64,000 nucleotides of DNA from Herbidospora daliensis (GTDB lineage: Bacteria; Actinomycetota; Actinomycetes; Streptosporangiales; Streptosporangiaceae): NCBI RefSeq assembly GCF_001570585.1, contig NZ_BBXF01000004.1, positions 496,001 to 560,000 on the forward strand, read 5' to 3'. The notes under the pieces are model-generated. The model was given only the letters and a program-made list of their open reading frames with translations, did not search any database and was not told where the DNA came from. This document shows positions 1 to 64,000 of this stretch, in pieces (position 1 is the stretch's first letter; each line of letters begins with the position of its first letter). Both the position numbers and the translations under genes were made by a program.

Positions 1-177
1 CTCACGGCGCAGCGCCACCACTTCCCGGCGGAGCATCTGGATCTCCCAGAGCGCCTCCTTCATGTCCTGCGCGTGGTCGGCCCGGGTGACGTACCGGGCG
101 TCGACCCGGACGCGGACGGCCCGGCGGAGCCGGGGCGGGGCGAGCACGCGAAGCATGAGGCGGAGGACGGACCGCAT
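1..177 (-). CDS. Short helical protein, C-terminus cut off by the window edge
   Basis: A 59-codon open frame on the minus strand starts with ATG at 177 and runs off the left edge without a stop. It begins MRSVLRLMLRVLAPPRLRRA, a basic amphipathic stretch, then changes to an acidic/basic helix (DMKEALWEIQMLRREVVAL) that looks like the start of a coiled coil. It resembles the small uncharacterised coiled-coil proteins of actinomycetes (I recall a DUF6752 family of this shape, from memory only). Third codon positions are GC-rich, as expected for real coding sequence here. No function can be assigned. Confidence 0.55.
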   Translation of the reverse strand, partial: MRSVLRLMLRVLAPPRLRRAVRVRVDARYVTRADHAQDMKEALWEIQMLRREVVALRRE

Positions 178-239
178 GAGCGGCAACCCTAGCCGGGATG
201 CGAGGAACGTTCCGCACCCAATGGTCACAATAACCGCAC

Positions 240-273
240 GGGACCGGTTCCCCCGCCAGGGGGAACCGGTCCC
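240..273 (-). terminator. Strong intrinsic hairpin after glgP
   Basis: A perfect 15-bp inverted repeat (240-254 with 259-273, GGGACCGGTTCCCCC) with a GCCA loop lies 12 nt past the glgP stop. On the minus strand it is followed by a mildly T-rich tract (GTGCGGTTATTGTG). Confidence 0.75.
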
Positions 274-285
274 TTAGGTAGATCC

Positions 286-2883
286 TTAGCGGAGCGTGCC
301 GTTGGTCATGCCGGCCGGCTCCTCGGGCACCGCGATCAGGCCGAGCTCGGCGGGCGAGGCCATCAGCGGGTGGAAGGGCACCACCCTGACCGAGTAGCCG
401 AACGCGCCGGTCCGGTCGAGCGGGATGATCCCGGTGAAGGTGGCGTGGCCGTCGTCGTCGAGCGAGCCGACGGTCAGCTTCACGTGGTTGGGCTCGATCA
501 GCTCGTCGTGCTGGCCGACCCGGCCGTAGGCGGCCTGCACCTCGACGTCTTCGGGCGACAGCTCGCCCAGTGCGATCGTGGCGTTGACCTCCATGGCGAC
601 CCCCAGCTCCGGGGTGTCGCCGATGCCGGCCGTCTCGACGTGCTCGACCCGGACGGCGGGCCAGGCCTGCGAGACCCGCAGCTTCCAGGCCGCGAACGCC
701 TTGGCCTGGGCGTAGCCGTCGCCCGACAGGGTCTTGGCGGCGCCGGCCGCCGGGCTGTAGAGCTCCACGACGTAGTCGCGCAGCATGCGCCCGGCCAGCA
801 CCTTCGGCCCGAGCGAGCTGAGGGTGTGCTTGACCATCTCCAGCCAGCGGCGCGGCAGGCCGTCGGCGGCCCGGTCGTAGAACCGGTCGGCGACCTCGCG
901 CTCGATCAGGTCGTAGAGGGCGTTGGCCTCCAGCTCGTCACGCCGTTCGGGGTCGGAGACGCCATCGGCGGTCGGGATGGCCCAGCCGTTGTTGCCGTCG
1001 AACCACTCGTCCCACCAGCCGTCGCGGATCGACAGGTTCAGGCCGCCGTTGAGGGCGGCCTTCATGCCGGAGGTGCCGCACGCCTCCAGCGGGCGCAGCG
1101 GGTTGTTCATCCAGACGTCGCAACCCTGGACGAGCAGCTGGCCGACGGTCATGTCGTAGTCGGGCAGGAAGACGATGCGGTGGCGCACGTCCTCCATGTC
1201 GGCGAACTTGATGATCTGCTGGATGAGCTTCTTGCCGCCCTCGTCGGCCGGGTGGGCCTTGCCCGCGATCACGATCTGGACCGGCTTGACCGGGTCGAGC
1301 AGCAGCGCGCGCAGCCGCTCGGGGTCGCGCAGCATCAGCGTGAGCCGCTTGTAGGAGGGCACCCGGCGGGCGAAGCCGATGGTCAGCACGTCGGGCGACA
1401 GGGCCTCGTCGGTCCAGGTCAGCTCGGCGTCGGAGGCGCCGCGCTGCCGCCACGACCTGCGCAGGCGCTTGCGGGCGTCGTTGACCAGGTTGGCGCGCAG
1501 CTGGCCGCGGATCGTCCAGAGGTCGGCGTCGGAGAGCTTCTGGACGCCCTCCCAGCCCTGGGCGCGCTCGACGATCGTCGGCAGCTCCTTGCCGGCCAGC
1601 TCCATGACCTCGCGGCCGACCCACGTGGGGGCGTGCACGCCGTTGGTGATCGAGCCGATCGGGATCTCCGACAGGTCGAAGCCCGGCCACAGGCCCTGGA
1701 ACATGCCCCGGCTGACCTCGCCGTGCAGGACCGACACGCCGTTGACCCGCTGGGCCAGGCGCATGCCCATGACGGCCATGTTGAACACGGCCTTCTCGCC
1801 GTCGCCGGTGTCGGGCTCGGCGCCGAGGGCCAGGATGCGGTCGACCGGCACGGTCGGCCAGGCGTTGTCGCCGCCGAACTGGCGGGCGATCATGTCGGCC
1901 GGGAAGCGGTCGATGCCGGCCGGGACCGGGGTGTGGGTGGTGAAGACGGTGCCGGCCCGGACCGCCTCCAGGGCCTCGTCGAACGACAGGCGGGCCTCGG
2001 TGAGCTCGCGGATGCGCTCGACGCCGAGGAACCCGGCGTGGCCCTCGTTGGTGTGGAAGACCTGCGGCTCGGCGTGGCCGGTGATGCGGCAGTAGGCGCG
2101 GATGGCGCGCACGCCGCCGATGCCCAGCAGGAGCTCCTGGAGGAGGCGGTGGTCGCCGCCGCCGCCGTAGAGGCGGTCGGTGACGTCGCGGGCGGTGGTG
2201 TCGTTGTCGGCCACGTCGGAGTCGAGCAGCAGCAGCGGGATGCGGCCGACCTGGGCGACCCAGATCTGGGCGTGCAGGCCGGTGCCGCCGGGGAGGCTGA
2301 TGCGGATGCGGGCGGGGCTGCCGTCGTCCTCCTTGAGGAGGGTGAGCGGGAGGCCGCCGGGGTCGAGGGAGGGGTAGTGCTCCTGCTGCCAGCCCTCGGG
2401 CGACAACGACTGGGTGAAGTAGCCGTGGCGGTAGAGCAGGCCGACGCCCAGGATCGGCACGCCGAGGTCGGAGGCGGCCTTCAGGTGGTCGCCGGCCAGG
2501 ATGCCGAGGCCGCCCGAATACTGGGGAAGGGCGGCGGCGATGCCGTATTCCGGGGAGAAGTAGCCGACGGCGGCGGGCGCGTCCTGCAGCGTCTGGTACC
2601 AGCGCGGCGCCGTCATGTACTCGCGGAGATCGTCGGCGGCGTCGGCCAGGCGGCGGAGGAAACGCCGGTCCTGGGCCAGGGCGCGGAGCCTCTCGGCCGA
2701 GACGGCGCCGAGGAGGGCCACGGGGTCGTGTTCGACCCGCTCCCAGACCTCGGGGTCGACCTCGGCGAACAGGTCCATCGTCTCCGGGTGCCATGACCAG
2801 CGGAGATTCTGGACCAGCTCGCCAAGCGGCGCGAGCTCGGCCGGAAGGACGGTACGGACGGTGAACCTGCGTATAGCTCTCAC
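286..2883 (-). CDS. glgP: Alpha-glucan (glycogen) phosphorylase
   Basis: Releases glucose 1-phosphate from the non-reducing ends of glycogen or maltodextrin in the cytoplasm using pyridoxal phosphate (GT35). The 865-residue product has the actinobacterial GlgP layout: RFTVRTVLPAELAPL at the N-terminus, the LRWSWHPET motif, and the PLP site CGTSGMKAALNGG with the cofactor lysine near residue 608. I prefer the GTG start at 2883 (VRAIRRFTV...), which matches the usual family N-terminus; an in-frame ATG at 2940 would add 19 unrelated residues. It is divergent from glgE, so breakdown and synthesis of alpha-glucan share an intergenic region. A 15-bp terminator hairpin follows the gene. Confidence 0.93.
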   Translation of the reverse strand: MRAIRRFTVRTVLPAELAPLGELVQNLRWSWHPETMDLFAEVDPEVWERVEHDPVALLGAVSAERLRALAQDRRFLRRLADAADDLREYMTAPRWYQTLQDAPAAVGYFSPEYGIAAALPQYSGGLGILAGDHLKAASDLGVPILGVGLLYRHGYFTQSLSPEGWQQEHYPSLDPGGLPLTLLKEDDGSPARIRISLPGGTGLHAQIWVAQVGRIPLLLLDSDVADNDTTARDVTDRLYGGGGDHRLLQELLLGIGGVRAIRAYCRITGHAEPQVFHTNEGHAGFLGVERIRELTEARLSFDEALEAVRAGTVFTTHTPVPAGIDRFPADMIARQFGGDNAWPTVPVDRILALGAEPDTGDGEKAVFNMAVMGMRLAQRVNGVSVLHGEVSRGMFQGLWPGFDLSEIPIGSITNGVHAPTWVGREVMELAGKELPTIVERAQGWEGVQKLSDADLWTIRGQLRANLVNDARKRLRRSWRQRGASDAELTWTDEALSPDVLTIGFARRVPSYKRLTLMLRDPERLRALLLDPVKPVQIVIAGKAHPADEGGKKLIQQIIKFADMEDVRHRIVFLPDYDMTVGQLLVQGCDVWMNNPLRPLEACGTSGMKAALNGGLNLSIRDGWWDEWFDGNNGWAIPTADGVSDPERRDELEANALYDLIEREVADRFYDRAADGLPRRWLEMVKHTLSSLGPKVLAGRMLRDYVVELYSPAAGAAKTLSGDGYAQAKAFAAWKLRVSQAWPAVRVEHVETAGIGDTPELGVAMEVNATIALGELSPEDVEVQAAYGRVGQHDELIEPNHVKLTVGSLDDDGHATFTGIIPLDRTGAFGYSVRVVPFHPLMASPAELGLIAVPEEPAGMTNGTLR

Positions 2884-3045
2884 GTGGCCAGACCCTAGGC
2901 GATCGGAGGGGGTGGATGTGGCGCGAACTTCGCGCCACACAGTGCGAACTCACCATTGGCATACCTGCTCAAACCTCACCGATCGGCCGAGGTGACGGTG
3001 AGTACGTGTACGTCGCACGAACCTCCGGAGACCCGTGGATGACAC

Positions 3046-3085
3046 GCGGGTTTGACCCGCCGGACTGACTTTCATTCTGGCGGGT
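3046..3085 (+). other. Mutually exclusive hairpins between glgP and glgE
   Basis: The segment ACCCGCC (3055-3061) can pair with upstream GCGGGT (3046-3051) or with downstream GGCGGGT (3079-3085), but not both. It lies about 150 nt before glgE in the divergent intergenic region. A regulatory role is only inferred. Confidence 0.3.
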
Positions 3086-3232
3086 AAAGGGGGAGCATTA
3101 GGGCAACTCCAGTACGAGCGAGTGGCCCGGTCAGCGGGCTGTGATTCGTGCTGCCTCAAGACAGAGCAAAGATCGACAATTGCCCCGTGGACTCCGGCGG
3201 TACCGGGCGTGCCGTCGCTACGTTGAGAAACG

Positions 3233-5317
3233 ATGATCGGAAGAATCCCAATCCAGGACATCCATCCCGTCGTCGACTGCGGGAAGCGACCCGCGAAGGC
3301 CGCCGCCGGGGAATCCTTCGAGATCACCGCCGTCGTGTTCCGCGAGGGACACGACGCGGTGGCCGCCGGGGTCGTGCTCTTCGATCCCGACGGCGTGCCC
3401 GGCCGCCTCAGGCCCATGCGGGAGCTCGCGCCCGGCACCGACCGGTGGGGCGTCGACGTCACGCTGCCCGCGGAGGGATTGTGGTCCTACCGCGTCGAGG
3501 CCTGGAGCGACCCGATCGCGACCTGGCTCCACGACGCCGGGATCAAGATCCCGCGAGGGCTCGACTCCGATCTGATGTGCGAGGAGGGCGCGCGGTTGTT
3601 CGACCGCGCCGCCAAGGCGGTGCGCGCCGCCGACTGCCCCGACGTGCCCGCCAAGCCTCGCAAGACGACCACGTCGAAGGCGAAGTCCAAGGACCCGGTC
3701 TGCGGCCACAAGGCCGCCCTCCAGGCGATGGCGGCCCGGCTCCGCGACGACGACGTGGACCCCAGGGCCCGCTTCGCCGCCGCGCAGCTGCCCGAGACGC
3801 AGGCGCTGATCGCCGCCCACCCGCTGCGCGAGCTGGTCACCCGGACCGTCCGGTACAAGGTCATGGTCGACCGCAGGCGGGCGCTGTTCGGTTCCTGGTA
3901 CGAGTTCTTCCCGCGCTCCGAGGGCGCGATCGTCGAAGAGGGCGTGGCCCCGAAGTCGGGCACGTTCAAGACGGCCGAGAAGCGTCTCCCGGCGGTCGCC
4001 CAGATGGGCTTCGACGTGGTCTACCTGCCGCCGGTCCACCCGATCGGGACCGCGTACAGGAAGGGCCCGAACAACACCCTCACGCCCGAGCCCTACGACC
4101 CCGGCAGCCCGTGGGCGATCGGCGCCGACGAGGGCGGGCACGACGCGATCCACCCCGACCTGGGCACGATCGACGACTTCGACTCCTTCGTGGCACGCAC
4201 CCGCGAGCTCGGCATGGAGATCGCGCTCGACCTGGCGCTGCAGTGCTCGCCCGACCACCCGTGGGTCAAGGAGCACCCCGAGTGGTTCAACATCAGGGCC
4301 GACGGCACGATCGCCTACGCCGAGAACCCGCCGAAGAAGTACCAGGACATCTACCCCCTGAACTTCGACAAGGACCCCGAAGGCATCTACCGCGAGGTCC
4401 TGCGGGTGGTGCGCCACTGGATGGACCACGGGGTGCGGATCTTCCGCGTCGACAACCCCCACACCAAGCCGGTGGCGTTCTGGGAGCGGCTGCTGCGCGA
4501 CGTCCGCAACACCGACCCCGACGTGCTGTTCCTGGCCGAGGCCTTCACCCGGCCGGCCATGATGCAGACGCTCGGGCGGGTGGGCTTCCACCAGTCGTAC
4601 ACCTACTACACGTGGCGCAACAGCAAGCCGGAGCTCGAGGAGTACCTGACCGAGCTCTCGCGCGAGACGGCCCACTTCATGCGGCCGAACCTGTTCGTCA
4701 ACACGCCCGACATCCTCCACGAGTACCTGCAGCAGGGCGGCCTGCCCGCGTTCAAGATCCGCGCGGTGCTGGCGGCGACGATGTCGCCCACCTGGGGTGT
4801 GTACGCGGGCTACGAACTGGCCGAGAACGTCCCGGTACGCCCCGGCAGCGAGGAGTACCTCGACAGCGAGAAGTACCAATACCGGCCACGCGACTGGCAG
4901 GCGGCCGAACGCGAGGGCCGCAGCCTGGCGCCGTTCATCACGCAGCTGAATTTGTTCAGAAGAGCCCACCCGGCCCTGCAGGAATTGCGTAATCTACGGT
5001 TTCACAGCGTCGACCAGCCGGCCGTGATCTGCTTCTCAAAGCGGCTGCCGGGCGCCTACGACACGGCCACACGAAGGCACGCCATAGGCGACGTCGTGCT
5101 GACGGTCGTCAATCTTGATCCGCATAACACCCACGAGGGCACCGTCTTCTTGGACATGCCGGCCCTGGGTCTCGACTGGCATGCCGAGTTCGTCGTCGAC
5201 GACGAGCTGTCGGGCGAGTCGTACCGCTGGCGGCAGGCCAACTACGTGCGCCTCGATCCGCATGTCAATCCTGCACACATCTTCACGCTGCGTCACGGGT
5301 CAGCGCACCGCCCATAA
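3233..5317 (+). CDS. glgE: Alpha-1,4-glucan:maltose-1-phosphate maltosyltransferase
   Basis: GH13_3 enzyme that transfers maltosyl units from maltose 1-phosphate onto alpha-1,4-glucan, the elongating step of the GlgE pathway. The 694-residue protein starts IGRIPIQDIHPVVDCG, typical of GlgE, with N-terminal beta-domains followed by the catalytic barrel. The nucleophile Asp is near residue 407 in FRVDNPHTKP and the acid/base Glu near 436 in LFLAEAFTRP; the 29-residue spacing equals that of the Streptomyces coelicolor enzyme (Asp394/Glu423). It is the first gene of glgE-treS-mak-glgB, 33 bp before treS. The ATG at 3233 has only a weak ribosome site. Confidence 0.95.
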   Translation: MIGRIPIQDIHPVVDCGKRPAKAAAGESFEITAVVFREGHDAVAAGVVLFDPDGVPGRLRPMRELAPGTDRWGVDVTLPAEGLWSYRVEAWSDPIATWLHDAGIKIPRGLDSDLMCEEGARLFDRAAKAVRAADCPDVPAKPRKTTTSKAKSKDPVCGHKAALQAMAARLRDDDVDPRARFAAAQLPETQALIAAHPLRELVTRTVRYKVMVDRRRALFGSWYEFFPRSEGAIVEEGVAPKSGTFKTAEKRLPAVAQMGFDVVYLPPVHPIGTAYRKGPNNTLTPEPYDPGSPWAIGADEGGHDAIHPDLGTIDDFDSFVARTRELGMEIALDLALQCSPDHPWVKEHPEWFNIRADGTIAYAENPPKKYQDIYPLNFDKDPEGIYREVLRVVRHWMDHGVRIFRVDNPHTKPVAFWERLLRDVRNTDPDVLFLAEAFTRPAMMQTLGRVGFHQSYTYYTWRNSKPELEEYLTELSRETAHFMRPNLFVNTPDILHEYLQQGGLPAFKIRAVLAATMSPTWGVYAGYELAENVPVRPGSEEYLDSEKYQYRPRDWQAAEREGRSLAPFITQLNLFRRAHPALQELRNLRFHSVDQPAVICFSKRLPGAYDTATRRHAIGDVVLTVVNLDPHNTHEGTVFLDMPALGLDWHAEFVVDDELSGESYRWRQANYVRLDPHVNPAHIFTLRHGSAHRP

Positions 5318-5350
5318 CAACCGCAGCCTGCACAACCGGGGAGTCCACAG

Positions 5351-7084
<1,734 letters not shown>

Positions 7085-7087
7085 AAA

Positions 7088-8437
7088 GTGCTTGCCGAGC
7101 TCCTTACCGGATGGATCGCCGATCAACGATGGTTCGCCGGTAAGGGGCGGCCGATCGACGATCTGTCGATCGAGTCCGTCGTCCCGCTCGTGGACGGCGA
7201 CCCCGCCCTGGCCCACCTGGTCGTCAAGGTGGTCCAGGGTGACCGCACCACCCGCTACCAGCTGCTGATGGGGCTGCGCGACGCGCTGAGCAGCAGGTTG
7301 CGGCACGTCTACATCGGCCGCTGCGAGTGGGACGGCCGCGAACGCGACGTGTACGACGCCGCCCACGACGCCGAGCTCATGGGCCGGCTGCTCCACGGCG
7401 TCGCCGACGACGCGACCGTCGGCCCGCTGAGCTTCCACCGGGTGCCCGGGGTGGAGATCGACACCGCCCAGCGCAGCCTGGTGATGACCGCCGAACAGTC
7501 GAACACCTCGATCGTCTTCGGCGACCAGTACATCCTCAAGATGTTCCGCGTGGTCATCCCGGGGATGAACCCCGAGCTGGAGATCGTCCGGGCGCTGGCC
7601 GACGAGGGCTCCCACCACGTGGCCCGGCCCTTCGGCTGGGTCGAGGGCGTGATCGACGGCGAGCCCACCACCCTGGCGATCATGCAGGCGTTCCTCGGGG
7701 GCGCCAGCGAGGGCTGGGCGATGGCGCTGACCAGCGTCCGCGACCTCTACGCCACCTCCCGCGAGGTGTCGGCCGGCGACGCCGGGGGCGACTTCGCCGC
7801 CGAGGCCGAGCGGCTCGGCATCGCCACCGCCGAGGTCCACCGCGAGCTGCGCGAGGCGTTCGGCTACGACGCCCTCGACCCCGACGAGATCCACGCGATG
7901 GCCGCGGGCTTCCAGGCCCAGCTGGAGCGGGCGGTCGAGGAGATCCCGGCGCTGGCCGACCACGCCGACGTGGCCCGGGAGGCGTACGACCTGCTGGCGT
8001 CGATCGACGAGCCGGTCCTGGTGCAGCGGGTGCACGGCGACTACCACCTCGGCCAGGTCATGCGGACCTACGACGACTGGATCGTGCTGGACTTCGAGGG
8101 TGAACCGGGGCAGCCGCTGGCCGAGCGCCGCGCGCTCCACTCGCCGCTGCGCGACGTCGCGGGCATGCTGCGCTCCTTCGAGTACGCCGCCCGCCACCTG
8201 CTGGCCGACCACCCCGACGCCGAGACGCTGGAAGACCGGGCCGAGGAGTGGGCGGTGCGCAACCGGGCCGCCTTCCTGTCCGGCTACACGAAGTCGGGCG
8301 GCGACCTGCGCCCCTCCGACGTCGTGATGATGCGCGCGCTGGAACTCGCCAAGGCCGTCTACGAAGTGGTCTACGAGGCGCGCAACCGGCCGTCCTGGCT
8401 GCCGATCCCCCTGGCGGCGTTCACCACGAAACACTGA
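7088..8437 (+). CDS. mak: Maltokinase
   Basis: Phosphorylates maltose at C1 with ATP, giving the maltose 1-phosphate donor used by GlgE. The 449-residue protein begins with the family hallmark WIADQRWFAGKGRPI and carries the aminoglycoside-kinase-like catalytic loop VHGDYHLGQVMR and the metal-binding DFEGEPG downstream. The GTG start at 7088 has a GGGAGG ribosome site inside the end of treS. Also called pep2 in mycobacteria. Third gene of the alpha-glucan operon, 12 bp before glgB. Confidence 0.93.
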   Translation: MLAELLTGWIADQRWFAGKGRPIDDLSIESVVPLVDGDPALAHLVVKVVQGDRTTRYQLLMGLRDALSSRLRHVYIGRCEWDGRERDVYDAAHDAELMGRLLHGVADDATVGPLSFHRVPGVEIDTAQRSLVMTAEQSNTSIVFGDQYILKMFRVVIPGMNPELEIVRALADEGSHHVARPFGWVEGVIDGEPTTLAIMQAFLGGASEGWAMALTSVRDLYATSREVSAGDAGGDFAAEAERLGIATAEVHRELREAFGYDALDPDEIHAMAAGFQAQLERAVEEIPALADHADVAREAYDLLASIDEPVLVQRVHGDYHLGQVMRTYDDWIVLDFEGEPGQPLAERRALHSPLRDVAGMLRSFEYAARHLLADHPDAETLEDRAEEWAVRNRAAFLSGYTKSGGDLRPSDVVMMRALELAKAVYEVVYEARNRPSWLPIPLAAFTTKH

Positions 8438-8449
8438 GAGTTGGCATAG

Positions 8450-10594
8450 ATGAGGAACGACTTGGACCGTCTCGCCGGCGGCGCCCACCACGACCCCCAC
8501 TCGATCCTGGGCGCCCATCTGACGGGCGAGGGCGTGGTCATCCGGGTGCTGCGGCCGTTCGCCGAGACGGTCGAGGCGCTGGTCGACGGGGAGGCCCACG
8601 CCCTGTCGCACGTCGAGTTCGGCGTCTTCGAAGTCCTCCTGCCGGGCCTGGACAAGATCCCCGCCTACCGGCTGCGGGTGAAGTACGAGGGCGGCGAGGC
8701 GACCGAGGCCGGCGACCCCTACCGCCACTGGCCGACGCTCGGCGAGGTCGACCTGCACCTGATCGGCGAGGGCCGCCACGAGCGCCTGTGGGAGGTGCTC
8801 GGCGCGCGGGTGCTGACCCATGAAGACGAGCCGGGCACCGCCTTCGCGGTGTGGGCGCCGAACGCGCTGGGCGTACGGGTGATCGGCGACTTCAACCACT
8901 GGAACGGCGGCGGCCACCCGATGCGGTCGCTGGGCTCGGCCGGGGTGTGGGAGCTGTTCATCCCGGGCGTGGGGGCCGGCACCCGCTACAAGTTCGAGAT
9001 CCTCGGCGTCGACGGGGTGTGGCGGGGCAAGGCCGACCCGATGGCGCGGCGCACCGAGGTGCCGCCGCTGACCGCCTCGGTCGTCGACGAGTCCTCCTAC
9101 GCCTGGAACGACGAGGAGTGGATGGCCGCCCGCGCCACCCGCGACGCCCTCAAGGAGCCGATGTCGACCTACGAGGTGCACCTGGGCTCCTGGCGTCCGG
9201 GGCTCTCCTACCTCGAACTGGCCGAGCAGCTGACCGCGTACGTGACCGAGATGGGGTTCACCCACGTCGAGTTCATGCCGGTCGCCGAGCACCCGTTCGG
9301 CGGGTCGTGGGGTTACCAGGTCACCTCCTACTACGCGCCGACCTCCCGGTTCGGCTCGCCCGACGAGTTCCGCGCCCTGGTCGACGCCCTCCACCGGGCC
9401 GGGATCGGGGTCATCGTCGACTGGGTGCCCGCCCACTTCCCGATGGACGAGTGGGCGCTGGCCCGCTTCGACGGCACTCCCCTGTACGAGCACGCCGACC
9501 CCCACCGCGGCGAGCACCCCGACTGGGGCACCTACGTGTTCGACTTCGGCCGCCGCGAGGTGAAGAACTTCCTGGTCGCCAACGCGGTCTACTGGCTGCG
9601 CGAGTTCCACGTCGACGGCCTGCGGGTCGACGCCGTGGCCTCGATGCTCTACCTCGACTACTCCCGCCGCGACGGCGAGTGGACCCCCAACCAGTTCGGC
9701 GGGCGCGAGAACCTCGACGCGATCGAGTTCCTCAAGGAGATGAACGCCGTCGCCTACCGCGAGGCCCCCGGCATCGTCACGATCGCCGAGGAGTCGACCG
9801 CCTGGCCCGGCGTCTCGCGGCCGGTCCACCTGGGCGGCCTGGGCTTCGGCTTCAAGTGGAACATGGGCTGGATGCACGACACGCTGGCCTACCTGGCCCA
9901 CGAGCCGATCTTCCGCCAGTACCACCACCACCAGCTCACGTTCTCGCTGATGTACGCCTACACCGAGAACTTCGTGCTGCCGCTGTCCCACGACGAGGTC
10001 GTGCACCTGAAGGGCTCGCTGCTGGGCAAGATGCCCGGCGACGAGTGGCAGCGCTTCGCCAACCTGCGCGCCCTCTACGCCTTCATGTGGGCCCACCCGG
10101 GCAAGCAGCTGGTGTTCATGGGCGGGGAGTTCGGCCAGGGCGGCGAGTGGTCGGAGTCCAAGGGCCTCGACTGGTGGGTGCTCGACTTCGACTTCCACCA
10201 GGGCGTGCAGAAGCTGGTCCGCGACCTGAACGGCGTCTACAAGGACACCCCGGCGCTCTACACCCAGGACGACAGCCCCGACGGGTTCCGCTGGATCGAC
10301 GCCGACGACTTCGCCGGCAACGTGTTCTCGTTCGTGCGCTACGGCACCGACGGCTCGGCGCTGGCGTGCGTGACGAACTTCTCCGGCGGCCCCCACGAGG
10401 ACTACCGGCTGGGCCTGCCCGAGGGCGGCACCTGGACCGAGGTGCTCAACACCGACGCCTACGAGTACGCCGGCAGCGGGGTCGGCAACCTGGGCGGGGT
10501 GGTGGCGACCGAGACCGAGCACCACGGGCTGCCCTACTCGGTCAGGCTGCGGGTGCCTCCCCTCGGCACGATCTGGTTGCGCAGGGAAGCTTGA
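8450..10594 (+). CDS. glgB: 1,4-alpha-glucan branching enzyme
   Basis: GH13_9 enzyme that cuts alpha-1,4 chains and re-attaches them by alpha-1,6 bonds, branching the polymer made by GlgE. The 714 residues comprise an N-terminal module ([14 protein letters not shown]), a CBM48 region ([20 protein letters not shown]) and the catalytic barrel with nucleophile Asp ~394 ([11 protein letters not shown]), Glu ~447 (TIAEEST) and the LSHDEVVH motif. It is the last gene of the operon and is followed at once by an intrinsic terminator. Confidence 0.95.
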
Positions 10595-10595
10595 C

Positions 10596-10617
10596 AGGGG
10601 CCCCTTCGGGGGCCCTT
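10596..10617 (+). terminator. glgB operon terminator with TTCG tetraloop
   Basis: GGGCCCC-TTCG-GGGGCCC (10598-10615) forms a 7-bp GC stem closed by a stable C(UUCG)G tetraloop, extendable by two weaker pairs and followed by TTCTT, directly after the glgB stop. Confidence 0.85.
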
Positions 10618-10702
10618 TCTTATGGGAACCTTAAGCGCAGATTAACCCCCTTACCGATGAGTTGACCGGCGTCAGATCATGGTCCTAATCTCGGGCTATT
10701 AA

Positions 10703-10717
10703 TAGGAAACTTTCCTA
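10703..10717. promoter_or_regulatory. 15-bp palindrome TAGGAAACTTTCCTA upstream of the chitinase
   Basis: Perfect inverted repeat TAGGAAA-C-TTTCCTA, 25 bp before the chitinase start, in a locally AT-rich stretch. It is not the DasR box known for many Streptomyces chitinases. I believe similar motifs occur before other secreted actinobacterial CAZyme genes but cannot name the binding protein. Confidence 0.5.
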
Positions 10718-10741
10718 AGAGTTACCCCCCGGGAGCGTTCC

Positions 10742-12346
<1,605 letters not shown>

Positions 12347-12366
12347 CACCCGTCCTCTGACGGCTG

Positions 12367-12397
12367 AACGGCTCCGCGCCCTGTGCGCGGGGCCGTT
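12367..12397 (+). terminator. Intrinsic terminator after the chitinase
   Basis: A 12-bp stem with one G-T wobble (12367-12378 with 12386-12397) and 7-nt loop, followed by TCGCTT. It separates the chitinase from sppA. Confidence 0.75.
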
Positions 12398-12414
12398 TCG
12401 CTTAGTGTGGCTTC

Positions 12415-14103
12415 ATGGACGCGACCAAGACGATCATCGAGGCCGTCGGCAAGATGCGGCAGCGCCGGACCTCCCCGCTGATGCTGGAGCTCGACCTGAC
12501 CGAGGGTCTGACCGACGCTCCGCCCGCCGACCCCGTGTCGGCCTTGTTGTCGATGCGCCGGGCCCGGCTGAGCGACGTCATCGGCGGCCTGCGGCGGGCC
12601 CGCCGCGACCCCCGGGTGAAGGGCCTGATCGTCAAGATCGGCGGCCATCCGCTCGGGCTGGCCATGGTGCAGGAGATCCGCAACGCGGTCGTGCACTTCC
12701 GGGCCGCCGGGAAGCTCACCGTGGCCTGGGCCGACAGCTACGGCGAGGTCGCCAACGGCACCGTCCCCTACTACCTGGCCAGCGCCTTCGAGAAGGTCTA
12801 CCTCCAGCCGTCGGGCGACGTCGGGCTGACCGGCGTGGCGATCGAGCAGCGGTTCCTCAAGGGCGCGCTCGGCAAGCTCGACATCGACTACCAGGTGGGC
12901 CAGCGGCACCAGTACAAGACCGCCGCGAACATGTTCACCCAAGACCACATGACCGACGCCCACAAGGAGATGACCGGGCGGCTGGCCGAGTCGCTGACCG
13001 AGCAGCTCGTGGCCGGCATCGCCGAGGGCCGCGGCCTCGAACCCAAGCGGGTGCGCGAACTCATCGACCAGGGCCCCTTCTACGGCCAGGAGGCCGTCGC
13101 GGCCGGTCTGGTCGACGGCCTGAAGTACCGCGACGAGGTCTACGCCGACCACGTGCCCGAAGAGACCGTCCTCCTGTACGTCGCCCGCTACGCGAAGACC
13201 GCCCTGCCCAAGATGCCCCACCCGGGCGAGCAGGTCGTCGCGCTGGTCCACGGCCACGGCGCGATCAGGCTGGGCCGCAGCGGGCGTTCGCCCCTGGGCG
13301 GCGGCAGCGCGATGGGCTCCGACACGATCAGCGCGGCGATCCGCGCGGCCCGCCGCGACGACAAGGTGCGGGCGATCGTCTTCCGGGTCGACAGCCCCGG
13401 CGGCTCCTACACCGCCTCCGACTCGATCTGGCGCGAGGTGATCCTGGCCAAGCGGGCCGGCAAGCCGGTCATCGTGTCGATGGGCGACGTCGCCGCCTCG
13501 GGCGGCTACTTCGTCTCGATGGCCGCCGACGTCATCTACGCCCAGCCCGGCACCCTCACCGGCTCGATCGGCGTGTTCGGCGGCAAGGCGGTGCTCGGCG
13601 GGCTGCTCGACCGGCTCGGCATCGCCACCGAGATCGTCGCCGAGGGCGCCAACGCGGGCATGTTCTCCGCCACCCGGCCGTTCTCCGACTCGCAGTGGGC
13701 CCGCATCAACACCTGGCTCGACCGCGTCTACGACGACTTCGTCGACAAGGTCGCCGAGGGCCGCGGCATGGAACGCGACCGGGCCGAGTCGCTGGCCAGG
13801 GGCCGGGTCTGGACCGGCTCCGACGCGCGCGACAACGGGCTGGTCGACGAGCTCGGCGGGGTCGAAGACGCGCTGGCCGAGGCGCGTAAGCGGGCCGGGC
13901 TGGCGGCCGACGCGCCGGTGCGGTCGTACCCGAAGATCAATCCGCTGGAGCGGCTGATCCCGCCGGAGTCGTCTGAGGACAAGACGGCCGCGATGGCGCG
14001 GGTGCGCCTGGAGGCGTGGGGGCCGCTGGCGGCGTTCGCCGCCGAGCTGGGCCTGCCGGCCGCCGGGCCGCTGGTGCTGCCCGGCCAGTGGGTGATCCGC
14101 TAG
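12415..14103 (+). CDS. sppA: S49 family signal peptide peptidase SppA (long form)
   Basis: Serine peptidase expected to degrade leftover signal peptides at the membrane. The 562-residue product has the two tandem S49 domains of the long (67-kDa) SppA type. The Ser/Lys dyad is visible: Lys ~168 in HQYKTAAN (N-terminal domain) and Ser ~362 in GDVAASGGYFVSM (C-terminal domain). No strong N-terminal membrane anchor is visible, so the location may be peripheral or cytoplasmic. Its TAG stop overlaps the stop of the convergent flavin reductase gene. Confidence 0.88.
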   Translation: MDATKTIIEAVGKMRQRRTSPLMLELDLTEGLTDAPPADPVSALLSMRRARLSDVIGGLRRARRDPRVKGLIVKIGGHPLGLAMVQEIRNAVVHFRAAGKLTVAWADSYGEVANGTVPYYLASAFEKVYLQPSGDVGLTGVAIEQRFLKGALGKLDIDYQVGQRHQYKTAANMFTQDHMTDAHKEMTGRLAESLTEQLVAGIAEGRGLEPKRVRELIDQGPFYGQEAVAAGLVDGLKYRDEVYADHVPEETVLLYVARYAKTALPKMPHPGEQVVALVHGHGAIRLGRSGRSPLGGGSAMGSDTISAAIRAARRDDKVRAIVFRVDSPGGSYTASDSIWREVILAKRAGKPVIVSMGDVAASGGYFVSMAADVIYAQPGTLTGSIGVFGGKAVLGGLLDRLGIATEIVAEGANAGMFSATRPFSDSQWARINTWLDRVYDDFVDKVAEGRGMERDRAESLARGRVWTGSDARDNGLVDELGGVEDALAEARKRAGLAADAPVRSYPKINPLERLIPPESSEDKTAAMARVRLEAWGPLAAFAAELGLPAAGPLVLPGQWVIR

Positions 14104-14600
14104 CTGCCGACCGGCCGGTAGCGGCCGCGCAGCCGGGTGAGCGGCGGCTTGGCCGCGTCGACGTAGTCGACCGCCGTCACCTGGGCGATGAAGAGCATGT
14201 GGTCGCCGGCCGGCACGACCGTCATGGTCTCGGCCTCGACGGCGGCCACCCCGCCCTCGACGATCAGGGCCTCGGAGTGGGGGCCGCGGTGGTGGGCCAC
14301 CGAGGCGAGCAGCAGGCGGGCACCGGGGCGGCCCGGGGTGGCGAAACGTGAGGCGATGGCCTGCTGGCCGTCGGCGAGCAGGGTCGCCGCCCACCGATCG
14401 CGCCGCAGCAGCAGCTCGGTCAGGTAGGCGCCGTTCGCGAGGCTGATCAGCACGGTCGGCGGCGTGGCCGAGACCGACAGCAGGCTGGTCACGGTGTTGC
14501 CGACGTCGTCGCGGTCGTCTTTCACCGTGACGACGGCGACCCCGGCGGCGAGCTGGGCCATCGCCTCGACGAACAGCGCGCCCGCCGCCGGGGTCGTCAT
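14100..14600 (-). CDS. Flavin reductase-like FMN-binding protein
   Basis: A 166-residue flavin-reductase-domain protein (split-barrel FMN fold). Family pattern visible: GVAVVTVKDDRDDVGNTVTS near the start, VLISLANGAYLTELL in the middle, RLRGRYRPVG at the end. Such proteins reduce flavin with NAD(P)H for partner monooxygenases or act as small oxidoreductases; no partner lies nearby. Its ATG overlaps the TGA of the betaine-binding protein gene by one base (TGATG), so it is the last gene of that transporter operon, an unexplained pairing. Confidence 0.75.
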   Translation of the reverse strand: MTTPAAGALFVEAMAQLAAGVAVVTVKDDRDDVGNTVTSLLSVSATPPTVLISLANGAYLTELLLRRDRWAATLLADGQQAIASRFATPGRPGARLLLASVAHHRGPHSEALIVEGGVAAVEAETMTVVPAGDHMLFIAQVTAVDYVDAAKPPLTRLRGRYRPVGS

Positions 14601-15514
14601 CAGAGCAGCCCGTTCTTGGTCAGCCAGTCTTTGGCGACCACCGGGGGGTCGGCCTTGTCGACCGCGACCTGCTTCATCAGTTCGAGCAGGCCCTCGGTGG
14701 TGAGCTTGGCCGAGACGGCGTCGAGGGTCGACTTCACCGTGTCGTCGGCGCCGGCCTTGAAGACCAGCGGGGCGATGTTGTCGGCGGCGAAGGCGTTCTT
14801 GTTGTCCTGGAGCGAGACCAGGTCGTTGAGCAGGATCTTCGGGTCGGTGGTGAACACGTTGCCGACCTGGATGGTGCCGCTCTTGATGGCGTCGGCCGTG
14901 GTCTCGGCCGTGGGCTCCCACGACTTGAACTCCAGGCCGTAGGTGGTCTTGAAGTTCTCCTCCTGGCGCTCCTTGAACTCCGGCGGACCGCCGACCACGA
15001 GGTCCTTGGAGATCTTCGCCAGGTCTTCGATCGTGGTCAGGCTCTTCTCGGCCGCGAACGCCTTGGTGACCGTGAGCGAGTTGCCGTCCTGGGCGGCGGC
15101 CGGGGTGAGGACCTCGACCTCCGGCGGCAGCTTGGTCTTCAGCGCGGCGACCACGTCGTCGGTCGACTTGGCCGTGGCGGCCGGGTCGACGAAGGCCAGC
15201 AGCGAGCCGACGTACTCGGGGAGCACGGTCAGGCCGCCGCTCTTGACCTGGTCGAAGACGACCTCACGGGAGCCGATGTTGGGCTTCTCCTCGACGGTGA
15301 CGCCCTTGGCCTGGAGGGCCTGCGCGTAGATCGAGCCCAGCAGCACGCTCTCGGGGAAGTTGAAGGAGCCGACGACGACCGTCGAGGCCGCGGCGGAGCC
15401 CCCCGAGGCGGCGGGGGCGGACGGGGTGGCCTGCGCCAACGGGTCGCCGCCACCTCCTCCGCAGGCGGATAGGGCGAACACCGCGGCGAGCGCGGTGACG
15501 AGTGCTCGTTTCAC
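14600..15514 (-). CDS. Glycine betaine/choline-type substrate-binding lipoprotein
   Basis: Extracytoplasmic binding protein (OpuAC/ProX family) of an osmoprotectant importer. The 304-residue product has a lipoprotein signal with lipobox LSAC followed by a Gly-rich linker, then VVVGSFNFPESVLLGSIYAQAL and GSREVVFDQVKSGGLTVLPEY, typical of the family. I chose GTG at 15514 because the GAAGGG ribosome site (15521-15527 on the complement) is well spaced from it but abuts the ATG at 15520. Fourth gene of the ATPase-permease-permease-binding protein operon. The actual ligand is inferred from family only. Confidence 0.87.
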   Translation of the reverse strand: MKRALVTALAAVFALSACGGGGGDPLAQATPSAPAASGGSAAASTVVVGSFNFPESVLLGSIYAQALQAKGVTVEEKPNIGSREVVFDQVKSGGLTVLPEYVGSLLAFVDPAATAKSTDDVVAALKTKLPPEVEVLTPAAAQDGNSLTVTKAFAAEKSLTTIEDLAKISKDLVVGGPPEFKERQEENFKTTYGLEFKSWEPTAETTADAIKSGTIQVGNVFTTDPKILLNDLVSLQDNKNAFAADNIAPLVFKAGADDTVKSTLDAVSAKLTTEGLLELMKQVAVDKADPPVVAKDWLTKNGLL

Positions 15515-15550
15515 GTACATTCCCTTCAAAATCGGGGGGATAGGTAGAGA

Positions 15551-16213
15551 TTAGCGGACCTGTCGCACCCCCGGCGAGACGATTACCCGGCTGAGCAGTG
15601 TGAACAAGGTCTGCACCGCGAGCGCGAGGAGCACGACCAGCACCGCTCCCCCGAACACCTCGGCGTAGTTCTTCGTCGCCAGCCCGTCGATGATGTATCT
15701 CCCCAGCCCCCCAAGCCCGACATACGCCGCCACCGTCGCCGTCGCCACCACGGTGATGGCCGACAGGCGCAGACCCAGCAGGATCAACGGCAGCGCAACA
15801 GGCAGCAACGCCCGGAACAGCACCTGACTTCCCCGCAGGCCCATGCCGTATGCGGCGTCGCGCAGATCGGGGTCGGCGCCCCGGATGCCCTCATAGGTGT
15901 TGACCAGGATCGGCGGGATCGCCAGGGCGATCAGCGGGATCAGCACCGGCCAGAGCGTGCCGACCCCGATCAGCAGCACGACCAGCACGAGCAGGCCCAG
16001 CGTGGGCAGCGCGCGGGCGGCGTTGGCCGACACCACGACGATGACCGCGCCCCGGCCGGTGTGCCCGATGAGCAGGCCGAGCGGGATCGCGACGAGCGCG
16101 GCGATGGCGAAGGCCAGGAAGGAGTATTCGAGGTGCTGGAGCAGCCGGAGCGGGATCGCGTCGTCGCCCGTCCAGTATTCGGCGCTGCCGAAGAACTCGA
16201 TGAGCCAGTTCAC
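15551..16213 (-). CDS. Osmoprotectant ABC transporter permease (second)
   Basis: A 220-residue inner-membrane permease of the OpuCB/ProW type with about five or six membrane helices and the BPD-transporter loop (EGIRGADPDLRDAAYGMG) that docks on the ATPase. The GTG start at 16213 overlaps the stop of the upstream permease by 4 bases (GTGA). It probably pairs with the preceding permease as a heterodimeric channel. Confidence 0.87.
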   Translation of the reverse strand: MNWLIEFFGSAEYWTGDDAIPLRLLQHLEYSFLAFAIAALVAIPLGLLIGHTGRGAVIVVVSANAARALPTLGLLVLVVLLIGVGTLWPVLIPLIALAIPPILVNTYEGIRGADPDLRDAAYGMGLRGSQVLFRALLPVALPLILLGLRLSAITVVATATVAAYVGLGGLGRYIIDGLATKNYAEVFGGAVLVVLLALAVQTLFTLLSRVIVSPGVRQVR

Positions 16214-16875
16214 GCGCGCCTCCTCGACCACGGCGTCAGCAGGCGCTGGGCCACGATGATGACCAGGTCGGCGACCAGGGCCAGCGCGACCACGAGCACG
16301 ATCCCGACCACGATCGGGGTGTAGAACTGCCGCTGCCAGCCGTCGATGAACAGGTAGCCGAGACCGCCCTGCCCGATGAGCGCGCCCACGCTGACCAGCG
16401 AGATGCTCGACACGGCCGCGACCCGCAGCCCGGCCAGCACGACCGGGACCGCGATGGGCAGCTCGACCCGGGTGAGCCGGCGCATCGGCTGGAAGCCCAT
16501 CGCCACCGCCGACTGGCGCACGTGGTCGGGCACCGACTGCATGCCGTCGACCACGGCCGGGATCAGCACGGCCAGCGAGAACAGGGTGAGCGGGATGATG
16601 ACGGTCGTCTGGGTCAGGCCGGTGACCGACAGCAGGATCGAGAACAGCGCCAGCGACGGCAGCGAGTAGACGACGTTCATGATCCCGACCGTCGGCTGGT
16701 AGAGCCACCGGTAGCGGGCGCAGGCGAGGCCGAGCGGGATCGCGATCAGCAGCCCGGCGATCACCGGCACGAACGCCATCACGATGTGGTTCTCCAGCAG
16801 CACCTTCACCGAGGTCGGCCCGCCGTTGTCCCAGTTGCGGGCGATCCAGTCCCAGCGGACGAGGGGCTCATCCAC
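16210..16875 (-). CDS. Osmoprotectant ABC transporter permease (first)
   Basis: A 221-residue permease of the same family as its neighbour, with about five or six hydrophobic helices and the loop VDGMQSVPDHVRQSAVAMG. The GTG start at 16875 lies 8 bp inside the ATPase gene, implying coupled translation. Substrate inferred to be glycine betaine, choline or a related solute. Confidence 0.87.
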   Translation of the reverse strand: MDEPLVRWDWIARNWDNGGPTSVKVLLENHIVMAFVPVIAGLLIAIPLGLACARYRWLYQPTVGIMNVVYSLPSLALFSILLSVTGLTQTTVIIPLTLFSLAVLIPAVVDGMQSVPDHVRQSAVAMGFQPMRRLTRVELPIAVPVVLAGLRVAAVSSISLVSVGALIGQGGLGYLFIDGWQRQFYTPIVVGIVLVVALALVADLVIIVAQRLLTPWSRRRA

Positions 16876-17821
16876 GGGCCGCCCCCACGAGCGCGGCCTC
16901 GCCGACCACGCCGAGCACCCGCCCGTCGTCGTCGACGGCCACCGCCAGCCCATCGGGCGACAGCAGCGCGGCGTCGAGCGCGGCCCGCAGGGAGTCGCGC
17001 GCCGGGTTGAAGGTCCCGTGGCCCTCGGGGGTCACGCCCTCGGGCGCCGGGTCGAGCGCCAGGTTCTTCGCCGGGACGAAGCCGAGCCGCCGGATGCCCC
17101 GGTCGCGGCCGAGGAACTCGCGCACGAAGTCGTCGGCCGGGTCGCTCAGCAGGTCGGCGGGCGCGGCGACCTGGGCCAGCTTCCCGCCCACCCGCAGCAC
17201 CGCGACGGTGTCGCCGAGCTTGACCGCCTCGTCGATGTCGTGGGTGACGAACACGATCGTCTTGTGCAGCTCCGACTGCAGCCGCAGCAGCTCCTCCTGG
17301 AGCGAGGTGCGCACGATCGGGTCGACGGCGCTGAAGGGTTCGTCCATGAGCAGCACCGGCGGGTCGGCGGCCAGCGCGCGGGCCACGCCGACGCGCTGCT
17401 GCTGGCCGCCCGACAGCTGGTAGGGGTAGCGGCGGGCCATCTTGGGGTCGAGGCCGACGCGTTCGAGCAGTTCCATCGCGCGGGCGCGGGCCTTCTTCTT
17501 GTCCCATCCGAGCAGGAACGGCACGGTCGCGATGTTGTCGACGATGCGGCGGTGGGGGAACAGACCGGCCTGCTGGATGACGTAGCCGATGCCCCTGCGC
17601 AGGGTGGCCGGGTCGACGGCGGTGACGTCCTTCCCGTCGAGGAGGATGCGGCCCCCGGTGGGGTCGATCATCCGGTTGATCATGCGCAGGGAGGTGGTCT
17701 TCCCGCAGCCCGAAGGGCCGACGAAGACCGTGATGGCGCCGTCGGGCACCTCCAGGGAGAGGTCGTCCACCGCGACCGTCCCGTCGGCGTAGCGTTTCGT
17801 GACGCCGTCAAAAGTGATCAC
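16868..17821 (-). CDS. Osmoprotectant ABC transporter ATP-binding protein
   Basis: ATPase of the OpuCA/ProV type, 317 residues: Walker A GPSGCGKTT, signature LSGGQQQRVGVARALAADP, Walker B LLMDEPFSAVDP and switch His in VFVTHDIDEA. The C-terminal segment (FNPARDSLRAALDAALLS ... VVDDDGRVLGVV) looks like a single CBS-type module, which in this family senses ionic strength. It is the promoter-proximal gene of the five-gene minus-strand operon ending with the flavin reductase. Confidence 0.9.
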   Translation of the reverse strand: MITFDGVTKRYADGTVAVDDLSLEVPDGAITVFVGPSGCGKTTSLRMINRMIDPTGGRILLDGKDVTAVDPATLRRGIGYVIQQAGLFPHRRIVDNIATVPFLLGWDKKKARARAMELLERVGLDPKMARRYPYQLSGGQQQRVGVARALAADPPVLLMDEPFSAVDPIVRTSLQEELLRLQSELHKTIVFVTHDIDEAVKLGDTVAVLRVGGKLAQVAAPADLLSDPADDFVREFLGRDRGIRRLGFVPAKNLALDPAPEGVTPEGHGTFNPARDSLRAALDAALLSPDGLAVAVDDDGRVLGVVGEAALVGAARG

Positions 17822-17931
17822 TGGCGACCTCTGTCCACAGGGTGTCGATCTCCGCGGGCCAGCCTACGAGGGCTTTGTTACATTCCGAAATGATCAATGG
17901 TCACTGCCCAGAAGAATATGAATCAAAAGCC

Positions 17932-17943
17932 CACTAATTAGTG
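17932..17943. promoter_or_regulatory. Perfect palindrome CACTAATTAGTG in a divergent promoter
   Basis: A 12-bp perfect palindrome in an unusually AT-rich intergenic stretch between the osmoprotectant operon (minus) and the sigma-like gene (plus). Its size and position suit a regulator such as a MarR- or TetR-type protein; no cognate regulator is adjacent. Confidence 0.4.
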
Positions 17944-18010
17944 CGCTCCAGCCTTGGTGGCGGCATGATTGACGTACGATCCCTCCACTTCAACACCAGG
18001 GGTACCGGCC

Positions 18011-19405
18011 GTGACAACACCGCTCACGGGTCAGCGTTCCAGGAGCGACCTGATCGCCGAGCTCTACGAGCGTCACGCCGCCGGGCTGTTCGCCTACTGC
18101 CACGACCAGCTGGGTGAGACGGCCTCGGCCGCCGACGCCCTGGTCGCCGTGCTCACGGGCGTCCTTCCGACGGATCCGCCTCGCGCGGCGCTCTTCTCCC
18201 TCGCCCGGCGCGAGATCTACCGCCGCGACGTCAGCTACGCGATGCCCGCCGTCGACTCGATCGCCGACCCGGCGACCGCCCTCATCGAGCGCGTCTTCCG
18301 TGACATCCGGCCCCACCAGCGCGAGGTGCTGCTGCTGTCGGCCCACTGCGGGCTCACCACCGCCGAGCTCGCCTTAGTCCTCGAGGTCGCCGCCGACACG
18401 GCGGAAGAGCTGGCCACCAGCGCCCGCCACCGGTTCGGCCAGACCCTCGCGACCGCCGTCGCCGCCGCCCGCACCGCGCCGTTCATCGCGCGCGACGTCG
18501 AAGAGGTGTACGACGCCATCGGGGTCGCCCCCCTCGAAGACGTGCTGGCCCGGCTCCCCTGGCGCGAGCCGCCCCACGACGTGCTGCGCCGCCTCCACCA
18601 GTCGGCCCTCCCTTTTGACCAGGCCCCGCCGGTCCGCCGCAAGTCCTCGCTGCCGGTCCGCCGGCTCTGGCCCACCGCGCCCTCGTGGCCGCTGCCGCTG
18701 GCGACCGACACCGACCCGGCGACCAACACGACGGTCGTCCCGCTCGACGACCTGACCAACCCGACGAAGATCGCCGAGCGGCGCCGCCGCCACGAGGCGC
18801 TGACCGAGCCGCTGCCCCGCCTGCGCGGCTCGATCCTGAAGAACATCGGCAACGGCCCGCCCAAGCGCCGCCTGAGCATGCCCGCCGCGCCCGCTCCGGA
18901 GGCGGCGCCCGCGCCGGCCGAAACGGTGGAAGCGGTCGAGGCGGTCGTCGAAGACCAGCTGGCGGCGTTCTCGAAGATGCCGTCGTTCGACGGCTTCGCG
19001 CCCGAGACCGAGCTCCCCGAACCCGCCGAGGCCGCCGAGCCGGAAGAGGCGGTCCTCGCGCCCGCCGAGCCGGAGTCGCCGGGCGAGACCACGATGCCCG
19101 ACCTGCTGCCGTCCGACCGGCTGGTGTTCGCCCGGCCGATCGCCGACGACGACCTGCCGCAGGGGTCGACCACGATCGACCAGCCCGAGAGCGCGCTGGT
19201 CAGGGCGGTGCAGACGGGGGCGCAGCCCGAGGCCCCGGCCGAGCCGCAGCCGCTGCTGCCGGCCCGTGCCCACGCGGGGCGGCGGGCGCCGAAGGCGAAG
19301 GTGAAGGCCGAGCGGCATCACGACTGGGCGTGGGAGCTGATCGGCTTCCTGATCTGCCTGGCGATCGCCCTGGTGGTCTTCTTCTCGATGCCGCTGCTGG
19401 TCTGA
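18011..19405 (+). CDS. Sigma-70-like regulatory protein with C-terminal membrane anchor
   Basis: The N-terminal ~160 residues look like a diverged ECF sigma factor: a region-2-like start (SDLIAELYERHAAGLFAYCH) and a region-4-like helix-turn-helix (RPHQREVLLLSAHCGLTTAE). They are followed by a long Pro/Ala/Glu-rich low-complexity region and one hydrophobic helix near the C-terminus (WELIGFLICLAIALVVFFSM). I prefer GTG at 18011 (464 aa, AGGGG upstream); an in-frame TTG at 17969 would add 14 residues. A sigma-like head on a membrane tether is unusual; it could be a membrane-held regulator or a degenerate non-transcriptional descendant. No anti-sigma gene is adjacent. Confidence 0.6.
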   Translation: MTTPLTGQRSRSDLIAELYERHAAGLFAYCHDQLGETASAADALVAVLTGVLPTDPPRAALFSLARREIYRRDVSYAMPAVDSIADPATALIERVFRDIRPHQREVLLLSAHCGLTTAELALVLEVAADTAEELATSARHRFGQTLATAVAAARTAPFIARDVEEVYDAIGVAPLEDVLARLPWREPPHDVLRRLHQSALPFDQAPPVRRKSSLPVRRLWPTAPSWPLPLATDTDPATNTTVVPLDDLTNPTKIAERRRRHEALTEPLPRLRGSILKNIGNGPPKRRLSMPAAPAPEAAPAPAETVEAVEAVVEDQLAAFSKMPSFDGFAPETELPEPAEAAEPEEAVLAPAEPESPGETTMPDLLPSDRLVFARPIADDDLPQGSTTIDQPESALVRAVQTGAQPEAPAEPQPLLPARAHAGRRAPKAKVKAERHHDWAWELIGFLICLAIALVVFFSMPLLV

Positions 19406-19409
19406 GGCC

Positions 19410-19745
19410 CTACCAGGAGAGGCGGACCGTCCCGGTCGCGTGCACACCCGCGTTCGACCGGGCGCAGACCTCGACCGTGAGCATCTCGGCGGTGGCCCCG
19501 GCCACGACGCCGGTGAAGGTCAGGGTGTCGCCCGTGTGGGCGGGCAGCCCGAGCTTGACGTTCATGCCGCGCAGGAACGCGTCGGGCCCGGCCCACTCGG
19601 TCACGTAGTTCTCGACCAGGTCCATCGTCGTGAGCATGGTGAGCTCGACGTCGGCGGCCACCGCCGCCCCCCGCCGGGCCGTCAGGGCGGCCGACACGAT
19701 CAGGCGGGGCAACTGGGTGCCGGTCGGGATCTCCGGGGTTCGCAT
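19410..19745 (-). CDS. Short MaoC-like hotdog-fold protein, apparently lacking the active site
   Basis: A 111-residue protein whose C-terminal half matches MaoC-type dehydratases (MLTTMDLVENYVTEWAGPDA ... GLPAHTGDTLTFTGVV). The segment that normally carries the catalytic Asp and His (family pattern like RDYxxVHHD) is replaced by a shorter stretch, TARRGAAVAADVELT. ATG 19745 has GGAG 7 nt upstream; a second in-frame ATG at 19820 also has a good GGGAG site and would add 25 residues. Convergent with the sigma-like gene, 4 bp between stops. It could be a binding protein or a decayed enzyme. Confidence 0.55.
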   Translation of the reverse strand: MRTPEIPTGTQLPRLIVSAALTARRGAAVAADVELTMLTTMDLVENYVTEWAGPDAFLRGMNVKLGLPAHTGDTLTFTGVVAGATAEMLTVEVCARSNAGVHATGTVRLSW

Positions 19746-19820
19746 CGGGCCGCTCCACGGGGCGGGGCGGCAGGGGGCCGCGAACGGTGTGCCGCGCCTG
19801 GACGTGTTCAGGGTTCGCAT

Positions 19821-20146
19821 CTCACGGCTCCCGGGCTCTCGTCGACAGGACGGGCCGCCCTACGCCGGTCGCCGGCGTGGTTCCGTCGGAGGAGGACGGC
19901 ACGCCGGGCAGACCGGGTCTGGGCGGAATGTCGCAGGCTTCCGGGCCCGCCGCACCGCTGGGCCCGGAAGCTCTCCGCAGGTGAACCCTTCCAGACGCAC
20001 CGGGTGTCCGTGTTAGCCGGTTGATCCACCGGTTGGGGTCGGGATTCACCGGGTTGAGGTTTTTCCACTCGCGGACGCAACTTCGGCATCCCCCCAGGCA
20101 GAGGGAGGTGCGGTATGTCTTTTTTGCGCCTGGAGACGCTCCCGCG
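19821..20146. other. Intergenic stretch with a 12-bp hairpin
   Basis: No gene is recognised in these 326 bases. They contain a perfect 12-bp inverted repeat, GCTTCCGGGCCC (19937-19948 with 19960-19971, 11-nt loop), possibly a terminator for the acyl-CoA dehydrogenase operon, and short repeats of CACCGGTTG-like sequence at 20009-20065. Open frames here have no recognisable homology. Confidence 0.4.
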
Positions 20147-21285
20147 TCACCGGGGCGGCCGGGGCAGGTTGAGGCCCAGCATGGCGATCAGTTCGCGCTG
20201 CACCTCGTTCACGCCGCCGCCGAACGTCAGCACCAGCCCGCCCTTGACGCCCCGGTCGACCCGCTCCATCAGGTCGCGGGTCTCCTCGTCGGCCGGGTCG
20301 CCGAAGCGGGCCAGGGTCTCGCCGACGATGCGGCCGACGTCCTGCATGCGCTCGGAGCCGTAGATCTTGGTGGCCGAGGCGTCGGGGGCGCCGAGCCAGC
20401 CGAGGTCCATGTTGGCGGCCACCTGCCAGTTGAGCAGCTCGTTGGTCCGGAAGGCGGCGTACACGGAACCCAGCGCCCTTCTGACCGCCGGCTCCTCGAT
20501 CGCGCCCGAGCGCCGCGCCCACGCCTTGAAGCGGTCGTAGGTGTGCGCGATGTTGCCGGCCGGGCCGAGGGTCACGCGTTCGTGGTTGAGCTGGTTGACG
20601 ATCAGGTCCCAGCCCTTGCCGACCTCGCCGACGACCATGTCGGCCGGGACGCGGACGTCGCTGTAGTAGGTGCTGTTGGTGTGGTGGCGGCCGTCCATGG
20701 TGATGATCGGGGTCCACGAGTAGCCGGGGTCGGCGGTCGAGACGATCATCATGGTGATGCCGCGGTGCTTCTTGGCGCTCGGGTCGGTGCGGGCGGCCAG
20801 CCAGATGTAGTCGGCGAAGTGCGCGCCCGAGGTGAAGATCTTCTGGCCGTTGACGACGTAGTGGTCGCCGTCGCGCACGGCGGTCGTGGTCAGCGAGGCC
20901 AGGTCGGTGCCCGCGCCCGGTTCGCTGTAGCCGATGGCGAAGTGGCACTCGCCCGCCAGGATGCGCGGGAGGAAGAACGCCTTCTGCTCGGGGGTGCCGT
21001 ACTGCATCAGGGTGGGGCCGACCGTCTGCAGCGTGATGATCGGGTAGGGCACCTCGGCGCGGGCGATCTCGTTGGCGAAGATCTGCTGCTCCAGGGGGCC
21101 GTAGCCGCGCCCGCCGAACTCCGCCGGCCAGCCCATGCCGAGCATGCCGTCGCGGCCCAGCCTGCGGCAGTGCTCCATGTACGCGGCGCCGAACGGGTCG
21201 GCGGCGATGTCGGCGCGCTGTCCGGCGGTCAGGCAGCCGGCGAAGTAACCCCGCAGTTCGTCGCGCAGGTCGCGCTGGGCGCCGG

Positions 21286-21301
<16 letters not shown>
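20147..21301 (-). CDS. Acyl-CoA dehydrogenase, catalytic-type subunit
   Basis: FAD-dependent alpha,beta-dehydrogenation of an acyl-CoA thioester. The 384-residue protein shows the ACAD signatures IGYSEPGAGTDLASL and VNGQKIFTSGAHFADYIWLAART, and GGVNEVQRELIA near its end. A Glu in NQLNHERVTL (about residue 240-247) is where isovaleryl-CoA dehydrogenase and the FadE26/ChsE4 class carry the catalytic base. It overlaps the upstream dehydrogenase gene by 16 bp, so the two are probably one heteromeric alpha2beta2 enzyme as in mycobacterial steroid side-chain oxidation. Next to a KstR-like repressor and a FadA5-like thiolase. Confidence 0.87.
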
Positions 21302-24155
<2,854 letters not shown>

Positions 24156-24740
24156 TTCACCTCAGCGCTCACTTGCCACTGCGGTTGGGAAGCGGTGTCG
24201 ACCTGCATGAGCGCACACTCGACCTCAGCGTTCTGCGGCCGATTCGACACCGTAGCCGAACGCGCATGAGCCACATCGGCGCTCACTTGCCCCTGCGGTT
24301 CCGAGCCCGTTCCTGTCTTCGAAGGCACGCGATGCACTTCAGCGTTCTGCGACTGCCCCGGCCACGAAGCCACATCCACCTTCGAACGTGTGACATGCAC
24401 GGCGGCGCTCTACGGCAGTCACCTGGCCATAGTCGTTCTCAGAGGCGCGCAGTTCACGCCGACCTTCTGCCGTCGCCCGCGATCCGAGGCCACGTTTCAA
24501 CGCGAGTGAGTCACATCAGGGCCCGAAATCCGCTCCGCGTCCGAAGCCGAGCCCACCTCCAGGAGCGCGCGATTCATCGCCGGGTTCTGTCGCCCCGAGA
24601 CGGTGTCCGTCTTCGAACGTGCGTGAATTCGCTCGGTGTTCTCCCGTTGTCCCGAAGTCGTGATGCCAAGTGTGTGATCCGGCGGTGTGGGGTCAGCACT
24701 CTTTCCATGACTCGGCGCGGTTCCCCCAAGGTGTGGTGAC
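24156..24740. repeat. Degenerate tandem repeat array, about nine units of 48-69 bp
   Basis: Intergenic between the thiolase and the MBL hydrolase. Units resemble CGCGATGCACTTCAGCGTTC followed by TGCG, a GC-rich variable part and an end like CTTCGAACG. Unit starts are seen near 24153, 24220, 24268, 24334, 24397, 24454, 24508, 24574 and 24625. Differences between unit lengths appear to be multiples of three, and the plus frame from 24107 stays open through the array to a stop at 24739. Whether it is translated is unclear; no known family is recognised. Confidence 0.55.
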
Positions 24741-24809
24741 GTGGGGCGATGCCGTGGAAGGGGAGGGCGAAATGTGGTGGTCATGTGGGTTTGGGAACAT
24801 GGTCCAGGT

Positions 24810-24823
24810 AACAAGCGCTTGAT
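24810..24823. promoter_or_regulatory. KstR2-type palindrome AACAAGCGCTTGAT
   Basis: Fits the mycobacterial KstR2 consensus AnCAAGnnCTTGnT exactly and ends 9 nt before the MBL hydrolase ATG. No KstR2 gene is in the window, and CAAGCGCTTG cores are also used by other repressors. Confidence 0.5.
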
Positions 24824-24832
24824 GGGGGCCGG

Positions 24833-25864
24833 ATGAGTGAGCGGGATGTTCGGACGCGGCGTGCCTACTCGGCCCAGAAGGTCACCGATCTCGGTGACGG
24901 GGTGTGGAGTGTGCCGGTGCCGATACCGGGCAATCCGCTCGGGTACACGCTCGTCTACGCCGTCGAGTCGCCCACCGGGCCAGTCCTGATCGACGCCGGG
25001 TGGAACCACCCCGAGGCGTTCCAGGCGCTCGAGAGCGGGCTCGGGCAGGCGGGGATCGCGCTCGCCGACGTGCGCGGCGTCGTCGTGACGCACTACCACC
25101 CCGACCACGCCGGGCTCGCCGGGCAGGTCAGGGAGGCGTCCGGCGGGTGGATCGCGATGCACGAGGCCGACGCCGAGATGGTGCGCATGTTCCACGACAT
25201 GGCCGCCGCCGACGACCGTCCACGGGTGCAGACCGACATGCTGCGCCGGGCGGGCGCCTCGCCCGAGGAGGTGCCGGCCGCCATCATGGACGCCCCCACG
25301 CCCCCCGCGATCCCGGACGTCCACCTCGCCGACGGCACGCTCGTCGACCTGCCGGGGCGGCGGCTGCGGACCGTCTGGACCCCCGGCCACTCCCCCGGCC
25401 ACATCTGCCTCCACCTCGAAGACGGTGATCGGGTCTTCACCGGCGACCACGTGCTGCCGGGCATCACTCCCCATATCGGCATGTATCCCTACGATCGCAC
25501 CGACATCGACCCACTCAGTGAGTTCCTGACCTCCCTGGAGAAGATCGCGACGTTCGGTCCGCTCGAGGCCCTTCCCGCCCATGAGTGGACGTTCGCCGAC
25601 GTCGCCGCCCGCGCCGGGGAGATCGCCGAACACCACGAGGAGAAGCTGACGAAGCTGCTGGCCTCGATGGTCGAGGCCGACCGGCCGCTGACGATCTGGA
25701 CCGCCGCGTCCCTCATGACCTGGAACCGGCGCTGGCAGGACCTGGCCCCCATCCTGCGCGGAATGGCCGCCGGGGAGGCCGCGGCCCACCTGCGGACACT
25801 GGAGGTGCGCGGATTGGTCAGGCGCACGGGAGGTGATCCGGTCACGTTCGTCGTACACTCCTAG
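24833..25864 (+). CDS. MBL-fold metallo-hydrolase (paralogue 1)
   Basis: A 343-residue metallo-beta-lactamase-fold hydrolase with the metal motif THYHPDHAG (HxHxDH), a later Asp/His pair (VFTGDHVLPG), and PAHEWTF supplying a further His. A C-terminal winged-helix-like extension (TIWTAASLMTWNRRWQDL) is typical of the broad glyoxalase II-like/LACTB2 group. The substrate is unknown; a thioesterase or lactonase role would fit beside acyl-CoA genes. It is clearly paralogous to the gene at 59910-60941, which has the same length. Start supported by GGGGG 5-9 nt upstream. Confidence 0.8.
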   Translation: MSERDVRTRRAYSAQKVTDLGDGVWSVPVPIPGNPLGYTLVYAVESPTGPVLIDAGWNHPEAFQALESGLGQAGIALADVRGVVVTHYHPDHAGLAGQVREASGGWIAMHEADAEMVRMFHDMAAADDRPRVQTDMLRRAGASPEEVPAAIMDAPTPPAIPDVHLADGTLVDLPGRRLRTVWTPGHSPGHICLHLEDGDRVFTGDHVLPGITPHIGMYPYDRTDIDPLSEFLTSLEKIATFGPLEALPAHEWTFADVAARAGEIAEHHEEKLTKLLASMVEADRPLTIWTAASLMTWNRRWQDLAPILRGMAAGEAAAHLRTLEVRGLVRRTGGDPVTFVVHS

Positions 25865-25877
25865 ACATCGGATGTCT
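25863..25877. promoter_or_regulatory. GntR-type operator AGACATCGGATGTCT (autoregulatory copy)
   Basis: Perfect 15-bp palindrome (AGACATC-G-GATGTCT) 8 nt before the GntR regulator's start, overlapping the stop of the preceding gene. Related copies at 33184 and 33240 precede the fucose operon. Confidence 0.7.
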
Positions 25878-25885
25878 GAGGGTGG

Positions 25886-26566
25886 GTGCGAGGCGTGGCG
25901 GTAACCGATACGGCGATAGACCGGATCAAGGACATGATCCTCAACGGAGAGCTGGCGCCGGGAGCCCGGCTCCCCAAAGAGGCCGACCTCGCCGAACGGC
26001 TCGGGCTCTCCCGGAACTCCCTGCGTGAGGCGGTCCGCGCGCTCGCGCTGATCAACGTCCTGGACGTGCGCCAGGGCGACGGCACCTACGTCACCAGCCT
26101 CGAACCCCGCCTCCTCCTCGACGCCCTCTCGTTCGTGGTCGACTTCCACCGCGACGACACCGTGCTGCAGTTCTTCGAGGTCCGCCGCATCCTCGAACCC
26201 GCCGCCACCTCCAAGGCCGCCGTCAACATGACCGACGCCGGCATCGAGGAACTCCGCAAGATCCTCGACTCCCTCCCCGAGAACCCCACGGTCGAACAAC
26301 TGGTCGCCAACGACCTCGAGTTCCACCAGCGCATCGCCGAAGGCTCCGGCAACGCGGTCCTGTGCTCCCTGATCGAGAGCCTGTCGGGCCCGACGACCCG
26401 AGCCCGCATCTGGCGCGGCCTGACCCAGTCGAACGCCCCGAGCAAGACCCTCGACCAGCACTACGCCATCTACGGCGCGATAGCGGCCCGCCAGCCCGAG
26501 GTGGCCCACTCGTGGGCGACGGTCCACATCGCCGACGTGGAGTCATGGTTGCGCCAGGCGCTCTGA
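25886..26566 (+). CDS. GntR/FadR-family regulator, likely of the L-fucose operon
   Basis: A 226-residue regulator: N-terminal winged helix (LPKEADLAERLGLSRNSLRE, then AVRALALINVLDVRQGDGTY) and an all-helical FCD ligand domain with metal/ligand-type residues in NDLEFHQRIAEGSGN. GTG 25886 has GAGGG a few bases upstream; GTG 25895 (VAVTDTAIDRI) is an alternative. An exact palindrome at its own promoter recurs in front of the fucose operon 7 kb away, so it probably represses that operon until a sugar acid binds. The effector is inferred. Confidence 0.85.
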   Translation: MRGVAVTDTAIDRIKDMILNGELAPGARLPKEADLAERLGLSRNSLREAVRALALINVLDVRQGDGTYVTSLEPRLLLDALSFVVDFHRDDTVLQFFEVRRILEPAATSKAAVNMTDAGIEELRKILDSLPENPTVEQLVANDLEFHQRIAEGSGNAVLCSLIESLSGPTTRARIWRGLTQSNAPSKTLDQHYAIYGAIAARQPEVAHSWATVHIADVESWLRQAL

Positions 26567-26569
26567 CGC

Positions 26570-26810
26570 TCAGCGGATTTAACGAAGCGCGCCTGTCCAA
26601 GCACCACGGCGCGCTTCTGTCTCGTACGTCCTCCCTGGGGTCGCGCCCGTCGCGTAAGAGCAGGTGCGCCTTCGTTGAATCGCGCCCATCCCTTTGAACG
26701 GGCGCGCTTCTGTCTTGTACGCCCTCTTTGAAATCGCACCCATCCCTTACGAGCAGGTGCGCCTTCGCTGAATTACGCCCATCCCTATGAACGGGCGCGC
26801 TCATCTCTGC
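26570..26810. repeat. 93-bp tandem repeat, about 2.7 copies
   Basis: Between the convergent GntR and NlpC/P60 genes. The anchor GCGCTTCTGTCT (last copy GCGCTCAT) occurs at 26611, 26704 and 26797, exactly 93 bp apart. Each unit is itself two related halves of about 46 bp (CGCCCATCCCTnnGAnC followed by GGGCGCGC). The period is 31 codons, but no known protein is recognised in any frame. Confidence 0.65.
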
Positions 26811-26859
26811 CACGCATCTGCCCGAGGTCGGAGACTGCGCGACAACCCGCCACCGGGGC

Positions 26860-28092
26860 TCATGCCTTCGATGATGGACGTTGGGGGCGGACCGCGCCCT
26901 GGAAGCGTTTCATCCAGACCGGGGCCGCCAGGACCTCGACGCGCTTGACGACGTCTCCCGTCTTGGGCGCGTGGATCATGTCGCCATCACCCGCGTAGAG
27001 GCCGACGTGGGACGGGTCGGTCTTCGTCGCGCCGAAGAACAGCAGGTCGCCGGGGAGCAGGTCCTTGGTCTGCACTGATTTGCCCTGTTTGATCTGGGTG
27101 CCCGTGTAGTGCCCCAGGGTCACGCCGGCCTTGGCCCAGGCCGCGAGGGTCAGACCGGAACAGTCGAAGCCGACCCGGCCCGCCCCCTTGCCGACGCCCC
27201 GGCTCGGCCCGTTGGCGTTGCCGCCGCCCCACACGTAGGGAATGCCGAGCCACTTGGTCGCGGCCCGCAACGCGATCGCCCCGGGGGTGGCGTCGCGGGG
27301 TGCGGTGTTCTCGTCGTCCTTACGGGGCTCGCGATCGTCCCGCTTCTTCCGGGGTTCGACGTCGACGCCGGGAGGCTCCTCCGACTTGCCCCGGGGACCG
27401 CGATCGTCAGACCTCGGTTTCCCGCCCTCAGGCTGCGAGCCGGTCCCCTCCTGCGGAGAACGCACCTCCGGGTCCAGGGTGACGACGCCGTCCTGCCCGG
27501 GACGCGCGATCCCGTCGAGGATGGCCCCACGATCCTGACTCGGCCGCGCACCCTCGTCCACAAGGGCGCCACCGCCCTGGAGCGGGCGCGCACTCCCGTC
27601 CACAAGAGCGCCACCGTTCTGAAGCGGACGCGTGCCTCCGTCCACCAGAGCACCGCCGTCCTGGAGCGGGCGTGCACCCGAAGCGGACCCGTGTTCCTGG
27701 AGTGTGTCCTGGCCCGGCCGGACGCGGCCGTCGAGGATCGGCCAGCCGTCCTGTAGTGGGCGTCCTCCCCACGGTGAGCCGTCCACGATCGGACGGGGGC
27801 CTCCCGCTGGCCAGCGGTCGGACGGGCCGAAGACGCCTCCCAAGGGCTCGGCGAAGTCGTCCCACGCCTCGGCCCATGGCCCGTCGGCGGCCCACGGGTC
27901 GAAGCCGTCCCACTCCGGCGGGGGCCACGTGTGGCCCCAGCGTTCGGCTAGTTCGGCCAGGTCGATCAGTTCGTCTAGTTCGTCCGGCTCGTCCAGGTGG
28001 ACGTACCGGAAGGAGGCCGGTGCCGGGCAGGGCAGCGGCTCCGCGCCCGGGTGGGGGGTGCAGAGGATGGCGGTGAGGAGCGTTGTGAGCAT
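26860..28092 (-). CDS. NlpC/P60 (C40) cell-wall peptidase with repetitive linker
   Basis: A 410-residue protein whose C-terminal ~130 residues form an NlpC/P60 domain cleaving stem peptides of peptidoglycan: catalytic Cys in GFDCSGLTLAAWAKAG, His in DPSHVGLYAG and third polar residue near HAPKTGDVV. Before it lie a charged Pro/Lys/Asp-rich stretch and several tandem 14-residue repeats of the form RPLQDGGALVDGGA (about residues 125-190). The N-terminus (MLTTLLTAILCTP) is a short, weak secretion signal, so export is likely but not certain. The repeat is probably a flexible wall-spanning linker. Confidence 0.82.
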   Translation of the reverse strand: MLTTLLTAILCTPHPGAEPLPCPAPASFRYVHLDEPDELDELIDLAELAERWGHTWPPPEWDGFDPWAADGPWAEAWDDFAEPLGGVFGPSDRWPAGGPRPIVDGSPWGGRPLQDGWPILDGRVRPGQDTLQEHGSASGARPLQDGGALVDGGTRPLQNGGALVDGSARPLQGGGALVDEGARPSQDRGAILDGIARPGQDGVVTLDPEVRSPQEGTGSQPEGGKPRSDDRGPRGKSEEPPGVDVEPRKKRDDREPRKDDENTAPRDATPGAIALRAATKWLGIPYVWGGGNANGPSRGVGKGAGRVGFDCSGLTLAAWAKAGVTLGHYTGTQIKQGKSVQTKDLLPGDLLFFGATKTDPSHVGLYAGDGDMIHAPKTGDVVKRVEVLAAPVWMKRFQGAVRPQRPSSKA

Positions 28093-28186
28093 CCGGAACT
28101 CCTGGGTCGGGAAAGACAGGGCGACCCAAGAGTCCGGGGGGTAACGCTGAGCGCGCGTCCTTGAACGCCGTTCTGTGGATAACCGC

Positions 28187-29020
28187 TTATGGCTTCAGGC
28201 GATACACCTTCTGTGCCGTCGATTCGTAGATGTACGACTGTTCGTCTCCGCTCAGCCCACTGGTGAAGTCCTTAGTTGTCTCCACTACCTCGCCATACGT
28301 CGCGGCAAGGAGGCAGACGGGCCAGTCTGAGCCGAACATGACCCTTTCCGCGCCGAAATATTCAAGGACGTGCTCCACGTAGGGCTGGAGCTGACCGGGG
28401 GTCCAGTCGGTCCAGCTGGCCTCCGTCACCAGGCCGGAGATCTTGCACGTCACGTTGTCGAGTTCGGCCAGGCCCTCGATCTCGGTCGCCCACGGTTCCA
28501 TCAGGCCGCTCGCGACGGGCGGCTTGGCGGCGTGGTCGAGCACGAACCGGGCGTCGGGCAGGTCGGCCACGACCTGGCGGGCCGTTTTCAGTTGGTGGAC
28601 GAGTACCAGCAGGTCGTACGCCAGCCCCGCCGCCGCGACGGCGCGCAGGCCGCGGACGACGTCGGGGCGGGCCAGCCACTCGTCGTCGGGTTCGTCCTGG
28701 ACCTGGTGGCGGATGCCGACCAGCAGGTGGCCTCCGGGGCCCTCCCGCAGGTCGGCCAGGACGTCGGCGACGTCGGGGGCGGTCAGGTCGACCCAGCCGA
28801 CCACGCCCCTGATCAGGCCGTCGGACTCCGAAGCCGTTCGCAGGAACTCGCGGGTCTCCTCGACCGAGGAGACGGTCTGCACGAGCACGGTGCCGGTGGC
28901 GCCGGTGGCCCGCAGCTCCGGCAGGCCGAAGGGGCGCCTGATCGGGGCGAGGGCCGTGCCGGACATCCACGGGTAGTCGCGGCGGGACGGGTCCCAGAGG
29001 TGGTGATGCGCGTCGATCAT
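28187..29020 (-). CDS. L-fuconolactonase (amidohydrolase superfamily)
   Basis: Opens L-fucono-lactone to L-fuconate. The 277-residue TIM-barrel hydrolase starts MIDAHHHLWDPSRRDYPWM, the HxH metal motif of the amidohydrolase_2/lactonase group, and carries VLDHAAKP, ISGLVTEA and FGSDWPVC towards the C-terminus. ATG 29020 follows the previous stop after 2 nt (TGACCATG). Last gene of the five-gene fucose operon; the lactonase role comes from family and context. Confidence 0.85.
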   Translation of the reverse strand: MIDAHHHLWDPSRRDYPWMSGTALAPIRRPFGLPELRATGATGTVLVQTVSSVEETREFLRTASESDGLIRGVVGWVDLTAPDVADVLADLREGPGGHLLVGIRHQVQDEPDDEWLARPDVVRGLRAVAAAGLAYDLLVLVHQLKTARQVVADLPDARFVLDHAAKPPVASGLMEPWATEIEGLAELDNVTCKISGLVTEASWTDWTPGQLQPYVEHVLEYFGAERVMFGSDWPVCLLAATYGEVVETTKDFTSGLSGDEQSYIYESTAQKVYRLKP

Positions 29021-29022
29021 GG

Positions 29023-30279
29023 TCAGAACCCCAGCTCCTCCCACAGAGCCTCGGGAACGGGCCGGGCGGCCAGTTCCATGTTCCCCCGAACCTCCTGCAC
29101 GGATCTCATGCCCATGACGACCGTCGTCACCGCCGGGTGACGGTGCGGGAACGCCATGGCGGCCTGCGGCAGGGTGACGCCGTGCTTCTCGCACAGGGCG
29201 GCGATCTCCCGGGCGCGGGCGAGGACGTCGTCGGGGGCGGGCGCGTAGTTGAACGTGCCTCCGACGAGGTCGTGGCGGGCCAGCAGGCCGCTGTTGAAGA
29301 CGCCTCCGGCGACCACCGACACGCCGCGCCGCACGCACAGCGGGAGCAGTTCGGCGGCGGCCGACTGGTCGAGCAGCGTGTAGCGGCCGGCCAGCAGGAT
29401 CGTGTCGACGTCGGTCTCGCGGACGAAGTCGGCCAGCATCGGCCACTGGTTCATGCCGACGCCGACGGCCTTCACGACGCCCTGGTCGCGCAGTTCCGCC
29501 AGGGCGGGGAACGCCTCGCCGACGGCCTGCGCCCAGTGGTGGTCGGGGTCGTGCATGAGGGCGACGTCGATCGAGTCGAGGCCGAGCCGTTCGAGCGACT
29601 CCTCCAGGGAGCGCCGCACGCCGTCGCGGGAGAAGTCCCACGCCCGCGTGTGGGTCTTCGGCACGTCGAAGCCGTCGTCGTCGCGGCCCACGCCGTCGGC
29701 CGGGACGAGCAGCCGGCCGACCTTCGTGGAGAGCACGAACTCGCCGCGCGGCTTGCCGGCCAGCACGTTGCCGAGCCGGCGCTCCGACAGGCCGAGCCCG
29801 TAGTGGGGCGCGGTGTCGAAGTAGCGGATGCCCGCGTCCCACGCGGCCTCGACCGTCGCCGACGCGTCGTCGTCGGTGAGGGCGGTGAAGAGGTTGCCTA
29901 TCGGGGCGGCACCGAAGCCGTAGGTCGTCGTCACGCCGAAAACCGTAGAGAACGGAGCCCTCGGACGTACAGCCCCCGACATCTCCCACACTTTGCGCAG
30001 AGGCCCGGCGGAGGGGTCGAAGTCGCCGTCGAGGTGGCGGTTCATCTGTTTCTGCCAAGCTTGGTTGATCGGGTTGCCGGCCAGCCGCGCCTGGAAGCCG
30101 GCGTAGTCGACGACCTCGACGTAGTGGAACAGGTCGAGGCCGTCGCGCCAGATGCGCCACACCCGCGCGCCGGCCTCGCGCATCGCCCGGTCGAGGCCCG
30201 GCAGCAGCCGCGCGTGCTCGGCGTCGTAGGCGGCCTCGCTGCCGGGCTTGAGGCGGGTGCGCAGGGCGATGCGCTGCAC
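29023..30279 (-). CDS. Sugar mutarotase fused to aldo/keto reductase (L-fucose dehydrogenase)
   Basis: One 418-residue frame encodes two enzymes. Residues ~1-100 match RhaM/fucose-mutarotase proteins (VQRIALRTRLKPGSEAAYDA ... GPLRKVWEM), which interconvert sugar anomers. Residues ~115-418 are an aldo/keto reductase (FGAAPIGNLFTALTDD, YFDTAPHYGLGLSERRLG with the catalytic Tyr) like NAD(P)-dependent L-fucose dehydrogenases. No stop lies between them. The ~15-residue junction uses poor codons compared with the rest, and a GTG at 29934 (VTTTYGFGAAP) could separately start the reductase. GTG 30279 has GAGGAG upstream and follows the SDR stop after 2 nt. Confidence 0.82.
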   Translation of the reverse strand: MQRIALRTRLKPGSEAAYDAEHARLLPGLDRAMREAGARVWRIWRDGLDLFHYVEVVDYAGFQARLAGNPINQAWQKQMNRHLDGDFDPSAGPLRKVWEMSGAVRPRAPFSTVFGVTTTYGFGAAPIGNLFTALTDDDASATVEAAWDAGIRYFDTAPHYGLGLSERRLGNVLAGKPRGEFVLSTKVGRLLVPADGVGRDDDGFDVPKTHTRAWDFSRDGVRRSLEESLERLGLDSIDVALMHDPDHHWAQAVGEAFPALAELRDQGVVKAVGVGMNQWPMLADFVRETDVDTILLAGRYTLLDQSAAAELLPLCVRRGVSVVAGGVFNSGLLARHDLVGGTFNYAPAPDDVLARAREIAALCEKHGVTLPQAAMAFPHRHPAVTTVVMGMRSVQEVRGNMELAARPVPEALWEELGF

Positions 30280-30281
30280 GG

Positions 30282-31028
30282 TCAGCTCCTCGGCCGCAGG
30301 CGCAGGCCCTGCATGCCGCCGTCGACCGCCAGCGAGGTGCCGGTGGTGGCGGAGGCGAGCGGGCCGGCCAGGTAGGCCACCGCGTGGGCGACCTCCTCGG
30401 CGGAGACCAGGCGGCCCATCGGCTGGCGGGCGTTCAGCGCGGCCCGCTCGGCGGCCGGGTCGGTCGCGGCGTCGAGCAGCCGGCCGACCCACGGGGTGTC
30501 GGCGGTGCCCGGGTTGACGCAGTTGACCCGAATTCCGTCTTGTACGTGGTCAGCAGCCATCGCCAGCGTCAGCGAGTAGACGGCGCCCTTCGTCGCGCTG
30601 TAGAGCGCCCGCTGCGGGATCCCGGCCGTGGCCGCGATCGAGCACGTGTTGACGATCGCGGCGTGCGAGGAGGCGCGCAGGTGCGGCAGCGCGGCCCGGG
30701 TGACCCGGACCATGCCGACGACGTTGACGTCGTACACCCGCAGCCATTCGGCGTCGTCGTTGTCGGCGACCGTGCCGGCCGCGCCGATCCCGGCGTTGTT
30801 GACGACGATGTCGAGCCCGCCGAGCTGCTCGGCGGCCGACTCGACGGCCGCGCGCACCGACGCGTCGTCGGACACGTCGGCCTTGACGCCCACGAAGGGG
30901 TCGCCGGGCGGGTTGAGGTCGAGGCAGGCGACCCGGGCGCCGCGCTCGGCCAGCAGCGTGGCGATGGCCAGGCCGATGCCCTGGCCGCCGCCGGTGACCA
31001 GGGCCTTGAGGCCCTCGAACTCGGTCAT
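30282..31028 (-). CDS. 2-keto-3-deoxy-L-fuconate dehydrogenase (SDR)
   Basis: A 248-residue classical short-chain dehydrogenase: TGGGQGIG cofactor motif, NNAGIG, catalytic Ser (CSIAATAG) and YSATKGAV. In the non-phosphorylating fucose route an SDR oxidises C4 of 2-keto-3-deoxy-L-fuconate, giving the diketo acid split by the FAH-family hydrolase. Its ATG overlaps the dehydratase stop (ATGA). An L-fucose dehydrogenase role is an alternative, but the reductase fusion next door fits that step better. Confidence 0.82.
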
Positions 31029-32320
31029 GCGTCCCTCCAGACCGGCCCGTCGGGGAACAGGTGGGCCGCGATCGACTCGGGTCGCATCTCGGCGCTGAAC
31101 CCGGGTGCGAGCGGGGCCCGGTAGACGCCGTTCTCAACGACGACCGGATCGGTGAAGTGCTCGTGCAGGTGGTCGACGTACTCGATGACGCGATTCTCCA
31201 TGGTTCCGGTCACCGACACATAGTCGAACATCGACAGGTGCTGCACCAGCTCGCACAGGCCGACGCCGCCGGCGTGCGGGCAGACCGGCACGCCGAACTT
31301 GGCGGCCAGCAGCAGGATCGCGATGTTCTCGTTCACCCCCGCGACGCGGGCGGCGTCCAGCTGGAGGTAGGAGAGCGCGCGCTTCTGGAGCAGCTGCTTG
31401 AAGATGACCCGGTTCTGGACGTGCTCGCCGGTCGCGACCGGGATCGGCGCGATGGCGCGCGCGATGGTGGCGTGGCCGAGCACGTCGTCGGGGCTGGTCG
31501 GCTCCTCGACCCAGTGGGGCGAGTAGGGGCTGAGCTCCTTGATCCAGTGGATCGCCGCGCCGACGTCCCAGCGCTGGTTGGCGTCGATGGCGATCGGGAA
31601 GCCCTCGCCGCAGACCTCGCGGGCGATGCGCATGCGGCGCACGTCGTCTTCGAGGTCGGCGCCGACCTTCAGCTTGATCTGCTTGAAGCCGTCGTCGAGC
31701 GCCTCCTTGCAGAGGCGGCGCAACTTCTCGTCGTCGTAGCCGAGCCAGCCGGGCGAGGTCGTGTACGCCGGGTAGCCCGTCTCCAGCAGCTTCTCGATGC
31801 GCTCGGCGCGGCCGGGCTCGGCGCGGCGCAGGATCTCCAGCGCCTCTTCCGGGGTGAGCTCGTCGCCGATGTAGCGGAAGTCGACCAGGCCGACGAGCTC
31901 CTCGGGCGACATCTCGGCGAGCAGCCGCCACAGGGGCTTGCCCTCGCGTTTCGCCTTCAGGTCCCACAGGGCGTTGACCACGGCGCTGATCGCCATGTGC
32001 ATGACGCCCTTCTCGGGGCCCAGCCAGCGGAGCTGGCTGTCGTACACCATCTCCTTGTAGAGGGCGCCGAGGTCGCTGACGTCGCGGCCGAGCACGTAGG
32101 GCTCGAGCGCGCGGATGGCGGCGGTCTGGATGTCGTTGCCGCGGCCGATCGTGAACGCGAAGCCGTGGCCCTCGCACTCGCCGTCGGAGAGCACGACGTA
32201 GGCGGCCGAGTAGTCGGGGTCGGGGTTCATCGCGTCGGAGCCGTCGAGCTCCAGCGACGTCGGGAACCGGATGTCGAAGGTCTGGAACGACTGGATGGGC
32301 GGGTGGGTCGACGAGGTCAC
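31025..32320 (-). CDS. L-fuconate dehydratase (enolase superfamily)
   Basis: Removes water from L-fuconate to give 2-keto-3-deoxy-L-fuconate. The 431-residue protein carries FucD hallmarks: [20 protein letters not shown], general-base motif IKLKVG, metal ligands in [19 protein letters not shown] and [10 protein letters not shown], and [11 protein letters not shown]. The GTG at 32320 overlaps the FAH hydrolase stop by 4 bases (GTGA), giving [20 protein letters not shown]; upstream in-frame sequence lies inside that gene and is not coding. Confidence 0.9.
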
Positions 32321-33171
32321 GCCTGCCCCACCGTCTGCCGCTGCCGGCCGAGACCGTCGATCTCGAGCTCCATGACGTCGCCTTCCTTCAGGTAGGGATG
32401 CAGGCCGCTCAGGGCGACCCCGGCGGGTGTGCCGGTGTTGATCACGTCCCCGGGTTCGAGGACCATGAACTGGCTGAGGTAACGCACGATCTCGGCCACG
32501 CCGAAGATCATGTTCTTGGTGCCGCCGTTCTGCTTCAGGTCGCCGTTCACCCAGAGGCGCAGCCCGAGCGCCTGGGGGTCGGCGACCTCGTCGGCGGTGA
32601 CGAGCCACGGGCCGAGCGGCTGGAAGGTCTCGCAGGACTTGCCCTTGTCCCACTGACCGCCGCGCTCCAGCTGGAACTCCCGCTCCGACACGTCGTTGGA
32701 GACCGTGTAGCCGGCGACGGCCGCCAGCGCCTCCTCGTGCGAGGCGAGGTAGCGGCAGGTCGCGCCGATCACGATGGCGAGTTCGACTTCCCAGTCGGTC
32801 TTCACGCTGGCGCGGGGCACCAGGACTTCGTCAAAAGGTCCGACGACTGTGTTGGGGGCCTTCATGAAGACCACCGGCTCGGTCGGAACGGCGGCGCCGG
32901 ACTCCTCCGCGTGGTCGCGGTAGTTCAGTCCAATGCATACGATCTTTCCGGGCCGCGCGATGGGCGGACCGATGCGGAGACCGTCCTGGTCGAGCTCCGG
33001 AAGGGGGTCGCCGGCCAGTGCCGCACGGATCCGGTCGAGGCCGCCGGAGGCGAAGAAGTCCGGGGTGAAATCGGCTCCGTTGAGGAATTCGCCCAGGTCG
33101 AGCAGCCGCCCGTCGTCTGTGAGCACGGCCGGGCGTTCCGCGCCTTTTCCACCTACTCGAAGCAGCCTCAC
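32317..33171 (-). CDS. FAH-family hydrolase, probably 2,4-diketo-3-deoxy-L-fuconate hydrolase
   Basis: A 284-residue fumarylacetoacetate-hydrolase-fold enzyme: [27 protein letters not shown], metal site [11 protein letters not shown], and the end of the fold in [11 protein letters not shown]. In this pathway it cleaves the diketo acid to pyruvate and L-lactate. It is the first gene of the operon; GTG 33171 has AGGGGGAG upstream. Two copies of the GntR palindrome (33184 and 33240) lie just upstream, with TATA-like sequence in the first. Confidence 0.87.
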
Positions 33172-33183
33172 GACTCCCCCTAT

Positions 33184-33194
33184 ACATCCGATGT
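33184..33194. promoter_or_regulatory. GntR-type operator core ACATCCGATGT, fucose operon promoter
   Basis: Perfect 11-bp palindrome 12 nt before the FAH hydrolase start, with the same core as the 25863 site, overlapping TATACA-like promoter sequence. Confidence 0.65.
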
Positions 33195-33239
33195 TTGCAT
33201 GAGGAAGCCTGATGCCACGCCTGCCTCCCTGTCAAGCTC

Positions 33240-33254
33240 AGACATCGGATGACC
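33240..33254. promoter_or_regulatory. GntR-type operator AGACATCGGATGACC, upstream copy
   Basis: Matches AGACATCGGATGTCT at 12 of 15 positions, including the whole left arm and centre. Its centre lies 58 bp from the centre of the 33184 copy, so looping between dimers is possible. Confidence 0.6.
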
Positions 33255-33279
33255 TGTTCGGCCCCGAAACATGCTTGGC

Positions 33280-33293
33280 TAGAACACGTTCCA
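33280..33293 (+). promoter_or_regulatory. KstR-type operator upstream of the P450
   Basis: TAGAACACGTTCCA fits TnnAACnnGTTnnA exactly and lies 54 nt before the P450 ATG. The same 14 bases occur at 36371. Confidence 0.72.
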
Positions 33294-33347
33294 CGTCTCT
33301 TCTTTGAGGCGGATTCGTAGCGGCCCCAACGATGATCGGGTGATCAG

Positions 33348-34550
33348 ATGCACATCGACCTCGTCGACATGGATCGGTACGCGGCCTCCGGCGCGCCCCA
33401 CGACCAGTTCGCCTGGTTGCGGGCCAACGCCCCGGTGTTCCGCCACGAGGGCGGTCAGAGAGAGGGCTGGCCGCCTTTCTGGGCGCTGACCAAACACTCC
33501 GACGTGGTGCACGTGTCGCGGCGCAGCGACCTGTTCTCCTCCCACCAGCGGCTGGCGCTCTTCCCCGAGCCGGGCGAGGCGGAGATCGAACTCCAGCGCC
33601 TGATGATGCTGAACCAGGACCCGCCGGAGCACACCCGCCGCCGCTCGCTGGTCAACCGCGGCTTCACCCCGCGCGCCATCTCCAAGCTGGAAGACCACAT
33701 CCGCGACATCTGCCACGAGCTCATCGACGAGGCCCAGGCGAAGCCGAACGTCGACTTCGTCCGCGACATCGCCGCGCCGCTGCCCCTGTACGTCATCTGC
33801 GAGCTCCTCGGCGCGCCCGTCGAAGACCGGGGCAAACTCTTCGAGTGGTCCAACCGCATGATCGGCATGGACGACCCCGACTACTCGGTCAGCCCCGAAC
33901 AGGGCCAGATGGCGGCGATGGAGGTCTACGCGTACGCCAACCAGCTGGCCGAAGCCCGCCGCGACGACCCCCGCGACGACCTGGTGACCAAGTTGCTCCA
34001 GCCTGGCGACGACGGTGAGGAGCTGAGCGTCGAGGAGTTCGACCTGTTCGTGCTGCTCCTCGTGGTGGCCGGCAACGAGACCACCCGCAACGCCGCCTCC
34101 GGCGGCATGCTGGCCCTCTTCGAGCACCCCGACGAGTGGGCCAAACTCGTCGCCGACCAGTCGGTGGCCAAGACCGCCGCCGACGAGATCGTCCGGTGGG
34201 TGGCCCCCGTCAACCTGTTCAAGCGCACCGCCACCCAGGACATGGAGCTGCGCGGCCAGCAGATCAAGGAAGGCGACAAGGTCGTCATCTTCTACGCGGG
34301 CGCCAACCGCGACGAGGAGGTCTTCGCCGACCCGGAGGTCTTCGACGTCACCCGCGACCCCAACCCCCAGCTCGGCTTCGGCGGCGGCGGCGCCCACTTC
34401 TGCCTCGGCAACCACCTGGCCAAGATGGAACTCCGGGTGCTCTTCGAGGTCCTGTCGGAACGCGTCCCGAAAATCCAGCAGTCAGGCGAAGCCCGCCGTC
34501 TCAGGTCCTACTTCATCAACGGCATCAAAGACCTGCCGGTCTCCCTCTGA
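33348..34550 (+). CDS. Cytochrome P450, steroid C26/27-hydroxylase type
   Basis: A 400-residue bacterial P450: oxygen-binding helix VAGNETTRNAASGG, ExxR motif in EIVRWVAP, and the haem loop FGGGGAHFCLGNHLAKME with the Cys ligand near residue 352. The C-terminal SYFINGIKDLPV resembles the CYP124/125/142 clan, which oxidise the terminal methyl of sterol side chains. An exact KstR-type box upstream supports this; exact subfamily cannot be fixed by eye. Electrons could come from the small ferredoxin at 40613. Confidence 0.83.
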   Translation: MHIDLVDMDRYAASGAPHDQFAWLRANAPVFRHEGGQREGWPPFWALTKHSDVVHVSRRSDLFSSHQRLALFPEPGEAEIELQRLMMLNQDPPEHTRRRSLVNRGFTPRAISKLEDHIRDICHELIDEAQAKPNVDFVRDIAAPLPLYVICELLGAPVEDRGKLFEWSNRMIGMDDPDYSVSPEQGQMAAMEVYAYANQLAEARRDDPRDDLVTKLLQPGDDGEELSVEEFDLFVLLLVVAGNETTRNAASGGMLALFEHPDEWAKLVADQSVAKTAADEIVRWVAPVNLFKRTATQDMELRGQQIKEGDKVVIFYAGANRDEEVFADPEVFDVTRDPNPQLGFGGGGAHFCLGNHLAKMELRVLFEVLSERVPKIQQSGEARRLRSYFINGIKDLPVSL

Positions 34551-34559
34551 CCCCGCCAC

Positions 34560-34591
34560 CGGTGCGGGGCCGGCCGACCGGCCCCGCACCG
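34560..34591. terminator. Bidirectional terminator between convergent genes
   Basis: Perfect 14-bp inverted repeat (34560-34573 with 34578-34591, CGGTGCGGGGCCGG) with a 4-nt CCGA loop between the P450 and the convergent secreted-protein gene. Confidence 0.75.
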
Positions 34592-34598
34592 TCTCCCG

Positions 34599-35051
34599 TC
34601 AGCAGGCGGTCCGGGCGACGCGAGTGCCGGGGAGCGCCACGGCGGCCAGAGTCGGGAAGGTGTACGTGGCCTCGGTGACGGCGAAGGTGTAGACGCCCGG
34701 CCCGTCGCAGCGGAAGGTGAAGATCTGGTCCAGGGTGGCCTGGCCGTTCAGATCACTGGTCGTGTGGAAGGGCCCAGAGGCGACGAGGGCGTCATCCTTG
34801 CGGATCTCGAACCGTCCCCTGACCGAGCAGGGGGTCAACGTCCAGAAGGGCAGAGAGGTCCGGCAGTGTGACGTGAGGCTGCCGTGCGGCCAGTCGCCGT
34901 CCTCCAGGCAGAGCCGCCAGAGCACACTCGACCCGGTCTTCCGGGTGTCGATCTCCGCTCCGCAGCCGGAAGTCTGAGCCTGGGCCGGCGACGCCGGCAG
35001 CGCCAAGAGCGCCGAACCGAGCACGACCAGCCACAGAGTGTATTTTCTCAT
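34599..35051 (-). CDS. Small secreted cysteine-containing protein, unknown function
   Basis: A 150-residue precursor beginning MRKYTLWLVVLGSALLALPA with a signal peptide ending near AQAQ. The mature part has several Cys (GCGAEI, WRLCLEDG, SHCRT, TPCSVRG, FRCDGPG, final RTAC), suggesting disulfides in a beta-rich domain. No family recognised. ATG 35051 was chosen because the signal peptide starts there, though no good ribosome site is seen. Its upstream region holds the composite hairpin element. Confidence 0.65.
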   Translation of the reverse strand: MRKYTLWLVVLGSALLALPASPAQAQTSGCGAEIDTRKTGSSVLWRLCLEDGDWPHGSLTSHCRTSLPFWTLTPCSVRGRFEIRKDDALVASGPFHTTSDLNGQATLDQIFTFRCDGPGVYTFAVTEATYTFPTLAAVALPGTRVARTAC

Positions 35052-35145
35052 GCGCAAAAAGTAGCGATCCCGGCTACCCGTTTCCCGAGAAGTCGTTTCC
35101 GGCACGCCCAAGAACCTGAGTCATATGGGGGACTTGCTCGCCCGC

Positions 35146-35211
35146 GCCCGTGCCTGGACTGAGGAGCGCAGGAGAGCGAAGCGAACCGGAGCGACGAGGG
35201 AAGGCACGGGC
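35146..35211. repeat. Composite element copy 1, long hairpin with conserved 48-nt loop
   Basis: Stem GCCCGTGCC (35146-35154) pairs perfectly with GGCACGGGC (35203-35211). The 48-nt loop (35155-35202), beginning TGGACTGAGGAGCGC and ending GACGAGGGAA, is 47/48 identical to the loop at 45494-45541, while the stem differs by two compensating pairs. Located downstream of the gmd gene on the minus strand. Confidence 0.8.
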
Positions 35212-35227
35212 AAGAAGCGGGCGAGCC

Positions 35228-35300
35228 GCCGCGCCGAAGGCGCGGCCATCAAACACCTCGGGCGAGCCGCCGCGCTGAAGGCGCGGCCATCAAACACCTG
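35228..35300. repeat. Composite element copy 1, two tandem short hairpins
   Basis: Two 41-bp tandem units. Each holds an 8-bp hairpin with a GAA loop: GCCGCGCC-GAA-GGCGCGGC (35228-35246) and GCCGCGCT-GAA-GGCGCGGC (35269-35287), followed by CATCAAACACC. Related hairpins with other stem bases are at 45568 and 45605. Confidence 0.75.
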
Positions 35301-35309
35301 CGGCCGCTC

Positions 35310-36305
35310 CTACGGCCAGCTGGACTCCTGCGGGTCGCCGCCCTCGCTCAGTAGGCGCAGGTCCGACTCCACCATCATCGCGATCAGTTCTTCGAACGGT
35401 ACCGTCGGCTCCCAGCCGAGCTGGGTTCTGGCCTTCTTCGGGTCGGCGCAGAGCAGGTCGACCTCCGCCGGGCGGTGGAGTGCCTGGTCGGCGATGACGT
35501 AGCGCTCCCAGTCGAGGCCGGCCGCGGAGAAGGCGGCCTCGACGAGTTCGCGGACCGACTGGGTGCGGCCGGTGCCGATGACGTAGTCCTCCGGGTTGGC
35601 GGCCTGGAGCATCAGGTGCATGGCCCGGACGTAGTCGCCCGCGAAGCCCCAGTCACGCCGGGCCTCCAGGTTGCCGAGGCGGAGTTCGGTCGCCAGGCCC
35701 AGTTTGATGCGGGCCGCGCCGAGCGACACCTTGCGGGTGACGAACTCGGCTCCCCGGCGGGGGGACTCGTGGTTGAACAGGATGCCGGAGACGGCGTACA
35801 TGCCGTAGGACTCGCGGTAGTTCTGGGTCAGGAAGTGGCCGTAGGCCTTGGCCACGCCGTAGGGCGAGCGCGGGTGGAACGGGGTGACCTCGGTCTGCGG
35901 GGTCTCGCGGACCTGGCCGAACATCTCCGACGACGACGCCTGGTAGAAGCGGATCTCGCCGCCGCGCGAGGAGCAGACGCGGATCGCCTCCAGCATGCGG
36001 AGCACGCCCATGCCGGTGACCTCGGCGGTCAGTTCGGCCTGCTCCCACGACATGGGCACGAACGAGATGGCGCCCAGGTTGTAGACCTCGTCGGGGCGGA
36101 CCTTCTCGACGGCCGAGATGAGCGACCCCTGGTCGAGCAGGTCGCCGCGGACGAGGTGGATGTCCTTGGGCAGCCGGGCGACGCGCGGGTTCGACTGGCC
36201 GCGGACCAGCCCCCACACCTCGTAGCCTTCGGCGAGCAGGTGTTCGGCGAGATAGGAGCCGTCCTGACCGGTGATGCCCGTGATCAACGCGCGTCTGGCC
36301 AACAC
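35310..36305 (-). CDS. gmd: GDP-mannose 4,6-dehydratase
   Basis: Converts GDP-mannose to GDP-4-keto-6-deoxy-mannose, the precursor of activated fucose, rhamnose-type or other 6-deoxysugars. The 331-residue extended SDR has ALITGITGQDGSYLAEHLL, YQASSSEMFGQVRETPQ with the catalytic Ser/Glu, YGVAKAYGHF, and the substrate motif NHESPRRGAEFVTRK. GTG 36305 follows GGAGGA; TTG 36302 is an alternative. No second-step enzyme (fcl/rmd) is adjacent. It is divergent from the glycosyltransferase cluster and has a KstR-type box 65 nt upstream. Confidence 0.9.
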   Translation of the reverse strand: MLARRALITGITGQDGSYLAEHLLAEGYEVWGLVRGQSNPRVARLPKDIHLVRGDLLDQGSLISAVEKVRPDEVYNLGAISFVPMSWEQAELTAEVTGMGVLRMLEAIRVCSSRGGEIRFYQASSSEMFGQVRETPQTEVTPFHPRSPYGVAKAYGHFLTQNYRESYGMYAVSGILFNHESPRRGAEFVTRKVSLGAARIKLGLATELRLGNLEARRDWGFAGDYVRAMHLMLQAANPEDYVIGTGRTQSVRELVEAAFSAAGLDWERYVIADQALHRPAEVDLLCADPKKARTQLGWEPTVPFEELIAMMVESDLRLLSEGGDPQESSWP

Positions 36306-36370
36306 GTCCTCCTCCGTACGCGAACTTTGTAGGCGAATGTACCCCGAAGGCCCTGACCGGGCCGCATTCG

Positions 36371-36384
36371 TAGAACACGTTCCA
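36371..36384. promoter_or_regulatory. KstR-type operator between gmd and the glycosyltransferase
   Basis: TAGAACACGTTCCA, identical to the site before the P450 and an exact fit to TnnAACnnGTTnnA, in the divergent intergenic region. Control of sugar-nucleotide genes by a steroid repressor would be unexpected. Confidence 0.55.
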
Positions 36385-36458
36385 CCGAACGGCATTCCAC
36401 CCGCCTAGGCTAAGGTCATCTCAGGTGCCCCTACAGGGGCGGAAAGGGGTGCATCGGG

Positions 36459-37685
36459 GTGGAGAGGCTGCGCGTCGCACTGCTGTCCTATCGCAGCAAA
36501 CCCACCTGCGGCGGTCAGGGGGTGTATCTCCGCCACATCACCCGCGAGCTCGTGGCGATGGGCCACCACGTCGAGGTGTTCTCCGGTCAGCCCTATCCCG
36601 AGCTCGACGAGGGCGTGATCCTCAACAAGATCCCGAGCCTCGACCTCTACCGGGACGAAGACCCTTTTCGCACCCCCAAGCTGGGCGAATACCGCGACTG
36701 GATCGACCTTCTCGAAGTCGGCACGATGTGGACGGCCGGCTTCCCCGAGCCGCTGACCTTCAGCCTCCGGGCCTACCGTGAGCTCAAGGCGCGCATCGGC
36801 GACTTCGACGTCGTACAGGACAACCAGACGCTCGGATACGGCGTGCTGGGCATCCAGAAGCACTTCCCGGTGGTGGGCACGATCCACCACCCCATCAGCG
36901 TCGACCGGCGGATCGAGCTGGAGGCCGCCGAAGGCTGGGCCAGGCTCTCCAAGCGGCGCTGGTACGGCTTCGTCCGCATGCAGGCCTACGTCGCCGCGCG
37001 GCTCAAGCCGATCCTGACCGTCAGCGAGTCGTCGGTGGCCGACATCCACCGCGACTTCCGCGTGCCGCAGTCGAACCTGCGCCTGATCCCGCTCGGCGTG
37101 GACACCCGGTTCTTCCATCCCCGCCCCGAGCTGCCCAGGCGCAAGGGCTCGATCGTGGCGGTGGCCAGCGCCGACTCCCCGATGAAGGGGGTCGCGACGC
37201 TGCTGCGCGCGGTCGCCAAGCTGTCCACCGAACGCGACGTGAACCTGACCGTCGTCAGCAAGCCGACCCCCGGCGGCCCGACCGAGCAGCTCGTGGCCGA
37301 GCTCTCGCTGCACGACCGGGTGCGGTTCGTCCACGGCATCACCGACGACGAGCTCGGCGAGCTGATCGCCACCTCCGAGGTCTCCGTCGTGCCGTCCCTG
37401 TACGAGGGCTTCTCGCTCCCCGCCGTGGAGCACATGGCGTGCGGGACCCCGCTGATCGCGTCCCGGACCGGTGCCCTGCCCGAAGTGGTGGGCGACGCCG
37501 CGGTCCAGGTCGCGCCGGGCGACCCCGAGGAGCTGGCCGCCACGTTGCGCCGCCTGATCGACTCCCCCGACCTGCGGGAGGAGTACGGCAAACGCGGCTT
37601 CGACCGCGTCATGGAGCGTTACGCGTGGCCCGTCGTGGCGCGCAAGACCGTTGAGGCCTACCGCGAGGCCATCGCCGCGCGCTGA
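36459..37685 (+). CDS. GT4-family glycosyltransferase
   Basis: A 408-residue retaining GT-B glycosyltransferase: KPTCGGQGVYLRHITREL (glycine-rich acceptor loop) at the N-terminus, VASADSPMKGVATLLRA, and the EX7E donor motif in PSLYEGFSLPAVEHMACGTP. It probably uses a nucleotide sugar, perhaps one derived from GDP-mannose given the adjacent gmd. First gene of a plus-strand set with a methyltransferase and a toroid protein; start GTG 36459. Acceptor unknown. Confidence 0.82.
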   Translation: MERLRVALLSYRSKPTCGGQGVYLRHITRELVAMGHHVEVFSGQPYPELDEGVILNKIPSLDLYRDEDPFRTPKLGEYRDWIDLLEVGTMWTAGFPEPLTFSLRAYRELKARIGDFDVVQDNQTLGYGVLGIQKHFPVVGTIHHPISVDRRIELEAAEGWARLSKRRWYGFVRMQAYVAARLKPILTVSESSVADIHRDFRVPQSNLRLIPLGVDTRFFHPRPELPRRKGSIVAVASADSPMKGVATLLRAVAKLSTERDVNLTVVSKPTPGGPTEQLVAELSLHDRVRFVHGITDDELGELIATSEVSVVPSLYEGFSLPAVEHMACGTPLIASRTGALPEVVGDAAVQVAPGDPEELAATLRRLIDSPDLREEYGKRGFDRVMERYAWPVVARKTVEAYREAIAAR

Positions 37686-37705
37686 CCCGAAGGGTTCCCC
37701 GAGAG

Positions 37706-38419
37706 ATGCTGACCGTCGATTTCGCCCGGCTGCCCGTCGGGCCCGGAGACCGTGTGCTCGACCTGGGCGCCGGTGGCGGCAGGCACGCCTTCGAGGTGCT
37801 GCGCCGGGGCGCCGACGTGGTCGCCTTCGACCTCGACCCGGCCGAGATGGAGTCGGTGGGGGCGATGTTCGCGGCCATGGACAAGGAGGGCGAGGTCCCC
37901 TACGGGGCGACCGGCGAGACCGTGGTCGGCACCGCGCTCGACATGCCGTTCCCCGACGCGTCGTTCGACCGGGTGATCGCCTCGGAGGTGCTGGAGCACA
38001 TCCCCGAGGACATGGCGGCGATGAAGGAGATCGTCCGGGTGCTGAAGCCCGGCGGGCTGCTGGCCGTGACGGTGCCGGCCTTCCTGCCCGAACGGGTCTG
38101 CTGGGCGCTCTCGGAGGCCTACCACACGGCTCCCGGCGGGCACATCCGGATCTACACGCTGGCGGAGCTGTCGGCGAAGCTGAAGTCGTCGGGCCTGGAG
38201 ATCGGCGACCACCACCACGCCCACGGGCTGCACACGCCCTACTGGTGGATCAAGTGCGCGGTCGGGGTCGACAACGACGACCACCCGATCGCCAAGGCCT
38301 ATCACGAGCTGCTCGTGTGGGACATCATGAAGCGCCCCGCCGTCACCCGGATCGCCGAGCAGATCCTCAACCCGGTGATCGGCAAGAGCGTGGTCCTCTA
38401 CGCCCGGAAGCCCGCATGA
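37706..38419 (+). CDS. Class I SAM-dependent methyltransferase
   Basis: A 237-residue Rossmann-fold methyltransferase with SAM motif VLDLGAGGGRHAFEVLRRGA, acidic ribose-binding FDLDPAEM, DMPFPDASFDRVIASEVLEH and VLKPGGLLAVTVPA. It sits 20 bp after the glycosyltransferase and overlaps the next gene by 4 bases (ATGA), so it likely methylates a glycosylated intermediate of that pathway. Substrate unknown. Confidence 0.8.
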   Translation: MLTVDFARLPVGPGDRVLDLGAGGGRHAFEVLRRGADVVAFDLDPAEMESVGAMFAAMDKEGEVPYGATGETVVGTALDMPFPDASFDRVIASEVLEHIPEDMAAMKEIVRVLKPGGLLAVTVPAFLPERVCWALSEAYHTAPGGHIRIYTLAELSAKLKSSGLEIGDHHHAHGLHTPYWWIKCAVGVDNDDHPIAKAYHELLVWDIMKRPAVTRIAEQILNPVIGKSVVLYARKPA

Positions 38420-39468
38420 TCCCGGCGGTGCCCGGGGTCGTGACCGGCGACGAGATCGCCGCCACCGCCGCCAGCATCGCCGCCGTCCAGCTCCCCGACG
38501 GGGGTGTGCCGTGGCCCGAGGGCCACGTCGACGCGTGGAACCACGTCGAGTGCCTGATGGCCATGACCGCCGCCGGCCTGCGCGAGGCGTCGGCGCGCGG
38601 CTGGGAGTGGATCAGGCGGCACCAGCGGCCCGACGGCTCGTGGCCGATGAAGGTGCTCGACGGTGAGCCGCTCGAAGACCGGGGCGAGTCGAACCACGCC
38701 GCTTACGTGGCCGTCGGGGTCTGGCACGACCTGCTGGTCACCGGCGACGAGGCGTTCGCGCGGGAGATGTGGCCGGCGGTCGGCCGGGCCCTCGACTTCG
38801 TGACGGGCCTGCAGACCCGGCGCGGCGAGATCGTGTGGGAGGCGGCCGCCGGCTCCTACGCGCTGCTGACCGGCTGCTCCTCGGTCTACCAGGGCCTGCG
38901 CTGCGGGGTGCGGCTGGCCGAGCGCCTGGGCGACCCCCGGCCCGACTGGGAGCTGGCCGCCGACCGGTTGGGCCACGTGCTGCGCGAGCACCCCGAGGCG
39001 TTCGCCGACAAGAGCCGCTTCTCGATGGACTGGTACTACCCGGTGCTCGGCGGCGCCCTGCGCGGCGAGCGGGCGCTGCGCCGCCTCGACGACGACTGGG
39101 ACCGCTTCGCGGTGGCCGGTCTCGGCATCCGCTGCGTCTCCGACCAGCCGTGGGTGACCGGCGCCGAGTCGTGCGAGCTGGTGCTGACCCTCGACGCGGT
39201 CGGCGACGACGACCGGGCCCTGAAGGTCTTCACCGAGATGCAGCACCTGCGGCACCCCGATGGGGGCTACTGGACGGGCTGGCAGTTCGTGAACGAGCGC
39301 CACTTCCCGAACGAGCGGTCGGCGTACACGGCGGCGGCGGTGATCCTGGCCGCCGACGCGTTGTCGCGCACGACCCCGGCCAACGGCGTCTTCCGCGACG
39401 CGGGCGGCTTCGCCGAAGACCGCGCCTCCGACGAATGCGGCTGCCAGCGGGCCGCCTCGCCCGCCTAG
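38416..39468 (+). CDS. Alpha/alpha-toroid protein (prenyltransferase/glucosidase-like), unknown function
   Basis: A 350-residue protein of repeated helix pairs (WEWIRRHQRPDGSWPMKVLD, AGSYALLTGCSSVYQGLRCG, TEMQHLRHPDGGYWTGWQFV) with QxxDGxW-like motifs typical of alpha/alpha barrels, the fold of squalene cyclases, prenyltransferases and some glycosidases. No DxDD cyclase motif is seen, so terpene cyclisation is doubtful. A C-terminal CGC cluster (ASDECGCQRAA) is unusual. Translationally coupled to the methyltransferase. Confidence 0.65.
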   Translation: MIPAVPGVVTGDEIAATAASIAAVQLPDGGVPWPEGHVDAWNHVECLMAMTAAGLREASARGWEWIRRHQRPDGSWPMKVLDGEPLEDRGESNHAAYVAVGVWHDLLVTGDEAFAREMWPAVGRALDFVTGLQTRRGEIVWEAAAGSYALLTGCSSVYQGLRCGVRLAERLGDPRPDWELAADRLGHVLREHPEAFADKSRFSMDWYYPVLGGALRGERALRRLDDDWDRFAVAGLGIRCVSDQPWVTGAESCELVLTLDAVGDDDRALKVFTEMQHLRHPDGGYWTGWQFVNERHFPNERSAYTAAAVILAADALSRTTPANGVFRDAGGFAEDRASDECGCQRAASPA

Positions 39469-39478
39469 ACCCGCTCCC

Positions 39479-40612
<1,134 letters not shown>

Positions 40613-40613
<1 letters not shown>

Positions 40614-40810
40614 TGCCGAAGGTCATTGTCGACTACCTCGTCTGTGAGGCCAACGGGGTCTGCGTGGGTCTGGCCCCTCAGGTCTTCGACCTCGACGACG
40701 ACGACAACCTGCACGTTCTGCTGGAAGAACCCCCCGCCGAGATGCTCGACCGGGTCAGGCACGCGGTCCGGTCATGCCCGAAGGCGGCACTTTCGCTCGA
40801 AGAAGAGTAA
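40613..40810 (+). CDS. Small 3Fe-4S-type ferredoxin
   Basis: A 65-residue ferredoxin with Cys at about 11 and 17 (VCEANGVCVG) and CP near the C-terminus (RSCPKAALS), the three-Cys pattern of ferredoxins serving bacterial P450s. Very acidic (FDLDDDDN). Encoded between two oxidoreductases in a presumed KstR-controlled operon; the P450 at 33348 is a plausible electron acceptor. No ferredoxin reductase is in the window. Confidence 0.88.
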
Positions 40811-40828
40811 AAACCACCGGAGGTTCCC

Positions 40829-41911
40829 ATGCGCGGCGCTCTGCTGCACACCATCGGCGCGGACAAGCTCGACATCCGCGACGACCTGACCGTCATCCCG
40901 GTCGGCCCGTCGGACGTCCGGGTCCGGATCAGGGCGACCGGCGTCTGCCATTCCGACCTGTCGGCCATCTCGGGGGTGCTCCCCCAGCCCGCGCCCCTGG
41001 TGCCGGGCCACGAGGGGGCCGGCGAGGTCGTCGAGGTCGGCGACCACGTGACGAGCGTCGCGCCCGGTGACCACGTGATCATCAACTGGACCCCCGCGTG
41101 CGGGTCGTGCCCGAGCTGCTCCCACGGCCAGCCGCACCTGTGCATGACCTCGGTCGTGCGCGGCTTCACCGAGCCCGGCTTCACGTTCGACGGCGGCAAG
41201 CCCGCCTTCGGCATGGCCGGCTGCGGCACCTGGGCCGAGGAGATCGTGGTGCCCGCCGGCGGCGCGATCAAGGTCGACGCCGACGTCCCGTTCGAGATGG
41301 CGGCCCTGATCGGCTGCGGCATCACCACAGGCGTGGGAGCCGCGCTGAACACCGCCAAGGTCCGCCCCGGCACGACGGTGGCCGTGGTCGGCTGCGGCGG
41401 CGTGGGCCTGTCGGTGATCCAGGGCGCCCGCATCTCCGGCGCGACCACGATCCTGGCGATCGACCCCCTGGAGTCGAAGCACGAGCTGGCCAAGAAGGTC
41501 GGCGCCACCCACGCCTGCACCCCCGACCAGCTCATGGACGCCATCACCACGCTGACCGGCGGCCAGGGCTTCGACTACGGCTTCGAGGTCGTCGGCAAGT
41601 CCCAGGCCATCATGACCGCCTGGCAGGCCACCCGCCGAGGCGGCGACGTGATCGTGGTGGGCGCCGGCGCGATGGACGACATGGTCCCCCTCAACGCCTT
41701 CAGCCTCCTGTTCGACGGCAAGAACCTCCTCAGTTCCCTGTACGGGGGAAGCGACGTCCGCCGCGACTTCCCGTTCTTCGCGGGGCTCTACAAGGCGGGC
41801 AAACTCGACCTGGAGAGCATGATCAGCTCCCGCATCCAGCTCACCGACCTGAACGACGCGGTGACGGCGTTAAAGGGTGGCGAGGTCCTCCGCCAGATCG
41901 TCCTGCTGTAA
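40829..41911 (+). CDS. Zinc-dependent alcohol dehydrogenase
   Basis: A 360-residue medium-chain dehydrogenase: catalytic zinc ligands in TGVCHSDLSAISG and PGHEGAGEVVEVG, structural zinc Cys cluster CGSCPSCSHGQPHLC, and NAD motif VVGCGGVGLSVIQGA. It probably oxidises an alcohol produced by monooxygenation, for example a sterol side-chain alcohol, to the aldehyde. Start ATG 40829 with GGAGG upstream, 18 bp after the ferredoxin stop. Confidence 0.9.
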   Translation: MRGALLHTIGADKLDIRDDLTVIPVGPSDVRVRIRATGVCHSDLSAISGVLPQPAPLVPGHEGAGEVVEVGDHVTSVAPGDHVIINWTPACGSCPSCSHGQPHLCMTSVVRGFTEPGFTFDGGKPAFGMAGCGTWAEEIVVPAGGAIKVDADVPFEMAALIGCGITTGVGAALNTAKVRPGTTVAVVGCGGVGLSVIQGARISGATTILAIDPLESKHELAKKVGATHACTPDQLMDAITTLTGGQGFDYGFEVVGKSQAIMTAWQATRRGGDVIVVGAGAMDDMVPLNAFSLLFDGKNLLSSLYGGSDVRRDFPFFAGLYKAGKLDLESMISSRIQLTDLNDAVTALKGGEVLRQIVLL

Positions 41912-41922
41912 CCGGCCATCCC

Positions 41923-41955
41923 GACGGCGGCGCCGCGTGCTCGGCGCCGCCCGTC
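41923..41955. terminator. Bidirectional terminator between convergent genes
   Basis: A 13-bp GC-rich stem with one bulged base (41923-41935 with 41942-41955) and a 6-nt loop. It overlaps the stop codon of the minus-strand small gene. Confidence 0.65.
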
Positions 41956-42223
41956 AGAGACCCCGCAACACGTCGGCCAGGTCGTCGCCGTAAGAGGCCC
42001 AGCAGGAGATGACGCCCGAGCCGTCCATCTCGCCGACGAGATATTCGCCGTCGCGCACCACGTACCGGCCGCCGACCATGATGATCAGCGACGGACGGAC
42101 CGGGGCGCCGTCCAGGAGAACCGGCGTGTCGAGCGGCAGCAGGACGGCGTCTTCGGCAACGGCGACCTCGGCGACGCGTGCCAGAGTCCAGCCCTCGGGG
42201 AGGCTGGGGTCGGGGGAAGCCAT
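41954..42223 (-). CDS. Hypothetical 89-residue protein
   Basis: Starts MASPDPSLPEGWTLARVAEV and contains PSLIIMVGGRYVVRDGEYLV and a Trp/Cys-containing CWASYGDDLADVLRGL end. ATG 42223 has GGAGG 5 nt upstream; an ATG at 42235 would add 4 residues. It is divergent from the ArsR-family sensor, and part of the sensor's putative operator lies between them. No family recognised; soluble by composition. Confidence 0.6.
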   Translation of the reverse strand: MASPDPSLPEGWTLARVAEVAVAEDAVLLPLDTPVLLDGAPVRPSLIIMVGGRYVVRDGEYLVGEMDGSGVISCWASYGDDLADVLRGL

Positions 42224-42256
42224 CGCGTCCTCCATTGATCGATCGACGATTCTGGA

Positions 42257-42281
42257 TATCATCGCACTATGGCGATTGATA
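42257..42281. promoter_or_regulatory. Putative operator of the CmtR-like sensor
   Basis: Imperfect inverted repeat TATCATCGC (42257-42265) and GCGATTGATA (42272-42281) spanning the sensor's start codon, the arrangement expected for ArsR/SmtB autoregulation. Confidence 0.5.
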
Positions 42282-42610
42282 GTCGTTGTGTCAGTGCCGA
42301 CATCGCGTCCGGCGTCGCCCCCGCCGCCGCGCTCTTCCACTCGCTCGCCGACGAGACGCGACTGCGGATCGTCCGGCGGCTCGCGGACGGTGAGGCGCGG
42401 GTGGTCGACCTCACCGGCGAGCTGGGGCTGGCGCAGTCCACGGTGTCCAAGCATCTGGCCTGTCTCCGGGGCTGCGGGCTGGTCGACTTCCGGACCGAGG
42501 GGCGGCAGTCGTTCTACGCGCTCACCCGCCCCGAACTGATGGACCTGCTCGCGTCGGCCGAGCTGCTGCTCCAGGCCGCCGGCCACGAGATCGTGTTGCG
42601 GCCCGCATGA
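42269..42610 (+). CDS. CmtR-like ArsR/SmtB metal-sensing repressor
   Basis: A 113-residue winged-helix repressor. LADGEARVVDLTGELGLAQS, then TVSKHLACLRGCGLVDFRTE, carries two Cys in the recognition helix (HLACLRGCGL), the arrangement of the Cd/Pb sensor CmtR (Cys57/Cys61). Metal binding would release DNA and derepress the downstream transporter. The coupled CDF gene (ATGA overlap) supports a metal-efflux pair. Confidence 0.82.
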   Translation: MAIDSRCVSADIASGVAPAAALFHSLADETRLRIVRRLADGEARVVDLTGELGLAQSTVSKHLACLRGCGLVDFRTEGRQSFYALTRPELMDLLASAELLLQAAGHEIVLRPA

Positions 42611-43206
42611 CGGCCGTCGCGGTCCGCCGGATCAGGTGGCTGGTCGGGGCCACCATCACGTACAACGTCGTCGAGGCCGCGGTGGCCCTCACGGCCGGGA
42701 CCGTCGCCTCGTCGGCGGCGCTCGTCGGCTTCGGGCTCGACTCGGTCGTGGAGGTCGCCTCGGCCACCGCCGTGGCCTGGCAGTTCTCCTCGGCCGACCA
42801 CGAACGGCGCGAGAAGACCGCGTTACGGGTCATCGCGGTGTCGTTCTTCGCCCTGGCCGCCTACGTCGCCTTCGACGCCGTCCGGGCGCTGCTGGGTGCG
42901 GGCGAGGCCGACCACTCCACCGTGGGGCTGGTGCTGGCGGGGGTGTCTCTGGTGGTCATGCCGGTGTTGTCGTTCGCGCAGCGCCGGGCGGCCAGGGAGA
43001 TCGGCTCGGCCAGCGCGCTGGCCGACTCCAAGCAGACCCTGCTGTGCACCTACCTGTCGGCCGTGCTGCTCGTGGGCCTGGCGCTCAACAGCCTCTTCGG
43101 CTGGACGTGGGCCGACCCGATCGCCGCCCTGGTCATCGCCGCCGTGGCGGTGAAGGAGGGCCGCGACGCCTGGCGCGGCGACGCCTGCGGCTGCTGCGCG
43201 AGCTAG
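42607..43206 (+). CDS. CDF-like cation transporter, membrane domain only
   Basis: A 199-residue membrane protein with about five or six helices and conserved-looking polar sites GFGLDSVVEVASATAVAW and LADSKQTLLCTYLSAVL, as in cation diffusion facilitators. It lacks the C-terminal cytoplasmic domain of full-length CDFs and ends in GDACGCCAS, a Cys cluster that could bind metal. Probably exports a divalent metal sensed by the adjacent repressor. Stop overlaps the convergent GNAT gene. Confidence 0.78.
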   Translation: MTAVAVRRIRWLVGATITYNVVEAAVALTAGTVASSAALVGFGLDSVVEVASATAVAWQFSSADHERREKTALRVIAVSFFALAAYVAFDAVRALLGAGEADHSTVGLVLAGVSLVVMPVLSFAQRRAAREIGSASALADSKQTLLCTYLSAVLLVGLALNSLFGWTWADPIAALVIAAVAVKEGRDAWRGDACGCCAS

Positions 43207-43661
43207 ACGGCGAACGAGATCCAGGTGTCGGGCGGCCGCCGTTCCTCCGTCCAGCCGGGCCCGGCGACCGTCGTGGCGACGTGCCGCCAGAAGTGCACGG
43301 CCGGCAGGTTGGCGTCCTGGAAGGCGACGTCCCAGGAACCCGGATGACGGGCGAGGACGTCCTGAACGGCCCGCAACCCCACACCCGAACGGCGGACCGC
43401 GCGCACGACGAAGAAGCTGTTCAGCACCCGCGTGGGCGCGTCCAGGGCCCGGACGAAGGCGAAGCCGAGCGGGGCCCGATCCCGTTCGATCAGGTAGGCC
43501 GCCCAGTGGGGGTCGCCGAAGGCGGCGTCGACGCGTTCACTGCGGAAGGTGCCGTCGGGACGGGGCACGACACCGGCGAACTCGGACATGTCATGGCGGA
43601 ACATGAGCCACAGGCGCTCGACCGTGGGCCGGTCGGCGGCGGTGGCGGGACGGACGTGCAC
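43203..43661 (-). CDS. GNAT-family N-acetyltransferase
   Basis: A 152-residue acetyltransferase: VHVRPATAADRPTVERLW at the N-terminus, LGFAFVRALDAPTRVLNSFF, and a GNAT acetyl-CoA region FFVVRAVRRSGVGLRAVQDV. I prefer GTG 43661 because AGGAG lies 5 nt upstream; ATG 43679 also reads in frame. An intrinsic-terminator hairpin with six U residues lies in its leader. Substrate unknown. Confidence 0.78.
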   Translation of the reverse strand: MHVRPATAADRPTVERLWLMFRHDMSEFAGVVPRPDGTFRSERVDAAFGDPHWAAYLIERDRAPLGFAFVRALDAPTRVLNSFFVVRAVRRSGVGLRAVQDVLARHPGSWDVAFQDANLPAVHFWRHVATTVAGPGWTEERRPPDTWISFAV

Positions 43662-43680
43662 GCAGGCTCCTGAGGGCATG

Positions 43681-43710
43681 AAAAAAGCCTCCCCGGCGCA
43701 CCGGAGAGGC
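43681..43710 (-). terminator. Terminator hairpin in the leader of the GNAT gene (attenuator candidate)
   Basis: In the minus-strand RNA a 10-bp stem (43701-43710 with 43687-43696) with one G-U pair and UGCG loop is followed directly by UUUUUU (43686-43681), 20 nt upstream of the GTG. The mismatch is a tolerated wobble only on this strand, which supports the direction. Confidence 0.65.
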
Positions 43711-43743
43711 GAATAATGGTCAAAGTATATCGCCCCAGCACAT

Positions 43744-43753
43744 ACATGCATGT
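43744..43753. promoter_or_regulatory. Palindrome ACATGCATGT in divergent promoter region
   Basis: Perfect 10-bp palindrome within a longer imperfect one, between the GNAT leader and the hypothetical gene at 43770, 7 bp before the latter's GGAGGAG site. Possible operator. Confidence 0.35.
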
Positions 43754-43769
43754 GTTCACTGGAGGAGCG

Positions 43770-44180
43770 ATGACCATGTCCACCCGGCCCGCCGACGACG
43801 GCGGCCTGGAGATCACCATCCGGCTGACCGCCGCCGAAACCGAGGCCATGGCGACCGAGACGCGGCTGATGGCCGAGGCGTTCGACAGTCACCTGTGGGT
43901 CCTGGGCATGCTCCGGACCGGCACCAACTCGCGCGATCCCGGCTCTCCCCCGCCCGTCCAGGGAGACTGGGCGACCGCGCTCTGGGCCGCCCACCGCCTG
44001 CCCCCGCGCCTGGACGCCATCAGGACCGCCGCCATCCGCGCCTTCATGGCCTCGGGCGGCAACGCCGAACGGCTGGCGAACCTGCTGCGAACCGACCCCG
44101 CCGCCGCCAGAGCCCTCTGGACCGAGGTGAAGGGGCAACCCCCCGGCGACTGGGAACGGTGGGCCGCCGGGGGATCGTAA
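43770..44180 (+). CDS. Hypothetical 136-residue helical protein
   Basis: Begins MTMSTRPADDGGLEITIRLT with a strong GGAGGAG ribosome site. The body is largely predicted helix (AAETEAMATETRLMAEAFDS, AIRTAAIRAFMASGGNAERL) and ends in a Trp-rich tail (GDWERWAAGGS). No catalytic motif or membrane segment; function unknown. Confidence 0.65.
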   Translation: MTMSTRPADDGGLEITIRLTAAETEAMATETRLMAEAFDSHLWVLGMLRTGTNSRDPGSPPPVQGDWATALWAAHRLPPRLDAIRTAAIRAFMASGGNAERLANLLRTDPAAARALWTEVKGQPPGDWERWAAGGS

Positions 44181-44238
44181 AACCCACCTTCGCCCCGTAT
44201 CGTCCCCCTCAGTGCTGTCGATCAAGGGAGGATCGGTT

Positions 44239-44625
44239 ATGTCCGCCGACGAGGCGCGCCGCGTCTTCGACGTCGTCGACGCGTTCGACCCCGACGAGTT
44301 CGTCAAGCTCCTGGCCGAAGACGCCACCATGCGCTTCGGCAACGCCGCCCCCGGCCAGGGCCGCGAGGCCATCGCCGCCGCCCTGCGCGGCTTCTTCTCC
44401 ACCATCGCGGGCCTGCGGCACCGCATCGTCCGCACCTGGACGACCGGAGCCGACACCGTCGCCGAAACCGAGGTGACCTACACCCGGCTCGACGACAGCG
44501 AGGTCGACGTGGTCGCGGTCTCGATCTGGACCAGAGGCGACGACGGCCTCATCACCGACTACCGCGTCTTCGTCGACCTGGCCCCCCTCTACTCCCCGCA
44601 GACCTCGGTGGTGACGACGATCTAG
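44239..44625 (+). CDS. SnoaL/NTF2-like small protein
   Basis: A 128-residue cone-fold protein: VVDAFDPDEFVKLLAEDATM, FGNAAPGQGREAIAAALRGF, VTYTRLDDSEVDVVAVSIWT and DYRVFVDLAPLY follow the nuclear-transport-factor-2/SnoaL pattern. Family members include isomerases, cyclases and binding proteins; no specific catalytic residues can be assigned. ATG 44239 has GGGAGG upstream. Its stop overlaps that of the convergent aldo/keto reductase gene. Confidence 0.75.
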   Translation: MSADEARRVFDVVDAFDPDEFVKLLAEDATMRFGNAAPGQGREAIAAALRGFFSTIAGLRHRIVRTWTTGADTVAETEVTYTRLDDSEVDVVAVSIWTRGDDGLITDYRVFVDLAPLYSPQTSVVTTI

Positions 44626-45449
44626 AACTCCTCGTGCGTGTCCGGGTCGAGGCGCACGGGCTTCCCGGTGTCGAGCGCCGTGACGGCCGCGACGTCGGCG
44701 GCGTCGAGGTGGAACCCGAAGAGGTCGATGTTCTCCCGCTGCCGCAGCGGATCCCCCGACTTCGGCACCACGCTGATCCCCCGCTCGACCAACCACCGCA
44801 ACACCACCTGCGAAGGCGTGCGCCCCACCCGCCGGGCGATCTCGACGATGACCGGATGCGCCAGGATCCCGGTGTTCCGCTCCAGCGGACTCCAGGCCTG
44901 CAGCACCGTCGGATCGCCCTGCGTGGCTTCAATATGCGCCGCCTGGGCGTGGGTAGGCGAAACCTGCCGCTGGTTCACGGCGGGATGCACCCCGGTCTCC
45001 TTGACCACGGCGTCGAGATGCTCAGGCGTGAAGTTCGACACCCCCACCGACCTGATGAGCCCCTCCCGCGCCAGTTCGAGCAGCGCGGCATAGGTCTCGA
45101 CGTACAGCCCCAGCCGAGGCAGCGGCCAGTGGATGAGATAGAGATCGACGTAGTCGAGCCCCAGCCGCTCCAACGACCCTTCAAGGGCGGCCCGAGCCTT
45201 GGCAGCCCCGTGGTCCGACCCGCGAAGCTTGGTCGTGACGAAGAACTCCTGCCGGGGCAACCCCGACTCGCGCATGCCGTCGCCGACGGCGGCCTCGTTC
45301 CCATAACTGGCGGCGGTGTCGAGCAGCCGATACCCGGCGTCGACCGCGGTCAGCACCGCATCGATGGCCGAACGGCCGTGCAGGGGGTAGGTACCAAGCC
45401 CGACGAGGGGCATCGGGTGCCCGGTGTTGAGAGTCACGTGACTAGACAT
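44622..45449 (-). CDS. Aldo/keto reductase
   Basis: A 275-residue NADPH-dependent reductase of the diketogluconate-reductase group: VGLGTYPLHGRSAID, catalytic DTAASYGNEAAVGDGM (Asp, Tyr), Lys in FVTTKLRG, His in YLIHWPLP, and cofactor site VVPKSGDPLRQRENID. Substrate unknown. A 12-bp palindrome AGTCACGTGACT (45432-45443) overlaps its first codons. The composite hairpin element copy 2 lies in its upstream region. Confidence 0.85.
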   Translation of the reverse strand: MSSHVTLNTGHPMPLVGLGTYPLHGRSAIDAVLTAVDAGYRLLDTAASYGNEAAVGDGMRESGLPRQEFFVTTKLRGSDHGAAKARAALEGSLERLGLDYVDLYLIHWPLPRLGLYVETYAALLELAREGLIRSVGVSNFTPEHLDAVVKETGVHPAVNQRQVSPTHAQAAHIEATQGDPTVLQAWSPLERNTGILAHPVIVEIARRVGRTPSQVVLRWLVERGISVVPKSGDPLRQRENIDLFGFHLDAADVAAVTALDTGKPVRLDPDTHEEF

Positions 45450-45484
45450 GACTCCATGGTCGTACGGGGGACGTGCGAGGCCGC

Positions 45485-45550
45485 GTCCGGGCCTGGACTG
45501 AGGAGCGCAGGAGAGCGAAGCGAACCGAAGCGACGAGGGAAGGCCCGGAC
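45485..45550. repeat. Composite element copy 2, long hairpin with conserved 48-nt loop
   Basis: Stem GTCCGGGCC (45485-45493) pairs perfectly with GGCCCGGAC (45542-45550). The 48-nt loop differs from copy 1 at one base, whereas the stem carries two pair changes (C-G to T-A, T-A to G-C) that keep pairing. It has the same order and orientation relative to genes as copy 1. Confidence 0.8.
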
Positions 45551-45567
45551 ATGAAGGCGGCCGAGCC

Positions 45568-45634
45568 GCCGAGCCGGAGGCGCGGCCATCAGACACAGGA
45601 GCCCGTCGTGCCGGAGGCACGACATAAAGACAGG
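45568..45634. repeat. Composite element copy 2, two short hairpins
   Basis: GCCGAGCC-GGA-GGCGCGGC (45568-45586, one mismatch) followed by CATCAGACACAGG, then GTCGTGCC-GGA-GGCACGAC (45605-45623) followed by ATAAAGACAGG. They match the copy 1 hairpins in size, loop and tail, with compensating stem changes. Confidence 0.7.
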
Positions 45635-45665
45635 CCTGCGCCCCTGACCTCGGAAACGCAGACCT
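45632..45665 (-). terminator. Candidate terminator of the sugar operon
   Basis: On the minus strand AGGTCTGCG (45665-45657) pairs with CGCAGGCCT (45640-45632), 9 bp with one G-U, followed by GTCTTTA. It lies 15 nt after the TIM-barrel gene and abuts the composite element. Confidence 0.5.
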
Positions 45666-45680
45666 GCCTCGTTCAGATGA

Positions 45681-46685
45681 TCACTCCGAGCTGAAAGCGG
45701 CGTCGAAGGCAGCCGCCGGCGGGGTGATCGCGTTGAGCTTGGAGATGTACGCCAGGGCCTCGGGCGCGCCCATGAGGCGGTCCATGCCGGCGTCCTCCCA
45801 CTCGATGGAGATGGGGCCGTCGTAGCCGATGTGGTTGAGGGCGCGGAAGCAGTCCTCCCACGGCACGTCGCCGCGGCCGGTGGAGACGAAGTCCCAGCCG
45901 CGCTTGGGGTCGGCCCACGCGAGGTGCGAGGACAGGATGCCGCGGCGGCCGTCGCCGATGCGGACCTTGGCGTCCTTGCAGTCGACGTGGTAGATCCGGT
46001 CGGCGAAGTCGAGGATGAAGCCGGCCGGGTCGAGCTGCTGCCACACCATGTGCGACGGGTCCCAGTTGAGGCCGAAGGACGCCCGGTGGCCGATGGCCTC
46101 CAGGGTCTTGACCGTCGTGTGGTAGTCGTACGCGATCTCGCTGGGGTGGACCTCGTGGGCGAAGCGCACGCCCTCCTGCTCGAACACGTCGAGGATGGGG
46201 TTGAAGCGCTCGGCGAAGTCCTCGTAGCCGCGGTCGATCATGGCCTGGCTGGCCGGCGGGAACATGGCCACGGTGTGCCAGATCGAGGAGCCGGTGAAGC
46301 CGACCACCGTGTTGGCGCCCAGGAGGGCGGCGACGCGGGCGGTGTTCTTGGTCTCCTCGGCGGCGTTCTGCCGGACCTGCTCGGCGTCGTCAGACCACAG
46401 GCGCGAGGGCAGGATGCCCTTGTGCCGCTCGTCGATCGGGTGATCGCAGATGGCCTGGCTGATCAGGTGGTTGGAGATCGTCCAGACCTTGAGGTTGTAC
46501 TTCTCCAGGGTCTCGAGCTTGCGCTTGACGTACCCGGGGTCGGCCAGGGCCTTGTCGATCTCGAGGTGGTCGCCCCACGTGGCGATCTCGAGGCCTTCGT
46601 AGCCCCATTCGGAGGCGAGGCGGCAGACCTCCTCGAAGGGCAGGTCGGCCCACTGGCCGGTGAAGAGGGTGATCGGTCGCGTCAT
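45681..46685 (-). CDS. Sugar phosphate isomerase/epimerase-like TIM-barrel protein
   Basis: A 334-residue xylose-isomerase-like TIM barrel: [20 protein letters not shown], metal ligands likely in [39 protein letters not shown] and [15 protein letters not shown]. It would isomerise or epimerise a sugar or sugar acid made by the Gfo/Idh dehydrogenase. Last gene of the ABC transporter operon, separated from the dehydrogenase gene by a long palindrome. Substrate not determinable. Confidence 0.82.
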
Positions 46686-46729
46686 GATCGTCTGTCTCCG
46701 TCAGTCTCCTGGGATGGGGTCTGCCCCTT

Positions 46730-46824
46730 CCGCCCGGAACGCGAAACGGCTCGGGTGGCACTCACGTGTACGTCGCCTCGGCGCGACGGCGTACACGCGA
46801 CCGTGCCGGTCGCGTTCCGGGCGG
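46730..46824. repeat. 95-nt nested palindrome inside the sugar operon
   Basis: A perfect 15-bp outer stem (46730-46744 with 46810-46824, CCGCCCGGAACGCGA) encloses a 5-bp stem (46757-46761 with 46803-46807) and an inner stem built on GTGTACG (46766-46772 with 46790-46796). It fills most of the gap between the Gfo/Idh and TIM-barrel genes. Confidence 0.75.
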
Positions 46825-46861
46825 CCGGGAACCCCGGTCCCCCCGAAAGGTGTGCGTGGTC

Positions 46862-48025
46862 TTAGACAGTCGTCCAGCGGCTGTCGTCGCCGGCGCTGCG
46901 CTCGACCGCGTCGAGCACCTTCTGCACTTGGAGTCCGTCGTCGAACGTGGGCGTGGGGTCCGCCCCGGCCGCGATGGCCTCCAGGAAGTCCTTCACCTCG
47001 TGGGTGAACGTGTTCTCGTAGCCGAGTCCGTGGCCCGGGGGCCACCACGCGCCCGCGTAGGGGTGACCGGCCTCGGTGACGAGCACCCGCCGGAAGCCAC
47101 CTTCCTCCGCGGCCAGCGTGTGGTCGTGGAACCACAACTCGTTGAGCGACTCGAAGTCGAACGAGATGCTGCCGAGCGACCCGTTGACCTCGATGCGCAG
47201 CGCGTTCTTGCGGCCGGTGGCGAAGCGAGTGGCCTCGAAGGAGGCGATCGCGCCGCCGCCGAAGCGGCCGGTGAAGATCGCGGCGTCGTCGACGGTGACC
47301 TGGCCCATCTCGGCGCCGCCCTGGGCGGAGAGCCCGGCGGAGGCGTCGGCGAGGGGCCGCTCCTTGATGAACGTCTCGGTGATGGCCGAGACGCCCGTCA
47401 GGTGTTCACCGAGGATGAACTGCGCGGTGTCGATGATGTGCGCGCCGATGTCACCGAGCGCACCCGATCCGGCCTTGTCCTTCTGCAGACGCCAGACGAG
47501 CGGGAAATCGGGGTCGACGATCCAGTCCTGGAGGTACTGGGCGCGGACGTGACGGATGGTCCCGAGACGGCCCTCGGCGACGAGCTGGCGGGCCAGCGCG
47601 ACGGCGGGGACGCGCCGGTAGTTGAAGGCGACCATGCTGCGCACACCCCGGGCCGCGGCCGCGCGGGCGGCGGTGGCCATGGCCTCCGCCTCCTCGACGG
47701 TGTTGGCCAGGGGCTTCTCGCACAGCACGTGCTTGCCCGCCTCGAGCGCGGCGATGGCGATCTCGGCGTGCGAGTCACCGGGCGTGCAGATGTCGACCAA
47801 GTGCACGTCGTCGCGCTTGACGAGTTCCTTCCAGTCCGTCTCGACGGACGCCCAGCCCATGGACTCGGCGGCCGCCTCGGTGTTCGCCCGCGACCGGCCG
47901 GACAGGACCGCCATGGACGGTTTGACCGGCAGGTCGAAGAACGCACCGACACTGCGCCAGGCCTGGGAGTGCACGCGTCCCATGAACGCGTACCCAACCA
48001 TGCCAACCCCGATGACCGGCTTCAC
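46862..48025 (-). CDS. Gfo/Idh/MocA-family oxidoreductase
   Basis: A 387-residue NAD(P)-dependent sugar or inositol dehydrogenase. N-terminal Rossmann motif VGMVGYAFMGRVHSQAWR, VDICTPGDSHAEIAIAALEA, CEKPLANTVEEAEAM with the EKP motif, then an alpha/beta C-terminal domain. It starts within the stop of the binding-protein gene (ATGA). Probably oxidises the imported sugar. Confidence 0.87.
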   Translation of the reverse strand: MKPVIGVGMVGYAFMGRVHSQAWRSVGAFFDLPVKPSMAVLSGRSRANTEAAAESMGWASVETDWKELVKRDDVHLVDICTPGDSHAEIAIAALEAGKHVLCEKPLANTVEEAEAMATAARAAAARGVRSMVAFNYRRVPAVALARQLVAEGRLGTIRHVRAQYLQDWIVDPDFPLVWRLQKDKAGSGALGDIGAHIIDTAQFILGEHLTGVSAITETFIKERPLADASAGLSAQGGAEMGQVTVDDAAIFTGRFGGGAIASFEATRFATGRKNALRIEVNGSLGSISFDFESLNELWFHDHTLAAEEGGFRRVLVTEAGHPYAGAWWPPGHGLGYENTFTHEVKDFLEAIAAGADPTPTFDDGLQVQKVLDAVERSAGDDSRWTTV

Positions 48026-49089
48026 GACTCGAAGCCCAGCGGCAGGTACTCGGCGGCGTTCTCCTTCGTGATGGTCTCGGAGGCCAGGGTGATGGACTGC
48101 GGGACCTGGTGCTCCAGAAGGTCGCTCATGCCCTTGCCCTGCGCGATCAGGCGGGCGAGCTTGATCGCGGAGGCGGCCATGGTGGGCGAGTAGGTGACCG
48201 TCGCCTTGAGGACGCCCGAGTCGGCCTGGATGTCACGCATGGCGTTGGCCGAACCGGCGCCGCCGACCATGAAGAACTCGGAGCGGTTGGCCTCCTTGAT
48301 GGCGGCCAGCACGCCGATGCCCTGGTCGTCGTCGTGGTTCCAGATGGCGTCGATCTTGGGGTGCGCCTGGAGCAGGTTGGCGGCGACCTCGGTGCCCGAC
48401 TCGACGGTGAACTGCGCGTCCTGCTTGGCGGTCACCGAGAAGCCGTAGCTCTTGAGAGCGTCCTCGAAGCCCTTGCTGCGGTCCTGGGTCAGCGGCAGCG
48501 TGGCGATGCCCTGGATCTCCAGGATGACCGGGTTGGCGGTGCCCGCGTCCTTGAGCTTCTTGCCGATGAAGTGGCCGGCGGCCACGCCCATGCCGTAGTT
48601 GTCGCCGCCGATCCAGGTCCGGTACGACAGCTTGTCCGGGAACACGCGGTCCAGGTTGACGACCGGGATGCCGGCGTCGGTGGCGGTGCGGGCGATCTGG
48701 TTCAGCTGCGCGCCGTCGTTCGGCAGCATGACGATCACGTTGACCTTGGCCGCGATGAGCGACTCGACGGCCGAGATCTGCTGGTTGATGTCGTTGGTCG
48801 GCTCGACGGCCTTGAACTCGACATCGGAGTACTGCTTGGCGGCGTCGGCGGCGTTCTTCGCGATGGCCGCGATCCAGCCGTGGTCGGCGGCGGGGGCCGA
48901 GAAGCCGATGACGACCTTGTCGCCAGGGGCGTCGTTCCCACCGGCCGGGGCCGGAGCGGGGGCTGCGGCCGCCGTGCTGGCGTTCGCGGCCGGGGCGGGC
49001 TCGTTGCTGGTGCAGGCCGAAACGAGCGCACCGGCGCCGATGACGGCACCGCCGAGGAGGAATCCGCGGCGACCCGGGGTCTGGGTCAT
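48022..49089 (-). CDS. Sugar ABC transporter substrate-binding lipoprotein
   Basis: A 355-residue ribose/inositol-type (Peripla_BP_4) binding protein. The N-terminus TPGRRGFLLGGAVIGAGALV followed by SAC combines a twin-arginine signal with a lipobox, so it is probably Tat-exported and lipid-anchored. The core reads VVIGFSAPAADHGWIAAIAK, AKVNVIVMLPNDG, IPVVNLDRVF and DAIWNHDDDQGIGV. Ligand unknown; neighbours suggest a hexose, pentose or inositol. Confidence 0.87.
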   Translation of the reverse strand: MTQTPGRRGFLLGGAVIGAGALVSACTSNEPAPAANASTAAAAPAPAPAGGNDAPGDKVVIGFSAPAADHGWIAAIAKNAADAAKQYSDVEFKAVEPTNDINQQISAVESLIAAKVNVIVMLPNDGAQLNQIARTATDAGIPVVNLDRVFPDKLSYRTWIGGDNYGMGVAAGHFIGKKLKDAGTANPVILEIQGIATLPLTQDRSKGFEDALKSYGFSVTAKQDAQFTVESGTEVAANLLQAHPKIDAIWNHDDDQGIGVLAAIKEANRSEFFMVGGAGSANAMRDIQADSGVLKATVTYSPTMAASAIKLARLIAQGKGMSDLLEHQVPQSITLASETITKENAAEYLPLGFES

Positions 49090-49180
49090 GTTTGTTCTCC
49101 TTGGAGAGTTATTTCCGGCAGTGAGGTACCAGAGCCGCGGCGGGTACGGATGCCGCGGCCCAGCGGGGGGTGAGAACTTG

Positions 49181-50236
49181 CTATGTACTTGCGTTGAGGC
49201 TGCGCCGCTGCAGGAGAACGGCGGCCACGATGATCAATCCCTTGGCGATGAGCTGGTCACTGGTGTTCAGCCCATTCAGGATGAAGAGGTTGGTGATCAC
49301 GGTGAAGATCAGCAGACCGAGGATGGCGCCCACGATCGTGCCCCGCCCACCGGTCAGAAGCGTGCCGCCGATGATGACCGCGGCGATCGCGTCCAGTTCG
49401 TACAGGTCGCCGTGGGTGGACGACCCGGTCGTCGTGCGCGCCATGATCAGGATCGCGGCGATGCCGCAGCAGAATCCCGACAGGGCGTAGAGCATCATCG
49501 TGTGGCGTCGCACGTTGATGCCGGCCAGGCGGGCGGCCTCGGGGTTGCCGCCGACGGCGTAGGTGCGGCGGCCGAAGGTGGTGCGGTTGAGGATCAGCCA
49601 GCCGATGATGACGACCACGGCGAAGATGTAGACGAGCAGCGGCAGGCCGAGCACCCGGGTCGTCGAGAGGTCGACGATCAGCTGGTTGTCGGGGCCGACC
49701 AGCTGGGTCTTGCGGTTGGACATGCGCTGGGCCAGACCACGGGCGGCCACCAGCATCGCCAGCGTGGCGATGAAGGGCACCATCCGCCCGTACGAGATCA
49801 GGAAGCCGTTGAGCAGTCCGGCGCCGGTCCCGACGAGGATGGCGCAGATCATCATGACCCACGGGCCGTATTCCTGGGTCGCCAGCGTGGTGGCCCACAC
49901 GGAGGCCAGGGCCATCACGGCGCCGACCGACAGGTCGATGCCGCCGCCGATGATGACGAAGGTCGCGCCGACGGTGATGACGCCGATGGTCGCGGCGAGC
50001 GCGAGGATCGACACCATGTTCGACGCCGTGCCGAACGAGTCGGGCACGGTCACGAGGCCGACCGCGGCCAGGATGACCAGGGCCAGCACGAGGCCGATGT
50101 GGGGGATGTCGCCGATCGCGCCGAGGCTGAATCGGGGTCCGCCGCCGGGGGGCGTGGCGACGGCCGCGTGGGCCTTCGCCTTGCCGGTTTCGTCCGCCTT
50201 GGGTGTGGACACCTGTTGCGGATTCACCTCTGTCAT
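49181..50236 (-). CDS. Sugar ABC transporter permease (RbsC-like)
   Basis: A 351-residue BPD_transp_2 permease with a hydrophilic N-terminal tail and about eight to ten membrane helices. The family motif GGIDLSVGAVMALASVW and the coupling region GGNPEAARLAGINVRRHTMM are visible. It forms the channel with the ATPase and binding protein encoded beside it. Confidence 0.88.
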   Translation of the reverse strand: MTEVNPQQVSTPKADETGKAKAHAAVATPPGGGPRFSLGAIGDIPHIGLVLALVILAAVGLVTVPDSFGTASNMVSILALAATIGVITVGATFVIIGGGIDLSVGAVMALASVWATTLATQEYGPWVMMICAILVGTGAGLLNGFLISYGRMVPFIATLAMLVAARGLAQRMSNRKTQLVGPDNQLIVDLSTTRVLGLPLLVYIFAVVVIIGWLILNRTTFGRRTYAVGGNPEAARLAGINVRRHTMMLYALSGFCCGIAAILIMARTTTGSSTHGDLYELDAIAAVIIGGTLLTGGRGTIVGAILGLLIFTVITNLFILNGLNTSDQLIAKGLIIVAAVLLQRRSLNAST

Positions 50237-50255
50237 GGAACGAGCTCCTGCTAGA

Positions 50256-51806
50256 TCAGTCGTGGGAGGGGGCGGACGTCACGGGGTGGGCGTCCATGAC
50301 GAGGTCCAGCACGGTGTGCTCGTCGAGCTCCCCGGCGCCGGCTTCACGGACGATGCGGCCTTCGCGGATCACCAGCACGCGGTCGGCGAGGCCGAGGACC
50401 TCGGGCACCTCGCTGGAGACCAGCAGCACACCGACACCCTCGTCGGCCAGTTTGCGGACCAGGGCGTAGATCTCGGCGCGGGCGCCGACGTCGACACCGC
50501 GAGTCGGCTCGTCGAGCAGCAGTAGCTTGCGCCCCTCGCCGACCAGCCAGCGGCCGATGACCGCCTTCTGCTGGTTGCCGCCGGAGAGGGTCTTGATGAC
50601 CCGGTTGGGGTCGGGCGGACGGATGTCGAGCGCCTTCACCAGGTGCGCGGCCTCCTCCGCCTCCTTCTTGCGGTTGATCCACCCGAGGGTGGAGTACCGC
50701 TCCATGCTCGCCAGGGTGATGTTCCGGGCGACGGTCTGGCCGAGGAGGAGGCCCTGGGCCTTGCGCTCCTCGGGGGCCAGGCCCATGCCGAGGCCGACGC
50801 TGCGGGTGGTGTTCCCGGGCTTGACGACCTCGCCGTTGATCGTGATCTTCCCGGAGAACTTCCGGGCGCCGTACACGGCTTCGATGATCTCCGAGCGGCC
50901 GGAGCCGACCAGGCCCGCGAGGCCGACGATCTCGCCGGCGCGGACCGAGAACGACACGTCGCGGACCATGCCGGCGACCGAGCAGTTCTGGATGGTGAGG
51001 AGTTCGTCCCCGAAGCCGCCGTCAGGGCGCGGCGGGAACACGTATTCGACGTTGCGGCCGGTCATCAGCGACACGACCTTGTTGGTCGGGGTGTCCTTCG
51101 CGGGCAGTCCGACCGCGACGGTGCGGCCGTCCTTGAGCACGGTGACCCGGTCGCCGATCTCCCGGATCTCCTCCAGGCGGTGGGAGATGTAGATGACGGC
51201 GACGCCCTGGGCGGTGACCTCCCGGATGATCCGGAAGAGGTTGCTCACCTCGTCGTGGGCCAGCGCGGCGGAGGGCTCGTCCATGACGATGATCCGCGCG
51301 TCGTGCGACAGCGCCCGCGCCATGGAGACGACCTGCTTGCCGGCCGGGGAGAGGCGGCCAACTTCGGTCGTCGGGCGGATCTCGCCGTGCCCGAGTCGTT
51401 CCAGGATCTTCCTGGTGGCGGCGTTGGTCGTGCCCCGGCGGGTGAATCCCATCGTGGCGTGCTCGTGCCCGAGGAACACGTTCTCGGCGACGCTGAGGCC
51501 GTCGACGAGGTCGAGCTCCTGATAGATCGTCGCGACGCCCAGCTTCATAGCGGCCGTCGGAGTCGTCAGTTTCACCGGTTCGCCGTTCATCAGCACCTCG
51601 CCGGAGTCCGGCTGGTGGGCGCCCGCGAGCACCTTGATGAGGGTCGACTTACCGGCCCCGTTCTGTCCCAATAGACAGTGGACCTCGCCGGCGCGGACGT
51701 CGAGGTCCACCCCGTCGAGTGCACGCACGCCGGGGAACTGCTTGACGATGTCCCGCATTGCAAGCAACGGCGGGGTTTCCGACTGCTCCCGGCTTATGTC
51801 CTCCAT
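50256..51806 (-). CDS. Sugar ABC transporter ATP-binding protein (RbsA-like, two NBDs)
   Basis: A 516-residue tandem ATPase of the ribose/galactose class. First domain: GQNGAGKSTLIKVLAGA, MDEPSAALAHDEV. Second: GLVGSGRSEIIEAVYG (degenerate Walker A typical of the second half), TLSGGNQQKAVIGRWL and LLDEPTRGVDVGARAE. In the first half the usual signature is replaced by LSPAGKQVVSMARAL, normal for this family. ATG 51806 was chosen because longer readings enter the divergent regulator gene. Confidence 0.88.
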   Translation of the reverse strand: MEDISREQSETPPLLAMRDIVKQFPGVRALDGVDLDVRAGEVHCLLGQNGAGKSTLIKVLAGAHQPDSGEVLMNGEPVKLTTPTAAMKLGVATIYQELDLVDGLSVAENVFLGHEHATMGFTRRGTTNAATRKILERLGHGEIRPTTEVGRLSPAGKQVVSMARALSHDARIIVMDEPSAALAHDEVSNLFRIIREVTAQGVAVIYISHRLEEIREIGDRVTVLKDGRTVAVGLPAKDTPTNKVVSLMTGRNVEYVFPPRPDGGFGDELLTIQNCSVAGMVRDVSFSVRAGEIVGLAGLVGSGRSEIIEAVYGARKFSGKITINGEVVKPGNTTRSVGLGMGLAPEERKAQGLLLGQTVARNITLASMERYSTLGWINRKKEAEEAAHLVKALDIRPPDPNRVIKTLSGGNQQKAVIGRWLVGEGRKLLLLDEPTRGVDVGARAEIYALVRKLADEGVGVLLVSSEVPEVLGLADRVLVIREGRIVREAGAGELDEHTVLDLVMDAHPVTSAPSHD

Positions 51807-51908
51807 GTTTCCGGATGCTAAGGACGACTTATGCTGACGGTCAAGCAAAAGTGGATGTCCTGATGTCATAATGAGATCTGGAATCATCGGATGCGGTGAA
51901 GGGAGGCG

Positions 51909-53093
51909 ATGTTGACTCAGGGGATGCTGAGCGAGTCCAGCGGCTCGGTCACCGGAGCGGGAGCACTGCTCTCGATCCTTCGTGACGGCCAGGCCCGCAC
52001 TCGGGCCGAGCTCGTGCAGCTCACGGGTCTCGCCAGGTCCACAGTTTCGCAGCGGCTCGACGCGCTGCTCTCGCATCAATGGATCGTGCCCGCCGACGAC
52101 GCGATCTCCTCAGGAGGGCGGCCCGCGACCGCCTTCACCTTCAACCGGGGCGCCCGGGTCGTCGCGGCGGCCGATCTCGGGGCGACCCACGCACGAGTGG
52201 CGGTGACCGACCTCGCCTCGACCGTCCTGGCCGAACGCAGGGTCGACCTGCCGATCGACCGAGGTCCTGAAGAGGTCCTCGGCTGGCTGGTGGTAACGCT
52301 AAAAGAGCTTCTCGTCGAGACCGGCGGAGAGCTCTGCGGCGTGGGTGTCGGCCTTCCCGGGCCGGTCTCCCATTCCAGCGGCCGTCCGGTCAACCCGCCG
52401 ATAATGCCCGGATGGGATGGGTTCCCAGTGCCTGACTGGCTGGGATCTCGCCTAGGGGCACCGGTGCTCGTGGACAACGACGTCAACATCATGGCGCTCG
52501 GCGAACACTGGGCGGCCAGGCGTGACGTCGAGCACCTGGTGTTCGTCAAGATCGGCACCGGCATCGGGTGCGGCATCATCTCCGAGCGGCGGCTGCATCG
52601 CGGCGCTCAGGGTGCGGCCGGCGACATCGGGCACATCAGGGTGACCGCCAACGACGAGGTTGTCTGCCGGTGTGGCAACAGCGGATGTCTCGAAGCGGTC
52701 GCCAGCGGCGCTGCCATCGCCAACCAGCTCGACGCGGCCGGGGTCGAGGCCCACGGCAGCCGCGACGTGGTCAACCTGGTGCGGCAGGGCAACACGATGG
52801 CCGTGCAGTTCGCACGGCAGGCCGGACGCGAGATCGGCGACGTCCTGGCGTCGATCGTCAACTTCTTCAATCCGTCGGTGATAGTGATCGGCGGCGACAT
52901 GGCCGAGGCCGGGGAGCACATCCTGGCCGGGGTACGAGAGGTGATCTACAGCCGCTCGCTTCCGCTGGCGACGCAACACCTGAGCATACGGGCCACCGAG
53001 CTCGGCGATCGGGCGGGCATCATCGGCGCGGCGGTCATGGTCATCGAGCACGTCCTGTCCCCGGAAGCGGTGGATCTGGTGGTCTCGTCCTGA
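51909..53093 (+). CDS. ROK-family transcriptional regulator
   Basis: A 394-residue repressor with an N-terminal winged helix (RTRAELVQLTGLARSTVSQR then LDALLSHQW) and a ROK sugar-kinase-like domain: VVAAADLGATHARVAVTDL, VKIGTGIGCGI and the zinc motif VCRCGNSGCLEAVASG. It is divergent from the sugar ABC operon and probably controls it. ATG 51909 follows GGGAGG. A GAGAGCGCTCTC palindrome begins within its stop codon. Confidence 0.87.
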   Translation: MLTQGMLSESSGSVTGAGALLSILRDGQARTRAELVQLTGLARSTVSQRLDALLSHQWIVPADDAISSGGRPATAFTFNRGARVVAAADLGATHARVAVTDLASTVLAERRVDLPIDRGPEEVLGWLVVTLKELLVETGGELCGVGVGLPGPVSHSSGRPVNPPIMPGWDGFPVPDWLGSRLGAPVLVDNDVNIMALGEHWAARRDVEHLVFVKIGTGIGCGIISERRLHRGAQGAAGDIGHIRVTANDEVVCRCGNSGCLEAVASGAAIANQLDAAGVEAHGSRDVVNLVRQGNTMAVQFARQAGREIGDVLASIVNFFNPSVIVIGGDMAEAGEHILAGVREVIYSRSLPLATQHLSIRATELGDRAGIIGAAVMVIEHVLSPEAVDLVVSS

Positions 53094-53103
53094 GAGCGCT
53101 CTC
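53092..53103. promoter_or_regulatory. LacI-like palindrome GAGAGCGCTCTC upstream of the large secreted protein
   Basis: Perfect 12-bp palindrome with the central AGCGCT shared by CebR/CelR-type operators, 148 bp before the ThuA/PQQ gene. A degenerate copy, GAGAGCGCTTCC, lies at 53185-53196. Confidence 0.5.
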
Positions 53104-53251
53104 TTGACGGAGTCGTGACAAGGCAGCAACATTACGGGCGGGTCCCACTCGATCCGGTCAGCGGTGGCACGCTGACCAACCGGTGAGAGCGCTTCCCCTC
53201 TGACGCGTTCGGCGCACGCGTTCCGGCACCCCCTCCGAAAGGAACGCCCCT

Positions 53252-56200
53252 GTGCGCCCCTTCATCCGTGCTGTCTTGAGCGCCTTACTCGTGCTGGCGG
53301 GCGTGGTGGTCACCACCCCTCCGGCGCACGCGGCGGACTTCAGCGTCCTGGTCTTCTCCAAGACCGCCGGCTTCCGGCACGGCTCCATCGGCCCCGGCAT
53401 CACCGCCATCCAGCAACTCGGCGCCGCCAACAACTTCACGGTCGAGGCGACCGAGGACGCGGCCCAGTTCACCGACGCCAACCTGGCCCGCTTCCAGGCG
53501 GTCATCTGGCTCTCCACCACCGGTGACGTGCTCAACGCCACCCAGCAGGCCGCCTTCGAGCGCTACATCGCGGCGGGCGGCGGCTACGCCGGCGTCCACG
53601 CCGCCTCCGACACCGAGTACGACTGGGCCTGGTACGGCAACCTCGTCGGCGCCTACTTCCAGCAGCACCCCGCAGAGCAGACCGCGACCGTGCGGGTCTC
53701 CGACCGGGTGCACCCCTCCACCGCGCACCTGCCGCACCGCTGGAGCCGGTACGACGAGTGGTACAGCTACCGCGCCAACCCGCGCGGCAAGGTCCACGTG
53801 CTGGCCACCCTCGACGAGACCACCTACTCCGGTGGCGGCATGGGCATCGACCACCCGATCTCCTGGTGCCAGGACTACGCGGGCGGCCGCTCCTGGTACA
53901 CCGGCATGGGGCACACCGACGCCTCCTACAGCGACGCCAACTTCCGCAACCACCTGCTCGGCGGCATCCGCACCGCGGCCGGCTTCGCGGCGGCCGACTG
54001 CGGCGCCACGGTGACCGGCAACTTCCAGCAGATCGAGCTGGCCAAGGGCGTTGCCGAGGTCGGCGAGCCGATGAGCCTGTCGGTCACCCCCGACGGTGGC
54101 GTCTTCCACACCGCCCGCACCGGCGCGGTCCGCTACACCGACGCGGCCGGCAACACCAAGGTCGCCGCCACCATCCCCGTCTACACCCATGACGAGGAGG
54201 GCCTGCAGGGCGTCGCGGTCGACCCCGGCTACGCCACCAACCGGTGGATCTACCTGTTCTACGCGCCGCCGCTGTCGACCCCCGGAGGCGACGCCCCGGC
54301 CAGCGGCACCGCCGCGGAGCTCGCCCCGTTCAACGGGGTGAACCGCCTGTCCCGGTTCACGGTGAACGCCGACAACACGCTCAACCTCGCCTCCGAGCGC
54401 ACCGTCCTCGACGTGCCGACCAGCCGCGGCATGTGCTGCCACGTGGGCGGCGACATGGACTTCGACGCGGCCGGCAACCTCTACCTGTCGACGGGTGACG
54501 ACACCAACCCGTTCGACTCGGCCGGGTTCTCCCCCATCGACGAGCGGTCGGGCCGCAACCCGGCCTTCGACGCCCAGCGCACCAGCGCCAACAGCAACGA
54601 CCTGCGCGGCAAGGTGCTGCGCATCAAGCCGACGGCCTCGGGCTCGCCGGCGTACACGATCCCGTCGGGCAACATGTTCGCCCCCGGCACCGCGAACACC
54701 AAGCCCGAGATCTACGCCATGGGCTTCCGCAACCCGTTCCGGATGAGCGTCGACAAGGCGACCGGCATCGTCTACCTGGGCGACTACGGACCCGACGCGG
54801 GCACCGCCGACGCCAACCGCGGCCCGGCCGGCCAGGTCTCCTTCGACCGCATCACCGCCCCCGGCTTCTACGGCTGGCCCTACTGCTCGGCGTTCAACGA
54901 CGCGTACAACGAGTACACCTTCCCGTCGGGCCCGTCGGGCGCGAAGTACAACTGCGCGGGCGGCCCGACCAACAACTCGCCCAACAACACCGGCATCCAG
55001 ACGCTGCCGCCGTCGCAGCGCGGCTGGATCCCCTACACCGGCTCGACCCCGGCGGAGTTCACCGGCGGCGGCCTGTCGCCGATGGGCGGCCCGGTCTACC
55101 GCTACGACGCGGCCTCGACCTCCGCGGTGAAGTTCCCCCGCTACTACGACGGGACCTTCTTCGCCGGTGAGTTCGGCCGCCGCTGGATCAAGAACATCGT
55201 GCCCGACTCGACCGGTCAGTGGCTGACGATCAACCCGTTCCCGTGGACGGGCACCCAGGTCATGGACATGGAGTTCGGCAAGAACGGCGCGCTCTACGTC
55301 CTCGACTACGGCACCGGCTGGTTCAACGGCGACGGCAACTCGGCCCTCTACCGGATCGAGTACGCCGCCGACGGCCACGCCCCCAAGGCCGTGATCACCC
55401 CCAGCCGGACGAGCGGCCCCGCGCCGCTGACGGTCGCCTTCTCCTCGGCCGGCACCGTCGACCCCGACGGCGACCCGATCACGCTGGCCTGGGACTTCGA
55501 CGGCAACGGCACGACCGACTCGACGGCGGCGAACCCGTCGTACACGTACACGGCGAACGGCACCTACAACCCGACGTTGACCGTGCGCGACAGCACGAAC
55601 AAGGTCTCCTCCGCGAGCACGGTGATCACCGTGGGCAACACCGCGCCGACGGTGGTGGTGAACACCCCGGTCAACGGCGGCCTGTTCTCCTTCGGCGACG
55701 CGATCCCGTTCACGGTGACCGTCACCGATCCGGAGGACGGCACGATCGCCTGCTCGCGGGTGAAGGTCAGCTTCATCCTCGGCCACGACTCCCACGGCCA
55801 CCCGATGACCAGCGCGAACGGCTGCTCGGGTGTGCTGCAGACGACGACCGACGGTGAGCACGACTCTGCCGCGAACATCTACGGCGTCATCGACGCCGAG
55901 TACACCGACAACGGCGGCCTGACCACGCACACCCAGGCCCAGTTGCAGCCGAGGTTGCGCCAGGCCGAGCACTTCTCGTCGCAGAGCGGCGTGCAGGCGG
56001 TCGCCGGCGCGGCCCCGCACGGCGGCGCGGCGGTCGGCTACATCGACAACAACGACTGGATCGCGTTCACCCCGTACAACCTGAGCGGGGCGACCTCGTT
56101 CACGGCGCGGGTCGGCGCGGTCGCCGGCGGCAACACGCTGGAGGTGCGGACCGGCTCGCCGACGGGCACGCTCGTGGCCACGGTCACGGTCCCGGCCACC

Positions 56201-57151
56201 GGCGGGTACGCCACCTTCCAGGACGTCACCGTCCCGATCAGCAACCCGCCGACCACCACGGGCCAGCTCTACCTGGTGTTCAAGGGCGCGACCGGCGGCG
56301 GGCTGTTCGACGTCGACGACTTCACCTTCGGCACCGGCAGCGGCCCGCAGCAGCCCACGGGCAACCTGGCGCTGAACAAGCCGGTCGTGGTGACGAGCAC
56401 CGAGGCGGCCGTCTACCCGGGTTCGGCCGCGGTCGACGGCAGCGGCACCACCCGGTGGGCCAGCGCCTTCTCCGACCCGCAGTCGATCACGGTCGACCTC
56501 GGGGCCTCCTACAACGTCAACCGGGTCAGGCTGAGCTGGGAGGCGGCCTACGGGTCGGCGTACACGATCGCGACCTCGACCAACAACAGCACGTGGACGA
56601 CGGTCAAGACGGTGACCGGCGAGAACGGCGGCGTCGACGACCACACGGGCCTGAGCGCCACCGGCCGGTACGTCCGCATCACCGGAACGACCCGCGCCAC
56701 GGCGTGGGGCTACTCGCTCTGGGAGTTCGAGGTGTACGGCAGCAGCGGCCCGACCAACCCGACGCCGACCAACGTCGCGCAGGGCAAGACGGCCACCGCC
56801 TCCAGCCAGGAGGCGGCCTACACCCCGGCCATGGCCGTCGACGGCTCCGGCACCACCCGCTGGTCGAGCGCGTTCTCCGACCCGCAGTGGATCCAGGTCG
56901 ACCTCGGCCAGACCTACGCCATCAGCAGGGTGCGGCTGAGCTGGGAGGCCGCCTACGGCAGCGGCTACCAGATCCAGACCTCGCCCAACGGCTCGACCTG
57001 GACGACGATCAAGACGGTGACCGGTGAGAACGGCGGCGTCGACGACCACACGGGCCTGAGCAACAGCGCCCGCTACGTCCGCATCAACGGCACGGCACGC
57101 GGAACGGCCTGGGGCTACTCGCTCTGGGAGTTCGAGGTGTACGGCAGCTAG
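53252..57151 (+). CDS. Secreted ThuA / PQQ-type sugar dehydrogenase multidomain protein
   Basis: A 1299-residue exported protein. Order: signal peptide (1-~28, ending AHAA); ThuA-like domain (~29-250, SVLVFSKTAGFRHGSIGPGI, GYAGVHAASDTEYDW); glucose/sorbosone-dehydrogenase-like PQQ beta-propeller (~265-705, GLQGVAVDPGYATNRWIYLF, MGFRNPFRMSVDK, FYGWPYC); PKD domain (~710-795, PDGDPITLAWDFDGNGTTD); a further Ig-like stretch; CBM6-like module (~905-1025); and two F5/8-type-C discoidin-like carbohydrate-binding modules (~1035-1165, ~1175-1299). The two discoidin repeats are very similar and end in the same EFEVYGS. Likely oxidises or trims surface-bound glycans. GTG 53252 follows GAAAGGA. Confidence 0.87.
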   Translation: MRPFIRAVLSALLVLAGVVVTTPPAHAADFSVLVFSKTAGFRHGSIGPGITAIQQLGAANNFTVEATEDAAQFTDANLARFQAVIWLSTTGDVLNATQQAAFERYIAAGGGYAGVHAASDTEYDWAWYGNLVGAYFQQHPAEQTATVRVSDRVHPSTAHLPHRWSRYDEWYSYRANPRGKVHVLATLDETTYSGGGMGIDHPISWCQDYAGGRSWYTGMGHTDASYSDANFRNHLLGGIRTAAGFAAADCGATVTGNFQQIELAKGVAEVGEPMSLSVTPDGGVFHTARTGAVRYTDAAGNTKVAATIPVYTHDEEGLQGVAVDPGYATNRWIYLFYAPPLSTPGGDAPASGTAAELAPFNGVNRLSRFTVNADNTLNLASERTVLDVPTSRGMCCHVGGDMDFDAAGNLYLSTGDDTNPFDSAGFSPIDERSGRNPAFDAQRTSANSNDLRGKVLRIKPTASGSPAYTIPSGNMFAPGTANTKPEIYAMGFRNPFRMSVDKATGIVYLGDYGPDAGTADANRGPAGQVSFDRITAPGFYGWPYCSAFNDAYNEYTFPSGPSGAKYNCAGGPTNNSPNNTGIQTLPPSQRGWIPYTGSTPAEFTGGGLSPMGGPVYRYDAASTSAVKFPRYYDGTFFAGEFGRRWIKNIVPDSTGQWLTINPFPWTGTQVMDMEFGKNGALYVLDYGTGWFNGDGNSALYRIEYAADGHAPKAVITPSRTSGPAPLTVAFSSAGTVDPDGDPITLAWDFDGNGTTDSTAANPSYTYTANGTYNPTLTVRDSTNKVSSASTVITVGNTAPTVVVNTPVNGGLFSFGDAIPFTVTVTDPEDGTIACSRVKVSFILGHDSHGHPMTSANGCSGVLQTTTDGEHDSAANIYGVIDAEYTDNGGLTTHTQAQLQPRLRQAEHFSSQSGVQAVAGAAPHGGAAVGYIDNNDWIAFTPYNLSGATSFTARVGAVAGGNTLEVRTGSPTGTLVATVTVPATGGYATFQDVTVPISNPPTTTGQLYLVFKGATGGGLFDVDDFTFGTGSGPQQPTGNLALNKPVVVTSTEAAVYPGSAAVDGSGTTRWASAFSDPQSITVDLGASYNVNRVRLSWEAAYGSAYTIATSTNNSTWTTVKTVTGENGGVDDHTGLSATGRYVRITGTTRATAWGYSLWEFEVYGSSGPTNPTPTNVAQGKTATASSQEAAYTPAMAVDGSGTTRWSSAFSDPQWIQVDLGQTYAISRVRLSWEAAYGSGYQIQTSPNGSTWTTIKTVTGENGGVDDHTGLSNSARYVRINGTARGTAWGYSLWEFEVYGS

Positions 57152-57174
57152 GAACCACCCTCGGAAACACCGCG

Positions 57175-57206
57175 GGGCCCGGCGTGTTCCCCCCCACGCC
57201 GGGCCC
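57175..57206. terminator. Bidirectional terminator
   Basis: Perfect 12-bp stem GGGCCCGGCGTG (57175-57186 with 57195-57206) and 8-nt loop between the convergent ThuA/PQQ and SDR genes. Confidence 0.75.
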
Positions 57207-57216
57207 TGCCGGGTTC

Positions 57217-58128
57217 CTACGGCTGGAGCATCGCCTGGAGCGAGGCGGTCGCCTGCTTGCCGATCTCGGTCGGCTGGAGGTAGGGCTGCTCGGCCAGGAC
57301 CGACTCCCAGTTGGCCGCGATCCCCTCGACGGTGAGGCCGCCGTCGGCGTGCCAGCCGGGCCCTTCGGCGACGAACACCCGGGCCACCCGCCCCGCGCCG
57401 ACCGAGAACACCTCGCCGCTCGTGGCGCAGCTCTCGTGGACCAGGTAGGCCACCAGCGGGCTGACGTTCTCGGGCCCGAATCTGGCCTCGAACTCGGCCG
57501 GCAGCAGCGACTCGGTCATGCGCGTCCAGGCGATGGGGGCGATGGCGTTGGCGGTGATGCCCGAGCGGGCGCCCTCGATCGCGGTCGACTTGGTCAGCCC
57601 GACGAGCCCCATCTTGGCTGTGGAGTAGTTGGCCTGCCCGAAGTTGCCGAACAGCCCGGCGGGCGAGGAGGTGTTGACGATCCGGCCGTAGCCGCGCTCC
57701 TTCATGTGCGGGTAGGCGGCCCGGGTGACGAGGAAGGAGCCGCGCACGTGGACGGCCAGGACGGCGTCGAAGTCCTCGACGCTGATCTTCCCGAGCGACC
57801 GGTCGCGCAGGATCCCGGCGTTGTTGACCACGATGTCGAGCTGCCCGAAGGTCTCGACGGCCTGCCGCACGATCGCCTCGGCCCCCTCGGGCGTGGCCAC
57901 GTTGTCACCGTTGGCGACGGCCTCGCCGCCGTTCTTGACGATCAGCTCCGCCACCTCGGCGGCCGGGCCGGTGGAGGCCCCGGTGCCGTCGAGCGCCCCG
58001 CCGAGGTCGTTGACGACGACCTTGGCCCCGCGCTCGGCGAGCAGCAGCGCGTGCGACCGGCCGAGACCGTGCCCGGCGCCGGTGACGACGGCCACCCGGC
58101 CGTCGTACCTGAGGAGATCATCCGGCAT
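57217..58128 (-). CDS. SDR, MFE-2/Hsd4-type (3R)-hydroxyacyl-CoA dehydrogenase-like
   Basis: A 303-residue short-chain dehydrogenase: RVAVVTGAGHGLGRSHALLL, VVVNDLGGALDGTGAS, NNAGILRDRSLGKISVEDFD, and active site NTSSPAGLFGNFGQANYSTA followed by K. The ND(L)GG and RDRSL patterns are those of the dehydrogenase half of peroxisomal multifunctional enzyme 2 and bacterial Hsd4-type proteins acting on hydroxyacyl-CoA or steroid-CoA. ATG 58128 starts the conserved part; GTG 58140 is a possible alternative. Confidence 0.82.
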   Translation of the reverse strand: MPDDLLRYDGRVAVVTGAGHGLGRSHALLLAERGAKVVVNDLGGALDGTGASTGPAAEVAELIVKNGGEAVANGDNVATPEGAEAIVRQAVETFGQLDIVVNNAGILRDRSLGKISVEDFDAVLAVHVRGSFLVTRAAYPHMKERGYGRIVNTSSPAGLFGNFGQANYSTAKMGLVGLTKSTAIEGARSGITANAIAPIAWTRMTESLLPAEFEARFGPENVSPLVAYLVHESCATSGEVFSVGAGRVARVFVAEGPGWHADGGLTVEGIAANWESVLAEQPYLQPTEIGKQATASLQAMLQP

Positions 58129-58150
58129 TCTCGCCCACACCCTTCCAAGG

Positions 58151-58163
58151 AGAACAAAATTCT
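58151..58163. promoter_or_regulatory. Palindromic motif AGAACAAAATTCT in a divergent promoter
   Basis: Imperfect palindrome with AGAA/TTCT arms around a 5-nt centre, between the SDR and the DapB-like gene. GAACAARATTCT is shared with the site at 60966 before the second MBL gene. Its half-site spacing is one base longer than in the KstR boxes. Confidence 0.45.
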
Positions 58164-58267
58164 GGACTAGCGCACCATACCAAACGGGACGTAGCGGACA
58201 GTGATCGGACGAGTGAGTTTCTGATATGGTTTCGCCGCCGTCGCACCCCTGGCTGGAGGCCGTGTCA

Positions 58268-59317
58268 ATGCGCACTCTCCGCGTGGTTCAGTGGGCCACC
58301 GGCGCCGTGGGGGGATACGCGCTTCGCGGTGTTGTCGAGCGTCCCGAGTTCGAGCTCGCCGGAGTCCTGGTCTACGACCCCGACAAGATCGGCATCGATG
58401 CCGGTCCGCTGGTCGGTCTCCCCGAAACGGGAGTCGTCTGCACCGACGACGTCGACGCCATCATGGCGCTCGACGCCGACTGCGTGCTGCACATGCCCCT
58501 GCCGGCCACCTTCTTCGGCGGCGACCACAGTCACGACGTCGACACGATCTGCCGGCTGCTCGCCTCGGGCAAGAACGTCATCACGACCACCGGCTTCGTC
58601 TATCCCCTGGCCTACGGCACCGGGGTCGTCGACCGCATCGAGAAGGCCTGCCAGGAGGGCGGCACCACGCTCCACGGCACCGGCATCAACCCCGGTTTCG
58701 TGAGCGACGTGCTCCCCCTCACGCTGACCGGCCTGTCGTCGCGGCTCGACCACATCTACGTGCGCGAGACCTCCGACTACCGGGGCCACCCGTCTCACCA
58801 CATCGTCACCGACCTGATCGGCTTCGCCCGTTCGCCGAAAGACTACGTGACCGCGGTCCGGCCGTTCCGCGCCTTCCAGCGGGCCCTGTTCACCGAGAGC
58901 GTGCAGCTGGTGTCGGCGGCGCTCGGCGTCGAGCTCGACGAGATCGAGGAGATGGACGAGTTCGAGCTGGCCGCCGACGACTTCGAGATCGCCTCGGGCC
59001 TGGTCCGCCAGGGCACCGTGGCCGCCTCGCGCTGGGTCTTCTCCGGCCTCGTGCGGGGGCGGCCGTTCATGACCGTCGAGTGCGTCTACAAGGCCGACGC
59101 CGACAGGGTGCCGCGCTGGGCCGATCCGGGCTTCTCGATCCACATCGAGGGGAAGCCGACGATCGTGGTGAACCTCAACGAGGTCAACCACGGGCTCGCG
59201 GGGGCCGCCGCCCACGCGGTCAACACCATCAGCGCGGTGGTGCGGGCCGAGCCCGGCATCCGCACCATCCTCGACCTGCCGATGGTGACGGGCCGGGGCA
59301 CGGCCCGGCTGGCCTAG
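58268..59317 (+). CDS. DapB-like NAD(P)H-dependent dehydrogenase
   Basis: A 349-residue protein of the dihydrodipicolinate-reductase-like / 2,4-diaminopentanoate-dehydrogenase-like group. Its Rossmann start is VVQWATGAVGGYALRGVVER, followed by GVLVYDPDKIGIDAG and a later TGINPGFVSDVLPLTL. Such genes are common in actinobacterial lipid and steroid loci but their substrates are mostly unknown. ATG 58268 has GGAGG 9 nt upstream. Divergent from the SDR and convergent with the FMN reductase, whose stop overlaps. Confidence 0.78.
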   Translation: MRTLRVVQWATGAVGGYALRGVVERPEFELAGVLVYDPDKIGIDAGPLVGLPETGVVCTDDVDAIMALDADCVLHMPLPATFFGGDHSHDVDTICRLLASGKNVITTTGFVYPLAYGTGVVDRIEKACQEGGTTLHGTGINPGFVSDVLPLTLTGLSSRLDHIYVRETSDYRGHPSHHIVTDLIGFARSPKDYVTAVRPFRAFQRALFTESVQLVSAALGVELDEIEEMDEFELAADDFEIASGLVRQGTVAASRWVFSGLVRGRPFMTVECVYKADADRVPRWADPGFSIHIEGKPTIVVNLNEVNHGLAGAAAHAVNTISAVVRAEPGIRTILDLPMVTGRGTARLA

Positions 59318-59805
59318 ATCCCGGCCGGAAGCTGGCCCTGCACCTGCGCGGCCCACGGCTTGAGCACCGAGTCCAGGTCGGCGAGCCGGCTCTCCAGCAC
59401 CGCCAGCCCCGGCGTGGGCACGATCGCGCCCAGCTCCACCAGCAGCGGCCGCAGGTGCACCTCCACCGCCAGGGCGTGCTGGGCGCCGCCCATCACCAGG
59501 ATCGGCAGCGCGTGCCGGCCGGCCAGCGCCTGGGGCGGCAGGCGGTCGAGGAACGCCTTGAGGAGCCCGGTGTAGGTCCCCTTGTACGTCGGGCTCGCCA
59601 CCACCAGCACGCCGGCGTCCTTGACGAGGTCGAGCGCGACCTCGACGGCGGCGACCGGTTGGGGCGCGAACAGGTGGGGGGCCAGCCCGGCGAGGTCGAC
59701 GACGTCGCCGGCCGAGCCGAGGGCCGCCTCGGCGGCCCGCACGGCCACGTCCGCCGTGCGCGATCCGCTTCGAGGGTTGCCGACCAGGGTCACGATGCTG
59801 CCCAT
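59314..59805 (-). CDS. NADPH-dependent FMN reductase-like flavoprotein
   Basis: A 163-residue flavodoxin-fold protein: VTLVGNPRSGSRTADVAVRA (FMN phosphate loop), VVASPTYKGTYTGLLKAFLD and LVMGGAQHALAVEVHLRPLL, as in the SsuE/FMN_red family. It would supply reduced flavin or reduce small substrates. Its ATG overlaps the stop of a 26-codon ORF upstream (TGATG). Confidence 0.82.
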   Translation of the reverse strand: MGSIVTLVGNPRSGSRTADVAVRAAEAALGSAGDVVDLAGLAPHLFAPQPVAAVEVALDLVKDAGVLVVASPTYKGTYTGLLKAFLDRLPPQALAGRHALPILVMGGAQHALAVEVHLRPLLVELGAIVPTPGLAVLESRLADLDSVLKPWAAQVQGQLPAGI

Positions 59806-59885
59806 CAGACGTCCTCCTCGTACTCTTCGGCCTCGTCGTCGGGGAGGTCGTACCAGAAGACGTCGCCGGGATACTCCAGGCTCAT
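59805..59885 (-). CDS. Candidate 26-residue acidic microprotein
   Basis: A small ORF from ATG 59885 to TGA 59805 encodes a peptide starting MSLEYPGDVFWYDLP and ending in a run rich in Asp/Glu (AEEYEEDV). Its third codon positions are mostly G or C, as in real genes here, and it is spliced between the MBL and FMN reductase genes with a TGATG overlap to the latter. No strong ribosome site. It may be a coupling leader or a true microprotein. Confidence 0.5.
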   Translation of the reverse strand: MSLEYPGDVFWYDLPDDEAEEYEEDV

Positions 59886-59909
59886 GGCGACGAATGTAGC
59901 ACTTATTCC

Positions 59910-60941
59910 CTATCTGTAATATAGGTAATTCTCTTCGCGCAACCGGCCTTCCCCCTTGAGGTGGATCAGGTGGGCGAGCGTCTCGTTGTTGGCCGCCCGG
60001 AGCTGGAAGCCCCCGATCGACTCCCACGGCCGCGACCAGGTCAGCCGGGTCGCGATCTGCCAGCACGTGAGGCCCGGCTCGGCGGCCACGACCCGCTCGA
60101 TCTCGGCCAGCCGCTCGTGGTGGTGGGAGATCACGTACTCGACGCGGCCGAGCAGGTCGGGGAAACGGTACTCGTGGGCGGGCAGCACCTCCTCGACGTC
60201 GAGGCGGCCGACCGCGCGCAGGGCGTCGAGGTAGTCGGCGAGCGGGTTCGGGGCCGACTGCGGGTGGAAGGCCACCATCGGGGTGATCTTGGCGAGCACG
60301 TGGTCGCCGGAGAACAGCAGCCCGTCGCCGGCGAAGCACAGGTGGCCGGGCGAGTGGCCGGGCGTCCAGATCGCGGTCAGGTCCCAGCCGGGCAGGTCGA
60401 GCTTGGTCCCGTGCTCGATGAGCCGGTCGGGGGCGCCGGCCGAGACCAGCTTCCTGATCGCCATGGACGAGCCCGCCAGCTCGCGGGCGGTCTCCTCCGG
60501 CACGCCGCTGCGGAGCAGCAGCGCGAGCTCCCGCCGTGACAGGTCTTCGGGATCGTCGTAGCGGCCGCGCAGCAGCCGGGCGTCGGCGGGGTGCAGGCCG
60601 ATCCAGGCGCCGGAGTCCTCCCTGACCCGGCCGGCCAGGCCGTAGTGGTCGGGGTGCATGTGGGTGACCACGACCGCCCGCACGTCGGCGATCTCGTAGC
60701 CCGCCGTCTTCAGTCCCGCCGTCAGGGCCGTGTACGCCTCCTCGGTGTCCCACCCCGCGTCGATCAGCGCCACGCCGCCGGGGAGTTCGAGGGCGTAGAC
60801 GAGCACGTAGCGCAGCGGCGTGTTGGGCAGCGGGACGGGGATCGACCAGAGGCCGGGGCGCACGCGCTCGACCTCGGGGAGGCGGCCGGCCAGCCAGGCG
60901 GCGTGCTGGGCGGGGGCGGCCGGTTCGGTGGGTCTTCTCAC
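59910..60941 (-). CDS. MBL-fold metallo-hydrolase (paralogue 2)
   Basis: A 343-residue hydrolase with VVVTHMHPDHYGLAGRVRED (HxHxDH), LLFSGDHVLAK and LPAHEYRFPDL, plus a C-terminal winged-helix-like tail (TCWQIATRLTWSRPWESIGG). It is similar throughout to the gene at 24833-25864, including length. Start GTG 60941 (VRRPTEPAAP) assumed. First gene of a run MBL-microprotein-FMN reductase. Substrate unknown; glyoxalase II-like thioesterase activity is possible. Confidence 0.8.
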   Translation of the reverse strand: MRRPTEPAAPAQHAAWLAGRLPEVERVRPGLWSIPVPLPNTPLRYVLVYALELPGGVALIDAGWDTEEAYTALTAGLKTAGYEIADVRAVVVTHMHPDHYGLAGRVREDSGAWIGLHPADARLLRGRYDDPEDLSRRELALLLRSGVPEETARELAGSSMAIRKLVSAGAPDRLIEHGTKLDLPGWDLTAIWTPGHSPGHLCFAGDGLLFSGDHVLAKITPMVAFHPQSAPNPLADYLDALRAVGRLDVEEVLPAHEYRFPDLLGRVEYVISHHHERLAEIERVVAAEPGLTCWQIATRLTWSRPWESIGGFQLRAANNETLAHLIHLKGEGRLREENYLYYR

Positions 60942-60965
60942 GGGGTCGATTGTGTCCGACGTACC

Positions 60966-60979
60966 GAACAAGATTCTAG
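60966..60979. promoter_or_regulatory. Motif GAACAAGATTCTAG upstream of MBL paralogue 2
   Basis: Shares GAACAARATTCT with the site at 58151 and lies 24 nt before the MBL start, consistent with a common regulator of the two neighbouring units. Confidence 0.45.
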
Positions 60980-61092
60980 TGGCTGAAAATTTCATCGGAC
61001 AATCCGGACGCGCGGCAGGTCGTTCACCCGTGCCGACCTGCGATTCTTGACCCTTGGCGAAACCCGTTGGAAACATCAGGTCCACCTGAGCC

Positions 61093-61108
61093 ATGGGAGC
61101 GCTCCCAT
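61093..61108 (+). promoter_or_regulatory. CebR/CelR-type cellulose operator
   Basis: ATGGGAGCGCTCCCAT, a perfect 16-bp palindrome containing the 14-bp TGGGAGCGCTCCCA known as the operator of LacI-family cellulose/cellobiose repressors CebR (Streptomyces) and CelR (Thermobifida). It lies 17 nt before the cellulase TTG start. Confidence 0.88.
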
Positions 61109-61125
61109 ACCTGACGAGGTGCATT

Positions 61126-63663
61126 TTGACGCGACCCTCCCGCCTCACCGCCGTGTTCGCCGCGGCGGCCCTGTTCCTGTTACCGGTCACCACCGCGTAC
61201 GCCGACGAGGGTCCCGAGCAGATCCCGAACGGGACGTTCGAGACCTCCACCGCGCCCTGGTGGAACACCGGCAACGTCACCGTCGAGATCGAGGACGGCC
61301 GCCTGTGCGCCGACATCCCCGGCTCGACCACCAACCCGTGGGACGCGATCATCGGCCTCGACGGCATCCCGCTGGTCGCCGGTGAGACCTACGCCTACCG
61401 CTTCTTCGCCTCGGCCACGCCCTCGCGCGTGGGCCGCGCGCTGATCCAGCTCCCGGTCGACCCGTGGACGACGTTCTTCGCGGCCAACCCCGAGATGAGC
61501 GTGTCGGGCAACGACTACGAGTTCACCTTCACCCCGGCCACCAGCCTGCCGAACGCGCAGGTCGCCTTCCAGCTCGGCGGCAGCGCGACCCCGTGGCGCT
61601 TCTGCCTCGACGACGTGTCGCTGCGCGGCGGCGCCGAGCCCGAGGTCTACGAGCCCGACACCGGCCCCCGGGTCCGCGTCAACCAGGTGGCCTACCTGCC
61701 CCAGGGCCCCAAGAACGCCACCGTCGTGACCGACGCGACCGAGGCCGTCGCCTGGCAGCTCAAGAACGCGGGCGGCACGGTCGTCGCGAACGGCTCGACC
61801 AGCCCGCGCGGCGTCGACTCCAGCTCGGGCCAGAACGTCCACAGCGTCGACTTCGGGTCGTACACGACCGCCGGCGAGGGCTACACGCTGACCGCCGACG
61901 GCGAGACCAGCCGGCCGTTCGACATCTCGCCGAGCGCCTACGCCCAGCTCAAGCTGGACGCGCTGAAGTTCTACTACACCCAGCGCAGCGGCATCGCGAT
62001 CGACGACGCGCTGCGCCCCGGCTACGGTCGCCCGGCCGGGCACGTCGGCGTGGCGCCCAACCAGGGTGACACCAGCGTCCCGTGCCAGCCCGGCGTGTGC
62101 GACTACTCCCTCGACGTCTCCGGCGGCTGGTACGACGCCGGCGACCACGGCAAGTACGTCGTCAACGGCGGCATCTCCGCCTGGCAGCTGATGAGCGAGT
62201 TCGAGCGCACCAAGAACGCCGCCACCGCCAAGACCATCGGCTCGCTGGCGATCCCGGAGAGCGGCGACGCCGTCCCCGACATCCTCGACGAGGCCCGCTG
62301 GGAGCAGGACTTCCTGCTCAAGATGCAGCGCCCCGACGGCATGGCCCACCACAAGATCCACGACGCGGCGTGGACCGGCCTGCCGCTGATGCCGCACCTC
62401 GACCCGCAGCCCCGTGAGCTGCACCCGGTCTCCACGGCCGCCACGCTGAACCTCGCGGCCACCGCCGCCCAGGCCGCCCGCCTGTTCGCGCCCTACGACG
62501 CGGCGTTCGCGGCCAAGAACCTGGCCGCCGCCCGCAAGGCCTGGACGGCCGCCAAGGCCAACCCGGCGATCTACGCCTCCGCCAACGACGGCGTGGGCGG
62601 CGGCGCCTACAACGACGACAACGTGACCGACGAGTTCTACTGGGCCGCGGCCGAGCTCTACATCACCACCGGCGAGGCGGCCTTCCGCGACGCCGTGCTG
62701 AACTCGCCGCTGCACACCTCGGACGTGTGGCGCGAGCGCGGCTTCGACTGGGCCTCGACCGCCCAGCTCGGCCGCCTCGACCTGGCCACGGTGCCCAACA
62801 ACCTGCCCGGCCGCGCGGAGGTCCGCGCGTCGGTCCTGGAAGGCGCCGACAAGTACCTCGCCACGCTGGACGCCCACCCGTACGGCCTGCCGTACAACCC
62901 GCCCGACTTCGACTGGGGTTCCAACAACCTCGTGCTGAACAACATGGTCGTGATGGCGGCGGCGTACGACATCTCCGGCCAGAAGAAGTACCTGGACGGC
63001 GTGCTGGAGGGCATCGACTACATCCTCGGCCGCAACGCCCTGAACATCTCGTACGTGACGGGCTACGGCGAGGTCAACTCGGAGAACCAGCACTCCCGCT
63101 GGTACGCCAACCAGCTCAACCCCGACCTGCCCAACCCGCCCAAGGGCACCCTGTCGGGCGGCCCGAACTCGGCCATCCAGGACCCGATCGCGCAGACCAA
63201 CCTGCAGGGCTGCAAGCCCCAGTTCTGCTACATCGACCACATCGAGTCGTGGTCGACCAACGAGCTGACGATCAACTGGAACGCCCCGCTGTCGTGGATC
63301 TCGGCCTTCATCGCCGACCAGGGCGACGGCTCGGTCACCGCTCCCGGCTCGTGTGACGTGACCTACCAGATCCACGGGACCTGGGCGACCGGGTTCACCA
63401 CCCAGGTCACGATCAAGAACACCGGGACGACGGCCATCGACGGCTGGAACCTCAAGTGGTCGTTCCTGGGCGGCCAGAAGCTCGACCACGGCTGGAACGG
63501 CGACTTCACGCAGTCGGGCGCGACCATGACCGCGAAGAACCTGTCCCACAACAAGAAGATCCACCCCGGCTCGTCGATCACCCTCGGCTTCAACGGCGTC
63601 GGCGCCCCGGGCGCCAACCCGGTGCCGGACCTGTTCCTCCTGAACGGCAAGGCCTGCGCCTAG
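61126..63663 (+). CDS. Secreted GH9 cellulase with CBM4/9-like and CBM2 modules
   Basis: An 845-residue exported endoglucanase/exocellulase. Order: signal peptide (1-~26, [17 protein letters not shown]); CBM4_9-like module (~30-175); Ig-like CelD_N domain (~190-275); GH9 catalytic domain (~285-725) with [13 protein letters not shown] (Asp ~337 and ~340) and catalytic Glu ~713 in [10 protein letters not shown]-terminal CBM2 (~740-845, Cys at both ends). I start at TTG 61126 (GAGG 6 nt upstream); an in-frame ATG at 61093 lies inside the operator and is rejected. Probably induced by cellobiose through CebR. Confidence 0.93.
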
Positions 63664-63671
63664 CCGATGAG

Positions 63672-63705
63672 GGGCCCGTGGCTCTTCCGGGGGAGCCGCG
63701 GGCCC
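63672..63705 (+). terminator. Intrinsic terminator after the cellulase
   Basis: A 13-bp stem with one G-T wobble (63672-63684 with 63693-63705), 8-nt loop, followed by TGTCTTT. Confidence 0.8.
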
Positions 63706-63728
63706 TGTCTTTCAGGCAGGTGCAAAAC

Positions 63729-63765
63729 GCGAGACACGCCCGGCCTCCGGCCGTTCGTGTCTCGC
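63729..63765. other. Hairpin before the B3/4-domain gene
   Basis: GCGAGACACG (63729-63738) pairs with CGTGTCTCGC (63756-63765) around an inner CGGCC-TCC-GGCCG stem. It lies 15 nt before the next start, so it may be a second terminator or an operator. Confidence 0.45.
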
Positions 63766-63780
63766 TCTACTCTTTGTCCC

Positions 63781-64000
63781 GTGCTGAACGACATCCACGT
63801 CGACGAGGCGGTCCGCGCGCTGCGGCCCGACTTCGCCGTGCTCCTGGTCGAGGCCGTCGGCTTCGTCAACGGCCCCTCCGACGACCGGTCCCGCACGTGG
63901 CTGGCCGAGGCGTCGGCCCAGGCCGCGCCGCTCGACCACGAGAAGATCGAGGCGTGGCGCGAGGCCTACCGCGCCTTCGGCGCCAAGCCCCAGCGCACCC
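63781..64000 (+). CDS. B3/4 domain protein, C-terminus cut off by window edge
   Basis: The frame from GTG 63781 begins VLNDIHVDEAVRALRPDFAV and reads WREAYRAFGAKPQRT at the window end, the pattern of B3/4-domain proteins related to the editing domain of phenylalanyl-tRNA synthetase beta. No ribosome site is visible; TACTCT lies 12-17 nt upstream as a possible -10 of a leaderless message. At least 73 residues are present. Confidence 0.7.
   Translation, partial: MLNDIHVDEAVRALRPDFAVLLVEAVGFVNGPSDDRSRTWLAEASAQAAPLDHEKIEAWREAYRAFGAKPQRT

Follow-up and report, generated by a model that had tools for sequence, protein, structure and literature searches.

The window, a stretch of 64,000 nucleotides from Herbidospora daliensis, holds two copies of a folded element (Table 1), each lying between two minus-strand genes as called by script and antisense to both, in keeping with the single orientation given in the initial annotation. 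Pfam backs three of the four genes flanking the copies, and the gene at 34599-35051 is without a Pfam match. The annotation had described a 9-bp stem enclosing a 48-nt loop at both places, and both stems are indeed perfect, with loops one base apart. The inner stems of copy 1 (GCCCGTGCC/GGCACGGGC) and copy 2 (GTCCGGGCC/GGCCCGGAC) differ, as reported, by two pair changes, and pairing is kept in both. The 9-bp stem is, however, only the inner part of a longer one: in copy 1 an outer arm pairs at 10 of 10 positions, the AAGAA on the 3' side sitting between it and the inner stem, and in copy 2 the outer arm, judged by eye, forms 6 bp followed by two G/A mismatches. Of the four 8-bp hairpins that had also been listed, two (35228 and 45605) are perfect; judged by eye, the eighth pair at 35269 is a T-G wobble, and the hairpin at 45568 contains one A-G mismatch. 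The loop, described as fixed, is almost invariant across genera at its ends, TGGACTGAGGA and GACGAGGGAA, but its middle is a variable apical hairpin; as far as sequence comparison goes, the conserved part is the two strands of a predicted internal loop and not the whole 48 nt.

Table 1. Features of the two element copies, in window coordinates
Feature	Position	Strand	Basis
Left motif GTCATATGG	35120..35128	+	sequence
Copy 1 outer arm, 5' side	35136..35145	+	10/10 complementary
Copy 1 inner arm P1, 5' side	35146..35154	+	sequence, pairing
Copy 1 conserved core strand TGGACTGAGGA	35155..35165	+	sequence, cross-genus comparison
Copy 1 variable apical hairpin P2, GCGAAGC tip	35166..35192	+	first P2 pairs by RNAalifold, rest by eye
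Copy 1 conserved core strand GACGAGGGAA	35193..35202	+	sequence, cross-genus comparison
Copy 1 inner arm P1, 3' side	35203..35211	+	sequence, pairing
Copy 1 bulge AAGAA	35212..35216	+	sequence
Copy 1 outer arm, 3' side	35217..35226	+	pairing
Copy 1 first 3' hairpin, GAA triloop, tail CATCAAACAC	35228..35256	+	sequence, pairing
Copy 1 tandem repeat of outer arm, hairpin and tail	35259..35299	+	41-nt unit, 98% identical
Copy 2 outer arm, 5' side, imperfect	45475..45484	+	by eye
Copy 2 inner arm P1, 5' side	45485..45493	+	sequence, pairing
Copy 2 core strands and apical hairpin	45494..45541	+	sequence, cross-genus comparison
Copy 2 inner arm P1, 3' side	45542..45550	+	sequence, pairing
Copy 2 bulge ATGAAG	45551..45556	+	sequence
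Copy 2 outer arm, 3' side	45557..45565	+	by eye
Copy 2 first 3' hairpin and tail, GGA triloop, one A-G mismatch	45568..45596	+	sequence, pairing
Copy 2 second 3' hairpin and tail, GGA triloop, perfect 8 bp	45605..45634	+	sequence, pairing

GTCRTATG-like motifs recur 5' of many Herbidospora copies, judged by eye in an upstream listing of 111 rows. The plus strand is open across copy 1, yet core length varies and some copies, by eye, carry in-frame stops, so that a conserved coding tail is unlikely. Taken singly, copies show no significant folding energy (z -0.5 to -0.7); the support for structure is comparative.

A dispersed family with covarying stems

A core pattern allowing up to 3 mismatches has 9 matches in the genome against 0 for a backward control, and a covariance model finds 11 in H. 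daliensis at E <= 1.3e-4. The element is present in all seven Herbidospora genomes searched and in 63 of 120 genomes searched in the host's family, with sporadic covariance-model matches in other actinobacterial orders, and many copies occupy sites that several species share by descent. A typical copy of about 130 nt has a long stem in two parts, running from an outer stem through a bulge of 5-6 nt to the inner stem P1, the internal loop UGGACUGAGGA / GACGAGGGAA and the apical stem P2, with usually one or more C-GNA-G hairpins at the 3' end. P2 is variable and often ends in a C-GNA-G tip, while the purine-rich internal loop is nearly invariant, also across orders. The two hairpins of the window are copies of this dispersed structured element of Actinomycetota.

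Compensatory substitutions exceed those in shuffled and slid controls, by statistics that ignore kinship. Among 24 hand-picked copies the covariation score is 0.317 (0.098 when shuffled, 0.039-0.078 when slid), and among 111 model matches at non-Herbidospora loci, 108 of them distinct, it is 0.513 against 0.118 shuffled, with double changes at 34 of 36 pairs; the latter alignment is fitted to the model and draws on 98 of the 144 loci in L158-L301, plus L032 and L034. RNAalifold, given 30 hand-picked copies aligned by MAFFT, recovered P1, the first P2 pairs and the 3' hairpin, with double changes at 17 of 21 pairs, and did not recover the outer stem. Orthologous copies, in 24 groups, offer 648 pair-sites, of which 552 are constant, 39 fully compensated, 17 changed by wobble only and 40 broken (two groups merging neighbouring sites were left out and six rows dropped beforehand). 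By these comparisons the predicted stems covary strongly, orthologous copies included. The initial annotation had taken its hairpins for a structure under selection, in RNA or DNA, or for a mobile palindromic repeat, rather than a simple duplication; the covariance-model search, returning many copies whose stems covary, upholds this, and the evidence supports a structure under selection that is at the same time a dispersed repeat.

Wobble pairs bear on which strand folds. Most of the counts that follow concern in-register copies, defined by at least 6 of 8 Watson-Crick pairs, a filter that affects wobble counts and that removed 45 of 269 copies from a mixed first set (32/138, 12/102 and 1/29) and 5 of 79 from the Acrocarpospora set. 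Outside Herbidospora and Kribbella, P1 shows 49 G-U and 0 A-C pairs in 101 in-register copies, and 74 and 23 in 132 unfiltered copies, three Herbidospora copies and one spurious Kribbella-locus match being excluded. G-U pairs also prevail over A-C in 90 distinct stem sets of Herbidospora (41 vs 15) and in 74 in-register copies of Acrocarpospora (21 vs 3), whereas in 28 such copies of Kribbella the bias is reversed (1 vs 6). The excess of G-U in in-register stems other than those of Kribbella points to the GA-rich strand as the folding one.

Replication template switching, acting without selection, might instead keep the palindromes perfect, so that pair changes only look compensated. It would account for rearrangements of palindrome type, namely a copy whose apical part is inverted, another lacking its loop and, at ilvC in G003, a remnant devoid of core. 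A strand-blind correction, however, would not favour G-U over A-C, nor would it leave two strands of the internal loop almost unchanged from one order to another, and this explanation is very improbable.

In the mixed first set, with eight or nine copies of unresolved upstream gene set aside, 145 copies sense to the upstream gene hold 64 G-U and 1 A-C pairs, and 42 non-Kribbella antisense copies hold 3 and 0; by distinct arm pairs, G-U occurs in 39 of 85 sense against 3 of 23 antisense (p = 0.004). The prediction, made beforehand, that wobbles track the orientation of the flanking gene nonetheless failed in Acrocarpospora, with G-U in 10 of 39 sense and 9 of 31 antisense copies (p = 0.79). What would have been the strongest argument for mRNA is consequently not retained, and the wobble evidence serves the statement on the strand only, namely that G-U lies well above A-C in the predicted stems.

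Gene context, replaced hairpins and proposed movement

By the gene calls, almost every copy is intergenic. For 109 of 110 Herbidospora copies the overlap with a called gene never exceeds 60 nt, and none of the 164 copies at loci L158-L301 is embedded in one. Orientation is near random at 36 Herbidospora sites in the author's reading (SS 11, SA 11, AA 9, AS 5) and in Acrocarpospora (39 sense to the upstream gene, 31 antisense, 4 unresolved), while in Kribbella all 28 in-register copies are antisense to the left gene. Elsewhere, in genera other than these three, in-register copies mostly share the strand of the upstream gene (82 of 93), tandem and related copies being counted apart. Copies sit at the rplW-rplB and rplK-rplA junctions, the identity of rplW and rplB resting on Pfam in Herbidospora.

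At two sites the element alternates with other hairpins. Near window positions 34550-34600 a GC-rich hairpin is found in the window's own genome, G001 and G006, and the element in G002 and G003; at rplW-rplB two Acrocarpospora species have the element and three a plain hairpin. At ilvC the native hairpin is retained alongside the element, of which the full form is absent from five of seven genomes, the junction alignment being too poor to call target duplication. A dispersed intrinsic transcription terminator would suit the position of most copies in several other genera, 3' of and sense to a gene, and one convergent site where the element replaces the GC-rich hairpin of relatives (itself not flagged as terminator-like by the scan). 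Scans around both window copies, however, give no U-run and 0 terminator-like sites, copies lie between rplW and rplB and between rplK and rplA, and the hairpin kept at ilvC also speaks against it, making this reading improbable. The least probable explanation is a family of trans-acting small RNAs transcribed from individual promoters: copies do occur in all gene orientations, but a scan for one promoter type gave no consensus promoter at either window copy, and 23 of the 55 Herbidospora copies with an antisense downstream gene overlap that gene's end, which suggests close fusion with neighbours.

Signs of movement come from six loci where copies are nested inside other copies. A MITE of a DDE transposon would show terminal inverted repeats and a target-site duplication. 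By eye, the nested copies begin with CC and end with ACAG (CC...ACAG), several of them having lost some 4 bases of the target, and many Kribbella copies have GTCAY on either side, the two not always identical; no clean target-site duplication was seen in the nested copies, the Kribbella copies or the ilvC site. The Y1 transposase (PF01797) has 0 matches in the window's genome and is absent from five of six other Herbidospora, occurring in 10 of 41 genomes of a first panel and in 9 of 28 of a second, among them four of five Acrocarpospora. It has no clear association with the element in the second panel (7 of 17 element-bearing vs 2 of 11 element-free genomes, p = 0.25) or when pooled with the family genomes of the first (14/34 vs 4/19, p = 0.23). 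Among 931 neighbouring proteins at L158-L301, no transposase stood out by eye as a recurrent autonomous partner in the 25 clusters listed, the largest of which resemble ABC transporters, short-chain dehydrogenases and rplK/rplA, and neither these clusters nor the Y1 panels yielded a partner enzyme. Plasmid and phage records gave no match when searched with a single 176-base stretch of copy 1.

A miniature single-stranded-DNA transposon (IS200/IS605, PATE or REP/RAYT-like), whose transposase reads hairpins on one DNA strand with any mRNA effect incidental, is a possible though doubtful alternative. Strand-specific folding, nested insertions and the Y1 genes of Acrocarpospora agree with it, and the few distinct arms in that genus (12 arm pairs in 39 copies and 12 in 31), together with wobbles that are biased whichever way the genes point, are compatible with selection acting on the strand of the element itself. 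Against it stand the near-absence of Y1 from Herbidospora, the lack of a clear association across genomes, and compensated changes that continue at orthologous sites, where selection for movement only predicts decay.

Relation to known repeats and probable role

The initial annotation had named no family for the element, and none of Rfam release 15 reaches its gathering threshold in the window; at E <= 1, five loci gave a single model, that of a eukaryotic miRNA, which scored 30.2 bits where its threshold is 200. Among small dispersed repeats, bcr1 is mobile and structured. It is named in the available part of PMC2267715; the available part of PMC2229807 describes ERIC / IRU of enterobacteria, likewise small, dispersed, intergenic and folding when transcribed, with a reported orientation-dependent effect on mRNA stability, as well as NEMIS/Correia, RUP, CIR and others, likewise small dispersed non-coding repeats with folded transcripts. 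ERIC differs, by that description, in belonging to another phylum, the present element having its conserved part in an internal loop and a separate C-GNA-G hairpin 3'; ERIC is also listed there as having terminal inverted repeats and TA ends, whereas the nested copies suggest non-TA edges. NEMIS/Correia, RUP, CIR and bcr1 have other hosts and are likened by description only. REP / BIME are, in the available part of PMC3733652, extragenic palindromes mostly 3' of genes and thought to act as RNA, alike also in hairpin units that are sometimes repeated; REPs measure 20-40 bp and carry a GTAG or CGTC tag, while the present composite is longer, at about 130 nt, and has two stems as well as an internal loop that hardly varies, and several element-bearing genomes lack Y1 transposase, unlike the REP/RAYT system. 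By analogy with what these sources describe, ERIC, NEMIS, bcr1 and REP repeats appear closest in kind.

The reading preferred here, at slightly better than even confidence, is a mobile structured element of Actinomycetota that, once transcribed, would work at the 3' ends of mRNAs or between cistrons. The element would spread as a mobile element and, where transcribed, would serve as an intercistronic or 3'-end RNA structure able to stand in for ordinary hairpins; it would probably set how stable mRNAs are or how they are processed, and the invariant internal loop would be where a host factor binds or cleaves. The two sites with replaced hairpins, together with position, point to the mRNA-end function. 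The antisense placement of both window copies, the near-random orientation in Herbidospora and Acrocarpospora and the uniformly antisense one in Kribbella, where the wobble bias is reversed as well, count against an mRNA-end reading, as does the failed prediction on wobbles in Acrocarpospora. A bolder and unlikely version holds that the element is a transposable RNA module, its tandem-G.A internal loop a putative docking or cleavage site for a factor, delivered to many mRNA ends and junctions, including ribosomal-protein and chaperone operons, and joining unrelated genes in a single regulon.

The small folded repeats judged nearest to it belong to other phyla, whereas the present element occurs in several actinobacterial orders. 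It sets an almost invariant internal loop amid rapidly covarying stems, and its structural constraint persists at core-gene junctions such as rplW-rplB; with these features, a common post-transcriptional factor, or a mobilising enzyme, could be fished for with one defined bait.

Copies and their distribution

The element is a folded repeat of about 130 nt comprising an outer stem, a bulge, an inner stem (P1), two conserved core strands, an apical hairpin (P2) and 3' hairpins of the form C-GNA-G. Its two copies in the window lie where the initial annotation had placed them, and the changes between their stems are compensated, as described there. The 48-nt loop has internal structure of its own, and an outer stem with a bulge of 5-6 nt is added to the stem in both copies.

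Positions of element copies in the window and at two compared loci
Feature	Sequence	Coordinates
Copy 1, inner stem and loop	window	35146-35211
Copy 2, inner stem and loop	window	45485-45550
Shortened copy	L153	2093-2183
Copy with inverted apical part	L139	2001-2162

A 201-base query gave 14 matches in the H. daliensis genome, and a covariance model built from 24 copies picked by hand gave 11. The same model found 118 matches across all seven Herbidospora genomes searched (11, 21, 16, 9, 17, 22 and 22, H. daliensis included). An alignment was made of 114 matches in 97 loci, which leave out at least seven of the 118; 110 of the 114 were used for gene context, those dropped being three in two loci and the second strand of one palindromic copy. 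Within the family, 63 of 120 genomes have matches, the per-genome counts being lower bounds as at most 28 candidates were scored in each. Beyond the family the element is patchy, since only three of 296 genomes in an even sample of the phylum, H. daliensis included, carry it under strict filters. At least 118 stretches match the core pattern in a collection of 84,980 species; the titles of all 118 listed are actinobacterial, and the genera among them include Kribbella, Virgisporangium, Actinophytocola, Gordonia, Catellatospora and Streptomyces. The Streptomyces copies at L285, L289 and L301 fit the model over positions 5-97 only, without the 3' hairpin, and L285 has two in tandem, 117 bases apart.

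Covariation and the folding strand

Individual copies have DNA-folding z-scores of -0.5 to -0.7, so that folding energy alone is insufficient to reveal the structure. Covariation is extensive: 19 of 33 pairs changed on both sides among 24 copies, as did 34 of 36 among 111 non-Herbidospora matches, which had been aligned by fitting them to the model. RNAalifold, run on a MAFFT alignment of 30 copies, recovers P1, the first P2 pairs and the 3' hairpin, and pairs C-U in one core strand with G-G in the other; the outer stem is absent from its drawing. The conserved strands could, by our reading of that alignment, stack as C-G, U.G, tandem G.A/A.G, G-C and tandem G.A/A.G, followed by P2. Among 159 distinct non-Herbidospora copies, 91-100% match the consensus at every one of 21 core positions, partly by construction, the search itself having demanded near matches. 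The apical stem sequence varies freely between copies, the Thermomonospora locus L201 having a perfect 13-bp stem and L196 and L263 other stems (by eye). Five loci (L137, L140, L141, L144 and L154) form a subfamily with an extra C in one core strand and GGAGGAGGG in place of GACGAGGG in the opposite one, which would be consistent with a flipped base pair within the conserved loop.

Comparison of flanks sorts the 110 Herbidospora copies into 34 clusters. Two or more species are represented in 27 of these, two of which each combine two adjacent sites. The rplW-rplB site, between the genes for L23 and L2 (Pfam), carries the element in all seven Herbidospora genomes, where the arms differ by species yet pair, with wobbles in two species and some broken pairs in G006. 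Across the 24 unmerged groups that were counted, 552 pair-sites are constant, 39 are fully compensated, 17 change by wobble only and 40 include a broken pair (587, 53, 17 and 45 with the two merged groups included). Gene conversion between copies may have contributed.

The stems of 90 distinct Herbidospora sets, counted after removal of 10 of 114 rows, hold 41 G-T against 15 A-C. Among in-register copies (at least six of eight Watson-Crick pairs) the counts are 49 against 0 in 101 copies outside Herbidospora and Kribbella, and 21 against 3 in 74 Acrocarpospora copies; Kribbella is the exception, with 1 against 6. A dependence of wobbles on the neighbouring gene's strand, present in the first set, was not repeated in Acrocarpospora, and the claim is therefore narrowed to folding of the GA-rich strand outside Kribbella.

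Neighbouring genes, gain and nesting

Element copies lie between genes, as called by our codon-usage script. Of the 110 Herbidospora copies, one shares over 60 nt with a called gene, none of 164 copies (loci L158-L301, seven of them Herbidospora) is embedded in a gene and two overlap one partially, and one in-register copy was flagged within a gene in the Acrocarpospora set. In 23 of 55 Herbidospora copies with an antisense downstream gene, the match to the model shares its final 1-14 nt with that gene's end. Elsewhere a downstream sense gene has its start codon in the tail of the element; at L206 this is a MerR-family (hspR-like) gene adjoining dnaJ. With Herbidospora, Acrocarpospora and Kribbella excluded, 82 of 93 in-register copies have the upstream gene in sense orientation, four without a clear call being set aside. 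All 28 in-register Kribbella copies are antisense to the left gene, whose start codon abuts the element's left edge in many of them (by eye). Kribbella copies (L186 and others) often begin GTCAT or GTCAC, the reverse complement of an ATG or GTG start codon, with a like motif after the tail and a Shine-Dalgarno-like GGGAGG ahead of the start codon on the reverse strand.

Occupancy differs between related genomes. The rplK-rplA gap is filled in five of seven Herbidospora and in four records outside the genus. The two convergent genes to the left of copy 1 are separated by a GC-rich hairpin in H. daliensis, G001 and G006, and by the element, with no such hairpin, in G002 and G003. The Acrocarpospora rplW-rplB site holds the element in G033 and G107 and a simple hairpin in G133, G146 and G147. 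Beside ilvC (ketol-acid reductoisomerase, Pfam), the element stands between stop codon and native hairpin in H. daliensis and G005, a core-less outer-stem remnant, its arms one compensated pair off full copies, is found in G003 (L304), and no element occurs in the 300 bases compared in four other genomes.

Six loci (L189, L202, L209, L233, L249 and L273) have an element nested within an element, with edges resembling CC...ACAG, and L209 and L249 show three 5' halves in a row. The L153 copy is without loop and apical hairpin, a short hairpin remaining. At L139 (H. yilanensis) the apical part lies in reverse orientation to the sequence on either side and the model matches both strands, which suggests recombination between palindromic arms.

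Full-text word searches of open-licence papers, judged by titles and the starts of abstracts, with the structured-RNA surveys covered in part, returned no published description, and as far as searched the element is not in print. It is alike in kind to ERIC, NEMIS, bcr1 and REP, as far as these sources were consulted, and membership in any of them is not claimed. The element is a dispersed structured repeat under selection for its fold.
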